A stretch of DNA of 64,000 bases. Source: Gammaproteobacteria bacterium (lineage in GTDB: Bacteria; Pseudomonadota; Gammaproteobacteria; GCA-001735895). The notes below the pieces were generated by a model. It was given only the letters and a program-made list of their open reading frames with translations. It was not told the DNA's origin and made no database searches. Location: contig JAOTYD010000007.1 in NCBI GenBank assembly GCA_029862005.1, positions 62,001-126,000 on the forward strand. The letters run 5' to 3'. The position numbers and the translations under genes are program-made. Of the stretch, positions 1 to 64,000 are shown piece after piece; position 1 is the stretch's first letter; each line of letters starts with the position of its first letter.

Positions 1-2
1 TG

Positions 3-554
3 TGGATATTGATCACGTTTGGACTGATGGCTTATCGACACAGCGGTCGCTTGCCGCTGCTGGTGCGGGTGCTCTTGCTTGGTCTCGGACTGGACCTGTT
101 GTGGATTTGTTTACATGGTCTTATCTACCTGCATTACGTGTATGGTGCCGGGATGCTGCTTTACATGTTCAGCCTGGTCTGGATTGCCGATATTGGCGCC
201 TATTTCAGCGGACGAAGGTTCGGTAAACACAAGCTGGCCCCGACCATCAGCCCGGGCAAGACCTGGGAAGGTTTATGCGGTGGCCTTGTCGCCAACCTGT
301 TCTGGATACCGTGCGTGTATCAACTGAGTTCGGGATGGGGTTTGGGATTAGCGGAATTTTTCCTGATCAGTGTGGCAACGTCGTTGATTTCGGTCGTTGG
401 TGATTTATTTGTAAGTGTTCTCAAGCGAGAAGCCGGCGTGAAGGATAGCGGCAAGTTGCTGCCGGGGCACGGCGGTGTGCTGGATCGTATCGATAGCCTG
501 ATCGCCGCGTCTCCGGTATTCGTCGCTGGTACTTTTCTGGCGGGGTCGTTATGA
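3..554 (+). CDS. cdsA: Phosphatidate cytidylyltransferase, C-terminal part
   Basis: This membrane enzyme makes CDP-diacylglycerol from phosphatidate and CTP, the precursor of phosphatidylglycerol and phosphatidylethanolamine. The gene enters from the left edge, so its start is missing; about 183 codons are visible. The fragment contains several hydrophobic segments and ends with the family signature: a Ser-Val-Leu-Lys-Arg stretch followed by Lys-Asp-Ser-Gly-Lys and His-Gly-Gly-Val-Leu-Asp-Arg-Ile-Asp-Ser. Its stop overlaps the dxr start by four bases (ATGA), which implies co-transcription and coupled translation with the envelope operon that follows. Confidence 0.95.
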   Translation, partial: WILITFGLMAYRHSGRLPLLVRVLLLGLGLDLLWICLHGLIYLHYVYGAGMLLYMFSLVWIADIGAYFSGRRFGKHKLAPTISPGKTWEGLCGGLVANLFWIPCVYQLSSGWGLGLAEFFLISVATSLISVVGDLFVSVLKREAGVKDSGKLLPGHGGVLDRIDSLIAASPVFVAGTFLAGSL

Positions 555-1714
555 AGCAGATTACGATGCTGGGTGCGACCGGGTCGATCGGGCAATCCAC
601 GCTCGATATTGTTGCACGACACCCCGACCGGTTTCGACTTTATGCACTGACCGCGAATAGTAATCATCAAAAGATGGTGCAACTGTGCCGTCAGTTTGAA
701 CCAGATTTCGCGGTGATGCGTGATCCCGACAGTGCCCAGCAGCTGCACGAGTCGATCGCAGATCTGGCAACTGAAGTTCTGGCTGGCGAAGATGGGCTGG
801 CCAGGGTTGCCGCAGCTGATGAAGTCGATGTTGTCGTCGCTGCCATCGTCGGGGCGGTGGGCCTGATGCCGACCTTGTCCGCGGTTCGCGCGAGCAAGCG
901 CGTGTTACTTGCCAACAAGGAAGCCCTGGTTATGGCAGGGGCCCTGTTCATGGATGAGGTTCAGCGATATAACGCTGAGCTGTTGCCGGTTGACAGCGAA
1001 CATAATGCAATTTTTCAGTGTCTGCCGCCAGGATCGATTGGTAAGGGCGTTGCGGGTGAGGGTGTACGGAAAATTTTCCTGACCGGTTCGGGTGGGCCAT
1101 TTCGGGATACCGAGCTAGAATCGCTCGAAAACGCCACCCCGGAACAGGCCTGTGACCATCCGAACTGGGATATGGGACCAAAAATATCGGTGGATTCAGC
1201 TACTATGATGAACAAGGGGCTGGAATTGATCGAGGCCTGCTGGATGTTTGCTGTCGATCATACCGAAGTTGAAATTCTGCTGCATCGGCAAAGCATAGTA
1301 CACTCCATGGTTGCGTATAATGATGGTTCGGTCATTGCGCAAATGGGCAATCCTGATATGCGAACGCCTATTGCCAATGCCCTTGCGTGGCCCGACCGGA
1401 TGGAAAGTGGAGTTGAACCATTGAATTTTTTGCAGGTCAGTCACCTGGATTTCTCGCAGGTCGATGACAGGCGATACCCATGCCTTGCATTGGCGCGAGA
1501 GGCCTGGCATCAGGGTGGTACCAGCACGACGGTATTGAACGCTGCAAACGAGATTGCAGTTGAACATTTCCTGAACAGGCAGATAAAATTTACCGAGATT
1601 CCGAAAATGATTACCAGAGTCATGGAGCAGGCAGCAAGCTTACCCGCTGATGATCTGGACGTTATACTGGAAGCGGATTTGAATGCGCGTGAACTGGCAC
1701 GCAAGCTTATTTAA
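551..1714 (+). CDS. dxr: 1-deoxy-D-xylulose 5-phosphate reductoisomerase
   Basis: This cytoplasmic enzyme converts DXP to MEP with NADPH, the committed step of the non-mevalonate isoprenoid pathway that feeds undecaprenyl phosphate and quinones. The 387 residues match the family length. The N-terminus has the NADPH-binding GATGSIG loop at residues 8-14. Further in are LLANKEALVMAG, the metal and substrate segment PVDSEHNAIFQCL, and the WDMGPKISVDSATMMNKGLE segment. It sits between cdsA and rseP, the usual gammaproteobacterial place, 17 bases before rseP. Confidence 0.97.
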   Translation: MKQITMLGATGSIGQSTLDIVARHPDRFRLYALTANSNHQKMVQLCRQFEPDFAVMRDPDSAQQLHESIADLATEVLAGEDGLARVAAADEVDVVVAAIVGAVGLMPTLSAVRASKRVLLANKEALVMAGALFMDEVQRYNAELLPVDSEHNAIFQCLPPGSIGKGVAGEGVRKIFLTGSGGPFRDTELESLENATPEQACDHPNWDMGPKISVDSATMMNKGLELIEACWMFAVDHTEVEILLHRQSIVHSMVAYNDGSVIAQMGNPDMRTPIANALAWPDRMESGVEPLNFLQVSHLDFSQVDDRRYPCLALAREAWHQGGTSTTVLNAANEIAVEHFLNRQIKFTEIPKMITRVMEQAASLPADDLDVILEADLNARELARKLI

Positions 1715-1731
1715 ATACGGAACTGAGCAAT

Positions 1732-3111
1732 ATGGACTTCCTTGGCATTATCTACAGTATTCTCGCCTTCATAGTGGCAATCGGCGTGCTGGTTACCGTG
1801 CACGAATTTGGTCATTTCTGGGTTGCTCGCAAGCTGGGCGTCAAGGTATTACGATTTTCGGTTGGTTTTGGCAAACCAATGTGGCTCAAAAAAGCCGGTG
1901 CCGATGAAACTGAATACGTGATTGCCACGATCCCCCTTGGTGGTTACGTCAAGATGCTGGATGAGCGCGAAGGCGACGTAGCGGAACACGAACTGGAGCG
2001 GGCTTTCAATCGAAAATCATTATGGCGTCGCTTTGCGATCGTGGCGGCTGGACCGGCATTTAACTTCCTGTTTGCCATTGTCGCCTACTACCTGATATTT
2101 CTGTCTGGTGTCAGCGGTTTCAAACCGGTTGTCGGGGAAATCAATAATCCGAGCCCTGCCTATACAGCTGGGATTCAGCAAGGTGACCTTATACTCTCGG
2201 TCAATGGGCTCAAAACCAGGACCTGGGAGCGAGCCCGATTCGCAATGCTGGAGGAATCGGTGAGTGCAGAGGAGCTTGTCCTGCAGGTACAGGATCAGGA
2301 TTTACAAATTCGCGACAAGGTGATTGATATAAGCGACCTGGAGCTGCTTCAGGAAGAGCAGATCGATCTGATGCGGGACCTCGGCATGTCTACCTGGAGG
2401 CCCAGGGTTCCACCCATTATCGCTGAAGTGCTCCCCGATGGCGCTGCACAGCAGGCCGGTTTACGCGCCGAAGACAAAATCCTGGCGCTAGATAACATTA
2501 AGATCGAAAGCGCCCAGCAATGGGTTGATTTAATTCGTGATAATGCCGGCATCGAGATGGAGCTTAGGGTATTACGCGACGGCAGGGAACTTGAACTGAG
2601 ATTGATGCCGCGAAGTCGTACCGAGGCCGGCGAAACCTATGGCTACATCGGCGTTCGCAACCGAATCGAAATACCCGAGTCGATCCGTCTCGAAATGATG
2701 GTGACCGAGCGCTACGGACCACTGGATGGGCTAACAGAAGCCCTGGACAAGACCTGGCGCATGACCTGGCTTACCCTTCGGGTACTGGGTAAGCTCGTGA
2801 CCGGGGAGGCAAGCGTTAGAAACCTCAGTGGTCCGATCACGATTGCGCACTATGCCGGGCTCTCGGCGCGCATTGGACTGGAACCCTTTATGGGATTCCT
2901 CGCAATTATCAGCATTAGTCTCGGTGTTTTAAACCTGCTACCGGTGCCGATGCTGGACGGCGGTCACCTGTTTTACTATCTGGTTGAAGCAATAAAAGGC
3001 AGTCCCGTATCAGAGGCAACCGAGATTATCGGGCAAAAGATTGGCATTTTGCTGCTTTTTTGCCTGATGACCATCGCAATTTATAACGATTTGTTGCGCC
3101 TGGTAGAATAA
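1732..3111 (+). CDS. rseP: RIP metalloprotease RseP (site-2 protease)
   Basis: This inner-membrane zinc protease makes the second cut in the anti-sigma factor RseA during the sigma-E envelope stress response, and also removes remnant signal peptides. At 459 residues it has the family length. HEFGH (H24, E25, H28) lies inside the first membrane segment, two PDZ regions fill the periplasmic middle, and the second catalytic motif LLPVPMLDGG lies near the C-terminus. It is two bases upstream of bamA, so outer-membrane assembly and its stress sensor are co-transcribed. Confidence 0.97.
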   Translation: MDFLGIIYSILAFIVAIGVLVTVHEFGHFWVARKLGVKVLRFSVGFGKPMWLKKAGADETEYVIATIPLGGYVKMLDEREGDVAEHELERAFNRKSLWRRFAIVAAGPAFNFLFAIVAYYLIFLSGVSGFKPVVGEINNPSPAYTAGIQQGDLILSVNGLKTRTWERARFAMLEESVSAEELVLQVQDQDLQIRDKVIDISDLELLQEEQIDLMRDLGMSTWRPRVPPIIAEVLPDGAAQQAGLRAEDKILALDNIKIESAQQWVDLIRDNAGIEMELRVLRDGRELELRLMPRSRTEAGETYGYIGVRNRIEIPESIRLEMMVTERYGPLDGLTEALDKTWRMTWLTLRVLGKLVTGEASVRNLSGPITIAHYAGLSARIGLEPFMGFLAIISISLGVLNLLPVPMLDGGHLFYYLVEAIKGSPVSEATEIIGQKIGILLLFCLMTIAIYNDLLRLVE

Positions 3112-3113
3112 TT

Positions 3114-5423
3114 TTGAGAATTTCCATCTGGGTCGGTGCAGTGGCGCTGTGGACGATTTCCTGCTGGGCGCATGCTGACAGTTTTACGGTCGAAAGTATC
3201 GAGGTTATCGGTAACAAGAAGATTACCGTCGGTACGGTCCTTAGCTATCTTCCAGTCAATGTGGGTGAGGCCCTCGATACGGACAACACGCCCGAACTCA
3301 TCCGTGAACTTTACTCTACCGGTTTTTTTGACGATATTGAATTGCTCAGAAGCGGTAATGCCCTGATCATCAAGGTGGTCGAGCGGCCGTCGATTGCCGA
3401 AGTTAATTTTGAAGGTAATGACGATATTGAAGACGAGGCACTGGAACAGGCACTGGACCAGGTGGGAATGTCCAAGGGCAGAATATTCAACGAAAACCAG
3501 CTCGAAAAACTTGAACTGGAGTTACAACAGATTTATTACTCGCTGGGTAAATATGCGGCCAGGATTGAGGCCAGCTGGCGTGTTCTGGATGAGAATCGCG
3601 TGGCTATTGATATCAGCATATCCGAAGGTCTGTCAGCAACTATAAGGTCGATTAATATCACCGGTAATCAAACCTACGACGAAGAAGAGTTACTCGATCT
3701 TTTCGAACTGGAACCATCCAGCGCCGGTATGTTCCCGTCCGACGAGTACTCCAGCACCAAGCTATCTGCCGACCTGGAGACTCTCAAATCATTCTACCTT
3801 GATCGGGGGTTTATCCAGTTTGACGTCATCTCTCAACAGGTTACCATCAGCCCGGACCGCAAGGACTTCAGCATTGCTATCAGTATTCGCGAGGGCGAGC
3901 AGTTCAAGCTTAGCAGACTCGAGGTTGGCGGAGAACTGGTGGTCGATGCCGCTGAATTATTGGCGCTAATAAATATTCGTGAGGGGGAGGTTTTTTCGCG
4001 TAAGAAAATTAACCAGGTAATCGAGACAATGCAAAAGCGCCTTGGTGAAGATGGTTATGCCTTCGCTAAAATCAGGGTCCGGAACGAAATTGACGAGGAG
4101 AATAAAACGGTTTCGCTGCAGTTTCTTGTTATACCGGGTAATAAAATGCGGGTTCGCTATGTCAATTTTTACGGTAACGAAAAAACCAAGGATCTCGTGT
4201 TGCGAAGAGAGATGCGCCAGTTCGAAGGAGAGATATATCAGCGCTCGAAAGTCGATCGTTCAAAGGTTCGCTTGCAGCGGTTGAACTACATTGCAACGGT
4301 TAATCTCAGCCTGCAAAAAGTTCCCGGTGTCGAGGACCAGGTTGATATCGAAGTGACAGTGGTTGAGCGATTTTCAGGCAACCTGTCACTCGGCGTCGGT
4401 TATTCCCAGGTGCAGGGCGTAATAGTGAATCTTGGTTTTAAACACGAGAATATTTTTGGCTCCGGTAACTCCGTTGACTTAACGTTTGATAACTCCGCCT
4501 CGACGGAGCGCTATGGTTTTAAATATGAGAATCCATATTACACAGCCAACGGGGTTAGTCGAGGTTTCAATTTCTCCTTTGCCGAAACAGATGCGTCAGA
4601 AAACAATACCAGTAATTATCTGCTCGATCGCATCAGTCTGTCAGTCGATTATGGTATTCCATTGTCCGAGTTTAATACACTCAGGTTCGAGGCCGGCGCA
4701 CTGCAAACTCAAATCGAGACCAGCAGCGAATCGTCCGACGAGGTATTCGAATTTATTATTGCCAACAGTGACGAGTACGACGAATCAACACCTCGGTCCG
4801 AGATTGAAGACGAAACTTTCGATACCTTCTTCAGCACCGTTGGTTTGGCCAAGGATACTCGTAACCGAAGAGTCTTTGCTGATTCGGGACATCTCAACAG
4901 TGTCAGCCTGGAAGTTCAGACCGGGGATCTCGATTTCTATAAAGTGAGATACCGTCACCAAACGGCCTATAAGTTAAGCGAAACCTTCACCTTTTCTTTC
5001 AAGGGCAGAATAGGCTATGGTGAAGGCCTGGAGGATTACGACGACCTGCCGATCTATGAAAGGTTTTTCGCCGGTGGCCCGCGCTCCGTCAGGGGTTATG
5101 AACAAAACAGCCTGGGTCCACTGGACAGCACCGATGATCCTCTTGGTGGTAATTTCCAGGTTGTTACCTCAGCGGAAGTCCTGTTTCCTCTCGAGTATCT
5201 CGGCAGTTCAGAAACTTTCAGGCTTGGGGTATACTTCGACGCCGGGAATGTATTTGAAGATGTCGATGCTTACGAGTTGGACGAGTTAAGACAATCGGTC
5301 GGCCTGTCGGCCAAGTGGTTCTCGGTTATCGGACCGATCGAGTTCAGTTATGCGTTTCCGGTTAATGATGAATCTGGTGATGACACCAGAAACTTTCAAT
5401 TCCTGCTGGGTGCAACATTTTAG
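3114..5423 (+). CDS. bamA: Outer membrane protein assembly factor BamA
   Basis: BamA is the outer-membrane core of the BAM complex that folds beta-barrel proteins. The 769-residue product has a signal peptide ending near Ala21, five POTRA-like repeats over about residues 22-420, and a 16-strand barrel. The loop 6 motif SVRGYEQ is present and the protein ends in a C-terminal phenylalanine, as expected of an outer-membrane barrel. The start is TTG at 3114, two bases after the rseP stop; no ATG gives an intact signal peptide. Translation is probably coupled to rseP. Confidence 0.96.
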   Translation: MRISIWVGAVALWTISCWAHADSFTVESIEVIGNKKITVGTVLSYLPVNVGEALDTDNTPELIRELYSTGFFDDIELLRSGNALIIKVVERPSIAEVNFEGNDDIEDEALEQALDQVGMSKGRIFNENQLEKLELELQQIYYSLGKYAARIEASWRVLDENRVAIDISISEGLSATIRSINITGNQTYDEEELLDLFELEPSSAGMFPSDEYSSTKLSADLETLKSFYLDRGFIQFDVISQQVTISPDRKDFSIAISIREGEQFKLSRLEVGGELVVDAAELLALINIREGEVFSRKKINQVIETMQKRLGEDGYAFAKIRVRNEIDEENKTVSLQFLVIPGNKMRVRYVNFYGNEKTKDLVLRREMRQFEGEIYQRSKVDRSKVRLQRLNYIATVNLSLQKVPGVEDQVDIEVTVVERFSGNLSLGVGYSQVQGVIVNLGFKHENIFGSGNSVDLTFDNSASTERYGFKYENPYYTANGVSRGFNFSFAETDASENNTSNYLLDRISLSVDYGIPLSEFNTLRFEAGALQTQIETSSESSDEVFEFIIANSDEYDESTPRSEIEDETFDTFFSTVGLAKDTRNRRVFADSGHLNSVSLEVQTGDLDFYKVRYRHQTAYKLSETFTFSFKGRIGYGEGLEDYDDLPIYERFFAGGPRSVRGYEQNSLGPLDSTDDPLGGNFQVVTSAEVLFPLEYLGSSETFRLGVYFDAGNVFEDVDAYELDELRQSVGLSAKWFSVIGPIEFSYAFPVNDESGDDTRNFQFLLGATF

Positions 5424-5431
5424 AGAATACA

Positions 5432-5962
5432 TTGAAGCGCTTCATCTACTCATTCTTAATATTGCCTGCTTTGCTGTTTTTTCAGCCGGTACCTGCACAG
5501 GAGCCGACCTACAAAATAGGTTTTGTAAACACGGCTCGCGTGCTCAAAGAAGCACCGCAGGCACGCCGGGTCGAAGAGCGCCTCAAGGCGGAATTCGAGC
5601 CTCGTGAAGCCCAGTTAAAACAAAAACGCCAGGAAATTCTTGCACTTGAAGACCAGTTGAAATCGGATAGCACGCTAAGTGCCAACGCTCGCCGAAAGCT
5701 CGAACGTGAAATCAGGCTCAAGGTGAGCCAGTTGAAATTCCTCGAGCAGGAATTTCGTGAAGATCAGAATTTGCGACGTAACGAAGAGATTCGCGAGTTG
5801 CAGCAGGTCATTTCCAAGGTTCTAAAAATGCAGGGCGATGATCAAAAGTTCGATCTGATACTGACCGAAGGGGTCAGCTATGTCTCTGACCGGATCGATA
5901 TTACCGCAGATACCATCGAAATGTTGAAGCAGATTTCAGAATCCGGCGAAGAAGCGCAATAG
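5432..5962 (+). CDS. skp: Periplasmic chaperone Skp/OmpH family
   Basis: Skp is a periplasmic trimeric holdase that carries unfolded outer-membrane proteins to BAM. The 176-residue product has a signal peptide cleaved near the Ala-Gln at residues 22-23. A beta strand (IGFVNTARVL) follows, then a long charged coiled coil at about residues 40-140, typical of the tentacle arms. The start is TTG at 5432, eight bases after bamA, so it is probably translated from the same message. Confidence 0.92.
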   Translation: MKRFIYSFLILPALLFFQPVPAQEPTYKIGFVNTARVLKEAPQARRVEERLKAEFEPREAQLKQKRQEILALEDQLKSDSTLSANARRKLEREIRLKVSQLKFLEQEFREDQNLRRNEEIRELQQVISKVLKMQGDDQKFDLILTEGVSYVSDRIDITADTIEMLKQISESGEEAQ

Positions 5963-6014
5963 ATTCTTCAACGATCTGCACTGATACCACGCCAGGACCA
6001 ATCGCCACCAGATC

Positions 6015-7037
6015 ATGAGTCTAAACCTGCAACAACTGGCCAAGATCCTGGAACTCGAGTATCGCGGTGAAGCCGGATTGGAGATCAACGGTGTTGCTTC
6101 TCCAAAGTCGGCACAGCCCGGCGAATTGTGTTTTATTCAGGATCGAAAATTCCTGGATGAAATCAGCACCAGTCACTGCAGCGTTGTTATTCTGCCGGCA
6201 GCACTCGCAGCGAAGCTTGAAAGCAAGTCGTTGTTGCTTTCCGAGAATCCTCAATACAGCTTTGTACAGGCGATAAAGGCGCTTGAGATCGAATCGACAC
6301 ATGACGCTACCAACAATATTCATCCGAGCGCATTAATAGCCGATAGCGCCAGCCTGGGCAGTGGGGTAAAAATCGGTGCCCAGGTTGTAATCGAGGATGA
6401 TGTTGAGGTGGGCGCAGGAACCTCGATCGGGGCCGGTTCAATAATTGAAGCTGGAGTGGTTGTCGGGAACCAGTGCCTTTTGCATAGTCGTGTTACGTTG
6501 GGTCGATCGGTAACCCTGGGAGATCGTTGCATATTGCACCCAGGGGTAGTAATTGGTTCTGATGGCTTTGGGCTGGTGATGCATGAGCAGCGATGGGAAA
6601 AGATACCGCAACTCGGGAGCGTTTATATCGGGGGTGATGTCGAAATAGGTGCCAACACAACCGTTGATCGAGGTGCATTGGACGATACGATTATCGAGCA
6701 TGGGTGCAAGCTCGATAACCAGATCCAGGTAGCCCATAACGTGCATATCGGCGCACATACTGCGATTGCAGCCTGCGTCGGAATTGCCGGCAGTGCAATT
6801 ATTGGCAGCCACTGTAAGATTTCAGGAGCCGCGGTCGTGTTGGGGCACCTCAGCGTGGCGGATAATGTGACGATCACCGCGATGTCTCTGGTGACAAAAG
6901 ATATCCGTGAACCAGGCGTTTACTCATCGGGTACACCGTTACTGGAAAATAGCCTTTGGCACCGTTGCAACGCGCGCTACAAATCGCTGGAAAAACTGGC
7001 GCAAACCGTGACCAGGCTTGATAAAACAGGCAAGTAA
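6015..7037 (+). CDS. lpxD: UDP-3-O-(3-hydroxyacyl)glucosamine N-acyltransferase
   Basis: LpxD is the third enzyme of lipid A synthesis and transfers a second 3-hydroxyacyl chain from acyl carrier protein to the glucosamine nitrogen. The 340-residue protein has an N-terminal uridine-binding domain (about residues 1-100), then left-handed beta-helix hexapeptide repeats. The conserved segment GSDGFGL and the catalytic-histidine segment VAHNVHIG are visible. It starts at ATG 6015, 52 bases after skp, inside the envelope operon. Confidence 0.96.
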   Translation: MSLNLQQLAKILELEYRGEAGLEINGVASPKSAQPGELCFIQDRKFLDEISTSHCSVVILPAALAAKLESKSLLLSENPQYSFVQAIKALEIESTHDATNNIHPSALIADSASLGSGVKIGAQVVIEDDVEVGAGTSIGAGSIIEAGVVVGNQCLLHSRVTLGRSVTLGDRCILHPGVVIGSDGFGLVMHEQRWEKIPQLGSVYIGGDVEIGANTTVDRGALDDTIIEHGCKLDNQIQVAHNVHIGAHTAIAACVGIAGSAIIGSHCKISGAAVVLGHLSVADNVTITAMSLVTKDIREPGVYSSGTPLLENSLWHRCNARYKSLEKLAQTVTRLDKTGK

Positions 7038-7071
7038 CTTAAGGGCAGGCTGGATTAACTGAGGAACTGAT

Positions 7072-7515
7072 TTGGAATTTGATATTCACAAGGTGATGGA
7101 ATTGTTGCCGCATCGTTATCCGTTCTTATTGGTGGACCGGGTTAGCGAATTCAAGCAGGGGAAAAGTTTGACGGCGATCAAGAATGTTACGATCAACGAA
7201 CCCTTTTTCCAGGGGCATTTTCCGGGCCATCCTATTATGCCTGGAGTCTTGATACTCGAAGCGATGGCACAGGCAACCGGGTTGCTCGCTTTTTCGTCGA
7301 TGGGGGACGCGCATAAATCCAAGCTTTACATGCTTGTCGGCATTGACAAGGCTCGATTCAGAGGTCAGGTCGTTCCGGGTGATCAACTGGTATTGAGTAT
7401 TTCTCTAAGTCGCAATATGCGAGGTATCGGCATGTATCAGTGCCATGCAAGCGTAAACGGGGAGGTCGTTGCCGAGGCTGAAATGATGTGTTCTGCCCAG
7501 GACCGTAATCCATGA
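7072..7515 (+). CDS. fabZ: 3-hydroxyacyl-[acyl-carrier-protein] dehydratase FabZ
   Basis: FabZ dehydrates 3-hydroxyacyl-ACP in fatty acid elongation and competes with LpxA and LpxD for the same substrate, which explains its place among lpx genes. The 147-residue hot-dog-fold protein shows [13 protein letters not shown] near the N-terminus, the catalytic histidine in [13 protein letters not shown] and the catalytic glutamate in ILEAMAQA. The start is TTG at 7072. The stop overlaps the lpxA start by four bases. Confidence 0.96.
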
Positions 7516-8282
7516 TCCACGAAACCGCTATTGTCGACGCCAGCGCACGCATTGCGCAGGACGTTGAAATTGGCGCCTATAGTATAGTCGGAGCGGACGT
7601 GGAGATTGCATCGGGAACCGTAATCGGCCCCCACGTTGTAATTATGGGCCCGAGCAACATAGGACGGGATAACCGTATTTTCCAGTTTTCGTCGGTTGGG
7701 GAAGCGCCGCAGGATAAAAAATATCAGGGTGAACAAACCAGGCTGGAACTTGGCGATCGTAACGTAATCCGCGAATTCGTGACTCTCAACCGCGGCACCG
7801 ATGAAGGTAACGGGGTAACATTGATCGGTAGCGATAACCTTTTTATGGCCTATAGCCATGTTGCGCATGATTGCGTCGTTGGTGACCACACTGTTTTTGC
7901 CAACGCTGCCTCGCTGTCCGGGCATGTTGAGGTAGGAGACTATGCGACTCTGGGGGGATTTACCTCGGTGCACCAGTTTACCCGGATCGGAAGCAAGGCT
8001 TTTTGTGGCCTTGGCTCGGTTGTTACCCAGGATATCCCACCTTTTTCTACCGCGGCCGGAAATCGTGCCAGGGTTGTCGGAATTAACAAAGAGGGACTAA
8101 AAAGAAAAGGTTTTTCCGAGAATTTAATACGCGCCTTGCATAAATCATTTCGTGAACTGTTAAAATCTAAAGGATCTAAGCAGCAGGCATTTGAGAATTT
8201 GCAGCCTCTATGTGATCAGTACCCAGAGGTTAAAGAATTCGTCGATTTTGTTAAAAATAGTAAGAGAGGAATAGCCAGTTAG
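7512..8282 (+). CDS. lpxA: UDP-N-acetylglucosamine O-acyltransferase LpxA
   Basis: LpxA catalyses the first step of lipid A synthesis, moving a 3-hydroxyacyl chain from ACP to the 3-OH of UDP-GlcNAc. At 256 residues it has the family size, with about ten hexapeptide repeat coils followed by a helical C-terminal domain. The catalytic histidine lies in [12 protein letters not shown], and the substrate segment QDKKYQGE is present. It is the last gene of this operon. lpxB, which usually follows, is not here, and an unrelated large gene begins 65 bases downstream. Confidence 0.97.
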
Positions 8283-8299
8283 TGAGTTTCTCGAAATAG

Positions 8300-8305
8300 T
8301 ATAAT
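8300..8305 (+). promoter_or_regulatory. Possible -10 box before the large TPR gene
   Basis: A perfect TATAAT lies 43 bases before the start of the 1654-residue gene, in an AT-rich 65-base gap after lpxA. The matching -35 position (about 8277-8282) is a poor match to consensus, so this is only a candidate. It would give the downstream pair its own transcription start independent of the lipid A operon. Confidence 0.35.
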
Positions 8306-8347
8306 ATTTAAAAAACGAGAACATCTGTAGCAACGAAGAGCACAATC

Positions 8348-11300
8348 ATGAAAGTACCACCCCGAGTTTTGGGTATTGTTTACGCGGTTTTCCTGTCCAT
8401 TCTGGTAGGCCAGGCCCAGGCGTTTGAAATCTTGCATTTCATCGAGGCGAAGGAGCATATCCAGGCATTGAAAAATGCCTCAGGACTAAAACTCACCGAT
8501 GATGGTATCGTTTACCTAACCAGCCAGGAAAACGGAACCATTTTAAAGATTGCCGACGGCAAGATTGAAGCTAACGGTTTAGTACCCTCGGCATTTTCAG
8601 ATTTCGATCTAGGCGGAATAGGAGTATTGCCTGATGGTAACCTTGTCGTCGTTAACGAAGGCTCGAGTCAGGTTGCTATTCTCAATTCGGACTTGAGACT
8701 GATCACCCGGTTCTCCCGGTCCGGTAGCAGTCCGGGTGAACTCAAAGCTCCCGGGCCGATCACCGCATCGATCAATAGGAATATTTATGTCGGTGATGTA
8801 AAAAACAGGCAAATCAGCGTATTTAACGATCAGGGTCTGTACTTGCATAGTTTTGGCAAGCATGATTCCAGCGTTGGCGAGCTACTAAAACCAACCCACG
8901 TCAGCATCGACGCCGAGGAAAACGTATACGTCCTCGAAGGCACGGATCGCCTGTCTATATTCGATTTGTATGGAAAGCTGATATCGCGGATCAAGTTCAG
9001 CGAGCTAAAAGAACTTTTCGGCAATGTTCCAGAAATAAGCGCGATGACTACGGACCTGAATGGAAATCTGTATCTCGGCGACCGGGTAAGCAATCGAATA
9101 TCGATTTTTGACTGGCGCAAAAAAAAGATGCTGGACGTATTTGGAGTATTCGGTCAAGAACGTAGGCAATACCGTGATATCAGCTATCTATCTGTCAATG
9201 CGCTTGGACAACTCGCGGTACTCGACAAAATAAATAACAAAGTTGAGGTATATCAGCTGGATCAAACCCGTTTCAAGGCCCCGCTTGCCAGGGACAGGAT
9301 AAAGATTGGTGCCAGGACTCAGGCATCGTGTGCGGTGGTCAAGGCTTTTATCGACGACAAAATCCTGTGCATCAAGCCAAATAACCAGGGTATCGTTATT
9401 TTAGGATCCGATGGCACGGAACTGGGCAGGTTTGCCGAATTAGCCAAGAAACCTTCTTCAATCGATGTTGGTGATCAAACAGTCGCGGTACTCGACAGGG
9501 ATTATTTGCATGCCTTTTATCACGACGGCAAACATGTATTTTCGATTGGACGGCGTGGATCAGCGGCTGGAGATTTTAAGCAACCAAGTCATGTTTTCAT
9601 ACATGGCGGTTTATATTACGTTGCCGACAGGGGTAACAATCGGGTGCAGGTATTTGCTGCCGATGGAAAATTTCTCGAAGAAATCAAATCCCGTCAAGGT
9701 GAAGAGAGTCTTTTCATCGAAATCGGACCGATCGTAGTCGATAGTAAGCAAAATCTTTATGTTGCCGATGGCGGTACCCTGGGCAAAATCTATGTGATCA
9801 GTAAGGATCGAAGAAAGATCGCGACGATCGATATCGATAGTGGACCGATCCACAAGATAAACAAGTTTTACGGACTGGATATTGACAAGCAGGATAGACT
9901 CTATGCGCTCGCCAGTACCGAATTCAATGATTTCTCGGTGATCGTTTACAAAGAATTGAAGCCTTACCAGGTATTTGGTGCCGGAGGTGAAAATGGAACC
10001 GCGGCGTATTTTAAGCAGGCAACTTCGGTATCGGTGGATTCGGGTGCCAAAAACAGTGTCTACGTATACGATTCCGAATTACAAACGAACACTCGCTTCG
10101 ATTTACTCGAATATCCCGATGCTGCCTTTGGATTAAGGATCTCGGCAGATAATACGTTGATCAAGCTTAAATGGAGTAGCAGTAAATCACCGCTTATTGC
10201 CTGGTATGAAATCCAGGGTGCTAAGGATAGCAAAGGGCCATTTGAGGCGATTTCAAATAGTTACGATCTAAATCAAACACTTTGGGTTAGCTCGGCAGGA
10301 AGTTATAGCTGGTTCAGGGTTGTGTCAGTGAGTGCGCATGAAATTAGGGCATCGCCATCGGCACCCAAGGAAAATTCATTCCAGAGAATTGCCTCGCTTT
10401 ACCTTGCAGGTAATTTTGACGAAGTTGTCAGACTCGCGGATCGTTTGTTGACAATTGCACCAGACAATGCCGATGCGCGAAACATACTTGGTTTGAGCCT
10501 TTACCAGATAAAGGACTATACGCGGGCGATTACCGAGTTCAAGCAACTGGAAGCAGTTGAATCCTACCGCGACAAGGCGATTCGTTATCAGGTACTGGCC
10601 TTATACAATCTCGAGCAGTACCTCGATGCCCGCGAATTAATCGAAGCTCTGTTGGAACGAAACCCACCCGATGTGGAACCCTATATGATTTGCACCCGGA
10701 TAAGCCTTGAACTCGCTGATGCGATAGGCGCTGTCGGCTGTGCCGAAGATGGCCTGGCGTTACATCCGGGAAATGTCGAGCTGCGGTATTTGCTGGGTCG
10801 AGCCTATATCGACGCGGGTTTGGCCGACAAGGGCCGAACGGCTTATCAGACCATTGTTAGAACCAATCCGGATGAGCATGAAATACGACTCAGAATTGCA
10901 ATGGATTTTTACAACCTTGGCAGCTATGAGGATTCCCTTACCCAATATGAGGCGATACTCAGCGTACAACCCAAATCTGGCCAGGCGGCTGTCGGCAAGG
11001 CGAACGCTTTACTCAAGCTGGATCGTGATCAGGAGGCCAAGGCGATTGCACTGAAACTGTCTGGGAAGCAGGATACCAAAGGCGATGGTCATTATCTGCT
11101 GGGTAAAATTGCGGCAAAACAGGGTAATCACAAGGAGGCGATATTACGCTTAACCCGTGCTGGTAATGACAAGCCAGATCTCACAGATGTCTGGGTATCG
11201 CTTGCACGGTCTTATTCAGAAATCAATCAGCTCCCGAAGGCAGTAAAGGCTCTCGCTAAGGGCATCGGGCATAATCCCGAAGCCTTCGAGTTATACCTGC

Positions 11301-13312
11301 TTGCTGGCAAAATAGAACTTGAACGCCAGCAATACCCGGACGCCAACGTCTACCTCAATAAAGCAGTAGTGCTGCAACCCAATTCGTTGTTGGCACAGAA
11401 GTTATATGCGCAGGGACTGTTTGCGACTCGCAATTATCGAACCGCTAGGATCCATGCTGAAGCCGTTGCGCGTATGTCGCCCGAGGACATTGATGTACTG
11501 ATGCTGCAGGCTGATATCGCCAATCAACAGGGCAAGATCGTTTCGGCTATTGAATTTCTGAAAACGGCGATCAACCTCGATCCGGCATCACCTGAACTTC
11601 AATATCGCATCGGTCGAGTTTATCAGGATGCCAACTTGTTCGATGCATCGCGCGAACATCTTGAAAAGGCTGCGGTCATGCGGTCGTCGTGGGCAGAACC
11701 CCATGCTGCCCTGGGCAATCTCTATCGTAAACGGCGCTTGTTTGATGAGGCGGTCATGGCCTTCGAAAAAGCGGTCGCACTGGATCCGTCAGTAGAAAAT
11801 CGAGCGATCCTGAACGTGGCTTTTGCCGAACGCAAGAAGTCACTCGAATTCGCCAACAATGCACCCCAGCTATTGTTGTCGGATTTGAATCTGCAAAGGT
11901 TGTTCTCGGCTGCCTATAAAAAATACCAGGATCAGCCAATCGGCAGCGTGAAACTGAAAAATGCTGGAGCTACCGACTATAAAAACCTGAAATTATCGTT
12001 TGAGATAAAGGAGTTTATGGATTTCCCATCTTCAGTCGATATTGCGACGATCAAGGGAAACGAAATCCAGGAGATCCCGATCAAAGCGACCTTCAACAAT
12101 AAGATCCTTGAAGTGGACGAAGACACCGGTGTTCAGGTGGAAGTCAAACTTGTTTACTCGCAAGATGGTCAGAAAGACGAGATATCGCTGACTCAGCCGA
12201 TGACGATATATGGAAAGAATGCGATTATCTGGGGTGATCCGGCTATGGTTGGTTCATTCGTAACGCCAAAGGATGACACTCTTAGAAATTATGTACGCCA
12301 GGTAGCAAATGCCTTTGAACCAGATCCGGGTCCACTAAACAACAAACTGGTCTCGGCGATGGCGTTTTTTAGCAGCCTGACGGCGGCAGGAACCAGTTAC
12401 ATTATCGATCCCAATACCCCTTTTGCCGATTTACGCGACGATCAAATTGACTATGTGCAATTTCCGCGCGAAACCCTGCACCTGAAGAGCGGCGATTGTG
12501 ATGATTTATCGGTATTGCTCTCCGCAGGCCTTGAAAACCTCGGCGTTAAAACCGCATTGATCGAGATACCCGGGCATTTATTCCTGATGTTTGATACCGG
12601 CATTGCCGCGAGCGACTCAGGTTTAATCAGCCAGGATAGCAGTTTAATTGCTTTCAAGGATGACAGGGTGTGGATACCGCTGGAAGCGACCATGATCAAT
12701 ACCAATTTCATCGAGGCCTGGGCTGAGGGCGCGAACAAATACCAGGCGGCGCTGGCAGCGGGTGAGCTCAGTATCATTGATCTGGAACAAGCCTGGCAGG
12801 AATATAAACCGGTAACCCTGCGCAAGGCCAGCTATTCGATCAAAATGCCCGAAAAGAGGCGTACCGAAACCCTGGTAAAACAGGCGCGAAACGAATTATT
12901 GATAAAAAGCATCGATCGCCTGGTATTGCCTTACAAAACCATGGTGGCCAATGACCCCAGTAATATTAAGGCGCGCTTGCAGATCGCTATTCTTTATGCC
13001 CGTTATGGTCTATATAAAGATGCAGAGATAGCGTTTGAAGCGCTGGATGAGCTTGCACCGGACAATAGTGCGGTGAAGACCAACCAGGGTAACCTGTACT
13101 TCCTGCAGCAGGCGTATGACAAGGCGATTGAGAATTATTCGCGGGCGGCTGAACTGGACAGTGACGATGGTGGTATCTGGATCAACCTGGCAATGGCGCA
13201 GTACAAGGCTGGCGATTTAAAGCAGGCGAAAACCAGTTACGAGAGGGCGATTCAGTTGAACGCAGATCTGAAAAAAGAGTATGATGCGTTTAGTAAACTT
13301 CTGAGCCAATAG
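8348..13312 (+). CDS. Giant exported protein: NHL propeller, TPR and transglutaminase-like domains
   Basis: A 1654-residue multidomain protein of unknown function. A signal peptide ends near Ala25. Residues of about 30-590 form repeats of the NHL/six-bladed propeller type (phrases such as NIYVGDVKNRQISVF and YYVADRGNNRVQVF). A fibronectin-III-like segment covers about 595-670 and TPR repeats about 678-1165. A beta-rich stretch follows, then a transglutaminase-like fold at about 1290-1460 with Cys1384 in KSGDCDDLSVL and His1410 in IPGHLFLMF. Further TPRs run from about 1530 to the end. The architecture suggests a secreted or periplasmic scaffold with a cysteine-protease-like enzymatic domain. 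The 3' neighbour also carries TPR-like repeats and a signal peptide, 11 bases away. The domain calls are by eye. Confidence 0.85.
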   Translation: MKVPPRVLGIVYAVFLSILVGQAQAFEILHFIEAKEHIQALKNASGLKLTDDGIVYLTSQENGTILKIADGKIEANGLVPSAFSDFDLGGIGVLPDGNLVVVNEGSSQVAILNSDLRLITRFSRSGSSPGELKAPGPITASINRNIYVGDVKNRQISVFNDQGLYLHSFGKHDSSVGELLKPTHVSIDAEENVYVLEGTDRLSIFDLYGKLISRIKFSELKELFGNVPEISAMTTDLNGNLYLGDRVSNRISIFDWRKKKMLDVFGVFGQERRQYRDISYLSVNALGQLAVLDKINNKVEVYQLDQTRFKAPLARDRIKIGARTQASCAVVKAFIDDKILCIKPNNQGIVILGSDGTELGRFAELAKKPSSIDVGDQTVAVLDRDYLHAFYHDGKHVFSIGRRGSAAGDFKQPSHVFIHGGLYYVADRGNNRVQVFAADGKFLEEIKSRQGEESLFIEIGPIVVDSKQNLYVADGGTLGKIYVISKDRRKIATIDIDSGPIHKINKFYGLDIDKQDRLYALASTEFNDFSVIVYKELKPYQVFGAGGENGTAAYFKQATSVSVDSGAKNSVYVYDSELQTNTRFDLLEYPDAAFGLRISADNTLIKLKWSSSKSPLIAWYEIQGAKDSKGPFEAISNSYDLNQTLWVSSAGSYSWFRVVSVSAHEIRASPSAPKENSFQRIASLYLAGNFDEVVRLADRLLTIAPDNADARNILGLSLYQIKDYTRAITEFKQLEAVESYRDKAIRYQVLALYNLEQYLDARELIEALLERNPPDVEPYMICTRISLELADAIGAVGCAEDGLALHPGNVELRYLLGRAYIDAGLADKGRTAYQTIVRTNPDEHEIRLRIAMDFYNLGSYEDSLTQYEAILSVQPKSGQAAVGKANALLKLDRDQEAKAIALKLSGKQDTKGDGHYLLGKIAAKQGNHKEAILRLTRAGNDKPDLTDVWVSLARSYSEINQLPKAVKALAKGIGHNPEAFELYLLAGKIELERQQYPDANVYLNKAVVLQPNSLLAQKLYAQGLFATRNYRTARIHAEAVARMSPEDIDVLMLQADIANQQGKIVSAIEFLKTAINLDPASPELQYRIGRVYQDANLFDASREHLEKAAVMRSSWAEPHAALGNLYRKRRLFDEAVMAFEKAVALDPSVENRAILNVAFAERKKSLEFANNAPQLLLSDLNLQRLFSAAYKKYQDQPIGSVKLKNAGATDYKNLKLSFEIKEFMDFPSSVDIATIKGNEIQEIPIKATFNNKILEVDEDTGVQVEVKLVYSQDGQKDEISLTQPMTIYGKNAIIWGDPAMVGSFVTPKDDTLRNYVRQVANAFEPDPGPLNNKLVSAMAFFSSLTAAGTSYIIDPNTPFADLRDDQIDYVQFPRETLHLKSGDCDDLSVLLSAGLENLGVKTALIEIPGHLFLMFDTGIAASDSGLISQDSSLIAFKDDRVWIPLEATMINTNFIEAWAEGANKYQAALAAGELSIIDLEQAWQEYKPVTLRKASYSIKMPEKRRTETLVKQARNELLIKSIDRLVLPYKTMVANDPSNIKARLQIAILYARYGLYKDAEIAFEALDELAPDNSAVKTNQGNLYFLQQAYDKAIENYSRAAELDSDDGGIWINLAMAQYKAGDLKQAKTSYERAIQLNADLKKEYDAFSKLLSQ

Positions 13313-13323
13313 GAACTAAAATT

Positions 13324-13866
13324 GTGAAGAAAATTGTGACTATATTATTGTTTGTTGGCGTTTTTGCTTTCAACCTGCCAACTATCGCCCAGGCGGCGAC
13401 TACGATTAACGAAACCAGCTCCCATAGCGTGTTCAAGGGTTTGTTTAAATCGGTATGGACCCATCTGAAGTCATATAATCCAACTCAAAAGCAGTCTGCC
13501 AAATCGACCCAGACCTACGTCGCGGGAATTCGGGGTGCAGAATCGACCGATACGCTATTGAAACCCTATTGGAAAGCTGATTTAACCCAGGACGAGCGTT
13601 TTCAGGCGGAACTGGAAGATTTCAGCCAGGCGCAGAATATGATGGACGAAGGTGAACTGGAATCGGCCGTGGAACTGTTTGACGGTTTTCTCAGCACCTA
13701 TCGACAAAGCGCCATGCGCCCGAATGCCCTGTTTGGTAAGGGTATCAGCCTGGCCGGCCTGGGTCAGAAACAAAAGTCCCGGGCTATCATGCGGCAATTC
13801 ATCGACGAAAACCCAAATCATCCGCTGCGCAAGGATGCCGGACAGGTTATCAAGCAACTGAATTGA
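13324..13866 (+). CDS. Small exported TPR-like protein
   Basis: This 180-residue protein starts at GTG 13324, with a signal peptide ending near the Ala-Gln-Ala-Ala stretch at residues 22-25. Residues of about 90-180 resemble tetratricopeptide helices (phrases such as GELESAVELFDGFL and LFGKGISLAGLGQKQKSRAI), similar to the YbgF/CpoB type of periplasmic TPR. The middle is low in recognisable motifs. It lies 11 bases after the giant propeller/TPR protein and is very likely co-transcribed, so it may be its partner. Specific function unknown. Confidence 0.75.
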   Translation: MKKIVTILLFVGVFAFNLPTIAQAATTINETSSHSVFKGLFKSVWTHLKSYNPTQKQSAKSTQTYVAGIRGAESTDTLLKPYWKADLTQDERFQAELEDFSQAQNMMDEGELESAVELFDGFLSTYRQSAMRPNALFGKGISLAGLGQKQKSRAIMRQFIDENPNHPLRKDAGQVIKQLN

Positions 13867-13925
13867 ACCGTACGGCCGGAAAGGGCTGCTAGCCAAAATC
13901 AGGGGATTTCCCCTATCATACCGGC

Positions 13926-14591
13926 GTGAATATTCTCGCCATCGATACTTCCACCGAGGCCTGCTCCGCCGCGTTGTTACGCGACGATGGCGTGATTTTT
14001 CACGAATTTGAAATTGCTCCGCGCCGGCACATGCGGCTGTTACCCGAAATGATGGACCGGGTGATCACCACGTCTGACCTGCAAAAGTCGATGCTTTCGC
14101 ATTGTGCTTTCAGTAATGGCCCGGGCGCGTTTACCGGTATTCGTATTGCCGCCGCTCAGGCCCAGGGAATTGCGCTCGCGTTAAACATACCGCTGGTACC
14201 CGTTTCAACACTGGCGGTTCTGGCGCAGGTTTGCCTGGATCGAACCGACTACGATAGTACGCTGGTAGCGCTGGACGCGCGGATGCAGGAGTTATACTGG
14301 GCTGTTTATCATCGAGGCGGGGACGGTTGTGCCGAGCTCGTTGGAACGGAGCGGTTAAGCAGCTTAAGCGAGGTTGTAATCGATTCGGCAATCGAATTCG
14401 GTGGTGGACATGGCTGGCTCGACGCGTTACGCGATAGTGTCGTGTTTCCAGTTGATAGCGGATTATTGCCCGATGCGAGGTCACTACTCAAGCTTGCAAA
14501 ACAAGCGATCGATCGGGGTCTCGTGGTTGATGCAGGCCGGATCAATATCAATTACCTTCGCAACCAGGTTGCCGAAAAAGCTCGACCTTGA
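13926..14591 (+). CDS. tsaB: tRNA t6A synthesis protein TsaB
   Basis: TsaB is the scaffold that pairs with TsaD and, with TsaE and TsaC, makes N6-threonylcarbamoyladenosine at position 37 of ANN-decoding tRNAs. The 221-residue protein starts at GTG 13926 with the family N-terminus NILAIDTSTEACSAAL. It continues with the conserved SNGPGAFTGIRI segment of the ASKHA fold. Its partner gene tsaE lies at the right end of this window. It overlaps the start of truD. Confidence 0.93.
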   Translation: MNILAIDTSTEACSAALLRDDGVIFHEFEIAPRRHMRLLPEMMDRVITTSDLQKSMLSHCAFSNGPGAFTGIRIAAAQAQGIALALNIPLVPVSTLAVLAQVCLDRTDYDSTLVALDARMQELYWAVYHRGGDGCAELVGTERLSSLSEVVIDSAIEFGGGHGWLDALRDSVVFPVDSGLLPDARSLLKLAKQAIDRGLVVDAGRININYLRNQVAEKARP

Positions 14592-15610
14592 TGATGCATG
14601 AGCCGGTATTTCCCTATGGCCCGGTGGTTGCAAGCGCTGTTTTCAAATCCAGGCCCGGTGACTTCGAGGTAAGCGAGGAACTCGGATTCGAACCCGCAGG
14701 AGAGGGTGAGCACCTCTTCCTGCTGGTTGAAAAGAGTGGACTTAGCACGCGGGAACTGATTGACTGTATCGCGAGGGATTACTCGCTCGATCCAAAATTA
14801 ATCGGATACAGTGGACTCAAGGATAAGCACGCGCTCACCCGTCAATGGCTAAGCTTGCATTTGCCGGGTAAAAGTCCGGCATGCGGGTTGATTGAAGGTA
14901 GCGGATACCAGGTTTTAAAACAGGCCCGACACACCCGCAAACTGCGCCCGGGAAGCCACAGCTACAACGCTTTCAAGGTACGATTACACGACGTCGTCGA
15001 CTTTTCTGAACCAGCCCGTGAACAACTTGACGCAATCGCCGGGCGGGGATTTGCAAACTATTTTGGGACACAGCGATTTGGTCGCCGGCAGGACAACGTC
15101 AAACTGGCGCTCAACGAATTACCTCGCCGCAGGCTAAAACGGTCCCGCAGGAGCCTGCTGATATCGGCATTGCGCAGTTACCTGTTTAACCGGGTTCTGG
15201 CCCAGCGTATTCACCTCGGGCATTGGGATCTGCCGTTGAACGGAGATGTATTCATGTTGCGCGGAACGCACTCGATATTCACTGATACGCTCGATGATAC
15301 ACTGTTCGATAGATACCGGCTGCTGGATATTGCGTGTACCGGAAGCCTTTACGGCACTGGCCAAAACCTGTTGAGCGGAGAACCCCGTTCGATCGAGGCA
15401 CGGGTTTATGCTGAATGTGAAGAAATCACGAGCTGTCTCGATCAGCAGGGCGCGAAATTACAGATGCGCGCCTTGCGTGCCGTGGTCGATAACTTCAGTT
15501 ATGACTACGATGCCGGGAACCGATCGCTGCTATTACAGGCGGATCTACCGTCCGGATGCTATATGACCACGTTACTCGAACATTTCATCAAGGCCCGGGA
15601 CGTCAGCTAG
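14591..15610 (+). CDS. truD: tRNA pseudouridine(13) synthase TruD
   Basis: TruD converts uridine 13 of tRNA-Glu to pseudouridine. The product is 339 residues from ATG 14591; a TTG at 14588 and a second ATG at 14594 are alternatives. The catalytic aspartate lies in YSGLKDKHALTRQWLS. The NYFGTQRFGR motif that typifies the family is also present. The start overlaps the tsaB stop (TGATG), so two tRNA-modification genes are coupled. Its 3' end overlaps the convergent methyltransferase by eight bases. Confidence 0.93.
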   Translation: MMHEPVFPYGPVVASAVFKSRPGDFEVSEELGFEPAGEGEHLFLLVEKSGLSTRELIDCIARDYSLDPKLIGYSGLKDKHALTRQWLSLHLPGKSPACGLIEGSGYQVLKQARHTRKLRPGSHSYNAFKVRLHDVVDFSEPAREQLDAIAGRGFANYFGTQRFGRRQDNVKLALNELPRRRLKRSRRSLLISALRSYLFNRVLAQRIHLGHWDLPLNGDVFMLRGTHSIFTDTLDDTLFDRYRLLDIACTGSLYGTGQNLLSGEPRSIEARVYAECEEITSCLDQQGAKLQMRALRAVVDNFSYDYDAGNRSLLLQADLPSGCYMTTLLEHFIKARDVS

Positions 15611-16241
15611 GCAATTTTCGATAAACACAGAACCAGCCTTCGGATTCGCGATCTTTGTAGTAACTGCCTATTTCACAACTGACCTGGTGCGCGGTACCTG
15701 CAGCCACCAGGGACTCCAGTTTCGATTCGAATCCCATCGACTCCCAGAGATCCTGGTGGATCGTGCAGGCCAGAATGCCGCCTGGTTTCAATATTCGAAA
15801 TATTTCGTCGAGGGGTTCCGGACCCACGTGACCATGGGTAAAGGTCCCCGATGAAATGACCGCGTCATAGCTCGCGTCATCGCGTTCCAACTTGTGGTTG
15901 ATATCACCAACCAGCAGCTCACGGTAGATGCCGCGTTCACCGGCGACACGCACCATGTCGGGCGAGAGATCGATGCCATCAAGGTTGGTATATCCTTTTT
16001 CTGCCAGATACACACAGGTTAAGCCGGTGCCGCAACCGACATCGAATACTTCCGAATCGGTATCGGGCAGGTTATCGCACAGTTGCCGGGCAATTTTCGT
16101 TGGCGATGTGTAGCCGAGCTCATCGAGCATCTGGTGATCATAGTCGGCGGCCCATTTCCGGTAGAACTCGACCATACTGGCCTCGTCATCCAGATGATAG
16201 GCGGCGTCGACGAATTCACTGGGTCCTTTAGGATCAGGCAT
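15603..16241 (-). CDS. SAM-dependent methyltransferase (METTL27/WBSCR27-like)
   Basis: A 212-residue class I methyltransferase. The SAM-binding motif I is EVFDVGCGTGLTCVYLA, the acidic loop is LDGIDLSPDMV, and motif IV/V is DAVISSGTFTHGHVG followed by FRILKPGGIL. The sequence resembles the Williams-Beuren syndrome chromosome region 27 (METTL27) group, whose substrates are poorly known. The order of sequence on the minus strand places it 12 bases downstream of the peroxiredoxin gene, probably as one transcript. Substrate unknown. Confidence 0.85.
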   Translation of the reverse strand: MPDPKGPSEFVDAAYHLDDEASMVEFYRKWAADYDHQMLDELGYTSPTKIARQLCDNLPDTDSEVFDVGCGTGLTCVYLAEKGYTNLDGIDLSPDMVRVAGERGIYRELLVGDINHKLERDDASYDAVISSGTFTHGHVGPEPLDEIFRILKPGGILACTIHQDLWESMGFESKLESLVAAGTAHQVSCEIGSYYKDRESEGWFCVYRKLPS

Positions 16242-16253
16242 GCTGCATGACTT

Positions 16254-16736
16254 TTAAAGACAGCTCAGAATAGTCTGCGCATCACTGATTTCGAATTGCT
16301 TGGGTGCTTCCACGTTCAACACTTCAACCACGTTGTCGTTGACTACCATTGCGTAGCGCTGTGAACGGAGTCCCATACCTGCTGCATCGAGGTCGAGTTC
16401 GAGGCCCACGGCGCGTGTAAAATGGGCACTGCCGTCTGCCAGCATCATGACGCAGTCATCGGCATTATGTTCTCTGCCCCAGGCATCCATGACAAAGGCG
16501 TCATTGACCGAGAGACACACAATCAGGTCGACGCCCTTAGCAAACAGCTCATCCGAGGCGACGACGTAACCCGGCAGATGGGATGCCGAGCAGGTTGGTG
16601 TGTATGCGCCGGGAAGTGCGAACAGAACCACTTTTTTACCGGCGCACAGCTCGCCGGTGTTAATTGTTTCGATGCCGCTGTCGGTCTTGTGCTGTACATC
16701 GACCGCGGGTAATCTGTCGCCCACCTGGATTGTCAT
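16254..16736 (-). CDS. Peroxiredoxin of the Prx5/AhpE-like type
   Basis: A thiol peroxidase that reduces hydrogen peroxide and organic peroxides, probably with glutathione/glutaredoxin or thioredoxin. The peroxidatic cysteine is in LPGAYTPTCSASHLPGY, the Prx5 signature. A further cysteine is the second-last residue and could act as a resolving cysteine, but this is inference. The start at 16736 (MTIQVGDRLP, 160 residues) is chosen because an AAGGAG ribosome-binding site lies just upstream. A longer frame to 16799 lacks such a site. Confidence 0.92.
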   Translation of the reverse strand: MTIQVGDRLPAVDVQHKTDSGIETINTGELCAGKKVVLFALPGAYTPTCSASHLPGYVVASDELFAKGVDLIVCLSVNDAFVMDAWGREHNADDCVMMLADGSAHFTRAVGLELDLDAAGMGLRSQRYAMVVNDNVVEVLNVEAPKQFEISDAQTILSCL

Positions 16737-16804
16737 ATTCGACTCCTTTTTGATAAATTGTTGAACCGTGATACTACCTTGAAATCCGGTAATTCCCAAC
16801 GATA

Positions 16805-17419
16805 ATGGATGCCCTTATGCAGCAACCTGATCTGCTCAAACATCGTGGTCACTGGATCTTTGACCTGGACGGTACCCTGACCGTGAGCGCGCACGATTTT
16901 GACCACATACGCCGCGAACTGGGACTGGCACCGGAGACACCGATCCTAGAAGCCCTGCATGCCATGCCGGAAGGCGAGGCTGAACCGTTATGGGATTCCC
17001 TGAACGAGCTCGAGTTCTATTATGCGGGTAAGGCCTCCGTGATGCAGGGCGCCAGTGATTTGCTGGAGAAATTGCATGATAATGGTCGCCAGCTGGCAAT
17101 CCTGACGCGCAATACCATGCCGGTCGTCAAGCAGACCTTGCAGGCCTGTAAGATCGATCACTTTTTTCCGCTGCATCACATTCTGGATCGCGACGCCTGC
17201 ATGCCGAAACCGTCACCGGATGGCGTCAGGCAATTGCTGGATCTGTGGCAGGCCGAAGCGGACGATACTGTAATGGTCGGCGATTATCTGTATGATCTTG
17301 AAGCTGGCAAGGGCGCGGGTGTGGCGACGGTACACCTGGATACCCGCGGCGATGTAGACTGGTCTGAATTTACCGATATCCGGGTTGAAGAACTCGGTGA
17401 GCTGATAGAGTACCTATGA
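16805..17419 (+). CDS. HAD-superfamily hydrolase (phosphatase)
   Basis: A 204-residue haloacid dehalogenase-like phosphatase. Motif I is the nucleophile segment IFDLDGTLT near residue 20, motif II the LTRNT segment, motif III the lysine in MPKPSPDG, and motif IV VMVGDYLYDLEAG. The alpha-helical cap between motifs I and II places it in subfamily IA (phosphoglycolate phosphatase-like). The substrate cannot be read from sequence. Its stop overlaps the downstream lipoprotein start by four bases. The start at 16805 is uncertain, as an in-frame ATG follows at 16817. Confidence 0.88.
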   Translation: MDALMQQPDLLKHRGHWIFDLDGTLTVSAHDFDHIRRELGLAPETPILEALHAMPEGEAEPLWDSLNELEFYYAGKASVMQGASDLLEKLHDNGRQLAILTRNTMPVVKQTLQACKIDHFFPLHHILDRDACMPKPSPDGVRQLLDLWQAEADDTVMVGDYLYDLEAGKGAGVATVHLDTRGDVDWSEFTDIRVEELGELIEYL

Positions 17420-18144
17420 AAAATATAACAAGTCTGGTTGCGGTTGTGTTCACAGTGCTGGCGCTAGCGGGTTGCTCGGAAAAGGACTTGCGGCAGGCTT
17501 ATGAAATCATTACCGATAGCACCGAAGACGTGCCGCTGACGAAAACCGAGGTCGCGGCTGCGCTCAAGGATTCGCTTTCACAGGGAATTTCGAAGGGCGC
17601 TCTTATTGCATCGGCCAGAGACGGTTATTATGGCAATCCGCGGCTAAAAATCGAGTTTCCCCCCGAAGTCAGCAAGGTGGAAGAGGCTCTGCGAAAAATC
17701 GGCCTGGGCAATGATGTCGATCGATTTGTCAAGCAGCTCAACCGTGGTGCGGAAAAAGCCGCGACCAAAGCCAAGCCGATATTTATAAAAGCGATAACTT
17801 CGATGACCATTCAAGATGCCTTCGAGATATTAAACGGTGCGGATGACGCGGCAACACAGTACCTGGTACGGACCACGGGTGGTGAGCTGCGCCGGCAATT
17901 TCTACCGATTGTCAGTGACACGCTGCAGCAGACCAAGGCAACTCGATACTACGGCGATATCGTTAACAAGTATAACCAGTTGCCACTGGTGGACGATGTG
18001 GATCCTGATCTTGAGTCTTATGCGACCGACCGGGCGATAGCGGGGCTTTTTGTGTTAATTGCGGACGAAGAAGGCAGGATTCGCGCCAATCCCGCGGCAC
18101 GTACCACCGAGCTATTGCGGCGTGTTTTTGGCAGCCTGGATTAG
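17416..18144 (+). CDS. DUF4197 family lipoprotein
   Basis: A 242-residue envelope protein. A lipobox (LALAGC) puts the acylated cysteine at residue 20, so it is a probable lipoprotein. The rest matches the DUF4197 pattern: VAAALKDSLSQGISKGA near residue 55, an AITSMTIQDAFEILNG segment and an AIAGLF stretch near the C-terminus. No biochemical role is established for the family. It is translationally coupled to the HAD hydrolase. Confidence 0.85.
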   Translation: MKNITSLVAVVFTVLALAGCSEKDLRQAYEIITDSTEDVPLTKTEVAAALKDSLSQGISKGALIASARDGYYGNPRLKIEFPPEVSKVEEALRKIGLGNDVDRFVKQLNRGAEKAATKAKPIFIKAITSMTIQDAFEILNGADDAATQYLVRTTGGELRRQFLPIVSDTLQQTKATRYYGDIVNKYNQLPLVDDVDPDLESYATDRAIAGLFVLIADEEGRIRANPAARTTELLRRVFGSLD

Positions 18145-18199
18145 CGCCGAATTTGCCATAACCGGTCGGTCTGCTCGATCCATGTTTACACTGGTGTCG

Positions 18200-18667
18200 C
18201 TATTCCTTGATCGCAATCGAACCGACGACAGGTTGCTCCAGTTTCAGGTAGTCGCCACAGTCCATGCGCAATATCTGTTCATGTGAACCCGCATTGAAAC
18301 AGAGGTCGTCGACCTCGGTCACCATTTCATCGACAAATACCCGCACATCGTAAAGTGATCCAAACGGTGGCATGGCACCCACCTCGCAATCCGGGAAAAG
18401 TGATCTGAATTCATCCTCGGTGGCCAGTCGGGCCATGTTTGCTCCCGCAAGGCTCCTGAGTGCGGCAATATCGACGTGACGCGATGCCGAAACCACAGCC
18501 ATGACTTTTTCACCATCGAGGTCGACGATGATCGTTTTGGCAAACTCGCGCCTGGGTATAAAAGTTGAAGCTGCCGTTTCGCGCGCTGTATAAGCAGGAG
18601 AGTGGTTAATACTGATATATTTAATTTTGTTGTCGTCGAGCTTTTGCTTCAATATTTGCGCAGGCAT
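18200..18667 (-). CDS. YbaK/EbsC-type aminoacyl-tRNA deacylase
   Basis: A 155-residue protein of the YbaK/ProX editing-domain fold, which hydrolyses mischarged aminoacyl-tRNAs in trans. Support comes from the order of conserved pieces: an N-terminal helix, the AKTIIVDLDGEKVMAVV strand-turn-strand with its lysine, and the GAMPPFG loop before VFVDE. Related enzymes remove Ala or Cys from tRNA-Pro; which substrate applies here is unknown. It lies 114 bases downstream of the acyl-CoA synthetase operon on the same strand. Confidence 0.87.
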   Translation of the reverse strand: MPAQILKQKLDDNKIKYISINHSPAYTARETAASTFIPRREFAKTIIVDLDGEKVMAVVSASRHVDIAALRSLAGANMARLATEDEFRSLFPDCEVGAMPPFGSLYDVRVFVDEMVTEVDDLCFNAGSHEQILRMDCGDYLKLEQPVVGSIAIKE

Positions 18668-18781
18668 TGAATATAACCCCCCTTTTTAATTGATAAAGGC
18701 ATAATGGCAAAAAACAATTCTAACAAACTGACCAGTATCAAAGTCGTTGGCTAAATCGACTACTGCAAGCAGCTGATCCGG

Positions 18782-20497
18782 CTAGCCCTCGACAGCTGTT
18801 TCCTGCTGCAGGAAACTTTGCATGGTTTCGCGCATTTTGAATTTTTGCAGTTTCCCGGTTACTGTCATTGGAAATTCATCAACAAAACGGATGTATTCTG
18901 GAATCTTGAAATGCGCGATTCTATCTTTACAGAAAGCGCGTATCTCGTCCTCGGTGGCGTTTTGCCCCGAATGCATTTGGACCCAGGCTGCGACCTGCTC
19001 TCCGAGACGTTCGTCGGGTACTCCGAATACCGCAACTTCGGCAATTTTCGGGTGGCTGAACAAAAAGTCTTCAATTTCTCGCGGGTAAATATTCTCACCA
19101 CCACGGATGATCATCTCCTTGCGACGCCCGGTAATGCGAATGTATCCGTCTACGTCCATGGTGCCAAGGTCACCGGAGTATAACCAGCCCGCCGGATCGA
19201 TGGCTTGAGCCGTTTTATCCGGTTCATCGTAATAGCCGCGCATGACGTGGTATCCGCGAAAACAGATCTCGCCGATCTCACCCAGCGCTACGGTAGCACC
19301 GGTCTTGGTATCGACGACCTTGACTTCCTGGTGGGGCAGGTTATGCCCGACAGTTTCGATACGCCGCTCAAAACTGTCGTCGCCCGTGGTCAGGTGGGTC
19401 AGGGGTGATGCCTCGGTTTCACCGTAACCGATCAGGATCCCACTGCAGTGCATCTCCTCGATCACGCGGGTCATCAGTTCGGGCGGGCAGGGCGCTCCCG
19501 CTATGATTCCGGTGCGTAAGCTGGAGAGATCGAATCTTTCGAATTCAGGGTGTTCGAGTATTTCGATAAACATGGTCGGTACACCATGGATTGCGCTGCA
19601 ACGTTCAGAAGTAATTGCCTCAAGTACCCGTTTCGCGTCGAAATGCTCACTACCGATAACCACACAGGCGCCAACTGAAAAACACAGCAAGTTTGCGAGT
19701 ACCATACCAAAGCAGTGGTAGAAAGGTACTGGAACAACAAGCCGATCGCGTTCATCGAGATACATCGATTGGGCGCTGAACCAGGCGTTATTGAGAATAT
19801 TGTGATGCGTCAGCATTACCGCCTTGGGGAAGCCGGTGGTGCCGGAGGTGTACTGGATATTGATGACGTCATCCCGATCCAGCGCTGCACTCAGCTGCTG
19901 TAATTTCTCCTCGGAGAATGTTTCAGCGGCCAGGATCAGGTCCTGCCACGGGGTAAATCCGGGCGCGGGCGATTCCGTATTTTCGGCATTGGCGGGATCA
20001 AACAGGAACACACGTGAAAGATTCGGAAAGGTCTTTGAGTCGATTTCTGGCCCGGCATTCCTTATTTCGGGGATAAGTTCCAGTAGCATCGCGACATAGT
20101 CACTACTGCGGAAGCTAGGGATAACAAATAACCCCTGCAGCTTTGATTGTTGCAGTACATAGCTTAATTCCTGTAATCGATAGGCAGGATTGATATTGAC
20201 CAGGATAACACCAATACGTGCCGTTGCCATTTGTACCAGCAGCCACTCGATATTATTCGTTGACCAGAGGCCGATGCGATCCCCCCGGCCGAAGCCGAGA
20301 CTTGCCATTCCACGCGCCAGCCGGTCGACGGCTTCGCTGAGCTCCCGGTAATTCAGGCGACGTTGCTGTGGTAAAGAGACTACCGCTTCCCGGTCGGAAA
20401 AGCGCCCTACGATAGACAGGAAATGCTCGGCGATTGTCGTCCCGAGCAATGGATGCTCGCCACCACGGTGAAAGTAGCTTTTAGCGATTGCATTCAT
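18782..20497 (-). CDS. AMP-dependent acyl-CoA synthetase
   Basis: A 571-residue enzyme of the ANL superfamily that activates a carboxylic acid with ATP and joins it to CoA. Motifs in order are the P-loop IQYTSGTTGFPKAV (near residue 215), GYGETEASP, the YSGDLG aspartate, GRRKEMIIRGGENIYP, and the adenylation lysine in MTVTGKLQKFKM near the C-terminus. It resembles medium/short-chain fatty acid and methylmercaptopropionate ligases; the substrate is not set by sequence. The start overlaps the oxidoreductase beta gene by four bases, placing it last in a five-member catabolic operon. Confidence 0.93.
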   Translation of the reverse strand: MNAIAKSYFHRGGEHPLLGTTIAEHFLSIVGRFSDREAVVSLPQQRRLNYRELSEAVDRLARGMASLGFGRGDRIGLWSTNNIEWLLVQMATARIGVILVNINPAYRLQELSYVLQQSKLQGLFVIPSFRSSDYVAMLLELIPEIRNAGPEIDSKTFPNLSRVFLFDPANAENTESPAPGFTPWQDLILAAETFSEEKLQQLSAALDRDDVINIQYTSGTTGFPKAVMLTHHNILNNAWFSAQSMYLDERDRLVVPVPFYHCFGMVLANLLCFSVGACVVIGSEHFDAKRVLEAITSERCSAIHGVPTMFIEILEHPEFERFDLSSLRTGIIAGAPCPPELMTRVIEEMHCSGILIGYGETEASPLTHLTTGDDSFERRIETVGHNLPHQEVKVVDTKTGATVALGEIGEICFRGYHVMRGYYDEPDKTAQAIDPAGWLYSGDLGTMDVDGYIRITGRRKEMIIRGGENIYPREIEDFLFSHPKIAEVAVFGVPDERLGEQVAAWVQMHSGQNATEDEIRAFCKDRIAHFKIPEYIRFVDEFPMTVTGKLQKFKMRETMQSFLQQETAVEG

Positions 20498-21423
20498 TTA
20501 CTCTCTACACGAACCCAGTAATCATCAACGCGCGCCTGGATTTCCGCGATGCCCGGTTCGTCTCGCTTTGGTTCAAACAGGTGTCGAAAGCGTCCCTGTA
20601 GTTTAAGGTATTCATCGACGGATTTGCGTTGTTTCGGAATCTTGGTATGTCGCACTTTGCCATCGATATATTCCTTTAGCGGCCAGATGCCGGTCTGTAC
20701 TGCGAGTCGCCCGATTTCCACGCTGAGTTCGGGATCGTAGTCCCAACCGGTAGGGCAGGGTGCCAGCGAGATCAACATTCGTGGACCCGACATGGTTTGG
20801 AGCCGTTCTATTTTTTTCGCCAGGTCGAGCGGTTCGGCGCCGATGACCGTGGCGACATAGGCTGGATTATGAGCTGCCCAGATAGCGAACAGGTCTTTCT
20901 TGTAGCCGGGGTAGCCATGAGATCCTTTGCTGGTCGAGGTCAGTGCGGCGTGCGGGGTGGCGGCGGAGTATTGCTGACCGGTGTTACCATAGCCTTCATT
21001 ATCGTAACACAGGTAGATGAAATCGAGATTGCGGTCCATCGCGCCGGAGGTGGCAGACATTCCCATTCCATAAGCAGTACCATCGCCGGTGACTACAACC
21101 ACTTCGACATTTTCGTCCGCGGACAACTTGTTCTTTTGCATCAGGATATCGAACGCATCACGGACGCCCTGGGCACCGGCCGGCGCTGATGCCATCGAAG
21201 TGTAAAGCCAGCCTCCGCGAAACGGTGTAAAGGGGTATACCGACAATAGTGTCATGCAACCAGCCGCGTTGACGAATACCGTGTTGTGACCAAGAATATC
21301 GTACATCGTGTGCAGGGTTTCGAGGCCGCCACAACCTGCGCACATCGGGGTGCCGGTCCCGAGCAGATGGGTGGAGGGCATATCCTTCATGCGGTGGAAG
21401 TGAACGGGTGATTGCTTGATCAT
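20494..21423 (-). CDS. 2-oxoacid:ferredoxin oxidoreductase, beta (TPP) subunit
   Basis: The thiamine-diphosphate subunit of an OFOR that decarboxylates a 2-oxoacid to acyl-CoA and reduces ferredoxin. Visible are an N-terminal CAGCGG pair (Cys28, Cys31), part of an iron-sulfur site, and the TPP-binding motif running from VTGDGTAYGMG to CYDNEGYGNTG. The start at 21423 (309 residues) is chosen because the alpha stop lies ten bases upstream; an extended frame to 21471 would overlap alpha. The substrate may be pyruvate or branched-chain oxoacids. Confidence 0.92.
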   Translation of the reverse strand: MIKQSPVHFHRMKDMPSTHLLGTGTPMCAGCGGLETLHTMYDILGHNTVFVNAAGCMTLLSVYPFTPFRGGWLYTSMASAPAGAQGVRDAFDILMQKNKLSADENVEVVVVTGDGTAYGMGMSATSGAMDRNLDFIYLCYDNEGYGNTGQQYSAATPHAALTSTSKGSHGYPGYKKDLFAIWAAHNPAYVATVIGAEPLDLAKKIERLQTMSGPRMLISLAPCPTGWDYDPELSVEIGRLAVQTGIWPLKEYIDGKVRHTKIPKQRKSVDEYLKLQGRFRHLFEPKRDEPGIAEIQARVDDYWVRVESK

Positions 21424-21433
21424 AACAACACTC

Positions 21434-22675
21434 TCAGGTTTGATGAATTTCCGCGTGTTCCGCCTTCGCAATCGCCTGCAATTTGCGCATTTCGGTCATC
21501 TCGTTCGCGGTATAAAGCAGGCGTGGAGGCGGAGATTCACCGCGCTGATCTGATTTCCGCAACTCATCTGCGATTGCAAAGAACTCCTGTTGGCTGATAT
21601 CGCGACCGCCGAGTCCGCCAATGTAGCTCGCCAGCAGGGGTGCATTCCTGGTACCGTAAAGCGCGGTCGCGAATTCACTGTGTAGTACACCTCCCATACC
21701 CATCGATATATTTTGATCGATGATGGCCACGGCAAGACAGCCCTGTAACTGTTGCCTGATCTGCAATTGCGGGAACGGACGAAACAGTCGCGGACGCAGC
21801 AAGCCGATCTTCCATCCAGCGCCGCGCAGGCTGTCAACTGCATCGCGTGCCTTGGTCGAGAATGATCCCACCAAAACAAACGCATATTCGGCGTCGTCCA
21901 TCCGGTAGCAGTCGAGTATGTCGTGACGCCGTCCAAAAACTTCGGCGAATTCGTCCGCAATCTCGTCGTAAACTGTCAGGGCCTGTTGCACCGCCAGGTG
22001 GGCTTCGTAGCGAAAATATGAATAGGGTCCACCACCGAGCACGGCCATGGCCTGGCTCAACGGTGACTTCCCTTTGAATTGCAAGTTTTCCGGATCGTAT
22101 TCCCCAACGAATGACTTCGCCTTCGACGCATCGGCCAGATCGACCGGTTCACGCGTAAAGGAAAGATAGAAGCCGTCAAGATTGACGATCGCGGGCATGC
22201 GCACGTCCGGATGTTCGGCCAGGCGGTAAGCAATCAGGATACTATCGACAATTTCCTGGCAAGTGGCGCAATGTATCTGCAGAAAGCCGCTATCGCGGGC
22301 AGCCATAATGTCATTATGGTCTGATTCGAGCGTAATCGGAGATGCCAGTCCGCGAGAGACATTGACCATGACAAACGGGGTACGCCAGCCCGCGACGGTA
22401 TACACCATCTCCATGCCGTAGAGTAATCCCTGGCTAGACGTCGCGGTAAATGCGCGCACCCCCGTCGATGCCGCGCTGCCAGCCGCAGTAATCATCGAAT
22501 GCTCGGATTCAAGTGTTACCAGCCTGGCATCCAGTTCACCCCGATCTATCCAAGCGGCCAGATCCTCGATAATTTCGGTCTGTGGTGTAATCGGGAATGC
22601 CGGGATGTAATCGACCTGTGCGAGTCGAGCTCCCCAGGCCGCGGCGCTGTTACCGGTTAACAGTTTACGTGTCAT
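21434..22675 (-). CDS. 2-oxoacid:ferredoxin oxidoreductase, alpha subunit
   Basis: The pyrimidine-binding subunit of the OFOR. The hallmark IPAFPITPQTEIIE lies near the N-terminus and LESEHSMITAAGSAASTGVRA follows, the conserved contact with TPP and the substrate. The chosen start (413 residues) overlaps the gamma/delta stop by four bases (ATGA). The longer frame to 22774 would run back across the ferredoxin domain of the upstream gene and is rejected. The gene order is gamma-delta, alpha, beta. Confidence 0.92.
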   Translation of the reverse strand: MTRKLLTGNSAAAWGARLAQVDYIPAFPITPQTEIIEDLAAWIDRGELDARLVTLESEHSMITAAGSAASTGVRAFTATSSQGLLYGMEMVYTVAGWRTPFVMVNVSRGLASPITLESDHNDIMAARDSGFLQIHCATCQEIVDSILIAYRLAEHPDVRMPAIVNLDGFYLSFTREPVDLADASKAKSFVGEYDPENLQFKGKSPLSQAMAVLGGGPYSYFRYEAHLAVQQALTVYDEIADEFAEVFGRRHDILDCYRMDDAEYAFVLVGSFSTKARDAVDSLRGAGWKIGLLRPRLFRPFPQLQIRQQLQGCLAVAIIDQNISMGMGGVLHSEFATALYGTRNAPLLASYIGGLGGRDISQQEFFAIADELRKSDQRGESPPPRLLYTANEMTEMRKLQAIAKAEHAEIHQT

Positions 22676-23607
22676 GTTGTCGCTCCGTTTTCCTGCTCGC
22701 GCGCAACGTGTTCTGCTATCGATTCGATCGCATGAGGCGGACATTGTGCGACGCAAACAAGGCAGCCCTTGCAATGGTCATAATCGATTTCGGGGTAACC
22801 GTCCGTGCGCACATTAATCGCACCATCAGGACAGTAAGTGCTGCAAATCCACGCACAACCGTTGCATTTTGGGTAATTAATAACCGGCCGCATGGTTCGC
22901 CACAGGCCGGTCCGAACCTGGACGCTGGTTGCGCCAGCATGTATGGCAAGATTAGAAATCTCGGCATTTTCAAAAGGAAAGTCGATCCAGTCAGGTTTGA
23001 CGAAATCCTTGGCCGATGGCAGGCCGCTTTGTTCGACGAGACCCGCATGGCAGGTCATTTCATCAAAAACCCTGCCAGCGATATCGAGATTCTGGTCGAT
23101 GACATCCTGATTCAGGTGACCAAGTTCTTCAGCGATCGCTGCCAGCAGGATTTTACAAGGTACGGCATTTGTCAGAGCAGCGGCCGCGGCGGCACAGCGG
23201 CTACCGATGTAGGGCAGTGCGGCACGATCCTCGACTTCTTCCTGTGCCGTGAGAATCAAGATCCGGGCATCGGTATTTAACCTTTGCTGCCAGGTTTCGA
23301 CACTTTCACGGGTATTAATCAAGAGTACGGTATGTCTGTCCATGCCCTGGGTGACCCCGGCTGCGGGCATGCCGACCAAGGTGTCATCGGCAACGATCAC
23401 CAGGTCCGGATGGCCGATTATGCCGCGCTCGTTGATGGTGGTTTTAGCGGCCCGCACATAGGCAAAAATCGGGGCGCCACGTCTTTCCGCGCCATAGCGT
23501 GGTGCATCTTGCACTTCGTAACCAGCGCTGAAGAATGCAGTGCCGAGAATTCGGCTTGCAGTCTTCATTCCCTGCCCACCGCGACCATGAAATCGAATAC
23601 GGAACAT
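22672..23607 (-). CDS. 2-oxoacid:ferredoxin oxidoreductase, fused gamma and delta (ferredoxin) subunits
   Basis: A 311-residue fusion. Residues of about 1-190 are the gamma subunit, starting with the phosphate-binding FHGRGGQGMKTAS and the APRYGAERRGAPI segment. Residues of about 240-300 are a two-cluster ferredoxin (delta subunit). Cluster one uses Cys248, 251, 255 and 259 with spacing C-x2-C-x3-C-x3-C; cluster two uses Cys279, 282, 285 and 289 in the ordinary C-x2-C-x2-C-x3-C pattern. Electrons pass from TPP through these clusters to an external ferredoxin. It lies 14 bases after the dehydrogenase gene. Confidence 0.92.
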   Translation of the reverse strand: MFRIRFHGRGGQGMKTASRILGTAFFSAGYEVQDAPRYGAERRGAPIFAYVRAAKTTINERGIIGHPDLVIVADDTLVGMPAAGVTQGMDRHTVLLINTRESVETWQQRLNTDARILILTAQEEVEDRAALPYIGSRCAAAAAALTNAVPCKILLAAIAEELGHLNQDVIDQNLDIAGRVFDEMTCHAGLVEQSGLPSAKDFVKPDWIDFPFENAEISNLAIHAGATSVQVRTGLWRTMRPVINYPKCNGCAWICSTYCPDGAINVRTDGYPEIDYDHCKGCLVCVAQCPPHAIESIAEHVAREQENGATT

Positions 23608-23621
23608 GGTTTCTGGTCTCT

Positions 23622-24740
23622 TTAAAATATATGCCAGCGGCGATAACTCATTGCTTGCGCCACTCGCCGGCGTGCCATCGCTAAAGCCGCATCACGCGGC
23701 AGGATCTGTTCCCGGTTTGCGGTTTCCAGCACCTCGCGCGTATTACGACGCAGTTTCTCCTCGATTGCGGTGAACGCTGCTGCTTCACCGGCGCCCTGGT
23801 ACTCGGTCGCGGCACAGATCACGCCACCTGCATTAGCAATGAAATCAGGTATATTTAAGACGCCCTTTTGATGCAGGATTTTTTCCGCCGCGTAGGTGAT
23901 CGGTATGTTGGCACCCTGAGCTATCATCCTGGCGTTAAGCCGATCTACATTGCCCTCGTGAATGACATCGGGCCGGGCCGCCGGAATCCAGATTTCGCAT
24001 TCGATATCGATAATCGCATCGCCATCCAGTTTCTCGCCCGCGTCGTGCTCGGTAACACTGCGGCCAGCAGCCTTTAAATCGATGAGGGCGTCAACATCGA
24101 GGCCGTCGGGATCGTGTATGGTGCCAGCAGTATCCGAAACGGCGACCACGATCGCGCCTTGCTTGCACAGAAATCTGGCCGCATGTTTGCCGACCGCGCC
24201 GAAACCCTGCACTACAGTGCGCGCCCCCTTGATGTCGAAGTCGCAGAACTCCCGTGCAACGTCGACCGCGTGACTCAACCCAAAACCGGTTGCCCCGATT
24301 TCATCGAGCGGGATACCACCAAGCTCACGGGGCAAGCCGACAACGCGGCCGATTTCGTCCTTGACCCAGCCCATGCATTCTTCATCGGTGCCCATGTCGG
24401 GCGCAAAAATATACTGTTCCACCTCTTGCAGTGCAGAGCAGAATCCTCGAATCAGGATTTCTTTTTGTACCCGTGGCATTTTCGGGTCACCGACCAGGAC
24501 TGCTTTACCACCGCCGTGCTGCAGATCTGCCGCGGCATTCTTAAAAGTCATCGCGCGCGCCAGTCTTGCGCATTCCTCGGTGGTAGCGTCGACCGCCATG
24601 CGCACGCCACCGACCGAAGGCCCCCTGGCAACATTATCGACTACCAGTACACCTTTCAGGCCAGAACCGGGCTCATGCACATGGATTACTTTTAAGGGAC
24701 CAAGATCGTCAGCCAGCTTAAAAATGTCGTTCATCTGCAT
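23622..24740 (-). CDS. Glu/Leu/Phe/Val family amino acid dehydrogenase
   Basis: A 372-residue NAD-dependent dehydrogenase that oxidatively deaminates an amino acid to its 2-oxoacid. The catalytic lysine region QHGGGKAVLVGDP, the APDMGTDEECMGWV segment and the Rossmann loop GFGAVGKHAA are present. It most resembles the leucine/valine dehydrogenase branch rather than hexameric glutamate dehydrogenase, but specificity is inferred. It opens the operon whose later genes convert 2-oxoacids to acyl-CoA. An in-frame ATG at 24734 is an alternative start. Confidence 0.9.
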   Translation of the reverse strand: MQMNDIFKLADDLGPLKVIHVHEPGSGLKGVLVVDNVARGPSVGGVRMAVDATTEECARLARAMTFKNAAADLQHGGGKAVLVGDPKMPRVQKEILIRGFCSALQEVEQYIFAPDMGTDEECMGWVKDEIGRVVGLPRELGGIPLDEIGATGFGLSHAVDVAREFCDFDIKGARTVVQGFGAVGKHAARFLCKQGAIVVAVSDTAGTIHDPDGLDVDALIDLKAAGRSVTEHDAGEKLDGDAIIDIECEIWIPAARPDVIHEGNVDRLNARMIAQGANIPITYAAEKILHQKGVLNIPDFIANAGGVICAATEYQGAGEAAAFTAIEEKLRRNTREVLETANREQILPRDAALAMARRRVAQAMSYRRWHIF

Positions 24741-24869
24741 TCTCTATTAAATCGCTTATATTCATTCTGTACGCAATATATTTAATAACGTTGACACCGA
24801 TCAATGTTGCGAGCTTCGGCATCGCTAATAGTGGCTGAAATATAGTTTGATACCAAATAGGGGAATGCC

Positions 24870-25094
24870 ATGGGAAGCGATTCAAAGGCACTTGCGAGCG
24901 AGGTAGTAGGTGCATTTCAGGCATTGCTGGAAAGCGATGCACGAGAAGTGATTGGTGAAGATCATTTTAAGGCGCTGCACGGGATGATACGGGAGGCGAT
25001 CGCCGAGCAATCGGAAGCGATAATCGAGCGTCTGGAGCGTAATCTGAGTCAGATTAAGTCAGAGATGGTAGAAAGGCGCCCGCTCGAATTATAG
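24870..25094 (+). CDS. Small helical hypothetical protein
   Basis: A 74-residue protein with a good ribosome-binding site (GGGGAA about six bases before ATG 24870). The composition is acidic and strongly helical, with heptad-like hydrophobics in the second half (segment IREAIAEQSEAIIERLERNL). It therefore looks like a small coiled-coil or phasin-like protein. There is no signal peptide or membrane segment. I do not recognise a family. It is divergent from the amino acid dehydrogenase and may share its intergenic promoter region. Confidence 0.6.
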   Translation: MGSDSKALASEVVGAFQALLESDAREVIGEDHFKALHGMIREAIAEQSEAIIERLERNLSQIKSEMVERRPLEL

Positions 25095-25121
25095 ACGGGT
25101 GACGGTCCGAACCTCATGAAC

Positions 25122-25553
25122 CTATTCACAGCGCGACAGGACAAGAAACTTGTCTTCATCATCTGTCAGGTAAAGGTCTTTTCCCTCGTTCTTGAAATTG
25201 GCCTGGTATCGACGCGGATCGGCCTCCGTCCTGGCCAGGATCATCGTGTTTAAACTTTCAAGCTGCCATTTTCCGTAATCACGGTACAACCAGCCTGATT
25301 CCGCATTCTGCCAGCTTCCTCCATTACTGAAACGCCAGTAATGCGGGGATAGATTGGAAAGTGCGCTATGCCCGGCATCCTTGTTCGCTTGCGAAGTAAG
25401 GTCTCGATTGGTACACCAGTCACCGATCACATATTCCGGCTTCAACTGATCACCCGGCCCGGTATCAGGGGCCATAACAAGTGCCTGCTTGTTGGCACAG
25501 GCACCGACGAGCAGCCCAAGCGCGACGATGGCGATAATGTTTTTGATTTTCAC
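25122..25553 (-). CDS. Hypothetical lipoprotein
   Basis: A 143-residue protein starting at GTG 25553. A lipobox (LVGAC) puts the acylated cysteine at about residue 19. The mature part is rich in Trp, Tyr and Asp, with a WRFSNGGSW segment and a short WLYRDYGKWQLE repeat-like stretch suggestive of a small beta fold. Family unknown to me. It lies 13 bases downstream of the metallo-beta-lactamase fold hydrolase and is probably co-transcribed. Confidence 0.75.
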   Translation of the reverse strand: MKIKNIIAIVALGLLVGACANKQALVMAPDTGPGDQLKPEYVIGDWCTNRDLTSQANKDAGHSALSNLSPHYWRFSNGGSWQNAESGWLYRDYGKWQLESLNTMILARTEADPRRYQANFKNEGKDLYLTDDEDKFLVLSRCE

Positions 25554-25566
25554 GACAAAGCCACGG

Positions 25567-26283
25567 TTATAGCAGATTGGCGATTTTTAACTGCTGTTTG
25601 CTGATCGCATCGTAGGGTTCATTTCGGGTCCGGTCATGCACCTGCATGCGATAATGGACGAACGATTCCGCATCTTCATAGTGCATGAACGGATTGCCTT
25701 CGAGCTGGTCGGCGAGGGTCGAGGTTTTGGATACCGAGTAATTATGTCCAGGATGGATCAGCATATCCTGCGGCAGGCGTTCCTTCATGTTTTTGAGAGT
25801 GATGAACATGTCTTCCGGGCTACCACCGCTCATGTCACAGCGGCCGCAGCCAAATACAAACAGCGTGTCGCCGGTAATGATTTCATTGCCCAGCTGGTAG
25901 CAGGCGGAGCCTGGCGTATGTCCCGGTGTATGCAGGATCTTGATCGTGGTTTCGCCCAGCGTCAGTTCGTCGCCGCCATGGTGCAGGCTGGGCTTGTCCA
26001 GTTCGTGCTGCCAGAATTCGTACTCGGGCTTGAGCAAATGCACCTCGGCACTCGCGTGATTGAGCAGTTCCTCGATACCATTGATGTGATCATTGTGGCT
26101 ATGGGTTAACAAAATATCGGTAATATTGAGATCATGCTGATTTGCCTTGGCGACGATCTTGCCGACTTCCCATGCGGGATCAACCACTGCACATCGACGG
26201 CTGGCAACATCCTCGACCAGGTAAACGAAATTTTCCATCGGGCCCAATTCCATCGCGTGCACTTTGAATCCAGGATCTGACAT
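25567..26283 (-). CDS. Metallo-beta-lactamase fold hydrolase (glyoxalase II-like)
   Basis: A 238-residue binuclear metal hydrolase. The HxHxDH motif is THSHNDH near residue 62, followed by the metal histidine in HTPGHTPGS, the aspartate in ITGDTLFVFGCGRCD and the late histidine in HPGHNYS. The GCGRCD segment is typical of the hydroxyacylglutathione hydrolase and persulfide dioxygenase group, so a thioester or thiol substrate is likely. Divergent from argG across a 122-base gap. Confidence 0.88.
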   Translation of the reverse strand: MSDPGFKVHAMELGPMENFVYLVEDVASRRCAVVDPAWEVGKIVAKANQHDLNITDILLTHSHNDHINGIEELLNHASAEVHLLKPEYEFWQHELDKPSLHHGGDELTLGETTIKILHTPGHTPGSACYQLGNEIITGDTLFVFGCGRCDMSGGSPEDMFITLKNMKERLPQDMLIHPGHNYSVSKTSTLADQLEGNPFMHYEDAESFVHYRMQVHDRTRNEPYDAISKQQLKIANLL

Positions 26284-26405
26284 GATTTCCCTCCATTTTC
26301 GAAGCTTGCATTATACGCTTATGCTGGATTTTTGTGCGAATTCTAAAGACAATACCCACCTTTTTCGAGGCCCGGGATCCGCGGCCAGACGGCAACAGGA
26401 AAGAC

Positions 26406-27617
26406 ATGAGCAAAACAACGGTAAACAAAGTAGTGCTGGCCTATTCGGGCGGCCTGGATACCTCGGTTATTCTTAAATGGCTGGAAGACCAGTACGAGTG
26501 TGAGGTCGTTACCTTCACCGCGGATATCGGCCAGGGTGAAGAGCTTGAGCCGGCGCGCATCAAGGCGGAAAAGTACGGGGTCAAGGAAATCTACATCGAA
26601 GATCTGCAGGAAGAATTCGTGCGTGATTTCGTCTACCCGATGTTTCGCGCCAACACGGTCTATGAAGGCGAGTACCTGCTGGGTACCTCGATTGCACGTC
26701 CGCTGATTGCCAAGCGCCTGGTCGAGATTGCCGCCGAAACCGGTGCCGATGCGGTGTCGCACGGCGCCACCGGCAAGGGTAATGACCAGGTCCGGTTCGA
26801 GCTCGGTGCCTATGCTCTCAGCCCCGATATTCGCGTCATTGCACCCTGGCGTGAATGGGATTTGAATTCACGCGAGAGCCTGCTGGCCTATGCCGATGCG
26901 GCGGGGATCGCAATCGAAAAGAAACAGGGCGGCAGGTCCCCGTATTCAATGGATGCTAACCTGCTGCATATTTCCTACGAGGGTGGAGAGCTGGAAGATC
27001 CCTGGTACGAGGCGCGGGATGACATGTGGCAACGTTCGGTATCTCCGGAAAACGCGCCGGACAAACCGACCTACCTGGAGCTGGGTTTTGAAAATGGTGA
27101 TATCGTGTCGATTGACGGGGAGCGTTTAACTCCTGCCCAGGCATTAACCCGTTTGAACCGGGAGGGTGGAGCACATGGTATCGGACGTCTGGATATCGTC
27201 GAAAACCGTTACGTCGGCATGAAGTCACGCGGCTGCTACGAAACGCCCGGAGGCAGTATCATGCTCAAGGCCCACCGCGGAATCGAGTCGATTACGCTTG
27301 ATCGCGAGGTCGCGCATTTAAAGGATGAGCTAATGCCCAGGTATGCCCACCTGATTTACAACGGCTACTGGTGGAGTCCGGAGCGCAAGATGCTGCAACA
27401 GATGATTGATGCGTCTCAGCACACGGTAAACGGTGAAGTCAGGGTCAAGCTGTTCAAGGGTTCTGTCAACGTGGTCGGTCGTAAATCCGCAACCAACAGC
27501 CTGTTTGATGAAGCGATCGTAACCTTCGAAGACGACCGTGGCGCCTACGATCAAAAAGACGCCGAGGGCTTCATCAAGTTAAACGCGCTGCGGATGCGTA
27601 TCGCCGGAAACAGATGA
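26406..27617 (+). CDS. argG: Argininosuccinate synthase
   Basis: ArgG joins citrulline and aspartate with ATP, the seventh step of arginine synthesis. The 403-residue product starts with the PP-loop [16 protein letters not shown] at residues of about 9-24. The [15 protein letters not shown] segment and the citrulline-binding regions follow. The start at 26406 is chosen over a longer frame from 26334 because it matches the family N-terminus. The stop overlaps the next gene by four bases, making argG the first gene of a small plus-strand operon. Confidence 0.97.
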
Positions 27618-28051
27618 ACCCGGCACTGCACCGGATACTGCTGGGTTGCCTGCTGCTTTGCAATCTTGTGGCCTGCTCGTCTTCGGACGACGAACAGGTT
27701 GCGAAGGACCAGAAATACTATTTCCTTGAATCCCTTAAGCAGGTTGAGGCGGGCGGCAGGCAGTTGCAGTCCTCTGCGCTGCAGCAGGCCGAACTCGAGC
27801 AGGCACTGGCGATGCTTGACCAGGGTTTGAAACTGGCGTTCCAGGTCGAACGCAAGTTTCTCGATGATCTGGACCTGCGCCTCGGGAAAAACTTTGAACG
27901 TTATTTCATCAAGGGTGTTGAAAATTACCGGGTCGGGATCGAAGCCGGCGACGAAGTACAGCAACGCCGGGGCCTGCAGTTACTGGCGCGGTGGGGCGAA
28001 TTCTGGAATAGCGAGCGCCAGGCAATCGAGGCAAGGTTGAATCCCGGCTAG
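27614..28051 (+). CDS. Hypothetical lipoprotein
   Basis: A 145-residue protein with a signal peptide ending in the lipobox LVAC, so the acylated cysteine is near residue 21. The mature part is helical and charged, with long segments such as [20 protein letters not shown] recognise no family. Translation is coupled to argG by a four-base overlap, and one base separates it from the ferredoxin-like gene. Confidence 0.7.
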
Positions 28052-28052
28052 C

Positions 28053-28349
28053 ATGACGAAACCGGTACGACTGATTGTTTGCGTCAACCGGCGTCTTGGC
28101 ACTGGCCAGCGTTCTTGCGTGGGGAGTGGCAGCCTTGGCCTGATCCAGAGCATCGAGGCCATGATCGCTGACGAGGGTCTCGAGGTTCCGATTGTCCGGC
28201 GCGAATGCCTGGGCCGCTGTGAGCAGGGTCCGACCATGCGAATTGCCCCGGCAGGACCTTTTTTTACCGAGATTGACGAACCGAAGCTGCCACTTATCAT
28301 TGCACAACTGAAAGCCTTCATCGAGGTTCAAGATGGATCAGGTTCGTAG
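28053..28349 (+). CDS. (2Fe-2S) ferredoxin-like protein, thioredoxin fold
   Basis: A 98-residue protein with four cysteines in the order C10, C22, C53 and C57 (CVNRRLGTGQRSC and CLGRCEQGP). The spacing C-x11-C and C-x3-C is that of the thioredoxin-fold [2Fe-2S] ferredoxins related to NuoE and DUF1636. Its role is probably electron carriage, but the partner is unknown. One base separates it from the upstream lipoprotein gene, and its 3' end overlaps the acylphosphatase by 17 bases. Confidence 0.85.
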   Translation: MTKPVRLIVCVNRRLGTGQRSCVGSGSLGLIQSIEAMIADEGLEVPIVRRECLGRCEQGPTMRIAPAGPFFTEIDEPKLPLIIAQLKAFIEVQDGSGS

Positions 28350-28611
28350 CGTAACCGGCTTTGTGTCAGGTCGGGTGCAGGGCGTGGGTTTCCGTTACTT
28401 CGTGATGCGCCATGCACAGGCTGAAAACCTTGGCGGCTTCGTGCGCAACCTGGACGATGGTCGGGTCCAGTTTCTGCTGCAGGGCGAAGCCGGTGCGGTG
28501 GCTAAGGTAATCGAGAAGATACGGATCGGCCCAGCCCATGCGCGGGTAAGTGACCTGGTGGTCGAACACACGGATAAGACGCCGCTGACAAACGGTTTCG
28601 TTATTCGATAA
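28333..28611 (+). CDS. Acylphosphatase
   Basis: A 92-residue cytoplasmic enzyme that hydrolyses acyl phosphates such as carbamoyl and 1,3-bisphosphoglycerate phosphates. The signature GRVQGVGFRYFV (phosphate loop with the catalytic arginine) begins near residue 13, and the catalytic asparagine is in GGFVRNLDDGRV. It is the last gene of the argG operon, overlapping the ferredoxin-like gene by 17 bases. Confidence 0.93.
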   Translation: MDQVRSVTGFVSGRVQGVGFRYFVMRHAQAENLGGFVRNLDDGRVQFLLQGEAGAVAKVIEKIRIGPAHARVSDLVVEHTDKTPLTNGFVIR

Positions 28612-28657
28612 TTACCCGAAACCCGGCTGCCCTGTGCCCGGCACCAGATGGCCGGTT

Positions 28658-28852
28658 CTACTCATGTTGAAGACGGGCCTGCACGCTGGCGGACCCCTGT
28701 TCATCGACCTCGACAATAAAATCGATAGGACGGCAACAGACCTCGCAATCCTCGATATATTCCTGGTTTTCGATCGAACCATCGACGAGCAGGGTAATTT
28801 CCTCCCAGCAGTAGGGACACTGCGATGCCACCTCAATGATCTGGTTGATCAT
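28658..28852 (-). CDS. CPXCG-motif cysteine-rich protein
   Basis: A 64-residue protein with CPYC near residue 12 and the conserved EDCEVCCRPI in the second half. It matches the short Cys_rich_CPXG family of unknown function, probably a zinc-binding module. In this copy the usual glycine after the CPxC pair is tryptophan. The start overlaps the sugar dehydrogenase stop by four bases, so it is translated from that message. Confidence 0.85.
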   Translation of the reverse strand: MINQIIEVASQCPYCWEEITLLVDGSIENQEYIEDCEVCCRPIDFIVEVDEQGSASVQARLQHE

Positions 28853-29988
28853 TCCTCGGGAAGAATACGCATGATGCGGCCACTATCGGTGGAGAAGTAA
28901 ATCCAGCCTTCGGGACTGATAGCGAGGGCGCGGATGCGTTCGCCGAGATCTTCGAGTATCCGCTCCTCTTCGATGGCCTGACCTGATTCGGAGAGTTTTA
29001 TCCGGTTCAAGTGCCGTAGCTTGAGCGCGCCCGTAAACAGGTCCCCGCGCCACTCCGGAAACGCATCCCCACGGTAAACAACCAGGCTGCCAGGCGCGAT
29101 CGAAGGAATGTATACCTTTCGCGGCTGCTCCATGCCGGGCTTACTGGTGCCTTCGCCTACCGCAACCGGCCCCCAGTATTCCTTGCCGTGGCTGATAACA
29201 GGCCAACCATAATTACGAGCTTTTTCCACCAGATTGATTTCATCACCACCACGGGGTCCGTGCTCGATCTCCCATAAGCTCGAGGTCTGCGTATCAAAAA
29301 CCAGTCCCTGGGGATTGCGATGACCGAAACTCCAGACTTCCGCACGCGTGCCCGGATTGGCAAAGAAGGGATTGTCGGCTGGAACACTGCCGTCGAGGTT
29401 CAGTCGCATGATCCCGCCAATATGATTGCTCAGGTCCTGGGCGAGGGGGCGCTTACCGCGGTCGCCAACGCCAAAGAATACGTGCCCGCTGTCGTCAAAC
29501 GTGATGCGACTGCCGAAGTGCCTTCTGCTGTCAGTTGCAGAATCGGTGACCAGCAAATCCTGCCAGTCAACCAGGCGGTTTTGATCAAGACGTGCGCGTG
29601 CCAGCGTGGTCGCCGCTTCGCCTTTCGAAGGCTTACTGTAGGTAAAATATATCCAGCCATCGTCGACGTAATTGGGCCCGACCGCAACATCAAGCAGGCC
29701 TCCCTGGCCTTCGGCGACGACCTCGGGGGCACCCCCGATTTCGACGACGCCGAGTTTTTTGATATCAAGCAGGCGTACGCGGCCGGCGCGTTCGGTCACC
29801 AGGATCTGCTGTGGGGACAGGAAAGCCATTCCCCAGGGAACGCCCAGGCCATCAACCAGCTCTTCGACAAGAATTCCGGGATAGCCTTGCTCAATCTCGC
29901 GAGGCTGCTGCGCTGCCAGCGGTGCTGTCGCGATACAGGCGAGTACCAGCAACAGGCCGCGGTTAAATGATCGGGTAAATGTAAACAT
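28849..29988 (-). CDS. PQQ-dependent sugar (aldose) dehydrogenase
   Basis: A 379-residue protein of the soluble glucose/aldose dehydrogenase type (YliI/Asd-like), a periplasmic six-bladed propeller that binds PQQ and calcium. A signal peptide (RGLLLVLACIATAPLAAQ) is followed by the family segments WGMAFL, ITFDDSGHVFFGVGDRG, FGHRNPQGL and EHGPRGGDEIN. The start at 29988 is chosen for the signal peptide; the frame extends upstream without similarity. No PQQ biosynthesis gene is in the window, so PQQ may be made elsewhere or imported. Confidence 0.9.
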   Translation of the reverse strand: MFTFTRSFNRGLLLVLACIATAPLAAQQPREIEQGYPGILVEELVDGLGVPWGMAFLSPQQILVTERAGRVRLLDIKKLGVVEIGGAPEVVAEGQGGLLDVAVGPNYVDDGWIYFTYSKPSKGEAATTLARARLDQNRLVDWQDLLVTDSATDSRRHFGSRITFDDSGHVFFGVGDRGKRPLAQDLSNHIGGIMRLNLDGSVPADNPFFANPGTRAEVWSFGHRNPQGLVFDTQTSSLWEIEHGPRGGDEINLVEKARNYGWPVISHGKEYWGPVAVGEGTSKPGMEQPRKVYIPSIAPGSLVVYRGDAFPEWRGDLFTGALKLRHLNRIKLSESGQAIEEERILEDLGERIRALAISPEGWIYFSTDSGRIMRILPEE

Positions 29989-30073
29989 GACTTTACAGTA
30001 CAAAAGCTGCACGCATAATACCAGAGCGACGTGAAAGCCTGAACTCCTCGCAATATGATGATGCCGATTGCCG

Positions 30074-32293
30074 ATGCAAATAAATGAGTCACCTGTAACC
30101 TCCGACCTGGTGCTGATCGGGGGAGGGCACAGCCATTTGTTCGTGCTCAAGCACCTGGCGATGAATCCACAGCCCGGGTTACGCATTACCCTGGTGACGC
30201 GTGATCTGCACACGCCTTACTCGGGCATGTTGCCGGGATTTATCGCCGGACACTACCAGTTCGACGAGGTGCACATCGATCTGTTACCGCTGGCAAGATT
30301 CGCCGGCGCGCGCGTTATTCATGCCGAGGTAACCGCTATCGATGCCGACTGCAAGCAAGTGGCGATTGCGGGACGTCCGCCCCTCGAATATGACATATTG
30401 TCGATCAACACCGGCTCCACGCCCACCAGCCCCCTCGGTGAAGATCTGGAGGACGACCAGTTTGCCGTGAAGCCGGTCGATCGATTTCTTGAATCCTGGC
30501 ATCGACTCGAGCAACGACTGCTGGCAAGTGACAGGGATCTGCAGCTGGCTGTGATCGGCGGCGGCGCGGGTGGCGTCGAGTTAGCCCTGTCATTACAGTA
30601 TCGTGCAGCGCAGGTGACGCAGTCCCGGGCAGGGCTTCAGCTGTCCATCGTTACCGATCGCGACCGGTTACTGCCAGGTCACAATCCGCGGGTGCGGGAA
30701 CTGTTTACGGCAATTCTGCAGGCACGTTCGATCCAGGTGTACTACCAGCATTCGGTAACGCATTTTCACGAACGCTGCCTGCAAGGAAACTTCAGTACCC
30801 CGATCGTTGCCGATGTGGCGATCTGGGCGACGCACGCAAGCCCCGCTACCTGGTTGAGCGATTCTGGCCTGGAATGCGACGAGCGCGGTTTTATCGCGGT
30901 CAATCCCTGTCTGCAGAGCCTCTCGCATGAAGATGTCTTCGCTGCTGGCGACGTGGCCTCGGTCGCCGACTACCCAAGGCCGAAATCTGGCGTGTTTGCC
31001 GTTCGCCAGAGCGTCCCGCTGGCGCACAACCTGGTTCTCAGACACCAGCGACGGCCCCTCAAACCATTCAGACCACAAGCCCAGTACCTGTCCCTAATTT
31101 CAACTGGGGATCGTTTCGCGGTGGCCAGTCGCGGTTCCTGGGCATTTAGCGGCAAGTGGTGCTGGTGGCTCAAGGACCGTATCGATCGTCAGTTTATCCG
31201 ACGCTTTAGCGAGCTACCCGATATGCCTGGGAGCGACGAAGCCAGCGCGGAAATCGCGCCGATGCGCTGCGGTGGCTGCGGCTCCAAGGTCGGCAGTGAG
31301 ATTCTGCAGCAGGTGCTTGATAAGATAAGCCGTAAATATGAAACCGGGTTCGCTGACGGCCTCCAACATCCCGATGACGCCGCACTGATAAAAGTTCCAC
31401 AGGGACAGGAACTGGTTCAGTCAATCGATCATTTTCGCAGCTTCATAGATGATCCCTATCTGTTCGGTAGAATAGCAGCCAACCACGCCCTCGGGGATCT
31501 GCACGCCATGGGTGTGAATGCAGACAGCGCCCTGGTGATTGCAAATGTTGTCTACGGCAGCGAGGCCAAGCAATCCCAGGACCTGTACCAGTTGATGTCG
31601 GGTGTCGCAGAAACCCTGCAGCAAAACAACACGCGCCTGGCTGGTGGCCATAGTGGCGAGGCCAGCCAGATGAGCTGCGGTCTCAGCGTTAACGGTTTTG
31701 CGAGGCCCGAGGACTTGCTCCTGAAATCGGGTATGCGGCCCGGCGATCAACTGATTTTAACCAAGCCGCTCGGGAGTGGCATATTGTTCGCAGCAGATAT
31801 GCGCGGCAAAGCCCGGGGTAGCTGGGTCGATGTCGCCATCGAGCAGTTACTGGTTTCCAGCCGGGATGCAGCCAGTTGCCTGCGACAGTTTCGGGCAAGC
31901 GCCTGTACCGATGTTACCGGTTTCGGCTTTGCCGGACACCTGTTCGAACTGGCGCGCAACTCGACTTGTGCAGTCGAGATATACATCGATCGGATACCGC
32001 TGCTTCCCGGTGCAGCGAATCTCGCGCGTCATGGTATCGCCAGTTCACTGCAGCCACAGAACATCCGGATTCGACACAGTATCCGGGACAGCGCCAATCT
32101 CGCCGCACACGCCAGTTATCCGGTGCTATATGACCCGCAAACTGCGGGGGGGCTGCTCGCAAGTGTTGCCGGAGCGCAGGCAGATGAATGCTTAATGCAG
32201 CTTAAAAACCAGGGTTATAACCATGCTGAGGTTGTTGGACGTGTGATCGAAAGAACCGAATCGAACTCTATTCTCAACCTGGTCAATTCCTGA
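30074..32293 (+). CDS. selD: Fused FAD-dependent oxidoreductase / selenide, water dikinase (SelD)
   Basis: A 739-residue bifunctional protein. Residues of about 1-370 are a two-dinucleotide-fold flavoprotein of the NDH-2/sulfide-quinone reductase type: LVLIGGGHSHLFVLK at the start, VIGGGAGGVELALSL in the middle and the AAGDVAS segment later. Residues of about 395-739 are SelD, with Cys402 and Lys405 in CGGCGSKV (corresponding to E. coli C17 and K20), NHALGDLHAMG and LAGGHSGE. SelD makes selenophosphate for Sec-tRNA or 2-selenouridine. The oxidoreductase half may deliver reduced selenium. The ATG at 30074 is preferred over an upstream TTG. It overlaps the convergent metF-like gene by 11 bases. 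Confidence 0.93.
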   Translation: MQINESPVTSDLVLIGGGHSHLFVLKHLAMNPQPGLRITLVTRDLHTPYSGMLPGFIAGHYQFDEVHIDLLPLARFAGARVIHAEVTAIDADCKQVAIAGRPPLEYDILSINTGSTPTSPLGEDLEDDQFAVKPVDRFLESWHRLEQRLLASDRDLQLAVIGGGAGGVELALSLQYRAAQVTQSRAGLQLSIVTDRDRLLPGHNPRVRELFTAILQARSIQVYYQHSVTHFHERCLQGNFSTPIVADVAIWATHASPATWLSDSGLECDERGFIAVNPCLQSLSHEDVFAAGDVASVADYPRPKSGVFAVRQSVPLAHNLVLRHQRRPLKPFRPQAQYLSLISTGDRFAVASRGSWAFSGKWCWWLKDRIDRQFIRRFSELPDMPGSDEASAEIAPMRCGGCGSKVGSEILQQVLDKISRKYETGFADGLQHPDDAALIKVPQGQELVQSIDHFRSFIDDPYLFGRIAANHALGDLHAMGVNADSALVIANVVYGSEAKQSQDLYQLMSGVAETLQQNNTRLAGGHSGEASQMSCGLSVNGFARPEDLLLKSGMRPGDQLILTKPLGSGILFAADMRGKARGSWVDVAIEQLLVSSRDAASCLRQFRASACTDVTGFGFAGHLFELARNSTCAVEIYIDRIPLLPGAANLARHGIASSLQPQNIRIRHSIRDSANLAAHASYPVLYDPQTAGGLLASVAGAQADECLMQLKNQGYNHAEVVGRVIERTESNSILNLVNS

Positions 32294-33203
32294 GTTCTAG
32301 CAATCCCGACTCCAGGATAACCTGCGCGCAGGAAGCCTCGCCATGTGGCGCCATCAAGTGGGCGCCCGCGCAGCCCTCGATTTCAGAGAAACCCTGCAGC
32401 AGCTCGGCACAGATAGCGCGTCCCTCGGTTTTTTGATCATCGGCACCCTCGAGACGCTCGATGATTGCATCCGGAACATGCACGCCGAACAGGTTGTCGT
32501 TCATCCAGCGCGCCGACCTGGCCGATGCCAATGGACCGATGCCGATCAGGAAATGCGCCTGCTCGGTAAATCCGCCATCCACCAGGGCCCGGCAATAACG
32601 CTTGACCTTGTCGAGTTCAAAACAATACTGGGTCTGAAAAAACTGGGTACCGTTATCGATCTTGGCCTGCAGCCTTGCAGCGGGCCAGTTTTCGCCCGGC
32701 TCTGCCGGCATCTCCGCGGCCCCGAGAAAAATAGCAGGTGCGGGATCGATTTCACGTCCCGACGGATAGGTACCGGAATCGCGCATATCACGCATCTGGC
32801 GCATCAGTTCGCCGCTGTCAATCTCGAATACCTCGGCGGCCTCGGGCTGGTCTCCGGCCGACATCTTGTCGCCGGTCAGGCATAAGAAGTTGTGTATTCC
32901 AAGGGCTGCAGCGCCCAGAACATCACCCTGCAAAGCGAGACGGTTGCGATCGCGTGTGGTTTGTTGAAGTACCGGTTCGATACCTTCGCGCGCCATAATC
33001 GCTGCCGCCGCCAACGCGGACATATGTACCCGGGCACTGGCGCCATCCGTCACGTTTACCGCGTCTGCCAGATCTTTGAGACATTTCACGCGATCGAGAA
33101 CTAACTGCGCTGAGGCAGAATCCGGAGGTGAGGTTTCTGCGGTCATCGCGAACTGGCCGTCGGCCAATACCTGGGCCAGTTTACTCGGGACTGTTTCTGT
33201 CAT
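32283..33203 (-). CDS. Methylenetetrahydrofolate reductase (MetF-like)
   Basis: A 306-residue TIM-barrel flavoprotein of the MTHFR family. The N-terminal AETSPP corresponds to the segment holding the catalytic glutamate, NVTDGASARVHMS to the folate-side loop, and FLCLTGD to the FAD-binding region. It is diverged from E. coli MetF and resembles the short MTHFRs used in methyl-group oxidation or linked to partner proteins. Direction and partner are inferred, not shown. It lies 26 bases downstream of the class II DAHP synthase. Confidence 0.85.
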   Translation of the reverse strand: MTETVPSKLAQVLADGQFAMTAETSPPDSASAQLVLDRVKCLKDLADAVNVTDGASARVHMSALAAAAIMAREGIEPVLQQTTRDRNRLALQGDVLGAAALGIHNFLCLTGDKMSAGDQPEAAEVFEIDSGELMRQMRDMRDSGTYPSGREIDPAPAIFLGAAEMPAEPGENWPAARLQAKIDNGTQFFQTQYCFELDKVKRYCRALVDGGFTEQAHFLIGIGPLASARSARWMNDNLFGVHVPDAIIERLEGADDQKTEGRAICAELLQGFSEIEGCAGAHLMAPHGEASCAQVILESGLLELRN

Positions 33204-33229
33204 AACGCTTATTCCGGGGAGATGATGGG

Positions 33230-34615
33230 TTAACGGGTTATATTTTCGGGTTTGGCGTGCTTGAGTGCGTCCGCGATCAGGTAGGCCAGTTCCAGTACCT
33301 GGTCAGCGTTTAACCTCGGATCGCAACTGGTCAGATAACGGGTCGCCAGGTCGGAGTCGGAGATCTGGTAGGCACCACCTGTGCACTCGGTAACATGTTC
33401 ACCAGTCATTTCAAGATGAATACCGCCCGGGTAACTGCCCTCGGCCTGATGCACCTCGAAAAACTGATTGAGTTCGCGCAGAATATCGTCGAATTGCCGC
33501 GTTTTGAATCCGGAGGCTGATTTTACCGTATTGCCATGCATTGGATCCGAAGACCAGACCACCTCGAGCCCTTCTTTTTGTACAGCGCGAATCAGGCCCG
33601 GAAGCAACTCGGGTAACCTGTCTGCACCCATGCGCGTTATCAGGGTCAATCGACCGGGTTCGTTGTCCGGGTTAAGCGCATCGATAAGACGTAGCAGGTC
33701 GTCGGATTTCGTTGCTGGACCGATCTTGACACCGACCGGATTCTCGATCTGCCTAAAGAATGCGACATGCGCATGATCGAGTTGGCGCGTGCGCTCGCCG
33801 ATCCAGACAAAATGTGCCGAGCAGTTATAACATCTGCCGGTGAACGAATCGATGCGCGACAAAGCCTCTTCGTAGTTCAGCAGCAGTGCCTCGTGTGACG
33901 TGTATAACTGGGTTTCACGAATCAGAGGAGAAGTTTGCGAGGTTATCCCGCACACCTCCATGAAACCGAGCGCGTCCTCGATACGCTCCGACATCTTTTG
34001 ATAGCGATCCTTGCTGGGGCTGGCTTCGACAAAACTCAGGTTCCAGCGATGTACCTGGTGCAGATCGGCAAATCCGCCCTGGGCAAAAGCACGCAGCAGG
34101 TTTAGCGTCGATGCGCTCTGGTTATAGGCGCGCAGCATACGTTCAGGATCCGGAATCCGGGCTTTGGGGTCAGCATCGGGTGCATTGATAATATCGCCTC
34201 GAAAACTGGGTAAGGAGTGACCGTCGATCTCCTCAAAATCGGCCGAACGTGGCTTGGCGAACTGGCCTGCCATCCGTGCGATTTTGGTGACCGGCCGTCG
34301 ACCGCCAAAAGTCAGGACCACGGCCATCTGCAATAACACCTTGAAGGTATCCCGTATTTTATTGGCGCTAAATTCGGTGAAGGATTCAGCACAGTCTCCC
34401 GCCTGAAGAACAAATCCTTTGCCCGCGGCAACGCTGGCGAGGCTTTGTTTGAGGTCGCGAATTTCCTGCGCAAATACCAGCGGTGGCAGCGCGCGCAACT
34501 GGTTTTCCACGTCCTCTAAACGGGCCTGATTTGGATAGTCGGGTTGCTGCGAAATCGGAAAATCCCGCCAGCTTGCAGGCGCGGTATGACCCTTCATTTT
34601 GTCATTTTTCGGCAT
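33230..34615 (-). CDS. Class II 3-deoxy-7-phosphoheptulonate (DAHP) synthase
   Basis: A 461-residue plant/Mycobacterium-type DAHP synthase, the first step of the shikimate pathway (PEP plus erythrose 4-phosphate). Class II features are the [12 protein letters not shown] segment with the metal cysteine, [23 protein letters not shown] and the SDPMHGNT segment near the C-terminus. Three alternative ATGs sit near the start; 34615 is used. This type is common in pseudomonads and other gammaproteobacteria beside class I isoenzymes, so it may be the only one or an extra copy. It precedes the MetF-like gene. Confidence 0.95.
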
Positions 34616-34818
34616 CTAAATTAGTGGCCTGGCAAAAACACCTGAAAATGCCTGAATTTAGTGAAAAAGGCTAGTAAAAACAGTGGATTTCGTGGCTCCT
34701 GGCGTTTCCTGGTCACATGCATACCCTGAAAAATGGTGTTAGTATTGGCCGAAGTGTTCGGAATAAAAAAATATGACCTGACGCATATAAATCCAGATAA
34801 ATTCGGAGAGAGTTCGTA

Positions 34819-35997
34819 ATGAAAAAATTAATAATTGCATCAACCCTGCTGGCTTTGTCAGCATCAGTTGTTGCTGAGGATGTCAAGGTCGGGGTAATTC
34901 TCGGCTTTACCGGGCCGATTGAATCGCTTACGCCCGGAATGGCTGCGGGTGCGGAACTCGCACTTTCAGAAGCCTCCAAATCGGGTAGTTTTCTCGGTGG
35001 TAAAACGATTGTCAGTGTACGTGGTGATTCGACCTGTATCGATGCCGCTGCCGCATCGTCTGTCGCCGAGCGTTTAATAACTGCTGATGGCGTAGCGGCG
35101 ATTATGGGTGCCGATTGTTCGGGTGTCACCACTGCGATCGCCAATAATGTCGCGGTGCCAAATGGTGTTGTGATGGTTTCACCGTCGGCAACATCGCCGG
35201 CCTTGTCGACCATCGACGACAAGGGCTATTTCCATCGTACCGCACCCTCTGATGCACGTCAGGGTCAGGTACTGGCATCCGTTTTACAAAGCCGGGGTAT
35301 CGATGAAGTGGCCGTCACCTATACCAATAATGATTATGGCAAGGGCCTCTCCGACTCCTTTACTGCGGCTTTCAAGGCGCTGGGTGGCAAGGTTTCAATC
35401 AGTGCCGCGCATGAAGATGGCAAGGCTGATTACTCGGCCGAAGTCGGTGCCCTGTCTGCCTCGGGTTCAAAGCATCTTGCGGTTTTTGGATATGTTGACC
35501 AGGGCGGCAAAGGGATTATCCAGGCTGCAGTCGATGCCGACGCGTTCGACAGTTTCGTCATGGCTGACGGCATGGTGGGTGATTCATTGATTGCCGCTAT
35601 CGGATCGGCGCTCGACGGGTCGATCGCAACCTTGCCAGGCGGCGCATCCGGCGCTGATGCCTTCATGACTTATGCCGAATCCAAAGGGATTACCGCCGAT
35701 GGTCCTTTCGTTCCGGAATCCTACGATGCTGCCGCGCTGCTGGTGCTGGCCATGCAGGCTGCGGGCTCCCCGGATCGAGCAGCATTACAGTCCAAAATGA
35801 TGATGGTTGCCAATTCACCGGGTAAGAAAATTGGTCCGGGGGAACTTGACAAGGCATTGAAGATTATTGCCGCGGGCGGTGATGTCGATTACCAGGGCGC
35901 AACCAACGTTGAGTTCAACGATGTGGGAGAGGTATTTGGATCCTACAAGGAGCTGGAAATCGGTAACGGCAAGTGGAATACCATTAAAATCCATTAA
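34819..35997 (+). CDS. Branched-chain amino acid ABC transporter, substrate-binding protein
   Basis: A 392-residue periplasmic binding protein of the LivJ/HAAT family. A signal peptide ends near Ala18-Glu20, and the type I periplasmic-binding fold begins with VKVGVILGFTGPIESLTPGMAAGAELA. A GGAGAG-like ribosome site lies before ATG 34819. The permease and ATPase genes lie on the opposite strand, converging on this gene, with a bidirectional terminator between them. The substrate is probably leucine, isoleucine or valine but may be another amino acid. Confidence 0.92.
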   Translation: MKKLIIASTLLALSASVVAEDVKVGVILGFTGPIESLTPGMAAGAELALSEASKSGSFLGGKTIVSVRGDSTCIDAAAASSVAERLITADGVAAIMGADCSGVTTAIANNVAVPNGVVMVSPSATSPALSTIDDKGYFHRTAPSDARQGQVLASVLQSRGIDEVAVTYTNNDYGKGLSDSFTAAFKALGGKVSISAAHEDGKADYSAEVGALSASGSKHLAVFGYVDQGGKGIIQAAVDADAFDSFVMADGMVGDSLIAAIGSALDGSIATLPGGASGADAFMTYAESKGITADGPFVPESYDAAALLVLAMQAAGSPDRAALQSKMMMVANSPGKKIGPGELDKALKIIAAGGDVDYQGATNVEFNDVGEVFGSYKELEIGNGKWNTIKIH

Positions 35998-36017
35998 GTT
36001 CGGCTCGATTCGATCTG

Positions 36018-36047
36018 AAGCCCGGCCCGGTTTTCGTGGCCGGGCTT
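36018..36047. terminator. Bidirectional rho-independent terminator
   Basis: A ten-base-pair stem (AAGCCCGGCC at 36018-36027 pairing with GGCCGGGCTT at 36038-36047) has a ten-base loop and is followed on the plus strand by a run of T. It lies in the 52-base gap between the convergent binding-protein and livM genes and can serve both, with A residues before the stem acting as a T-run on the other strand. Confidence 0.85.
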
Positions 36048-36049
36048 TT

Positions 36050-37423
36050 TTATGCCCCCTGTTTTCTGATGGTCTCGGGCAGAATGCCGCCGGGGCTGAA
36101 TCGCAGTACCAGTAGCAGCACCAGGCCCATGAAGAACAGCCGCATGTGCTGGGCATTTTCGATCAGGTGAACGCGAATGGCATTGCCTTCATCGAGCCAG
36201 CTGGTGCCGAACTCCATTATCCATACCCCGATTGGTTCGGCTTCTATCCAGACCAGCCAGATTAAAAATCCGCCGAGGACTGAACCCATGTTATTGCCCG
36301 AGCCGCCGACGATAACCATGACCCAGATCAGGAAGGTATAGCGCAGCGGTTGATAGGAAGTCGGTGTGAACTGTCCGTCCAGCGTGGTCAGCATCGCGCC
36401 CGCGATTCCGATGACCGCGGAACCGATTACGAAAATCTCAAGATGCCGCCGGGTGACATCCTTGCCCATGGCCCCGGCTGCAGTTTCATTATCGCGGATT
36501 GCCCGCATCATTCGTCCCCAGGGCGAATGGAGTGCCTTGACGCTGAGCAGCAGGATGATGATCAGTACACCGGCAAACAGCCCGGTGTAACAGAGCTTGA
36601 CGAAGATGCTTGATCCGTCGATGACAAACTGTTTAAGCGCCTGTTGTTGATCTGCTTCGGCTAGAACCTCGAGCGAACCGCGATGCCACCAGCTGATCAT
36701 TTCGATAAACCAGGGAGCGGTTTGCAGGTCGATCTCGTAAGGTACCGGCCGCGTTAAACCGGTTACATTTTTAACCCCGCGGGTAAGCCAGTCTTCATTT
36801 TTCAAAACGGCAAGAATAATCTCGGAAATACCAAGCGTGGCGATGGCGAGGTAATCGGCGCGCAAGCCCAGCGCTACCTTACCGATACACCAGGCAATTC
36901 CAGCCGCAACGAGACCACCAAATATCCAGGAAAAAATTATGGGTAATCCCATGCCGCCAAGAAATCCTGTCTTGGCGGGCTCGATCGATTCGATCGCGGA
37001 AACCGCGGGGTCGAGGAACAGGCGGGTCAGCGCGAGGCCGGCGACAATGACCACCGTCAAGGCCAGGCCACGACGCCGACCAGCTGCGAGTTTGCGAAAA
37101 CACAGGATCGATAACGCAATGGTCGCGGCAAAACAAAGTGCGGCGACTAACAACCGGCTCCAGCTCGCTTGCCACGCTTCGGCGATGGGAGCCTGGGAAA
37201 CCAGTACAGCGCTCATACCGCCCAGTGCCGCAAATCCCATTACGCCGACGTTGAGTAGTCCTGCATATCCCCATTGCATGTTGACGCCGAGCGCCATCAG
37301 TGCCGATATCAGGCATAGATTGAGGATTCCTAGCGACACATTCCAGGACTGCACCACACCGATGATGATCAGTAACACCGCGACCAGGGCAAAGGCGAGC
37401 TGGGTTTTTCGCGAATTACTCAT
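36050..37423 (-). CDS. livM: Branched-chain amino acid ABC transporter, permease LivM
   Basis: A 457-residue inner-membrane permease with about ten hydrophobic segments and the family segments GYAGLLNVG and RDYLAIATLGISEI-like. The start at 37423 (MSNSRKTQ) overlaps the livH stop by four bases; the frame continues upstream into livH in a shadow reading and is not used. It is slightly longer than E. coli LivM because of an extra periplasmic loop at about residues 195-235 of this product. Confidence 0.92.
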   Translation of the reverse strand: MSNSRKTQLAFALVAVLLIIIGVVQSWNVSLGILNLCLISALMALGVNMQWGYAGLLNVGVMGFAALGGMSAVLVSQAPIAEAWQASWSRLLVAALCFAATIALSILCFRKLAAGRRRGLALTVVIVAGLALTRLFLDPAVSAIESIEPAKTGFLGGMGLPIIFSWIFGGLVAAGIAWCIGKVALGLRADYLAIATLGISEIILAVLKNEDWLTRGVKNVTGLTRPVPYEIDLQTAPWFIEMISWWHRGSLEVLAEADQQQALKQFVIDGSSIFVKLCYTGLFAGVLIIILLLSVKALHSPWGRMMRAIRDNETAAGAMGKDVTRRHLEIFVIGSAVIGIAGAMLTTLDGQFTPTSYQPLRYTFLIWVMVIVGGSGNNMGSVLGGFLIWLVWIEAEPIGVWIMEFGTSWLDEGNAIRVHLIENAQHMRLFFMGLVLLLVLRFSPGGILPETIRKQGA

Positions 37424-38442
37424 AACACCTTGCCCCTGAGTATGCCGGTCGGTCTTACCAGTAGCACCAGCACCAGGATGACAAATGATACCGCGAACTT
37501 GTAATCGGTCGACAGCAGTTGCAAAAGGCCGTCTGGTTCGAGGCTTTGCGGTAACAGGTAGATGAAAACCTTCTTGTAGGCATAGGTGACAATGACTTCG
37601 GAGAATGCGATCACGTAACCACCGACAATGGCGCCGATCGGATTGCCGATACCACCAACGATTGCGGCCGCGAACATGGGAAGCAATAGCTGCAGGTAGG
37701 TGAACGGTTTGAAGCTTTTGTCGAGACCGTAGAGCGTGCCCGCGATAGTTGCGAGGATGGCGGTAATGATCCACGTCACCATTACAACCCTGTCGGGATC
37801 GACACCCGATAACAGCGCCAGGTCCTCGTTATCGGAAAAAGCACGCATCGCCTTACCGGTGCGGGTTTTTTGTAAAAACCAGAATAACAGGGCGACCAGG
37901 ATAATGGCGATCACGATCGTCAGTCCTTGCGAGACTTTGATACTGAGCCCCTCGCTTAAACCAGTCATGGATTTGAAGTCGCGGGCACGCACGATAAATC
38001 TCTCGCCGTCGAGAAAACGCTGGTCGTTGGGCCCGATGACGAAGCGCACGATACCGTTGGTCATGAACATGACACCCATCGAAGCGATCATGAAGGTTAC
38101 CGGCACGGCCTTGTTATGCCGGTAGTAACGGTAGACGGTTTTGTCAGTGGCCACGAGCAACAGGATGGTCGCCACGATGCCGATCGGCAGTGCCAGCAGG
38201 GCGGTCGGCAGGGGCCCGAGGTTGATACCTTGCGCCTGCAGCCACCAGGTCACCAGGATTGTAATCATGGTGCCGAAAGCCATGGTATCGCCGTGGGCGA
38301 AGTTGGCAAAACGCAGGATGCCGAACACCAGTGTAATACCAAGTGCACCGAGCGCGAGTTGCGAACCGTATGACAGTCCCGGGATTATGACAAAGTTGAG
38401 TAACAGGACCACCGCGCTGGCAAAATCGGTAACGGCTTCCAT
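37420..38442 (-). CDS. livH: Branched-chain amino acid ABC transporter, permease LivH
   Basis: A 340-residue inner-membrane permease, the partner of LivM. The early segment LVFGILRFANFAHGD is the LivH-type motif, and about eight hydrophobic stretches follow. The gene abuts livF with no spacer and overlaps livM by four bases, so all four genes form one minus-strand operon in the order livG-livF-livH-livM. Confidence 0.93.
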   Translation of the reverse strand: MEAVTDFASAVVLLLNFVIIPGLSYGSQLALGALGITLVFGILRFANFAHGDTMAFGTMITILVTWWLQAQGINLGPLPTALLALPIGIVATILLLVATDKTVYRYYRHNKAVPVTFMIASMGVMFMTNGIVRFVIGPNDQRFLDGERFIVRARDFKSMTGLSEGLSIKVSQGLTIVIAIILVALLFWFLQKTRTGKAMRAFSDNEDLALLSGVDPDRVVMVTWIITAILATIAGTLYGLDKSFKPFTYLQLLLPMFAAAIVGGIGNPIGAIVGGYVIAFSEVIVTYAYKKVFIYLLPQSLEPDGLLQLLSTDYKFAVSFVILVLVLLVRPTGILRGKVL

Positions 38443-39147
38443 TTAACCCCCGAGGAAGGAGCGTCGCACTTCCGGATCGGCGAGCAACGCCGCACCGGTA
38501 TCGGTATGGCGATTCTCGCCGATCACCATTACAAACCCGCGATCGGCGATATGCAGTGCCTGGCGAGCGTTTTGCTCAACCATGAGAATCGCGACACCGG
38601 TTTGTCGCACTTCGAGAATGCGATCGAACAACTCGTCCATGACGATTGGTGAGACCCCGGCAGTGGGTTCATCGAGCATCAGTACTTCGGGCTGTGACAT
38701 CAGCGCACGCCCGACTGCAACCTGCTGGCGTTGTCCGCCGGAGAGCTCGCCGGCAAGTTGATCTTTTTTATCCCCCAGGATCGGGAACAACGCGTAAATT
38801 TGTTCGAGTGTTTCACTGATATCGTCATTACGCAGAAATGCACCCATTTCGAGATTTTCGAGTACGGTCATGCTAGTAAATACGTTGCTTATCTGCGGGA
38901 CGAAAGCAATTCCCTCGGCGATGCGATCCTGCGGTGACAGCCGCGATATGTCTTTGCCGCGAAACTTTATTTCACCCTGTTTCAGGTCGAGCATGCCGAG
39001 CAGGGCACGCATGGCGGTCGACTTTCCGGCGCCATTAGGACCGACGATGACCGCGATTTCACCCTCGTTGACATCGATGCTGCAGCCCTTGAGAATATCC
39101 GCCCCGCCATAACCGCCAACCATGTTTTCTCCGCTGAGAAAACTCAC
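38443..39147 (-). CDS. livF: Branched-chain amino acid ABC transporter, ATPase LivF
   Basis: A 234-residue ABC ATPase. Walker A is VGPNGAGKSTA, the signature is LSGGQRQQVAVGRALM and Walker B is VLMLDEPTAG. The start is GTG at 39147 and overlaps the livG stop (GTGA). It dimerises with LivG to drive the permease pair LivH/LivM. Confidence 0.94.
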   Translation of the reverse strand: MSFLSGENMVGGYGGADILKGCSIDVNEGEIAVIVGPNGAGKSTAMRALLGMLDLKQGEIKFRGKDISRLSPQDRIAEGIAFVPQISNVFTSMTVLENLEMGAFLRNDDISETLEQIYALFPILGDKKDQLAGELSGGQRQQVAVGRALMSQPEVLMLDEPTAGVSPIVMDELFDRILEVRQTGVAILMVEQNARQALHIADRGFVMVIGENRHTDTGAALLADPEVRRSFLGG

Positions 39148-39923
39148 GCGATCGCTCCCTTGTTTTTCAAACCGCGCCCGAGATAGGCCTCGATGACCTC
39201 CTCGTTATTTTTTACCTCGTCAGCCGTACCCTGCGCCAGCACCGCACCCTCGGCCATGCAGATCACCGGCTCACAAAGACGCGAGATGAAGTCCATGTCA
39301 TGCTCGATCATGCAGAAGGTGTAATTCTTTTCGCGGTTTAGCTTGATAATCGCATCGCCGATCTCGCGCAACAGGGTTCGATTCACGCCGGCACCGACCT
39401 CGTCCAGAAAAACCACCTTGGCATCAACCATCATGGTTCGACCGAGTTCAAGCAGTTTCTTTTGTCCCCCGGATAGATTGCCGGCAATTTCGTCGGCGAT
39501 GTGACCGAGGTTCAGAAATTCGATCACCTCCATCGCGCGTTCATTGATGCGCTGTTCTTCGCGATCGACCTGCCGGCGTCGAAACCATGCATTAACCAGG
39601 TTTTCCCCGGATTGATGCGCCGGCACCATCATCAGGTTTTCGACTACCGACAACCTTGTAAATTCTTGTGCTATCTGGAAAGTGCGCAGCAGACCCTTGT
39701 TGAACAGTTGATGTGGCTTGAGACCGGTAATTTCTTCATCATCGAGATAAATTCGACCTGCGCTCGGCTCGTAGAGCCCGGCTATGGTATTGAACAGCGT
39801 CGTCTTGCCAGCTCCGTTGGGGCCGATCAGGCCGGTGATCGAACCCTCGGCAATCTCTATCGAGACATGATCGACCGCTTTCAAGCCACCAAAGTGCTTG
39901 CAAACATTTTCAATCCGAATCAT
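39144..39923 (-). CDS. livG: Branched-chain amino acid ABC transporter, ATPase LivG
   Basis: A 259-residue ABC ATPase at the head of the operon. Walker A is IGPNGAGKTTLFN, the signature LSGGQKKLLELGRTMM, and Walker B VVFLDEVGAGVN; the last has Val-Gly where most ABC proteins have Pro-Thr after Asp-Glu, a common LivG variation. It diverges from the class II ribonucleotide reductase across a 195-base gap that holds an inverted repeat. Confidence 0.93.
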   Translation of the reverse strand: MIRIENVCKHFGGLKAVDHVSIEIAEGSITGLIGPNGAGKTTLFNTIAGLYEPSAGRIYLDDEEITGLKPHQLFNKGLLRTFQIAQEFTRLSVVENLMMVPAHQSGENLVNAWFRRRQVDREEQRINERAMEVIEFLNLGHIADEIAGNLSGGQKKLLELGRTMMVDAKVVFLDEVGAGVNRTLLREIGDAIIKLNREKNYTFCMIEHDMDFISRLCEPVICMAEGAVLAQGTADEVKNNEEVIEAYLGRGLKNKGAIA

Positions 39924-39936
39924 CGAACAAGGTAAA

Positions 39937-39992
39937 CTAACATGGTAATCACAGTAACAAACTAATTATTGTCCGGTTGCACTGCATGTTAG
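39937..39992. promoter_or_regulatory. Inverted repeat in the livG/nrdJ divergent gap
   Basis: Two eight-base arms, CTAACATG (39937-39944) and CATGTTAG (39985-39992), are exact inverted copies 40 bases apart, in the only non-coding gap between the divergent livG operon and the ribonucleotide reductase. The layout suits two half-sites of a regulator or a looped operator, but could be chance. No regulator gene lies next to it. Confidence 0.35.
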
Positions 39993-40016
39993 CGAATTCG
40001 ATTTATGAACGCGAAA

Positions 40017-40022
40017 TATAAT
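40017..40022 (+). promoter_or_regulatory. Possible -10 box for the ribonucleotide reductase
   Basis: A perfect TATAAT lies 96 bases before the chosen start of the reductase, at the end of an AT-rich stretch. The bases 17 upstream are a poor -35 match. I looked for a cobalamin riboswitch in the leader that follows and saw none of its conserved B12-box sequence. Confidence 0.35.
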
Positions 40023-40118
40023 CGATCGACCCTGAAGACGCGCATATGATGCCTTTGATCAGGTAGCCCGTAGCCGGAATGGTGTGTAAGCTTGGTAGTT
40101 GAGCGGATAAAACCAGCC

Positions 40119-41963
40119 ATGAACGAGAATCTGTTTGATATCGATATTTCGCGCGAAATTTGGGAAACGCGTTATCGCTATGTCCGTGACGGATTAGCGC
40201 TAGATAAATCGCTACAGGCAAGCTGGCATCGGGTAGCCGGGGCACTGGCCGCGGTGGAAGATCAGGACCGGGAACTCTGGCGCGAGCGTTTTTTTTCAGT
40301 TCTTAATGATTTCCACTTTCTACCTGGCGGACGGATCCTCGCCGGGGCCGGCACCGATTTCGATGTCACGCTGTTTAACTGTTTCGTCATGGGGCATATC
40401 GAAGATTCAATGGAGGGCATCTTCGGCGGGCTGAAAGAAGCGGCCGTGACCATGCAGCAGGGTGGTGGTGTAGGCTTCGATTTCTCGACCTTGCGGCCGG
40501 CCGGTACGGTGGCTCATCGGGTCGGCAGTATGGCATCGGGTCCGGTATCTTTTATGCGGATCTGGGATAGCATGTGCGCCACCCTGATATCCTCGGCCTC
40601 ACGACGCGGTGCGATGATGGCCACGCTGCGTTGCGATCACCCGGATATCGAAACCTTTATCGACGCCAAGCGTGATCCGCACGAACTGCGTAATTTCAAC
40701 CTGTCAATCCTGGTCAGCGATGAATTCATGCAGGCCCTGGCGAATGATGATCCCTGGCCTCTGGTATTTCCGCACGCTGTGATCGCTGATCAGCCAGGCC
40801 CGGATGACGGGGAGATCGTCCACCGAAGCTGGTCCGGCATGGACAAGGTCGTTCCCTGCCGGGTCGTGAAACGAGTTTCCGCCCGCATGTTGTGGGAGCG
40901 AATCATGCAGGCTAACTATGACATGGCGGAACCCGGCGTACTGTTTATCGACCGCATTAACCAATTGAACAACCTCAACTACCGGGAAGACATCAGTGCC
41001 ACCAATCCCTGTGGTGAAATTCCGCTCCCGGCCTATGGCGCCTGCGACCTCGGCTCGATCAACCTGGCTCGTTTCGTGCGGCAGCCTTTCACGTCAAATG
41101 CAAGGTTGGACTTCGATGCCCTTGAAGCAACGGTTGCCATCGCCGTGCGCATGCTGGATAACGTTATCGATCTATCCCGTTTTCCGCTCAATGCACAGGC
41201 TGAGCAGGCAAGGGGCTCACGGCGTATTGGCCTGGGCGTTACCGGCCTGGCCGACATGCTGATAATGCTGGGGCTGCACTACGCAGACGAATCTGCCCGC
41301 AAGCTCGCGGCGAAAGTCATGCGGCAGATCTGCGTTAACGCCTATCGCGAGTCGGCAGCACTGGCCCGGGAAAAAGGTGCTTTTCCGTTTTTCGAACGCG
41401 ATGCCTATTCTGGCTCTCCCTTCATACTGGGATTGCCTGACGCCATCCAGCAGGCAATCCATGAAAACGGCATTCGCAACAGTCACCTGACAGCCATCGC
41501 ACCCACCGGCACGATCAGCCTGTTTGCGAATAATGTCTCCAGCGGTATTGAACCGGTATTCGATTTTCAATACCGACGTCGGATTCGAGATGCCGATGGT
41601 GAATACCGCGAACATACAATCAGTGATTATGCCTGGCGGCTCTGGCAGCAGCAGGAGGGTAATGAGCATCTGCCCGATTACTTCGCGAGTGCGCTTTCCC
41701 TGTCACCACGGGCACACCTGGCGATGCAGGCGGCAGTGCAGCCACATGTCGACAGCGCGATCTCGAAGACCATTAACGTTCCGGGTGAATACGAGTTTGG
41801 CGCCTTCAAGGATCTTTATCTCGAGGCTTACCGGCAAGGATTAAAAGGCTGCACTACCTTTCGGCCCAACGAAGTGACCGGGGCGATTTTATCGAGCCAG
41901 CAGGACCAATTGGCAATCGCACCAGACGCTGGCTGTTGCGGCCTGGAACGCGAGAGCGGCTGA
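40119..41963 (+). CDS. nrdJ: Class II (adenosylcobalamin-dependent) ribonucleotide reductase
   Basis: A 614-residue class II reductase that makes deoxyribonucleotides with a B12-derived radical and needs no oxygen. The thiyl-radical cysteine is in TNPCGEIPLPAYGACD (about residue 298) and an early active-site cysteine is in LFNCFVMG. The APTGTISL segment follows, with GGGVGFDFSTLRP before it. A C-terminal Cys-Cys pair five or so residues from the end is the probable redox shuttle. The start at 40119 is preferred over a TTG at 40092. It is monocistronic in this view, converging with pcm. Confidence 0.92.
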   Translation: MNENLFDIDISREIWETRYRYVRDGLALDKSLQASWHRVAGALAAVEDQDRELWRERFFSVLNDFHFLPGGRILAGAGTDFDVTLFNCFVMGHIEDSMEGIFGGLKEAAVTMQQGGGVGFDFSTLRPAGTVAHRVGSMASGPVSFMRIWDSMCATLISSASRRGAMMATLRCDHPDIETFIDAKRDPHELRNFNLSILVSDEFMQALANDDPWPLVFPHAVIADQPGPDDGEIVHRSWSGMDKVVPCRVVKRVSARMLWERIMQANYDMAEPGVLFIDRINQLNNLNYREDISATNPCGEIPLPAYGACDLGSINLARFVRQPFTSNARLDFDALEATVAIAVRMLDNVIDLSRFPLNAQAEQARGSRRIGLGVTGLADMLIMLGLHYADESARKLAAKVMRQICVNAYRESAALAREKGAFPFFERDAYSGSPFILGLPDAIQQAIHENGIRNSHLTAIAPTGTISLFANNVSSGIEPVFDFQYRRRIRDADGEYREHTISDYAWRLWQQQEGNEHLPDYFASALSLSPRAHLAMQAAVQPHVDSAISKTINVPGEYEFGAFKDLYLEAYRQGLKGCTTFRPNEVTGAILSSQQDQLAIAPDAGCCGLERESG

Positions 41964-41967
41964 AGCG

Positions 41968-42630
41968 TCAGGTACCCTCGATCATCGGCACAAAAGCGAC
42001 GCCGAGTAGTTTACTGCTGTGAACCTGTCCCTGCGAGTCGCGGGTAAGCAGCTTGAGGTCCTGGTGGCTATAGGGCAAACCGATCGGAATAACCATACGG
42101 CCACCGGGTCCAAGCTGTTCCAGCAGTGCTGCCGGGACATCCGGTGCTGCTGCGGTAACCACGATAGCGTCAAACGGAGCCTTTTCCGGCCAACCCAGGT
42201 AACCGTCACTGCAGCGGACTTCGATATTGGCGTAACCCATTTCGTTTAGCCTCTGTTGCGCCGCCCTGGCCAGTGCTGGAATCCGTTCAACGCTGTATAC
42301 CTGTTGCGCCAGGTTGGCCAGAATTGCGGCCTGATAACCGGTTCCGGTACCGATTTCCAGTACCACGCTATCCGGCGTTAAATCGAGCAGGTCGGTCATT
42401 ATCGCCACCATGTAAGGTTGAGATATGGTTTGTCCATGGCCGACGGGCAGGGCACCGTCCCGAAAGGCCGATCGACGCAGATCATCCGGTACGAAATCCT
42501 CCCTGGGTACACGGCGCATGGCCTCCAGAACCCTTGGATCAAGATGATCCCTTCCCGTCATTGAACGCGTGAAGGCAACGCCGGATTCGATATCGGCGAT
42601 CATTTGCTGCCGTTCGCGTTCAAAAGCCAT
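41968..42630 (-). CDS. pcm: Protein-L-isoaspartate O-methyltransferase
   Basis: A 220-residue repair enzyme that methylates isoaspartyl residues in damaged proteins. Visible are MTGRDHLDPRVLEAMRRVPREDFVP near the N-terminus (in two parts, before and after the substrate loop), GHGQTISQPYMVA and the SAM-binding VLEIGTGTGYQAAILA. It lies 15 bases downstream of ftsH on the same strand, a protein-quality-control pair. Confidence 0.95.
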   Translation of the reverse strand: MAFERERQQMIADIESGVAFTRSMTGRDHLDPRVLEAMRRVPREDFVPDDLRRSAFRDGALPVGHGQTISQPYMVAIMTDLLDLTPDSVVLEIGTGTGYQAAILANLAQQVYSVERIPALARAAQQRLNEMGYANIEVRCSDGYLGWPEKAPFDAIVVTAAAPDVPAALLEQLGPGGRMVIPIGLPYSHQDLKLLTRDSQGQVHSSKLLGVAFVPMIEGT

Positions 42631-42645
42631 GTCGCTAACCTTGTT

Positions 42646-44529
42646 TTACTTTCCGCAAATCGACTGGATCTCGCCTGCTTCCAGCGTTTCCTTTTCCAGT
42701 AATGCCGTTGCCAGGGCTTCCAGCTGTGCTCGATGTTGCTCCAGCAAGATCGTTATTTCCTGTTCGATATGTTTGAGTAAATGACTAATCTCGTCATCGA
42801 TAATTTGCGCGGTATGTTCGCTGAAGTCGCGTTGCTGCGTCATTTCCCGGCCCAGAAAAATATGTTCTTCCCCGCGACGGAACGCGACCGGCCCGAGCTT
42901 TTCGCTCATTCCCCAGTGCGTCACCATGTGTCGCGCCAGGCGGGTTGCCTGTTTCAGGTCTTCCTCGGCACCGGAACTGACTTCGCCGTATACCAGTTGC
43001 TCCGCGACCCGGCCGCCCAGCATTACGCCGATGCGATCGCGTACATAACTTTGCCGCAGGTTATAGTGTTCTTCTTCCGGGATCTGCTCGGTGGCGCCGA
43101 GTGAGCGTCCACGTGGAATGATGGTGACCTTGTCGAGCGGATCGGCGGTTGGCAACAGGCTGGCGACCAGCGCGTGCCCCGCCTCGTGATGGGCGACCAG
43201 ATTTTTCTCGTCTTCACCAATGATCAGTTCACGCTTGCCCCCGAGTACAACCTTGTCGCGGGCGTTCAGCAGTGACGCCATATCGACGCTCTCCCGGTTT
43301 TCTCGGCCCGACAACAAGGCGGCCTCGTTAACCAGGTTCTCGAGGTCTGCTCCGGAAAACCCGACCGTCAGGGCCGCAATACGGTCCAGGTCGACATCGT
43401 CGGTAAGCGGCACATCGGCTGAATGAATTGCGAGGATAGCGCGGCGTGCCTTTTTGTCCGGCAGGTCGAGCGTGACCTTGCGATCGAAGCGCCCGGGGCG
43501 CAGCAGTGCGGCATCCAGCACGTCGGGTCGATTGGTTGCAGCCAGCACCACGACGGCTTCGTGCGGATCGAAACCATCCATTTCGCCGAGGATCTGGTTC
43601 AGCGTTTGCTCGCGCTCATCGTGACCACCTCCGAGGCCGGTACCCCTTGCCCGGCCCACCGAGTCGATTTCATCGATGAATATGATGGCGGGTGCTTCCT
43701 TGCGCGCGCTGGCAAACATATCGCGGACCCGGGAGGCACCGACTCCGACAAACATTTCAATAAATTCAGAACCGCTGATACTGAAGAAAGGTACCCCGGC
43801 TTCGCCGGCAACGGCCTTGGCCAGCAGGGTTTTACCGGTACCCGGGGGGCCCATCAGCAAAATCCCCTTGGGAATTTTGGCACCGAGCTTGCGATAGTGC
43901 TCGGGATCCTTGAGGTAACCGACAATTTCATAAAGGTCCCGCTTGGCGTTTTCCAGTCCGGCAACGTCGTCGAAGCTCAGGTTTGAGTCCGACTGGCGAA
44001 AGCGCTTGGCCTTGGATTTACCAAAATCGAACAATCCGGATGGACCACCAAGACCACCGAGGCTGCGCTGCATTCTACTGCTGCCGTACCAGAACAGACC
44101 GATGATCAGGATCCAGGGTAGTACCCCGATCAGTGCCTTGGTCAACCAGTTAGCTTCACCCGAAACCGCCTGTATTTCGACATCGTGCTGTTCGAGCAGC
44201 GGGATCAGTTCTGGATCCTGTACCGGCGGCAGGGTGGTCACAAAGTGAGTGGATAAAGCGTCGCCTTTTGCTGAAGCCATGCGGGGTTGACGGAATTCGC
44301 CCATAACCTGGTCGCCCTGTAATCTTACCCATGCGACCTGGTCTTCGGCGACGCTGATTTTAAATTCACTATAGGAGAGCGTTTGTTGTTCACTGGTTTC
44401 AGTGTTCAAAAAGTAATAGCTGAAAATAACCAGCACAAGAAACCAGGCAAGATAACGCCACCACGGCAGCGGTTGCCGCTCGGGATTAAGCGGTCCTTCT
44501 GGTCTGATGGCGGGTCTTTGGTCGGTCAT
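42646..44529 (-). CDS. ftsH: ATP-dependent zinc metalloprotease FtsH
   Basis: A 627-residue membrane AAA protease from ATG 44529. Two hydrophobic segments at about residues 25-45 and 125-145 flank a periplasmic domain. Walker [18 protein letters not shown] lies near residue 225, Walker B is AIIFIDEID, and the zinc motif HEAGH lies near residue 446. A TTG at 44601 would give 651 residues, and neither start has a clear ribosome site. It may be an additional FtsH, since the usual neighbours rlmE and folP are absent. The operon continues into pcm. Confidence 0.93.
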
Positions 44530-44572
44530 CTCGGTCGTTTGTCGTTCTATTTGCCGGTACAGAGAGGCTGCT

Positions 44573-44605
44573 TTAAGCAGCCATTTTCGATTCGTTATCA
44601 ATCAT
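44573..44605 (-). other. Possible short leader ORF before ftsH
   Basis: A ten-codon ORF beginning ATG-ATT-GAT and ending in TAA has a GGAG ribosome-binding site nine bases upstream, better than either ftsH start. It ends 43 bases before the preferred ftsH ATG. It could be a leader that couples or regulates ftsH translation, or a chance ORF. Confidence 0.25.
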
Positions 44606-44700
44606 TTTCACATTCTCCAAGTTTATCAGGGGTGGAAGTCTGGGTTGACAGTATATCGCTCAAAGATCAAATGAATTTCGATCTCAACTGACTCTGATCA

Positions 44701-44706
44701 ATTATA
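44701..44706 (-). promoter_or_regulatory. Possible -10 box upstream of ftsH
   Basis: Read on the minus strand this is a perfect TATAAT, about 170 bases before the preferred ftsH start, in the 289-base gap between ftsH and the divergent zinc-ribbon gene. There is no good -35 at 17 bases, and I found no sigma-32 consensus. Otherwise the gap is AT-rich with no gene I can support. Confidence 0.25.
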
Positions 44707-44894
44707 TCCCGTGAAACAGCGTTCGGTCGTGAACCGTTGTCGTGGAAGGTGGGGCTGGTGTTTTTCCTCGATGAGGCAGAAAATCCGGGAGGATTAGGAT
44801 GGAACCGCAGCACTGCTAACCATAAAATAAATTAATTATTGATGAGGTTAAATAATATTCACTTATTGGATTAATTTTTGAGGCAATTGAATAT

Positions 44895-45221
44895 ATGGTA
44901 ATGACAGTTAAACGCCGAAAGATCAGATCTAAAAACAAGGCAGCCTCGCGTCTGCCGGTCAATGCCGAGAAGCTGAACATGGGGAATAGCTACGACTCGG
45001 CGCCAGAATTTTATTACGATATCGAATTTGAATGCATTGACTGCGGAAAAATCGAGGTCTGGAACGCGGATCAACAGAAATGGTGGTACGAAGAGGCGGG
45101 AGGCTATTTTTTTGCAACCGCGGTGCGATGTAACGCCTGTCGTGAGGTGGAACGCGAGCGTAAACGCCAGGCAAGAATTACGGCAGGTCATGTGTTACCG
45201 GATGAAACCAGCGAGAATTAA
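44895..45221 (+). CDS. Zinc-ribbon protein (zf-trcl type)
   Basis: A 108-residue basic protein with the two cysteine pairs of a zinc ribbon: CIDC near residue 45 and CNAC near residue 80. The spacing and the FECIDCGKIEVWNADQQKWW context match the probable zinc-ribbon domain family. Function unknown; small zinc ribbons often bind nucleic acids or protein. Its stop directly abuts the next gene. Confidence 0.78.
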   Translation: MVMTVKRRKIRSKNKAASRLPVNAEKLNMGNSYDSAPEFYYDIEFECIDCGKIEVWNADQQKWWYEEAGGYFFATAVRCNACREVERERKRQARITAGHVLPDETSEN

Positions 45222-46058
45222 ATGATTGAACAAAAAGCCATCGAATTTCAGCAACTGCATGCGGGTGGGAATTGTTTCATCATGGCGAATGCCTGGAATG
45301 CAGGTAGTGCTGTTCTGCTTGAACAATCCGGTTTCAACGCTATCGGTACTACCAGTGCAGGCATTGCTTACAGCCATGCTTATGCGGACGCTGAAGCAGC
45401 AGTCTCAATTGAGTTGGCATTGCAGGAAACCGGCGAAATCGCCAATGCTGTCTGTATCCCGGTTAGCATGGATTCGGAAAATGCTTATGCCGACGCACCC
45501 ACGGCGGTTTTCGATAATATGAAGCGTATTGCTGCAACAGGGGTTGTTGGTGCCAGTATCGAGGATTATTGCGGCGATAGGAGACATCCACTTTACGATA
45601 TCGAGTTGGCCGTTGATCGCGTACGCGCTGCAAAAGAGGCCGTTTCGGAACTTGATTACCCGTTTGTCCTGACAGCGCGCGCCGACTGTTATCTGTATGG
45701 TAGTCCGAAACCGTTTAAAGACTCGGTCGAACGGGTTAACCGTTATCGGGAAGCAGGTGCCGATTGCCTTTTCGTTCCTGGCATCAGAGATAGTGAAACG
45801 ATACAGGAGCTGGTTGCTGCCGTCGATGGGCCGGTCAACGTTGTAATGGGATTATCTGGCACACCGGTTTCTCTGGCAGAATTACGCCACGCCGGTGTCA
45901 CTCGTATCAGCATCGGTGGTTCACTGGCAAGAGCAACCCTGGGCCTGGTCCGTCATGCTGCCCAGGAAATGCTCGAGCAGGGCAGCTTTAATTTTGCCAA
46001 TCAACAAATCCCCGATGCCGAACTTTGCGAATTATTTGCCAAACGAACCAAAGCATAA
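45222..46058 (+). CDS. Isocitrate lyase/PEP mutase family enzyme
   Basis: A 278-residue TIM-barrel protein of the PEP mutase/isocitrate lyase superfamily. The early MANAWNAGSAVLLEQSGF, the metal-binding DSENAYAD segment, GASIEDYCGD and ARADCYLYG are the family landmarks. The isocitrate lyase KKCGH motif is absent. Known members include oxaloacetate decarboxylase, 2-methylisocitrate lyase and phosphonopyruvate enzymes; the substrate is not fixed by sequence. It starts immediately after the zinc-ribbon gene, and 126 bases separate it from the PhzF-like gene. Confidence 0.88.
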   Translation: MIEQKAIEFQQLHAGGNCFIMANAWNAGSAVLLEQSGFNAIGTTSAGIAYSHAYADAEAAVSIELALQETGEIANAVCIPVSMDSENAYADAPTAVFDNMKRIAATGVVGASIEDYCGDRRHPLYDIELAVDRVRAAKEAVSELDYPFVLTARADCYLYGSPKPFKDSVERVNRYREAGADCLFVPGIRDSETIQELVAAVDGPVNVVMGLSGTPVSLAELRHAGVTRISIGGSLARATLGLVRHAAQEMLEQGSFNFANQQIPDAELCELFAKRTKA

Positions 46059-46184
46059 ACACAAAACATGGTGAAGCGTCTTGGCGCCGGGTAACCGCTA
46101 AAAACCAGGCAGCCACCTGAAACAAACGATATAGTGAAATTCGGCTCAAGTTCGCCTTGAATCTAGCCTTCCAGGAGAGCAAGA

Positions 46185-47111
46185 ATGCACACCCGTCGAT
46201 TTATTCAATGTGACGTTTTCACACCTATGCCGACTTTTGGCAATGCGCTCGCGGTTGTCGTCGATGGAGAAGGCCTGTCGGATGAGACCATGCAGCGGTT
46301 TGCTGCGTGGACAAATCTGGCCAAGACGACATTCATATTGCCTTCACAAGATACAGGCGCCGATTACCGGCTGAAAATATTTACGCCTGCACGGGAAATG
46401 TTGTTTGCCGGTCACCCGACTCTGGGAAGCTGCGCGGCCTGGTTGCACTGTGGCGCAACGCCGCGCGAAACCGGGATTGTCAGGCAGGAGTGTGGTGTCG
46501 GGATCGTCGAAATCGATATCAGCAATCCAGAACTGCCGGCATTCTTGGCGCCCCCCACCAAAATAAGGGCGATGCACTCTGATCGTTTCGAGGCAATTGT
46601 CAATCAGCTGGAAATACCTCGCGACAAAATCCTGCACAGCGCGGAACTGGATAATGGGTCGGTGTGGCAGGCACTGCAGCTGGAGTCAGCCGAGACCGTT
46701 TTGAAGCTTGATTCCGCCCGCGTGCACTGGCCGGTTTTCAAGGGAATCGGGTTGATCGGTGCGCACCCTGTGGGCAGCGAATGTGACTATGAAGTGCGCA
46801 TGCTCGCACCGTCTAGCGGCATGCGTGAAGACCCGATTACCGGTTCGCTCAATGCCGCGCTCGCCCACTGGTTACAGGTGGAAGGTCGTCTCAATTCAGC
46901 GGTTACCGTGGCGCAGGGTACTTGTATCGGGCGCCTGGGACGCGTGTCTATAATTCCGGTAGATCAGCACGAGGCCAAGATTGGGGGGCAGAGCCACATT
47001 CTGGTTGACGGCACGGTTTTTTGTAGGGACAGACATGTGAGGCGTGGTTTCCTGTTCTGCGACCGGAAAGTTGCTTCAGCGAATCAATCCGTTAACATAT
47101 CTGCCGTATGA
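46185..47111 (+). CDS. PhzF-family isomerase-like protein
   Basis: A 308-residue member of the PhzF/diaminopimelate-epimerase fold. The N-terminus FGNALAVVVDGEGLSD and the GHPTLGSCAAW segment are typical, and EDPITGSLNAALAHWL carries the late active-site Asp. The catalytic Glu45 of PhzF (in NLSESTF) is replaced by Lys47 in NLAKTTF. A strong AGGAGA ribosome site precedes ATG 46185. The stop overlaps the first GNAT gene by four bases. It is not in a phenazine cluster. Confidence 0.87.
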   Translation: MHTRRFIQCDVFTPMPTFGNALAVVVDGEGLSDETMQRFAAWTNLAKTTFILPSQDTGADYRLKIFTPAREMLFAGHPTLGSCAAWLHCGATPRETGIVRQECGVGIVEIDISNPELPAFLAPPTKIRAMHSDRFEAIVNQLEIPRDKILHSAELDNGSVWQALQLESAETVLKLDSARVHWPVFKGIGLIGAHPVGSECDYEVRMLAPSSGMREDPITGSLNAALAHWLQVEGRLNSAVTVAQGTCIGRLGRVSIIPVDQHEAKIGGQSHILVDGTVFCRDRHVRRGFLFCDRKVASANQSVNISAV

Positions 47112-47539
47112 ATTTCCGCAACCTGAAAATTAGCGATTACGATGGCGTCATCGCGCTATGGCGTGGATGTGGCGGCCTCAGCCTGCGCGACGCAGACTCC
47201 CGCGAAGGCATGGAAAAGTACCTGCGACGTAATCCCGGGCTCAGTTTCGTTGCCGAGGACAGGACCGGTATCCTTGGCACCTTGATGGCTGGACACGACG
47301 GCAGACGCGGCTATATCCAGCACCTGGCCATATCCCCCGGGATTCGCCGACAGGGTCTAGGTGCCAGGCTCGTCGAATTGTGTCTCGGTGCACTGAAAAT
47401 AGAGGGCATCGAAAAATCGCATGTGCATGTCATCGGTGCCAACGCGGACGGAATTGCATTCTGGTCCAGTCTGGGCTGGATACACCGCAACGAGATCGAG
47501 ATGTATTCGTTTATTAATGGTGATAACGAAAACGCATAA
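47108..47539 (+). CDS. GNAT acetyltransferase
   Basis: A 143-residue GNAT-fold acyltransferase using acetyl-CoA. The pyrophosphate-binding motif A is ISPGIRRQGLGARLVELCL, with GYIQHLAISPG before it and ANADGIAFWSSLGW as motif B. The N-terminal ISDYDGVIALW is the usual first strand-helix. The product resembles the small ribosomal or amino acid acetyltransferase type; the substrate is unknown. Coupled to the PhzF-like gene, and one base from the next GNAT. Confidence 0.87.
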   Translation: MNFRNLKISDYDGVIALWRGCGGLSLRDADSREGMEKYLRRNPGLSFVAEDRTGILGTLMAGHDGRRGYIQHLAISPGIRRQGLGARLVELCLGALKIEGIEKSHVHVIGANADGIAFWSSLGWIHRNEIEMYSFINGDNENA

Positions 47540-47540
47540 C

Positions 47541-48008
47541 ATGGAAATCGATAGTCTCGATCCTGATTCGTCTGAGGTGCAGGCATTAATCGCGGTTGCC
47601 GATGCGTACTATATTGACCTTTATCCAGCCGAGAGTAATCATCTCGCAAGTAGCGAAGATCTGAAAAAGCCGGACGTAATTCTGCTTGGCTGTCGCATCG
47701 ATGGAGAACTCGTAGCCAGTGCCGCGGCCAGGATCCTGCAGGACGATGTTGACTACGCTGAAATAAAGCGGTTATTCGTGCTCGATCGATATCGTGGGAA
47801 GGGCTTGTCGAACGAGATCATGCGTCACCTGGAGACTGAATTGCAGAGCCGCGGGATAAGCCTGTTTCGCCTCGAAACCGGGATTAAACAACCCGAGGCA
47901 CTGGGCTTATACCGCAAACTCGGGTACCGGGAACGCGGCCCATTCGGATCTTACGTTGCAGATCCGTTCAGCGTGTTCATGGAGAAACAGGTCGGCTGGG
48001 AAAGCTGA
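47541..48008 (+). CDS. GNAT acetyltransferase
   Basis: A 155-residue second GNAT-fold protein. Motif A is RLFVLDRYRGKGLSNEIMRHLETEL, seen in two parts, with the ETGIKQPEALGLYRKLGY stretch as motif B. It belongs to the same general fold as its neighbour but is not a close copy, so this is not a recent duplication. The start at 47541 is chosen because the frame upstream (to 47421) overlaps the other GNAT; it begins one base after that gene. Confidence 0.87.
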   Translation: MEIDSLDPDSSEVQALIAVADAYYIDLYPAESNHLASSEDLKKPDVILLGCRIDGELVASAAARILQDDVDYAEIKRLFVLDRYRGKGLSNEIMRHLETELQSRGISLFRLETGIKQPEALGLYRKLGYRERGPFGSYVADPFSVFMEKQVGWES

Positions 48009-48017
48009 CCCGATGCA

Positions 48018-48695
48018 ATGAAAATTTTACTCGTTGGAGACTATGATAAAAAAGTTGTTGCCCACCAGGCGATTCCACGGGCGATCGAACTTTCGGCGCG
48101 ATTACTGAAGGCAAAAGCCGGGCAGGTCTGGATTAGAACCCGGGAACTGGATCCGACTGTCATGCCTGATTGTGATGCAATTTGGTGCGTTCCTTTTAGT
48201 CCCTACGAAAAACCGGGAGCGGTTATCGGCGCGATCAGGTTTGCGCGTGAAAATGATATACCGTTTCTTGGTACCTGTGCCGGCTTTCAGCATGCCGTGA
48301 TTGAATATGCGAGGAATGCGCTTGGACTAGAGTCGGCCGAAAGCATCGAGGATAATCCCGGTGCGACAATGCCGGTGATTACGGCACTCGGCTGCAGGCT
48401 TTATGATGAATCCGAGGCAATTAATATTGAGCGCGAATCGAGGGCAGGTGATATTTATCAAGCCGACAGGATAATGGAGGAGTACCATTGTGGTTTCGGG
48501 GTTAATCGGGAGCTTATGCATATCTTCGACGATAGCGGGTTGAAATTTAGCGGGCATGGCAACAACGGCGAGCCGCGTCTGTGTGAAATACCCGGCCACC
48601 GATTTTTTATCGGTACTGCTTTTCAACCGGAACGTTCAGCGCTAAAGTCCTGCGTTCACCCGTTGATTACGGCCTTTTTGAGGACAGCACTTTAA
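48018..48695 (+). CDS. CTP synthase C-terminal region-related protein (class I amidotransferase-like)
   Basis: A 225-residue stand-alone homologue of the glutaminase half of CTP synthase. MKILLVGDYDKKVVAHQAIPRA opens the protein in two pieces, and the nucleophile elbow FLGTCAGFQHAV has Cys87. The catalytic His-x-Glu of the triad is replaced by Gln203-Pro-Glu205 (AFQPERSAL). Related entries are known as CTP-synthase-related (seleno)proteins, some with selenocysteine at the nucleophile; here it is cysteine. It lies nine bases after the second GNAT. Function unknown. Confidence 0.82.
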   Translation: MKILLVGDYDKKVVAHQAIPRAIELSARLLKAKAGQVWIRTRELDPTVMPDCDAIWCVPFSPYEKPGAVIGAIRFARENDIPFLGTCAGFQHAVIEYARNALGLESAESIEDNPGATMPVITALGCRLYDESEAINIERESRAGDIYQADRIMEEYHCGFGVNRELMHIFDDSGLKFSGHGNNGEPRLCEIPGHRFFIGTAFQPERSALKSCVHPLITAFLRTAL

Positions 48696-48702
48696 GGGAC
48701 CT

Positions 48703-49221
48703 ATGATGCGAGCCGAAATGTACAAGGTTGGAACAATCGGTAAAGGTTTTTTCGCCATCATGGCGCGACCCTCGCTTGATCCCGGCGATCCTGCATCGAT
48801 CGCTAATATTGCGCGCATCGGCATAAACATGGTGGTTTCGTTACTTGAAATCGGCGAGACCCGCGTGCTGGGACTTGAAGGCGAGCGTGAACTGGTTAAG
48901 GCCCACGACATGGACTTCGTTTCTTTTCCGATTCCGGACATGGGATTACCGGCGTCGGTAAATGAATTTGCCAGCCTCTCGAAAATGTTGCTGCGACAGG
49001 TCGACGGCGGAGTGAATACACTGATCCACTGTCATGCGGGAATCGGACGGTCCGGGCTGTTGGCCGCTGGAATACTCCTGCAATGCGATCTGGACCCACG
49101 GCAGGCCTTTGCCCATGTGTCCAAGATGCGAGGTGTCCGGGTACCGGAAACTCCCGAGCAGGAGTATTGGCTGATATCCAACCATGCGGCGATCCTTGGT
49201 ACCACCGAGCCTGCTCGATGA
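48703..49221 (+). CDS. Dual-specificity/tyrosine protein phosphatase family protein
   Basis: A 172-residue cysteine phosphatase. The P-loop HCHAGIGRSG gives Cys110 and Arg116 in the CX5R motif, and Asp79 in FPIPDMG is the likely general acid. The protein is compact, with no membrane segment. The substrate could be phosphoprotein, nucleotide or inositol phosphate. It sits seven bases after the CTP-synthase-like gene in the accessory train. Confidence 0.9.
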   Translation: MMRAEMYKVGTIGKGFFAIMARPSLDPGDPASIANIARIGINMVVSLLEIGETRVLGLEGERELVKAHDMDFVSFPIPDMGLPASVNEFASLSKMLLRQVDGGVNTLIHCHAGIGRSGLLAAGILLQCDLDPRQAFAHVSKMRGVRVPETPEQEYWLISNHAAILGTTEPAR

Positions 49222-49240
49222 TTGCTGCTAACAGGCCAGC

Positions 49241-49699
49241 ATGAACTTAGCGCTTGATCGATACGCGGACAACCCTATTATCGATGAACTGGTTTTCTGG
49301 CCTCCGAAGAGCTACAGAATCAAAAGCGTTCGCGCCTGTTGCGTCATGTTTCGTAAACCCTTCATTGAGGTCGAGCTGGAGGGGGACGAAATTTTCCAGC
49401 GCCATTTCGGCAGGGAATCGTTTGCCAGGTACTGGGCCGAGGCCTGCGTGATCTTGGAGACAATCACCCGTATCGAGTTGATATCCGATTTCGAATTTGA
49501 ACCGGTTAGCAATGCGGAGCACCTGGCTCAGAAAATCCTGGCTTGTCGTGATGAATGTATCGCGGAAAGTAACCTGATGTTTGAGCAGGGCATGTACGCA
49601 CAGTATTTGATTCAATACGGTGAAGACTGCAAGAACCTACCTCTGGAAACTATACAAAAAATAATTCAGGCCAAGCAGCAGCTCGCAACGGGGAAGTGA
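49241..49699 (+). CDS. Hypothetical protein
   Basis: A 152-residue soluble protein of unknown family. The N-terminal third appears mixed alpha/beta and the C-terminal part helical (segments such as AEHLAQKILACRDECIAESN). Several cysteines (CCVMF, AC, CRDEC) are present without a clear metal motif. It lies 19 bases after the phosphatase and 15 before the TSUP gene, so it is probably part of the same operon. The length and codon use give no sign of a shadow ORF. Confidence 0.65.
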   Translation: MNLALDRYADNPIIDELVFWPPKSYRIKSVRACCVMFRKPFIEVELEGDEIFQRHFGRESFARYWAEACVILETITRIELISDFEFEPVSNAEHLAQKILACRDECIAESNLMFEQGMYAQYLIQYGEDCKNLPLETIQKIIQAKQQLATGK

Positions 49700-49714
49700 G
49701 CATGGGATCACCCG

Positions 49715-50455
49715 TTGATCGATTTTAATATCCTGGCAATCGTCGTCCTTGCGTTCCTGATTGCTGGTGCTGCCAAAGGCATCACCGGTTTCGGGATCCA
49801 GGTAGTGGCGCTTGCCGTCCTGACTATCGCGCTAGATCTGGTTACTGCAATGGCCCTGCTGTTGGCACCTGCGACGGCAACCAACATATGGCAGGCTATG
49901 GTCGGTGGTTATGCACGTGAATTGACCTCTCGCCTGTGGCCATTTTTCGTGGCAGTGACACTTGCAGTACTGATCGGTGCGATGGCATTAACTCGAGTTG
50001 ACCTGTTGTTGCTGACGGCATTCCTGGGCATGGTCATGATTGCATACTCGTCGGCCAGTCTGCTCGGAGTTCATTTCAAGGTTTCACCAGGCTTCGAAAC
50101 CTGGCTCGGTCCCATGGTTGGCGTTGTCAACGGAATCATTACCGGAATGACCGGGTCATCGGTAGTACCGGGAACCATTTATCTGCAAGCCCTGGATTTG
50201 CCGCGTGACATGCTGGTGCAGTCGATGGGAATGCTGTACCTGGTATCGACACTCGCACTTGCGGTTGCTTTGCAGACCAATGACCTGTTGAACCTTGAAC
50301 TCGGTTTGTATTCCGCCAGCGCGATAGTGCCGGCCCTGGTTGGTATGATGCTGGGCCAGAAAATACGCCGACAGCTCCCCGAGGTTCTGTTCCGAAAAAT
50401 TTTCTTTGTTGCGTTGCTGGCTCTCGGTGCTTACCTGGTTGTCAGGTCGATCTAG
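49715..50455 (+). CDS. TSUP-family (TauE/SafE) membrane transporter
   Basis: A 246-residue protein with about eight hydrophobic segments. The paired motifs of the TauE/SafE family are visible: IAGAAKGITGFGIQVVA near the start and MVGVVNGIITGMTGSSVVPGTIYLQAL in the middle, in parts. Known members export sulfite, sulfoacetate, taurine or other organosulfur anions. The start is TTG at 49715; an ATG at 49702 opens a different frame that stops after eight codons. It is the last gene of the train and may export its product. Confidence 0.87.
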   Translation: MIDFNILAIVVLAFLIAGAAKGITGFGIQVVALAVLTIALDLVTAMALLLAPATATNIWQAMVGGYARELTSRLWPFFVAVTLAVLIGAMALTRVDLLLLTAFLGMVMIAYSSASLLGVHFKVSPGFETWLGPMVGVVNGIITGMTGSSVVPGTIYLQALDLPRDMLVQSMGMLYLVSTLALAVALQTNDLLNLELGLYSASAIVPALVGMMLGQKIRRQLPEVLFRKIFFVALLALGAYLVVRSI

Positions 50456-50491
50456 AAGGTCGGGGCCTGGCGGAATGTCGCCCGCGTGGCT

Positions 50492-51100
50492 TCAGGTTCC
50501 GGTCATAAACACCAGCCGCAGCGCGATTCCCCACATAATGCATCCGATCAGAATATCCAGAATTTGCCATGACCTGGCCCTGGCAAACAGGGGGCGTAGC
50601 AGGCGCGCACCATACCCGAGCGCAAAGAAAAATACGAAGGATGCAGTCGTGGCACCTGCCGCAAACCAGGTAACCTGCGCGCCAAACTGGCTCGAAACCG
50701 AGCCCAGTAAAACCACCGTATCGAGATAGACATGCGGATTAAGCCAGGTGAAGGCCAGGCAGGTCAGTACCGACTGCCATGCGCTACTGCTCTTGATTTC
50801 GCTTGGCTGCAAACCTTGCTGCACACGCGCAGCGTTATAGAAACTGATCAATCCGTAGATGAACAAAAACGCGGCGCCACCGAATCTTGCGATGTTTACC
50901 AGCGAGGGAAACGACGCCACCAGTACGTGAAATCCACTGACGCCGATGAGGATAAGCGCCGCGTCGGACAGTGCGCAAATGAGGCATATCAGCAAGACAT
51001 GCTCGTTCTTTAAACCTTGCTTGAGTACAAACGCGTTCTGTGCTCCGATCGCCAGAATCAGCGATAATCCGAGCGAGAAGCCGAACACCAGTGCGTGCAT
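50492..51100 (-). CDS. LysE/ArgO-family amino acid exporter
   Basis: A 202-residue membrane protein with about six hydrophobic segments and the LysE signature LAIGAQNAFVLKQGLKNEH at the N-terminus. ArgO/LysE proteins export lysine or arginine; the substrate here is unproven. The start at 51100 (MHALVFGFS) fits the family; 51136 would also be open but runs against the divergent MFS start. Divergent from the MFS gene. Confidence 0.87.
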   Translation of the reverse strand: MHALVFGFSLGLSLILAIGAQNAFVLKQGLKNEHVLLICLICALSDAALILIGVSGFHVLVASFPSLVNIARFGGAAFLFIYGLISFYNAARVQQGLQPSEIKSSSAWQSVLTCLAFTWLNPHVYLDTVVLLGSVSSQFGAQVTWFAAGATTASFVFFFALGYGARLLRPLFARARSWQILDILIGCIMWGIALRLVFMTGT

Positions 51101-51134
51101 TGAACAAAACTCGATTACGGTCCAGAATGCGCGC

Positions 51135-52307
51135 ATGTTAAAGCAGCACCTGCAAAAACCCGAGGTTTTTCTTTACCTGTTCGCCGCGGCGGTTCCGATC
51201 AGCTTCGCCAGCTGGCAGGCGCTGATTAATAACTTTGCGATCGAGCAGGTAGGTTTTACCGGGATCGAAATCGGTATCATGCAAAGCCTGCGCGAGGTTC
51301 CGGGTTTTCTGGCTTTTGGAGTGGTATTCCTGCTGGTCCTGATGCGCGAGCAAACCATTGCTTTCGTATCGTTGCTGGCACTGGGCATCGGCACCGCGAT
51401 TACCGGCATGTTGCCCTCGGTGCTGGGACTCTATTTTACGACGGTGCTGATGTCGGTGGGATTCCACTACGCGGAAACCATCTCGCAATCGCTGTCGCTG
51501 CAGCTCATCAGCCGTGAGCGCCTGCCGCAGGTGCTTGGTCGACAAATCGCGGTCGGCGCGTTTACCGGCCTCGCGGTATTTGCCGCCATTTACATACTGG
51601 CCGAATGGCTGGCACTCGATTACCTGTGGGTATACCTGCTGTTTGGTTGTGGAACGCTATTGCTCGCCTGCGTAATGTATTTCGGCTGCCCGCATTTCAC
51701 GGGTGAAGCCGAACAAAACAAGCATATGGTGCTGCGCAAACGCTACTGGCTTTACTACCTGTTGATTTTCCTGTCGGGTGCGCGACGGCAGATCTTTGTG
51801 GTCTTTGCCGGCTTCCTGATGGTCGAGAAGTTCGGTTTCACGGTGGGACAAATGACGCTGCTATTCCTGGTCAACGGAGTACTGACGATTTACCTGGCAC
51901 CTCGCATCGGTCGTCTCGTGAGTTACTGGGGGGAGAAGCGCACCTTGACCCTCGAGTACACGGGCCTCGTGATTATTTTTACGGCTTATGCATTTGCCGA
52001 AAACGCCTGGTTCGCGGCATCACTTTATATCGTTGATCACATCTTTTTCGCGATGGCGATCGCGCTCAAGAGTTACCTGAAAAAAATTGCCGATCCGGCC
52101 GATATGGCTGCCACTGCCGGGGTTTCTTTTACCATTAACCATATCGCCGCCGTGGTGCTTCCATTTGCACTGGGCCTGCTGTGGGTGGTGTCACCGTCCC
52201 TGGTATTCATTATCGGTGCGGCCATTGCATTTGCGTCGCTGCTACTGTCACAGTTGGTGCCGGGTGCGCCGGAACGCGGTATGGAAACTGTTTTTTCGAC
52301 CAGTTGA
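51135..52307 (+). CDS. MFS transporter
   Basis: A 390-residue major facilitator with about twelve hydrophobic segments in two halves. It starts MLKQHLQKPEVFLYLFA, matching the usual short cytoplasmic N-terminus. The frame is open upstream across lysE to 50946, but that part is antisense to it. No substrate motif is clear. It is divergent from the LysE-type gene and convergent with the FAH-family gene. Confidence 0.85.
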   Translation: MLKQHLQKPEVFLYLFAAAVPISFASWQALINNFAIEQVGFTGIEIGIMQSLREVPGFLAFGVVFLLVLMREQTIAFVSLLALGIGTAITGMLPSVLGLYFTTVLMSVGFHYAETISQSLSLQLISRERLPQVLGRQIAVGAFTGLAVFAAIYILAEWLALDYLWVYLLFGCGTLLLACVMYFGCPHFTGEAEQNKHMVLRKRYWLYYLLIFLSGARRQIFVVFAGFLMVEKFGFTVGQMTLLFLVNGVLTIYLAPRIGRLVSYWGEKRTLTLEYTGLVIIFTAYAFAENAWFAASLYIVDHIFFAMAIALKSYLKKIADPADMAATAGVSFTINHIAAVVLPFALGLLWVVSPSLVFIIGAAIAFASLLLSQLVPGAPERGMETVFSTS

Positions 52308-52362
52308 ACTTTTTCGACAAAGCCCGGCCCCGTCACCGCGAGACAGGGTTAAAATAGCGGGT

Positions 52363-53232
52363 TCAGTCACTGATCATGCAGCGATTGCTGAGCACACCCA
52401 GGCCCTCGATTTCAACCGTCACAATATCCCCGTCGCCGAGCCAGATCGGCGGATCCCGAAATGCGCCAACGCCATGAGGAGTACCGGTGGCTATGACGTC
52501 ACCGGGCAGCAGGGTAAAAGCTTCGCTCAGGTACTGGATCAGGTAGGGGATACGGTAAATCATTTCGCGTGTATTCGAATCCTGCATGAGCTGACCATTC
52601 AGACTGCAGCGGATCGACAGGTTATGCGGATCTTCGATTTCGTCGGTGGTAACGAGCCAGGGGCCGAGCGGGCAAAAACTGTCCAGGCATTTGCCGCGCA
52701 GCCACTGATCGCCGGGTCGAAACTGCAGGTCGCGGGCACTGACATCGTTGCAGTTCATGTAACCGGCGATGTAACCGTAGGCCTCGGCTTCACTGACATT
52801 CCGCGCCGCCTTGCCGATGACCACCGCCAGTTCGGCTTCATAATCGACCTGTTGTGTCAGCGCACTCGACCAGCGGATGTGGGCATCGCAGCCAATAATC
52901 GAGGACGGGAATTTACAAAACATGGTCGCGAGTTCGGGAACACCAATGTCGGCTTCTCTAATATGGTCCATGTAGTTCAAACCGATTGCGACGACCTTGC
53001 TGGGATTGGGCACTGGCGATAGCAGGTTCACCGATTTCGCGGCTAATCCTTCATGGTTTTCAGTAAGTACTTCGATTGCAGCCTGCATTGCGATTTCACC
53101 GGACTTGAGAAACTCAAGCATGTCGTTCGGCAATTTTCCACCGCTGGCCTGATGCAAATTGACAACTTGATCACCCTGTATTGCGCCGAGGTGAGTCTCG
53201 TTGTCGGCTGACTGATAGCTGACTAGTTTCAT
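52363..53232 (-). CDS. Fumarylacetoacetate hydrolase (FAH) family protein
   Basis: A 289-residue metal-dependent hydrolase or isomerase of the FAH fold. The family landmarks VVAIGLNYMDHIREA, DYEAELAVVIGKAARNV, GYMNCNDVSARDLQFR and GDVIATGTPHGVG are all present. The group includes acylpyruvases, 2-hydroxyhepta-2,4-diene-1,7-dioate isomerases and oxaloacetate decarboxylases/tautomerases. The last is attractive beside PEP carboxylase 48 bases upstream, but this is inference. Confidence 0.88.
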   Translation of the reverse strand: MKLVSYQSADNETHLGAIQGDQVVNLHQASGGKLPNDMLEFLKSGEIAMQAAIEVLTENHEGLAAKSVNLLSPVPNPSKVVAIGLNYMDHIREADIGVPELATMFCKFPSSIIGCDAHIRWSSALTQQVDYEAELAVVIGKAARNVSEAEAYGYIAGYMNCNDVSARDLQFRPGDQWLRGKCLDSFCPLGPWLVTTDEIEDPHNLSIRCSLNGQLMQDSNTREMIYRIPYLIQYLSEAFTLLPGDVIATGTPHGVGAFRDPPIWLGDGDIVTVEIEGLGVLSNRCMISD

Positions 53233-53280
53233 ATTATTTACCCTGTTGTTTACGGCCTGGAATTATTGGGTGATATCAGC

Positions 53281-56106
53281 TTACCCGGTGTTACGCAGCC
53301 CGGCTGCAATACCGTTAATGGAACTCAATAACGCGGCCTGCCATTGCATACGATCTGCCTCTGACTGGCTTTCATCGCGATATTTCTTCAGTAAATCTAT
53401 CTGTAAATAAGCGAGCGGATCAAGGTAGGGATCGCGTCGTGACAACGAAAGGGTGAGCACCGGGTCGTTAGCCAGTAGCTGTTTGAGGTCGGCAACCTGC
53501 AGCACTGTATCGATGCTGCGCCTGTTCTCCTGCATGAGTATGTGATAAATCGAGTCGGCAAGCTCACGGTCGTCGCAAAGCTTGCTGTAATCCAGTGCGA
53601 TACGCATATCGGATTTGAATAACGACATTTGCAGGTTACTGATCATCGCGGCGAAGAAGGGCCAGTGCCGGTCCATGTCGCGCAGCTGTTTCAGTTTATG
53701 GGATCTGGTGTTTAACCACGTTTCTATCGCATAACCAACCCCGTACCATGCCGGCATTGTGGTGCGTGACATGCTCCAGCCGAAAACCCACGGAATCGCG
53801 CGTACCGATGACTTCGACAGATCGCCCTTGCGTCGATGCGACGGACGCGAGCCTATGTTCATCAAACCGATTTCACTGACCGGGGTTGTCTCGTAGAAAT
53901 ACTCGAAGAAATCCTCGGTATGGTCTGTCAGCTCTCGATAATACTGCTCCGACAAGTCGGCCAGTTCCTGCATCACGGGGTGGTACTGCTGGTAGTTTGC
54001 CTCGGCTTCGCGACGTGATCCGATACTGGCTTTCATAAGCCCGGTGATGCCCATTGCCAGCTCGTAATTTGCAGTTTCAGCATTACCGTACTTATGGGAC
54101 AGCACTTCGCCCTGTTCGGTAAACTTGATTTGACCGAGCACGGTCCGTGGTGGTTGTGACATGATGGCATCATGCGTGGGTCCGCCGCCCCGGGTAATGG
54201 TACCACCACGACCGTGGAATATGCGGCATTTCACTTCGTGGCGAGCGCTGATCTGAACCACCTTTTGCTGTGCCTGGTAAAGTCCCCAGGCGGCGGACAT
54301 TATCCCGCCATCCTTGCAGGAATCCGAGTACCCCAGCATAACTTCCTGCGTGCCCCCGGTCTGCAATAGCAGTTGCTTGTAAGCTTCATTTTGTAGCAGG
54401 CTGTCTAATACGACGTCGATATGACCGAGATCCTCAATGGTTTCGAACAAGGGTGCGATTTCGAGGCTGCAAAAGAAACCGTCGGTTTGCCTGCCCGCCA
54501 GACCGACAACAAATCCGAGATACATCACTTCCATGATATGGCTGGCGCAATGAGTCATCGAAATGACATAACTGCCGATACAGCGCTGACCGATTTGCTC
54601 ACGCATGTCACGAATGGTCTCGAATACCTCCAGCGTCTGGTGATTTGTTTCATCGAGCTGGCTCTTATCGAATACCGGCTTGATACCGGTTTCTATCTGT
54701 TCTGCGAGTAGCGCCAGCCGCTGAGTTTCATCCAGTTTCTCGTAGTCGACACCATCAGCGAGGTGCAAAATTTCATGGACAGCCCGGGTATGGCGCGAGG
54801 ATTCCTGGCGTACGTCGAGAGACACCAGGTGAAAGCCGAAGGTTTCGGCAATTCGAATCACGTCCTTGAGATCTCCATTGGCGGCGGCGAAGTCGCCGTG
54901 ACTAATCAGTGAATCACGTATCGAGTAAAGATCATCGAGATATTCCTGTGCGCCGTGGTAGGCGTGATCGGCTGCCGGGGTTTCAAGGTTGCGCATCTGG
55001 TTGCGAATCACGGCCAGGTTTTTCTTGAGCCGGTAGTGCATGTGGTAAAGCTTGCGTCGATACACCTCGTCGTTGAACTGATCGCGTCGCTGGTCAAAGG
55101 ACTTCACGCCCATGGCCTCGTCCAGGTTCAATCTGCGTAAGAATTCTTCGCCGGGGGTGAACCAGCGGGTAGACATCGTCAAGACCTGGGCGAGGTGATA
55201 GGTTAAACGAACATGCTCACCCAGGATTTCTTCGGCCTGCATGCGCAGCGCGGTGCGGGTGACTTCCGGCGTAACATAGGGATTACCATCACGATCACCG
55301 CCGATCCAGGAGCCAAATTCGATGAAACTGGGAACGGAAATCACCGGATTTCCATACTCGTCTTCACCATAGGTGTTGATGATGGCACGTTCGAGATGTC
55401 GATAATCAATCTTGACGGCTTCGAACAGGCTGCGTTGAAAATAGTGCATTCCCATCTTGATTTCATCGGTGACGCTTGGCTTGCTGCTGCGAACTTCATT
55501 GGTCATCCACAGGGTTTCGATTTGAAGCTGTAGCGCATCGACCAGGTCATCGCGCTCAATCTGGCTGAGGCGAGGATCGGTAAGTTTGTCGATGATCAGA
55601 AAGACTTCGCGCTGATGATGCATGACCGTGCGTCGTCGAGACTCGGTCGGATGCGCGGTAAAAACCGGCTTGTAGAGAAGCTTGTCAAACAGACTTTGTA
55701 ATTCGCCGATGCCGGTACCCTGATCCCTGAATTCCTCGAGCGTATGATGAAACGAGCCTACCCAGGCGGCATGTCCATGTTCCTGTACCGAAATGCGGCG
55801 TAAGCGATGCAAAAAATCCTCTTCGGCAATATTGACCAGGTTGAAGTACAGCGTAAATGCCCTGACCACCTGGCTTATGACTTCGGGGCTGAGTCCTGCG
55901 ATGAGCTTTATTAATGCCGCGCGTCGCGCTTCACTGTCGCGTTTCCGCAACTGAATAAAACCGGTGCGCAGCGACTCGACCGCGTGAAAAACATCCGGGC
56001 TTTCGTGCTTGAGCAGTACGTTGCCAACCAGCTTGCCGAGCAGCTTTACCCTGGAACGCAATTCCTGGTCCGACTTGGCATGGAAGCTGGTGCTAGCGAC
56101 AGACAT
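53281..56106 (-). CDS. ppc: Phosphoenolpyruvate carboxylase
   Basis: A 941-residue anaplerotic enzyme that makes oxaloacetate from PEP and bicarbonate. Catalytic segments in order are FTAHPTESRRRTV (His near residue 150), FHGRGGTITRGGGPT, and GYSDSCKDGGI. The C-terminus ends NGIAAGLRNTG, the family hallmark. The start at 56106 (MSVAST) is preferred over a GTG at 56133. It replenishes the TCA cycle and may share its transcript with the FAH-family gene. Confidence 0.96.
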   Translation of the reverse strand: MSVASTSFHAKSDQELRSRVKLLGKLVGNVLLKHESPDVFHAVESLRTGFIQLRKRDSEARRAALIKLIAGLSPEVISQVVRAFTLYFNLVNIAEEDFLHRLRRISVQEHGHAAWVGSFHHTLEEFRDQGTGIGELQSLFDKLLYKPVFTAHPTESRRRTVMHHQREVFLIIDKLTDPRLSQIERDDLVDALQLQIETLWMTNEVRSSKPSVTDEIKMGMHYFQRSLFEAVKIDYRHLERAIINTYGEDEYGNPVISVPSFIEFGSWIGGDRDGNPYVTPEVTRTALRMQAEEILGEHVRLTYHLAQVLTMSTRWFTPGEEFLRRLNLDEAMGVKSFDQRRDQFNDEVYRRKLYHMHYRLKKNLAVIRNQMRNLETPAADHAYHGAQEYLDDLYSIRDSLISHGDFAAANGDLKDVIRIAETFGFHLVSLDVRQESSRHTRAVHEILHLADGVDYEKLDETQRLALLAEQIETGIKPVFDKSQLDETNHQTLEVFETIRDMREQIGQRCIGSYVISMTHCASHIMEVMYLGFVVGLAGRQTDGFFCSLEIAPLFETIEDLGHIDVVLDSLLQNEAYKQLLLQTGGTQEVMLGYSDSCKDGGIMSAAWGLYQAQQKVVQISARHEVKCRIFHGRGGTITRGGGPTHDAIMSQPPRTVLGQIKFTEQGEVLSHKYGNAETANYELAMGITGLMKASIGSRREAEANYQQYHPVMQELADLSEQYYRELTDHTEDFFEYFYETTPVSEIGLMNIGSRPSHRRKGDLSKSSVRAIPWVFGWSMSRTTMPAWYGVGYAIETWLNTRSHKLKQLRDMDRHWPFFAAMISNLQMSLFKSDMRIALDYSKLCDDRELADSIYHILMQENRRSIDTVLQVADLKQLLANDPVLTLSLSRRDPYLDPLAYLQIDLLKKYRDESQSEADRMQWQAALLSSINGIAAGLRNTG

Positions 56107-56210
56107 AAACTTGACCCGGATTTTTGATTTCACAGTATATCAAAGCGAAATCCATGCTTTGTTATAAAACCGCAATAAGCCAGTGATTTCGCGACGCAAT
56201 AAAATCTGCA

Positions 56211-57710
56211 ATGACGGTAGCATTACTACGAGCGCTGGGTTATAAATTCAGGATGTTACTTTATGTCCCGGAAAAGGTGTACCAGCTCGATCAGGCTGCC
56301 GTCAAACAGGACGGCCTCGCCGAGATAGAACTCATGCAGCGTGCCGGCCAGCGGGTCTGGCGGGCAATGGCTGAGCGCTGGCCCGAACTGGCTAAAATTA
56401 CCGTGTTTGCCGGTGCCGGAAATAATGGCGGTGACGCATTTGTAGTGGCACTCAGCGCGCATCGCGAAGGCGTCGCTGTGCAACTGCTGGTCCAGGGCGA
56501 TTTGTCAAAACAGTCTGACACTTCCCGGCATTTCAGCGAATTATGGAAACAGGGTGGTGGCGATTTCGAGGTCTGGGAGGGCCAGGATATCAGTGGGGAG
56601 GTAATTGTCGATGGTTTACTGGGTATCGGCCTGCAGCGAGAACTCGATGATCACTGGCAGGCATTAATAAAGACGATCAACGACAGCGGGGTACCCAGGA
56701 TCGCGATCGATATCCCTTCTGGACTTAACGGTTTAACCGGCAACCCGCAACCGGTCGCCATCGAAGCGCATCTGACCGTCACCTTTATTGGTGCCAAAAC
56801 CGGGCAATATCTCGCGCACGGACCGGATTACTGCGGCGACCTGATCTTCGAGGACCTGGGCGTCTCCACCCGGGTACGGCAGAGTGTTGCGGCGTCCCTG
56901 GATGTAATCGAATCCTGTCAGTTACCGTCGCCGCGCAAGAAGAATACCCACAAGAATCATTACGGAAATTTGTTGATTATTGGCGGTGACCAGGGCATGA
57001 GTGGAGCGGTCGCTCTGGCGTCGCAGGCCGCGTTGCGTAGCGGGGCAGGCCTGGTGACTGCACTGGTGCACCCGGATTGTCGCGGTAACCTGGCTTCTTT
57101 TCCGGAAATCATGGTGCGGGGCTGGGATGCACTGGAAAGCAGACTTTCGGATGCGAATATTATCGTCGTCGGACCGGGACTCGGTAACGGCGATGCGGCG
57201 ACCGAATGCTTGCAGTTGTTGCAACGGGTGTCCTTACCCATAGTGGTCGACGCGAGTGCGCTGCAGGCCGACTTCTTGAAATCATTGGATTCTAAGCAGG
57301 TGGTCATTACACCGCATCCGGGTGAGGCCGCGGCCTTATTGTCAACCGAGACAGCCGAGATACAGGCAGACCGATTGAAGGCCTGCGACCGTCTGGTCGA
57401 AACCTTTTCCGCAACCTGTGTCCTGAAAGGCTCAGGCACCCTGGTTGCCGAGTCAGGGAATTTAACCGCGATTAATACCCGCGGCAATCCCGGCATGGCC
57501 AGTGCTGGAATGGGCGATGTGCTCAGTGGCGTTATCGCGGCCATGATGGGGCAGGGACTGACCCCATTCGAGGCAGCCAAAACGGCGGTTTATCTTCATG
57601 CCTTAAGTGCTGACAGGTACTGCCGGAAGCATGACCAGACAGGTCTGCTTGCCAGCGATATTATCAAGCGCATACCTGCCGTGGTGAAACTGTTACGAGA
57701 AGCGGGTTAA
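56211..57710 (+). CDS. nnr: Bifunctional NAD(P)H-hydrate epimerase / ADP-dependent dehydratase
   Basis: A 499-residue metabolite-repair enzyme. The N-terminal half is the NnrE epimerase (FAGAGNNGGDAFVVAL and DIPSGLNG) and the C-terminal half the NnrD dehydratase (ITPHPGEAAALL, KGSGTLVAE, GNPGMASAGMGDVLSG). It restores NADH and NADPH from their hydrates. ATG 56211 lacks a clear ribosome site, and ATG 56253 is an alternative start. It heads the conserved gammaproteobacterial order toward tsaE. Confidence 0.95.
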   Translation: MTVALLRALGYKFRMLLYVPEKVYQLDQAAVKQDGLAEIELMQRAGQRVWRAMAERWPELAKITVFAGAGNNGGDAFVVALSAHREGVAVQLLVQGDLSKQSDTSRHFSELWKQGGGDFEVWEGQDISGEVIVDGLLGIGLQRELDDHWQALIKTINDSGVPRIAIDIPSGLNGLTGNPQPVAIEAHLTVTFIGAKTGQYLAHGPDYCGDLIFEDLGVSTRVRQSVAASLDVIESCQLPSPRKKNTHKNHYGNLLIIGGDQGMSGAVALASQAALRSGAGLVTALVHPDCRGNLASFPEIMVRGWDALESRLSDANIIVVGPGLGNGDAATECLQLLQRVSLPIVVDASALQADFLKSLDSKQVVITPHPGEAAALLSTETAEIQADRLKACDRLVETFSATCVLKGSGTLVAESGNLTAINTRGNPGMASAGMGDVLSGVIAAMMGQGLTPFEAAKTAVYLHALSADRYCRKHDQTGLLASDIIKRIPAVVKLLREAG

Positions 57711-57717
57711 CCCGACC

Positions 57718-58164
57718 TTGTTAATCCATGATGAAAACGAGATGCGCGTCCTTGGCGCCAGGTTGATCGCCGCCTGTGAACATGGCGGCGTCATCACCTT
57801 GAGTGGCGAACTGGGTACCGGGAAAACCACGCTGGTGCGCGGCGCGCTGGAATCCCGGGGTGTTAGCAGTGGTGTTCGCAGCCCGACCTATACCCTGGTC
57901 GAATACTATCCGTTTGATGATTTCGCCGTCGCCCATTTCGATCTGTATCGTCTTGCCGAACCGGAAGAGCTCGAGTACCTCGGATACCGTGATTACCTCG
58001 ATCCGCATACCCTCTGTTTTATTGAATGGCCAGAACGCGCCGAGGGATATCTAACGGCGATCGATCTCGCAATTGAGCTTGAATATGATCCCGCAGGGAG
58101 AAGCCTGTCGATGTTGCCAAGAAGCGAATGGGGTCGACAGCTGGTGTCGAGGCTGGATCAGTAG
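57718..58164 (+). CDS. tsaE: tRNA t6A synthesis ATPase TsaE
   Basis: TsaE is the P-loop ATPase that resets the TsaB-TsaD t6A machine; tsaB lies near the left end of this window. The 148-residue protein has Walker A GELGTGKTTLVRG, then RSPTYTLVEYYP and FDLYRLAEPEELEYLG, and FIEWPERAE as the later catalytic piece. The start is TTG at 57718, with an in-frame ATG at 57742 as an alternative. Confidence 0.94.
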   Translation: MLIHDENEMRVLGARLIAACEHGGVITLSGELGTGKTTLVRGALESRGVSSGVRSPTYTLVEYYPFDDFAVAHFDLYRLAEPEELEYLGYRDYLDPHTLCFIEWPERAEGYLTAIDLAIELEYDPAGRSLSMLPRSEWGRQLVSRLDQ

Positions 58165-58233
58165 GTGCCCTGAAATTTCCTGAATTATTTTTTAAAAAGT
58201 CTCACTATCTAATTAATAAATATAGAAAAAGCA

Positions 58234-58262
58234 TTGATTTTTTGATCTAAATTTACTATAAA
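58234..58262 (+). promoter_or_regulatory. Probable sigma-70 promoter of amiB
   Basis: TTGATT (58234-58239) is followed by 17 bases and TATAAA (58257-58262), four of six and five of six matches to consensus. It lies in a strongly AT-rich 130-base gap between tsaE and amiB, and 32 bases before the amiB start. This probably gives amiB and the genes after it their own transcription start. Confidence 0.55.
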
Positions 58263-58294
58263 CGCATGCAGGTATAGGTTAAAAAGCGGGAAAC

Positions 58295-59470
58295 ATGGGC
58301 TCAATCTCAACGGCGAGACGTCTTTTTATCAAGCGGATATCCCGTTATGGTCTTTCGCTCGCCCTGCTGGGCGGTGCCAAATCAGTGTTTGCCAAGTCCG
58401 AAAGGACACTCACCGGCATTCGTATTTCACAATCCGCGGACGATCATACCCGGGTCGTTTTCGACCTTACCGGGAACTTCGAGCATAACCTGTTTACCCT
58501 GTCTGACCCGCCCCGCGTGGTTGTCGATTTAAACGATACCCGCAGGAGCAAAGCAATCGATATCAATTCCAACTCGACTAACCTGTTGAGTGGCGTTCGA
58601 TCCGCGAGTAAAGATGGCGGCCGCTTGCGAGTTGTTATCGATCTGAAAGGCATAGCCCGTCCGCGCAGTTTTGCGCTGAAACCAGACGGCAAATCAGGCC
58701 ACCGCCTCGTCGTAGACCTGCATGCGACCAAGCTCAGCCCGACCCCGATAAGAACCAACCAGGAAGCGCGTAAAAAACGCAAGCAGCAGTTCGTGATCGC
58801 CCTCGATCCGGGTCATGGTGGTCGCGACCCAGGTGCTATCGGCAAGCACGGCACACGTGAAAAAGATGTCGCGTTATCCGTAGCGAAGAAAATGAAAGCG
58901 CTGATCAATCGCGAATCAGGTTACCGGGCTGTGCTCACGCGTGACGCGGATCGTTTTGTCAGTCTGCGCAATCGTGTGAAAAAGGCACGCCAGGCGGAGG
59001 CAGATATCTTTATCTCGTTACATGCCGATTCGTTTCATAGCCCGAATGTCAAGGGTGCCTCGGTTTACGCGCTGTCGCTGAGGGGTGCAAGTTCGGAGGC
59101 GGCACGCTGGATCGCACGTAAAGAGAATTCTTCCGACCTTATCGGAGGAATCAGCCTCGACGACAAGGACGATCTCATAGCATCAGTGCTGCTTGATCTT
59201 TCGCAGACGGCAACCATTCAGGATAGCCTGGAACTTGGATCGGACGTTCTGAAGCACATCGGTAAGGTATCCAGGCTCAATAATCGCAAGGTGCAGCAGG
59301 CCGGATTCGCGGTATTGAAAGCGCCGGATATGCCTTCGATACTGATCGAAACCGCGTTTCTGTCCAACCCGAGTGAAGAAAAGAAACTGCGCAATCCGAA
59401 ACACCAGCAGAAACTCGCCAAGGCGGTATTCACCGGTATTAAAAAGCACCTCAAGAACCGCCAGGCCTAG
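58295..59470 (+). CDS. amiB: N-acetylmuramoyl-L-alanine amidase (AmiB type)
   Basis: A 391-residue periplasmic amidase that splits septal peptidoglycan during cell separation. The N-terminus has an apparent twin-arginine signal (ARRLFIK, Arg8-Arg9, then a hydrophobic run to about residue 35). An AMIN domain follows at about 40-140 and amidase_3 at about 165-385, with zinc ligands in DPGHGG, EKDVAL, LHADSF and the catalytic glutamate in LIETAFLSNP. No C-terminal LysM is present. EnvC- or NlpD-type activators would normally control it. Confidence 0.94.
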   Translation: MGSISTARRLFIKRISRYGLSLALLGGAKSVFAKSERTLTGIRISQSADDHTRVVFDLTGNFEHNLFTLSDPPRVVVDLNDTRRSKAIDINSNSTNLLSGVRSASKDGGRLRVVIDLKGIARPRSFALKPDGKSGHRLVVDLHATKLSPTPIRTNQEARKKRKQQFVIALDPGHGGRDPGAIGKHGTREKDVALSVAKKMKALINRESGYRAVLTRDADRFVSLRNRVKKARQAEADIFISLHADSFHSPNVKGASVYALSLRGASSEAARWIARKENSSDLIGGISLDDKDDLIASVLLDLSQTATIQDSLELGSDVLKHIGKVSRLNNRKVQQAGFAVLKAPDMPSILIETAFLSNPSEEKKLRNPKHQQKLAKAVFTGIKKHLKNRQA

Positions 59471-59474
59471 TCGG

Positions 59475-59800
59475 TCATTCCAAAATAAATTTATGCACCA
59501 TGTCCCGGTACTCCGGGAAATCGATAATATCGTTATGTGCCGCACCCGCGATCATCTGCTACTCAAGGGTTGTGTTGGTGAGGCTTTGCTTGGGCGCAAG
59601 GTGTGATTCAGAGGAATCTCGCGGTCGTTTACTGCAGCGGCGATCAACACCGGTGTGCGAATGATGATTTCTTCGGCTGCAAAAGCCGGATCCACCGCAA
59701 CCGGATGGTAAATCAACCTGCGTTGATAAAGGTACGGGAGCGCTGCCAGTAACAAGTAGATAATCAGCAAAACAAGTGCAAAAGAGGCAATTTCATGCAT
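59475..59800 (-). pseudogene. Alpha/beta hydrolase pseudogene, internally deleted and frameshifted
   Basis: The reading frame 59552-59800 starts with a membrane anchor and the QRRLIYHPVAVDP segment typical of membrane-anchored alpha/beta hydrolases. It then jumps directly to the C-terminal strand with the catalytic Asp, TPVLIAAAVNDREIP. About 180 residues, including the nucleophile elbow, are missing between these. The frame stops at 59552, but the neighbouring frame continues with GAAHNDIIDFPEYRDMV and ends at 59475, holding the last catalytic His. A deletion plus a frameshift fits. It lies between amiB and tal, opposite strand. Confidence 0.75.
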
Positions 59801-59884
59801 GGTGAATTTTCATAATCCGTTAACAGATTTTCTGGTATTCTCTGCCTCGATTCCACACTAATTCATCCACTCAATCATCGTTTA

Positions 59885-60832
59885 ATGAATAAACTCGATC
59901 AACTTAAATCCATGACACAGGTAGTGGCCGATACCGGTGACCTTGACGCGATCGCCCAGTACCAGCCACAGGACGCGACGACCAATCCCTCCTTGTTGCT
60001 TAAAGCAGCCGATTTGCCGCGTTATCAGCCACTACTGGATGAGGCGCAGCGCTGGGGTCGGGAGCAGGGTGGAAGTCCGGCGTCGCGCGCGGCCGCGGCC
60101 TGCGATTACTTGATCGTCAGCATCGGACTCGAGATCCAGAAAATCGTGCCCGGGCGGGTTTCGACCGAAGTGGACGCACGACTTTCATTTGACCGTAAGG
60201 CGACGATTGCGCGGGCGCGTCGCATCATTGACCTGTATGAAAGTCGCGGCAGTAATCGAAACCGGGTGCTGATAAAGATTGCATCGACCTGGGAAGGTAT
60301 CCAGGCAGCGCGAACGCTCGAAGCCGAGGGAATTAACTGTAACCTGACGCTATTGTTCAATTTCGCCCAGGCGGTCGCCTGTGCCGAAAGCGGGGTATCC
60401 CTGGTGTCACCCTTTGTTGGCCGCATCCTCGACTGGCACCTGGCCGCAACTGGAAAAACTGCCATTCCAGCTGCCGAGGACCCCGGCGTGCAATCGGTTA
60501 CCAAAATTTACAACTACTACAAGCAGCATGGCTATGAAACCGCTGTCATGGGAGCCAGTTTTCGCAATACCGGGGAAATCGAGCAGCTGGCTGGCTGTGA
60601 TCGACTGACCATAAGTCCCCAGTTGATGCAGGCGCTTGCCGAAGATATCTCCCGGCTCGAGCGTAAACTGGAACCGGGCCGAACGGATGATGCGGTGGCT
60701 AAAATTAAACTCGATGAAAAGACCTTCCGCTGGATGATGAACGAGGATGCGATGGCGACCGAAAAACTGGCCGAGGGGATTCGTTTGTTCACGCGTGACC
60801 AGGAGCAGCTGGAATCGCGATTGGTAGCCTGA
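59885..60832 (+). CDS. tal: Transaldolase (TalB type)
   Basis: A 315-residue enzyme of the non-oxidative pentose phosphate pathway. The start [19 protein letters not shown] is the family N-terminus, the Schiff-base lysine is Lys131 in [12 protein letters not shown], and [11 protein letters not shown] carries the conserved Asn. It exchanges a dihydroxyacetone unit between sugar phosphates, supplying erythrose 4-phosphate (also used by the DAHP synthase in this window). It sits in the middle of the amiB-mutL order, an unusual place, and eight bases before mutL. Confidence 0.96.
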
Positions 60833-60840
60833 CCCCTGTT

Positions 60841-62613
60841 TTGTCAAAGATTCTGACCTTACCCTCCCATCTGATCAACCAGATTGCTGCTGGAGAGGTC
60901 GTTGAGAGGCCCGCTTCGGTGGTCAAGGAACTTGTTGAAAACAGCCTCGATGCAGGTGCCGGAGCGGTAACAGTCGAAGTCGAAGCCGGCGGGACCCGGA
61001 TGATCCGGGTCAGTGACGACGGCTGTGGCATCGGGCGTGATCAGCTCGCCAGCGCACTCTCGCGCCATGCCACCAGCAAGATAAGCAGCCTCGAGGATCT
61101 AGAAAGCATCGCTTCGCTTGGATTTCGTGGCGAAGCACTACCCAGCATTGCGTCGGTGTCGCGGTTAAACCTGATATCGCGGCTGCAGCAAGAGGACAGT
61201 GCCTGGAAATTGCAGGCGCGTGAAGATGCAGAACCCATGCCTGATCCGTTCCAGCAAGGCACGCAGGTCGAAGTGCTTGAGCTTTTCTATAATGTTCCCG
61301 CGCGTAAGAAATTTTTACGTACCGAGCAAACTGAATACCGACACATCGAAAACCTGTTCAAAAACCTCGCGCTCAGCCATCCCGCGGTCGCATTCAAGTT
61401 GATTCATAACCAAAAGGTAATCTACCAGTTACCTTCGGTGCAAAACCTGAATGACCAGCGTCGACGGCTCGCGTCATTATGTGGAAAGGCTTTTGCCGAA
61501 AGCCTGATCGAAATTGATATCTCCATTGATAACCTGAACCTGCAGGGTTGGGTTGCATTACCGACCTTTAACCGCAGCCAGGCTGACATGCAGTACTTCT
61601 TCGTCAATAAGCGCATGGTAAGAGACAAGCTGGTTAATCACGCGGTGCGCCAGGCGTATCAGGACGTGTTATTTCATGGTCGACATCCCGCCTATGTTTT
61701 GTCATTGTCGATGGACGCGCGTGAGCTGGATGTCAACGTGCACCCGCAAAAGCACGAAGTGCGCTTCCGTAATTCGCGCCTGGTGCACGATTTCCTGTTT
61801 CGCAGCCTGCACCAGGCGCTCGGGGAGGTGCAGCCAGAACAGCAAATTGATTCACCGGCGTTTGCGTTTACCGATCGTACAAGTGCAGCAGAACCTCCCC
61901 AGTCGGGCCTGAACCTCAGCCAGTTTCACGCGGGCGACCGGTCGGGCAGTGTACGCGAGCAAATGCGATCTTACGCCGTGCTTTTAAATCCGGAGACGCG
62001 ACCAGTCGCTGAAGATTCGCAGTCGCAGGTTCCACCGCTTGGATTCGCAATAGCGCAACTTAAAGGTATTTATATTCTGGCGGAAAACAGCGAGGGGTTG
62101 ATTGTCGTGGATATGCACGCCGCCCATGAGCGCATTGTTTATGAGCGCATGAAACAGAATGCAGCGCAAGAGGATGTTATTGCGCAGCCGTTGCTGGTTC
62201 CGATGGCTTTCAATGTCAGCAAGGGAGAAGCCGAACTGGTTGAGGAAAATACGGAACTTTTCAATCATCTCGGATTTAACATCGAGCGTATTGGTCCGGA
62301 ACAGGTGCGTGTGCGCGCAATTCCGGCTTTACTTAAAAACGCAGACAGTGAGCAGTTGCTGCGTGATGTACTGGCAGACCTGGTAGAACACGGTCGTTCA
62401 GAGCGTATCCAGGATTACCAGAACGAGATGTTGTCGACCATGGCCTGCCATGCTTCGGTGCGCGCCAATCGATTGCTTTCAGTCGATGAAATGAATGCCT
62501 TGCTCCGCGATATCGAACAAACCGAACGCAGCGGCCAGTGCAATCACGGCAGGCCTACCTGGAAGCAGCTAAGCCTGGAGCAGCTCGACAAGCTATTTCT
62601 GCGCGGTCAGTAA
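60841..62613 (+). CDS. mutL: DNA mismatch repair protein MutL (endonuclease type)
   Basis: A 590-residue GHKL ATPase that couples mismatch recognition to strand excision. The N-terminus has VENSLDAGA, SDDGCGI, RHATSKI and GFRGEAL motifs. The C-terminal domain has DMHAAHERIVYE (Asp424 onward), matching the DQHAX2EX4E nuclease motif with Gln to Met, and CNHGRPT near the end. These point to the endonuclease-active MutL found in bacteria without MutH. The start is TTG at 60841. Confidence 0.95.
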   Translation: MSKILTLPSHLINQIAAGEVVERPASVVKELVENSLDAGAGAVTVEVEAGGTRMIRVSDDGCGIGRDQLASALSRHATSKISSLEDLESIASLGFRGEALPSIASVSRLNLISRLQQEDSAWKLQAREDAEPMPDPFQQGTQVEVLELFYNVPARKKFLRTEQTEYRHIENLFKNLALSHPAVAFKLIHNQKVIYQLPSVQNLNDQRRRLASLCGKAFAESLIEIDISIDNLNLQGWVALPTFNRSQADMQYFFVNKRMVRDKLVNHAVRQAYQDVLFHGRHPAYVLSLSMDARELDVNVHPQKHEVRFRNSRLVHDFLFRSLHQALGEVQPEQQIDSPAFAFTDRTSAAEPPQSGLNLSQFHAGDRSGSVREQMRSYAVLLNPETRPVAEDSQSQVPPLGFAIAQLKGIYILAENSEGLIVVDMHAAHERIVYERMKQNAAQEDVIAQPLLVPMAFNVSKGEAELVEENTELFNHLGFNIERIGPEQVRVRAIPALLKNADSEQLLRDVLADLVEHGRSERIQDYQNEMLSTMACHASVRANRLLSVDEMNALLRDIEQTERSGQCNHGRPTWKQLSLEQLDKLFLRGQ

Positions 62614-62614
62614 G

Positions 62615-63577
62615 GTGCAAGGCCTCAAGGTTATCCTGCTGATGGGGGCAACGGCCACCGGTAAAACCGAGCTTGCGCTCGAAATCAGCAGGCGCTTTCC
62701 GGTAGAAATCATCAGCGTTGATTCTGCACTGATTTATCGGGGCATGGATATCGGAACCGCAAAACCAGCGCGCGAGCTACTCGACTCGGTACCGCATCAC
62801 CTAATCGATATTATTGATCCTGCAGAACCCTATTCGGTCTGGGATTTCGTACAGCAAAGCAGGCGACTGTCGCAGGAAATCAGTGAGCGCGGCAGGATTC
62901 CGCTGCTGGCGGGCGGTACCATGATGTATTGCCACGCCTTCGAGCATGGTCTGAATCGGTTACCGCAAGCAAACGAACCACTGCGTCAACGTCTCGTGCA
63001 AGAAGCCGAGCAGATAGGTTGGCAGGCGATGCACGACAGGCTGGGCGAGATTGACCCGGTCAGCGCCAATCGAATCAAGCCGACCGATACGCAACGCATC
63101 CAGCGTGCTTTAGAGGTACAAGAGCTGTCAGGGCAGCCACTTTCCAGGCTGCAACAGCTCGAGGCGGTTGGTTTTGATGGCAAGATCGAAAAGTTAATCC
63201 TTACAGCAAATGACCGTACCAGGCTGCATCAGCGCATCGAAGCGAGGTTCCTGGACATGCTTGAACAGGGATTCATCGAAGAGGTGGAACAACTTAAGGC
63301 GCGTCCCGACCTGAACCTGTCACTCCCATCGATGCGCTGTGTTGGATATCGCCAGCTATGGCAATATCTCGATGGCGAGCTCACGCGACGCCAAATGATC
63401 GACAAAGGGGTCGCCGCGACGCGTCAACTGGCAAAACGGCAGATAACCTGGTTGCGTAAACAACCCGTGGAAAAGGCGTTCGATTGCTTGAATTACAGTA
63501 AAGGTGCTATATTTAGAGGAGTGGAAGCCGCTTTTTCCGACTTTAACTGGAACATTTACACAGGAAGGGAATCATAA
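62615..63577 (+). CDS. miaA: tRNA dimethylallyltransferase MiaA
   Basis: A 320-residue enzyme that adds a dimethylallyl group to A37 of UNN-decoding tRNAs. The P-loop is MGATATGKTELALEIS, followed by ISVDSALIYRGMDIGTAKP and the VGYRQLW segment with a catalytic Arg/Gln region. The start is GTG at 62615, one base after the mutL stop, so it is coupled to mutL. It precedes hfq in the ordinary order. Confidence 0.95.
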   Translation: MQGLKVILLMGATATGKTELALEISRRFPVEIISVDSALIYRGMDIGTAKPARELLDSVPHHLIDIIDPAEPYSVWDFVQQSRRLSQEISERGRIPLLAGGTMMYCHAFEHGLNRLPQANEPLRQRLVQEAEQIGWQAMHDRLGEIDPVSANRIKPTDTQRIQRALEVQELSGQPLSRLQQLEAVGFDGKIEKLILTANDRTRLHQRIEARFLDMLEQGFIEEVEQLKARPDLNLSLPSMRCVGYRQLWQYLDGELTRRQMIDKGVAATRQLAKRQITWLRKQPVEKAFDCLNYSKGAIFRGVEAAFSDFNWNIYTGRES

Positions 63578-63646
63578 ACTCTATCCAGGGTTTGCTTTAG
63601 GTATACCACGGTAGAACGACAATAATAATTTTAAGGAGTATAAACT

Positions 63647-63895
63647 ATGTCAAAAGGGCAAATGCTACAAGAACCCTACCTGAACGCTTTGCGAAAAGAG
63701 CATGTCCCAGTTTCGATTTTTCTGGTGAACGGAATCAAGCTTCAGGGTCAAATCGAATCTTTCGACCAATTTGTAGTGCTGTTGAAGAATAACGTGAGCC
63801 AGATGGTGTACAAGCATGCAATATCGACAATCGTTCCCGCGCGAAATGTACACGTCGAACACCCTCATCATGAGGATGAGGCAGGTAACCGCTAG
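63647..63895 (+). CDS. hfq: RNA chaperone Hfq
   Basis: An 82-residue Sm-like hexameric protein that pairs small RNAs with mRNAs. The Sm1 motif region [27 protein letters not shown] and the Sm2 YKHAIS end are typical, and the C-terminal tail is short. A strong AAGGAG (63633-63638) precedes ATG 63647. The 69-base gap after miaA is AT-rich and may hold a promoter, but I could not define one. Confidence 0.97.
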
Positions 63896-63920
63896 TATAT
63901 GATCGGCGGTGGAGATCTCG

Positions 63921-64000
63921 TTGTTCGAATTTGAGCGACCGCGTGGTGGTGAACGAGCGCTTCTGGTTCATATTAACTTTCCGCATCAACCGGATCAGGA
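63921..64000 (+). CDS. hflX: GTPase HflX, N-terminal fragment
   Basis: Only 26 codons are in the window before its right edge. TTG 63921 is chosen because GGTGGAG lies six bases upstream and the first residues FEFERPRGGERALLVHINF match HflX, a ribosome-splitting heat-shock GTPase. A GTG at 63909 in the same frame would add four residues. Its place after hfq is the usual gammaproteobacterial order. Confidence 0.85.
   Translation, partial: MFEFERPRGGERALLVHINFPHQPDQ

Follow-up and report, generated by a model that had tools for sequence, protein, structure and literature searches.

Introduction

LapG, a periplasmic enzyme of the BTLCP family with a transglutaminase (TG)/papain fold and a catalytic cysteine, acts on a specific surface protein and illustrates that a periplasmic TG-like enzyme is able to work as a specific protease (PMC3032545). 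HvyA, a BTLCP protein and capsule restriction factor of Caulobacter, is likewise periplasmic and TG-like and needs its catalytic residues for function (PMC4241560). Both proteins are small and use a Cys-His-Asp triad; LapG consists of a single domain and is paired with LapA and LapD. A precedent of another kind is MtxA of Magnetospirillum, an exported TPR and Ig-like protein encoded beside a CHASE2 cyclase (PMC4439547).

The locus described here is located in a window of 64,000 nucleotides (positions 62,001 to 126,000 of contig JAOTYD010000007.1, assembly GCA_029862005.1) from a gammaproteobacterium and comprises two adjacent genes whose products are referred to as P1 and P2. P1 differs from LapG in its Cys-His-Glu residues, its 1654-residue length, its propeller and TPR arrays and its pairing with P2, and from HvyA also in its gene neighborhood. 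Pfam searches of the TG domain of P1 returned no match to the LapG/BTLCP family profile, and the Cys-His-Asp signature of that family is not preserved, the third residue being Glu in all P1 homologues. The similarity to MtxA concerns the gene arrangement only, as far as the accessible part of that source goes, which describes no TG domain. DUF553 (PF04473) and Transglut_core (PF01841) show weak profile similarity around the catalytic cysteine, but the window protein stays below the curated cut-offs of both.

Positions 11-330 of NF058533, the NCBIfam profile of the anti-phage protein ProA, match the Ig-like and TG domains both in P1 and in homologues from other phyla, with E-values between 6e-9 and 9e-15, but the score reaches only about 43 bits where the cut-off lies at 1500 (1903 positions), and the remaining approximately 1570 positions are not shared. 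The module in common corresponds to P1 residues 1197-1507 (window 11936-12868). PADLOC gave no match, and no relevant publication on ProA was found in the open-access literature; an anti-phage role deduced from NF058533 was rejected, as only the Ig+TG module is common and PADLOC was without a match.

The pair is a variant built from known domains, widespread but unnamed. No description of this architecture was found in the open-access literature, although an account in a subscription journal is possible. None of the libraries searched has a curated family for this large protein with a predicted export signal, an invariant thiol site and a near-constant partner; many uncultured Gammaproteobacteria carry it, as do another class of the phylum and most of the Elusimicrobia loci found. 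If it works as proposed below, it would join LapG and HvyA as a further periplasmic enzyme of the TG-like type that has a specific target.

Genomic organization of the locus

Both open reading frames of the original prediction were exact. The gene of P1 (8348..13312, + strand) encodes a propeller/Fn3/TPR/Ig-like/TG-like/TPR protein of 1654 aa, recognized from the open reading frame list, Pfam, homologues and AF2 models; the gene of P2 (13324..13866, + strand) starts 11 bp after it and encodes a TPR-like protein of 180 aa with no cysteine. The gene order is lpxD-fabZ-lpxA-P1-P2-tsaB-truD (neighbors named by sequence inspection), with lpxA at 7512..8282 (+) and tsaB at 13926..14591 (+). A promoter/terminator scan found no + strand terminator in the gap between lpxA and P1. 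Only in the family of the window organism is lpxA the upstream neighbor of P1; where the pair is absent there, tsaB stands close behind lpxA. In other lineages the pair is located among unrelated genes, so the adjacency to lpxA is merely its local address. A comparison of loci across lineages found no third neighbor gene common to all of them. The neighbors in Elusimicrobia include genes that look succinate dehydrogenase-like from their sequence. In several gammaproteobacteria (L050:6198-15778, L202:8217-17996, L117) P1 is divergent from a MoxR/DUF58-like/TgpA-like operon, the TgpA-like member of which is by appearance a transglutaminase-domain membrane protein.

A total of 79 loci was examined (78 from other contigs and the window), and P2 was present just behind P1 in 65 of them. 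Half of the 14 loci without P2 end within 315 bases (L061, L073, L093, L095, L096, L117 and L120). In the other seven (L118, L121, L122, L123, L127, L129 and L131; three Elusimicrobia loci and four single-lineage loci) P2 was not found despite sufficient room, which indicates that the TG core can function in its absence. Among 41 genomes of the window organism's family, P1 was detected in 28 and P2 in 27, with both absent in 12. The two disagree in three genomes: P1 is cut by the contig end in G022, the contig ends just after P1 in G027 (the start of P2 is visible as L067), and an N-terminal P1 fragment and P2 lie on separate contigs in G004; these disagreements are thus due to contig ends or to P1 being split over contigs. 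The co-occurrence check suggested with the original prediction therefore turned out positive, P1 and P2 being kept or lost together. P1 and P2 are a genuine gene pair that persists at unrelated loci.

P2 homologues share a conserved motif, GIRGAESTDTLLKPYWK in the window (13525..13575, +), of the form GxRGA...YWK; the pattern [GA]xRG...W[KE] is present in 53 of 54 P2 proteins. The gene pairing and the conservation of this motif make it likely that P2 binds P1. Cleavage of P2 itself is conceivable but doubtful.

Domain architecture

P1 starts with a Sec-type signal peptide (residues 1-25, 8348..8422, +; MKVPPRVLGIVYAVFLSILVGQAQA, cleavage after AQA) and P2 with another (VKKIVTILLFVGVFAFNLPTIAQA), both read by eye. 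Neither has a lipobox, and hydrophobic N-termini are also present in P1 homologues. In line with the exported protein that had been predicted, these signals suggest that P1 is exported via Sec, and P2 too.

The mature part of P1 begins with an NHL-type beta-propeller (approximately residues 26-585, 8423..10102, +), which exceeds the Pfam gathering cut-offs of PF01436 (42.3 bits, cut-off 20) and PF17170 (48.9 bits, cut-off 22.9). It is followed by an Fn3-like segment (approximately residues 586-680, 10103..10387, +); PF00041 matches this segment in nine of 27 scanned homologues (best E 2e-8), and the window copy has no Pfam match. TPR array 1 (approximately residues 690-1150, 10415..11797, +) was assigned by Pfam, belongs to the long form only and is absent from the Elusimicrobiota homologues; many TPRs of P1 score above the Pfam cut-offs. 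An Ig-like beta-sandwich (approximately residues 1172-1292, 11861..12223, +), recognized from the strands of the AF2 model and matched by no Pfam family, adjoins the TG-like catalytic domain (approximately residues 1293-1500, 12224..12847, +; AF2, Foldseek and weak profiles). TPR block 2 (approximately residues 1520-1650, 12905..13297, +; Pfam and AF2) closes the protein. Most of the domain list originally proposed was thus recovered, the propeller and TPRs by Pfam and the TG domain by AF2 and Foldseek, while the Fn3 segment is recognizable through homologues only. The TG domain is indeed flanked by TPR array 1 and TPR block 2, as had been proposed. Full-length orthologues with all domains occur in many genomes, and the set of domains is not a product of chance. 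Between distant gammaproteobacteria, identity amounts to 53-60% in the Ig+TG core versus 28-32% in the propeller and TPR array 1; the core is the most conserved part of P1.

P1 contains five cysteines (328, 341, 782, 798 and 1384), all of which are kept in 37 of 37 complete long-form homologues. The 25 short-form proteins of the alignment retain Cys1384 and show gaps where the other four cysteines would be. Spacing and conservation point to two probable disulfides, Cys328 with Cys341 (9329..9370, +) and Cys782 with Cys798 (10691..10741, +), each invariant in the 37 long-form homologues. In the simplest and likely reading, four of the five cysteines are paired in two disulfides, formed in an oxidizing compartment, and the fifth provides the free catalytic thiol.

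The TG-like domain and its predicted triad

At the sequence level the TG domain of the window protein is matched weakly, by DUF553 with E 0.019 and by Transglut_core with 12.5 bits (gathering cut-off 23). Among 57 homologues, Transglut_core matches 44 (best E 7.7e-5) and DUF553 37 at E<=0.1. When the TG profile was searched against the sequences of proteins of known structure, no match resulted. AF2 models were computed for P1 residues 1155-1654 (mean pLDDT 91.0) and for the TG domain alone, residues 1286-1506 (mean pLDDT 91.6, pTM 0.91), the latter because a first fold search had been swamped by TPR structures. A Foldseek search with the TG model gave LapG as the best match, with mouse PNGase and TG-like cysteine proteases also ranking high (E about 5e-3, probability mostly 0.96-1.0, TM-scores low at 0.25-0.38).

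In the model of residues 1286-1506, Cys1384 opens a helix, His1410 opens a strand and Glu1446 stands directly after the next long strand; this predicted succession of Cys-helix, His-strand and Glu is the order of papain and transglutaminases. All three residues are invariant in 57 aligned homologues from several phyla, as well as in 62 full-length proteins. Their codons are at 12497..12499 (Cys1384, in the motif KSGDCDDL), 12575..12577 (His1410) and 12683..12685 (Glu1446, in W-I-P-L-E-A-T), all on the + strand. Cys1384 and His1410 are the residues named in the original prediction, which had anticipated a conserved Asp after His1410; an invariant Glu was found instead, and N, Q, D or E may serve as the third residue of papain-like enzymes (PMC10318531). 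The proposed papain/transglutaminase-type triad consequently consists of Cys1384, His1410 and Glu1446. The predicted order of residues and secondary structure, together with the similarity to solved members, places the domain in the papain-like/transglutaminase superfamily. The fold expected around Cys1384 was thus found in the models, and the domain almost certainly has the TG fold. From fold and invariance it is likely that P1 is an active thiol enzyme.

The genome of the window organism encodes three other Transglut_core proteins over the cut-off, in frames of 690, 326 and 227 aa (G000:C31:21151-21480, C4:79023-79199 and C36:8338-8553).

Phylogenetic distribution

Full-length long forms occur in the window organism's family, in other gammaproteobacteria, among them the gamma 3 symbiont of Olavius algarvensis and Thiohalomonas denitrificans (according to the record title), and in eight genomes of f202, a family that belongs to another class of the phylum. 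Short forms of approximately 1155 aa, which lack the first TPR array, are found in Elusimicrobiota, and genome G707 (L200) has a propeller-Fn3-Ig-TG-TPR form of 1245 aa with P2. Single Ig+TG homologues carry other N-termini: a regulator-type propeller (L118), an OMP barrel (L131), a weakly FlgO/CsgG-like region (L129) and an unassigned region (L127). In the tree of the core, the gammaproteobacteria, f202 and Elusimicrobia form separate groups (supports: Elusimicrobia 100/98, f202 100/99, gammaproteobacteria plus f202 99/100, gammaproteobacteria alone 89/86); the four single homologues and G707 are placed on long, uncertain branches. The TG core was detected in eight of 370 genomes of the class sample and in 12 of 397 of the phylum sample. 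Since Elusimicrobiota also carry it and four more groups have it singly, it is uncommon but not unique; the original prediction had called the domain order rare. A plasmid search gave one weak archaeal match to the P1 core (Halarchaeum, E 5e-4) and no relatives of P2.

In genome G535 the P1 frame is split into ORFs of 643 and 1045 aa (L207:5325-10437), and a second P1 copy on contig C34 has an open frame of 1705 aa.

Proposed function and alternatives

On balance, P1 is probably a periplasmic thiol protease or transamidase, with the propeller and TPRs positioning its partners and P2 as dedicated partner or substrate. P1 and P2 would form a two-gene periplasmic unit, both members being exported by Sec; two conserved disulfides would hold P1, and the fifth invariant cysteine, Cys1384, would form a thiol active site with His1410 and Glu1446. 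To judge from the domain types, the propeller, Fn3 segment and TPR arrays may bind and position protein partners. P2 would be the dedicated partner, its GxRGA...YWK segment most likely docking on P1 as substrate or regulator. The target of P1 is presumably periplasmic, and the envelope-associated enzyme acting on protein partners that was originally proposed is a reasonable inference. Binding, cutting or modification of P2 by P1 lends itself to direct and simple tests, owing to the pairing of the genes, the motif of P2 and the presence of just one presumed free thiol.

As to the chemistry, P1 would be likelier to cleave an envelope protein at a peptide or amide bond, in the manner of LapG, than to form Gln-Lys crosslinks. 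A true transglutaminase or transamidase, with P2 or envelope proteins being crosslinked or attached, would suit the predicted TG fold and triad and the well conserved lysine in the YWK motif of P2; it is nevertheless rather unlikely, given that the nearest folds are those of hydrolases (LapG, PNGase) and that LapG, a periplasmic TG-like protein of known chemistry, cleaves its target (PMC3032545).

A signaling role was considered on account of the neighbors of some P1 genes. In three unrelated lineages a CHASE2-cyclase gene is situated directly beside P1: upstream of P1-P2 on the same strand in G707 (L200), downstream of P1 on the same strand in Fibrobacteria (L129), and divergent from P1 in gammaproteobacteria (L078, L083 and L084). 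Representative neighborhoods are L200:4590-11117, L129:2-4969 and L084:3140-5350. The pair might provide a CHASE2 adenylate/guanylate cyclase with its sensory input, the periplasmic proteins detecting or processing a signal that the membrane cyclase reports inside; the arrangement recalls Magnetospirillum, where mtxA is followed by a CHASE2-cyclase gene (PMC4439547). The reading is weakened by the small number of cases, namely five loci representing about three independent events, and by the orthologous cyclase of the window organism's family, which is encoded on another contig and is present in 36 of 38 genomes, in relatives with the pair as well as in those lacking it. Being nearly universal in that family, the cyclase lends the link no support by its phyletic distribution. 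Such a role is improbable, and the CHASE2 link is a lead that is suggestive only. A broader version, in which the pair is an undescribed periplasmic signaling/processing system of Pseudomonadota and Elusimicrobiota, P2 being cleaved or modified at GxRGA...YWK upon binding of a propeller ligand, with CHASE2 readout in some lineages, is more speculative still.

If P1 were a scaffold without catalytic activity, its TG fold having decayed, this would agree with the existence of inactive papain-like families (PMC10318531) and with the propeller and TPR regions being binding modules. Such a reading has little probability, as the triad and the surrounding motif are invariant in all aligned homologues and more conserved than the binding regions.

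lpxB and the lpxA-tsaB junction

As stated in the original prediction, lpxB is absent directly after lpxA in the window. The gene is intact on contig C9 of the same genome (PF02684, E 6.8e-96), with GnnB-like and GnnA-like genes and rnhB-dnaE as its neighbors. In relatives without the pair (L171, L173, L175, L176, L177 and L178) lpxA runs straight into tsaB and truD, approximately 30-60 bases after it, likewise without lpxB. Since lpxB is missing at lpxA with or without the pair, the pair is no stand-in for it, and displacement of lpxB was rejected. The proposal that the pair substitutes for lpxB in lipid A or lipopolysaccharide synthesis, prompted by its position next to lpxD-fabZ-lpxA in the window organism's family, is extremely implausible on these grounds and in view of the other loci that the pair occupies in other lineages; a general role in envelope maintenance, apart from lpxB replacement, is conceivable.

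In G005 (L170), a congener without the pair, a lpxA-tsaB gap of 452 bases holds a decayed P2 remnant in two pieces (L170:7300-7750, G005:C46; combined tblastn E 7e-11). Because this remnant persists between lpxA and tsaB, the pair appears to have been lost, rather than never present, at least in that genome.

The region around lpxB on contig C9 (L052:6914-11833, G000:C9) contains an apparent run of a GnnA-like oxidoreductase, a GnnB-like aminotransferase and lpxB beside rnhB and dnaE, named by sequence inspection, which suggests that the organism may produce a diamino-sugar lipid A. A similar run, its genes named in the same way, is found near lpxA in G126 (L182). Also beside lpxB on C9 (L052:6914-8020) is the gene of a 368-aa putative SABATH-type (plant carboxyl) methyltransferase.
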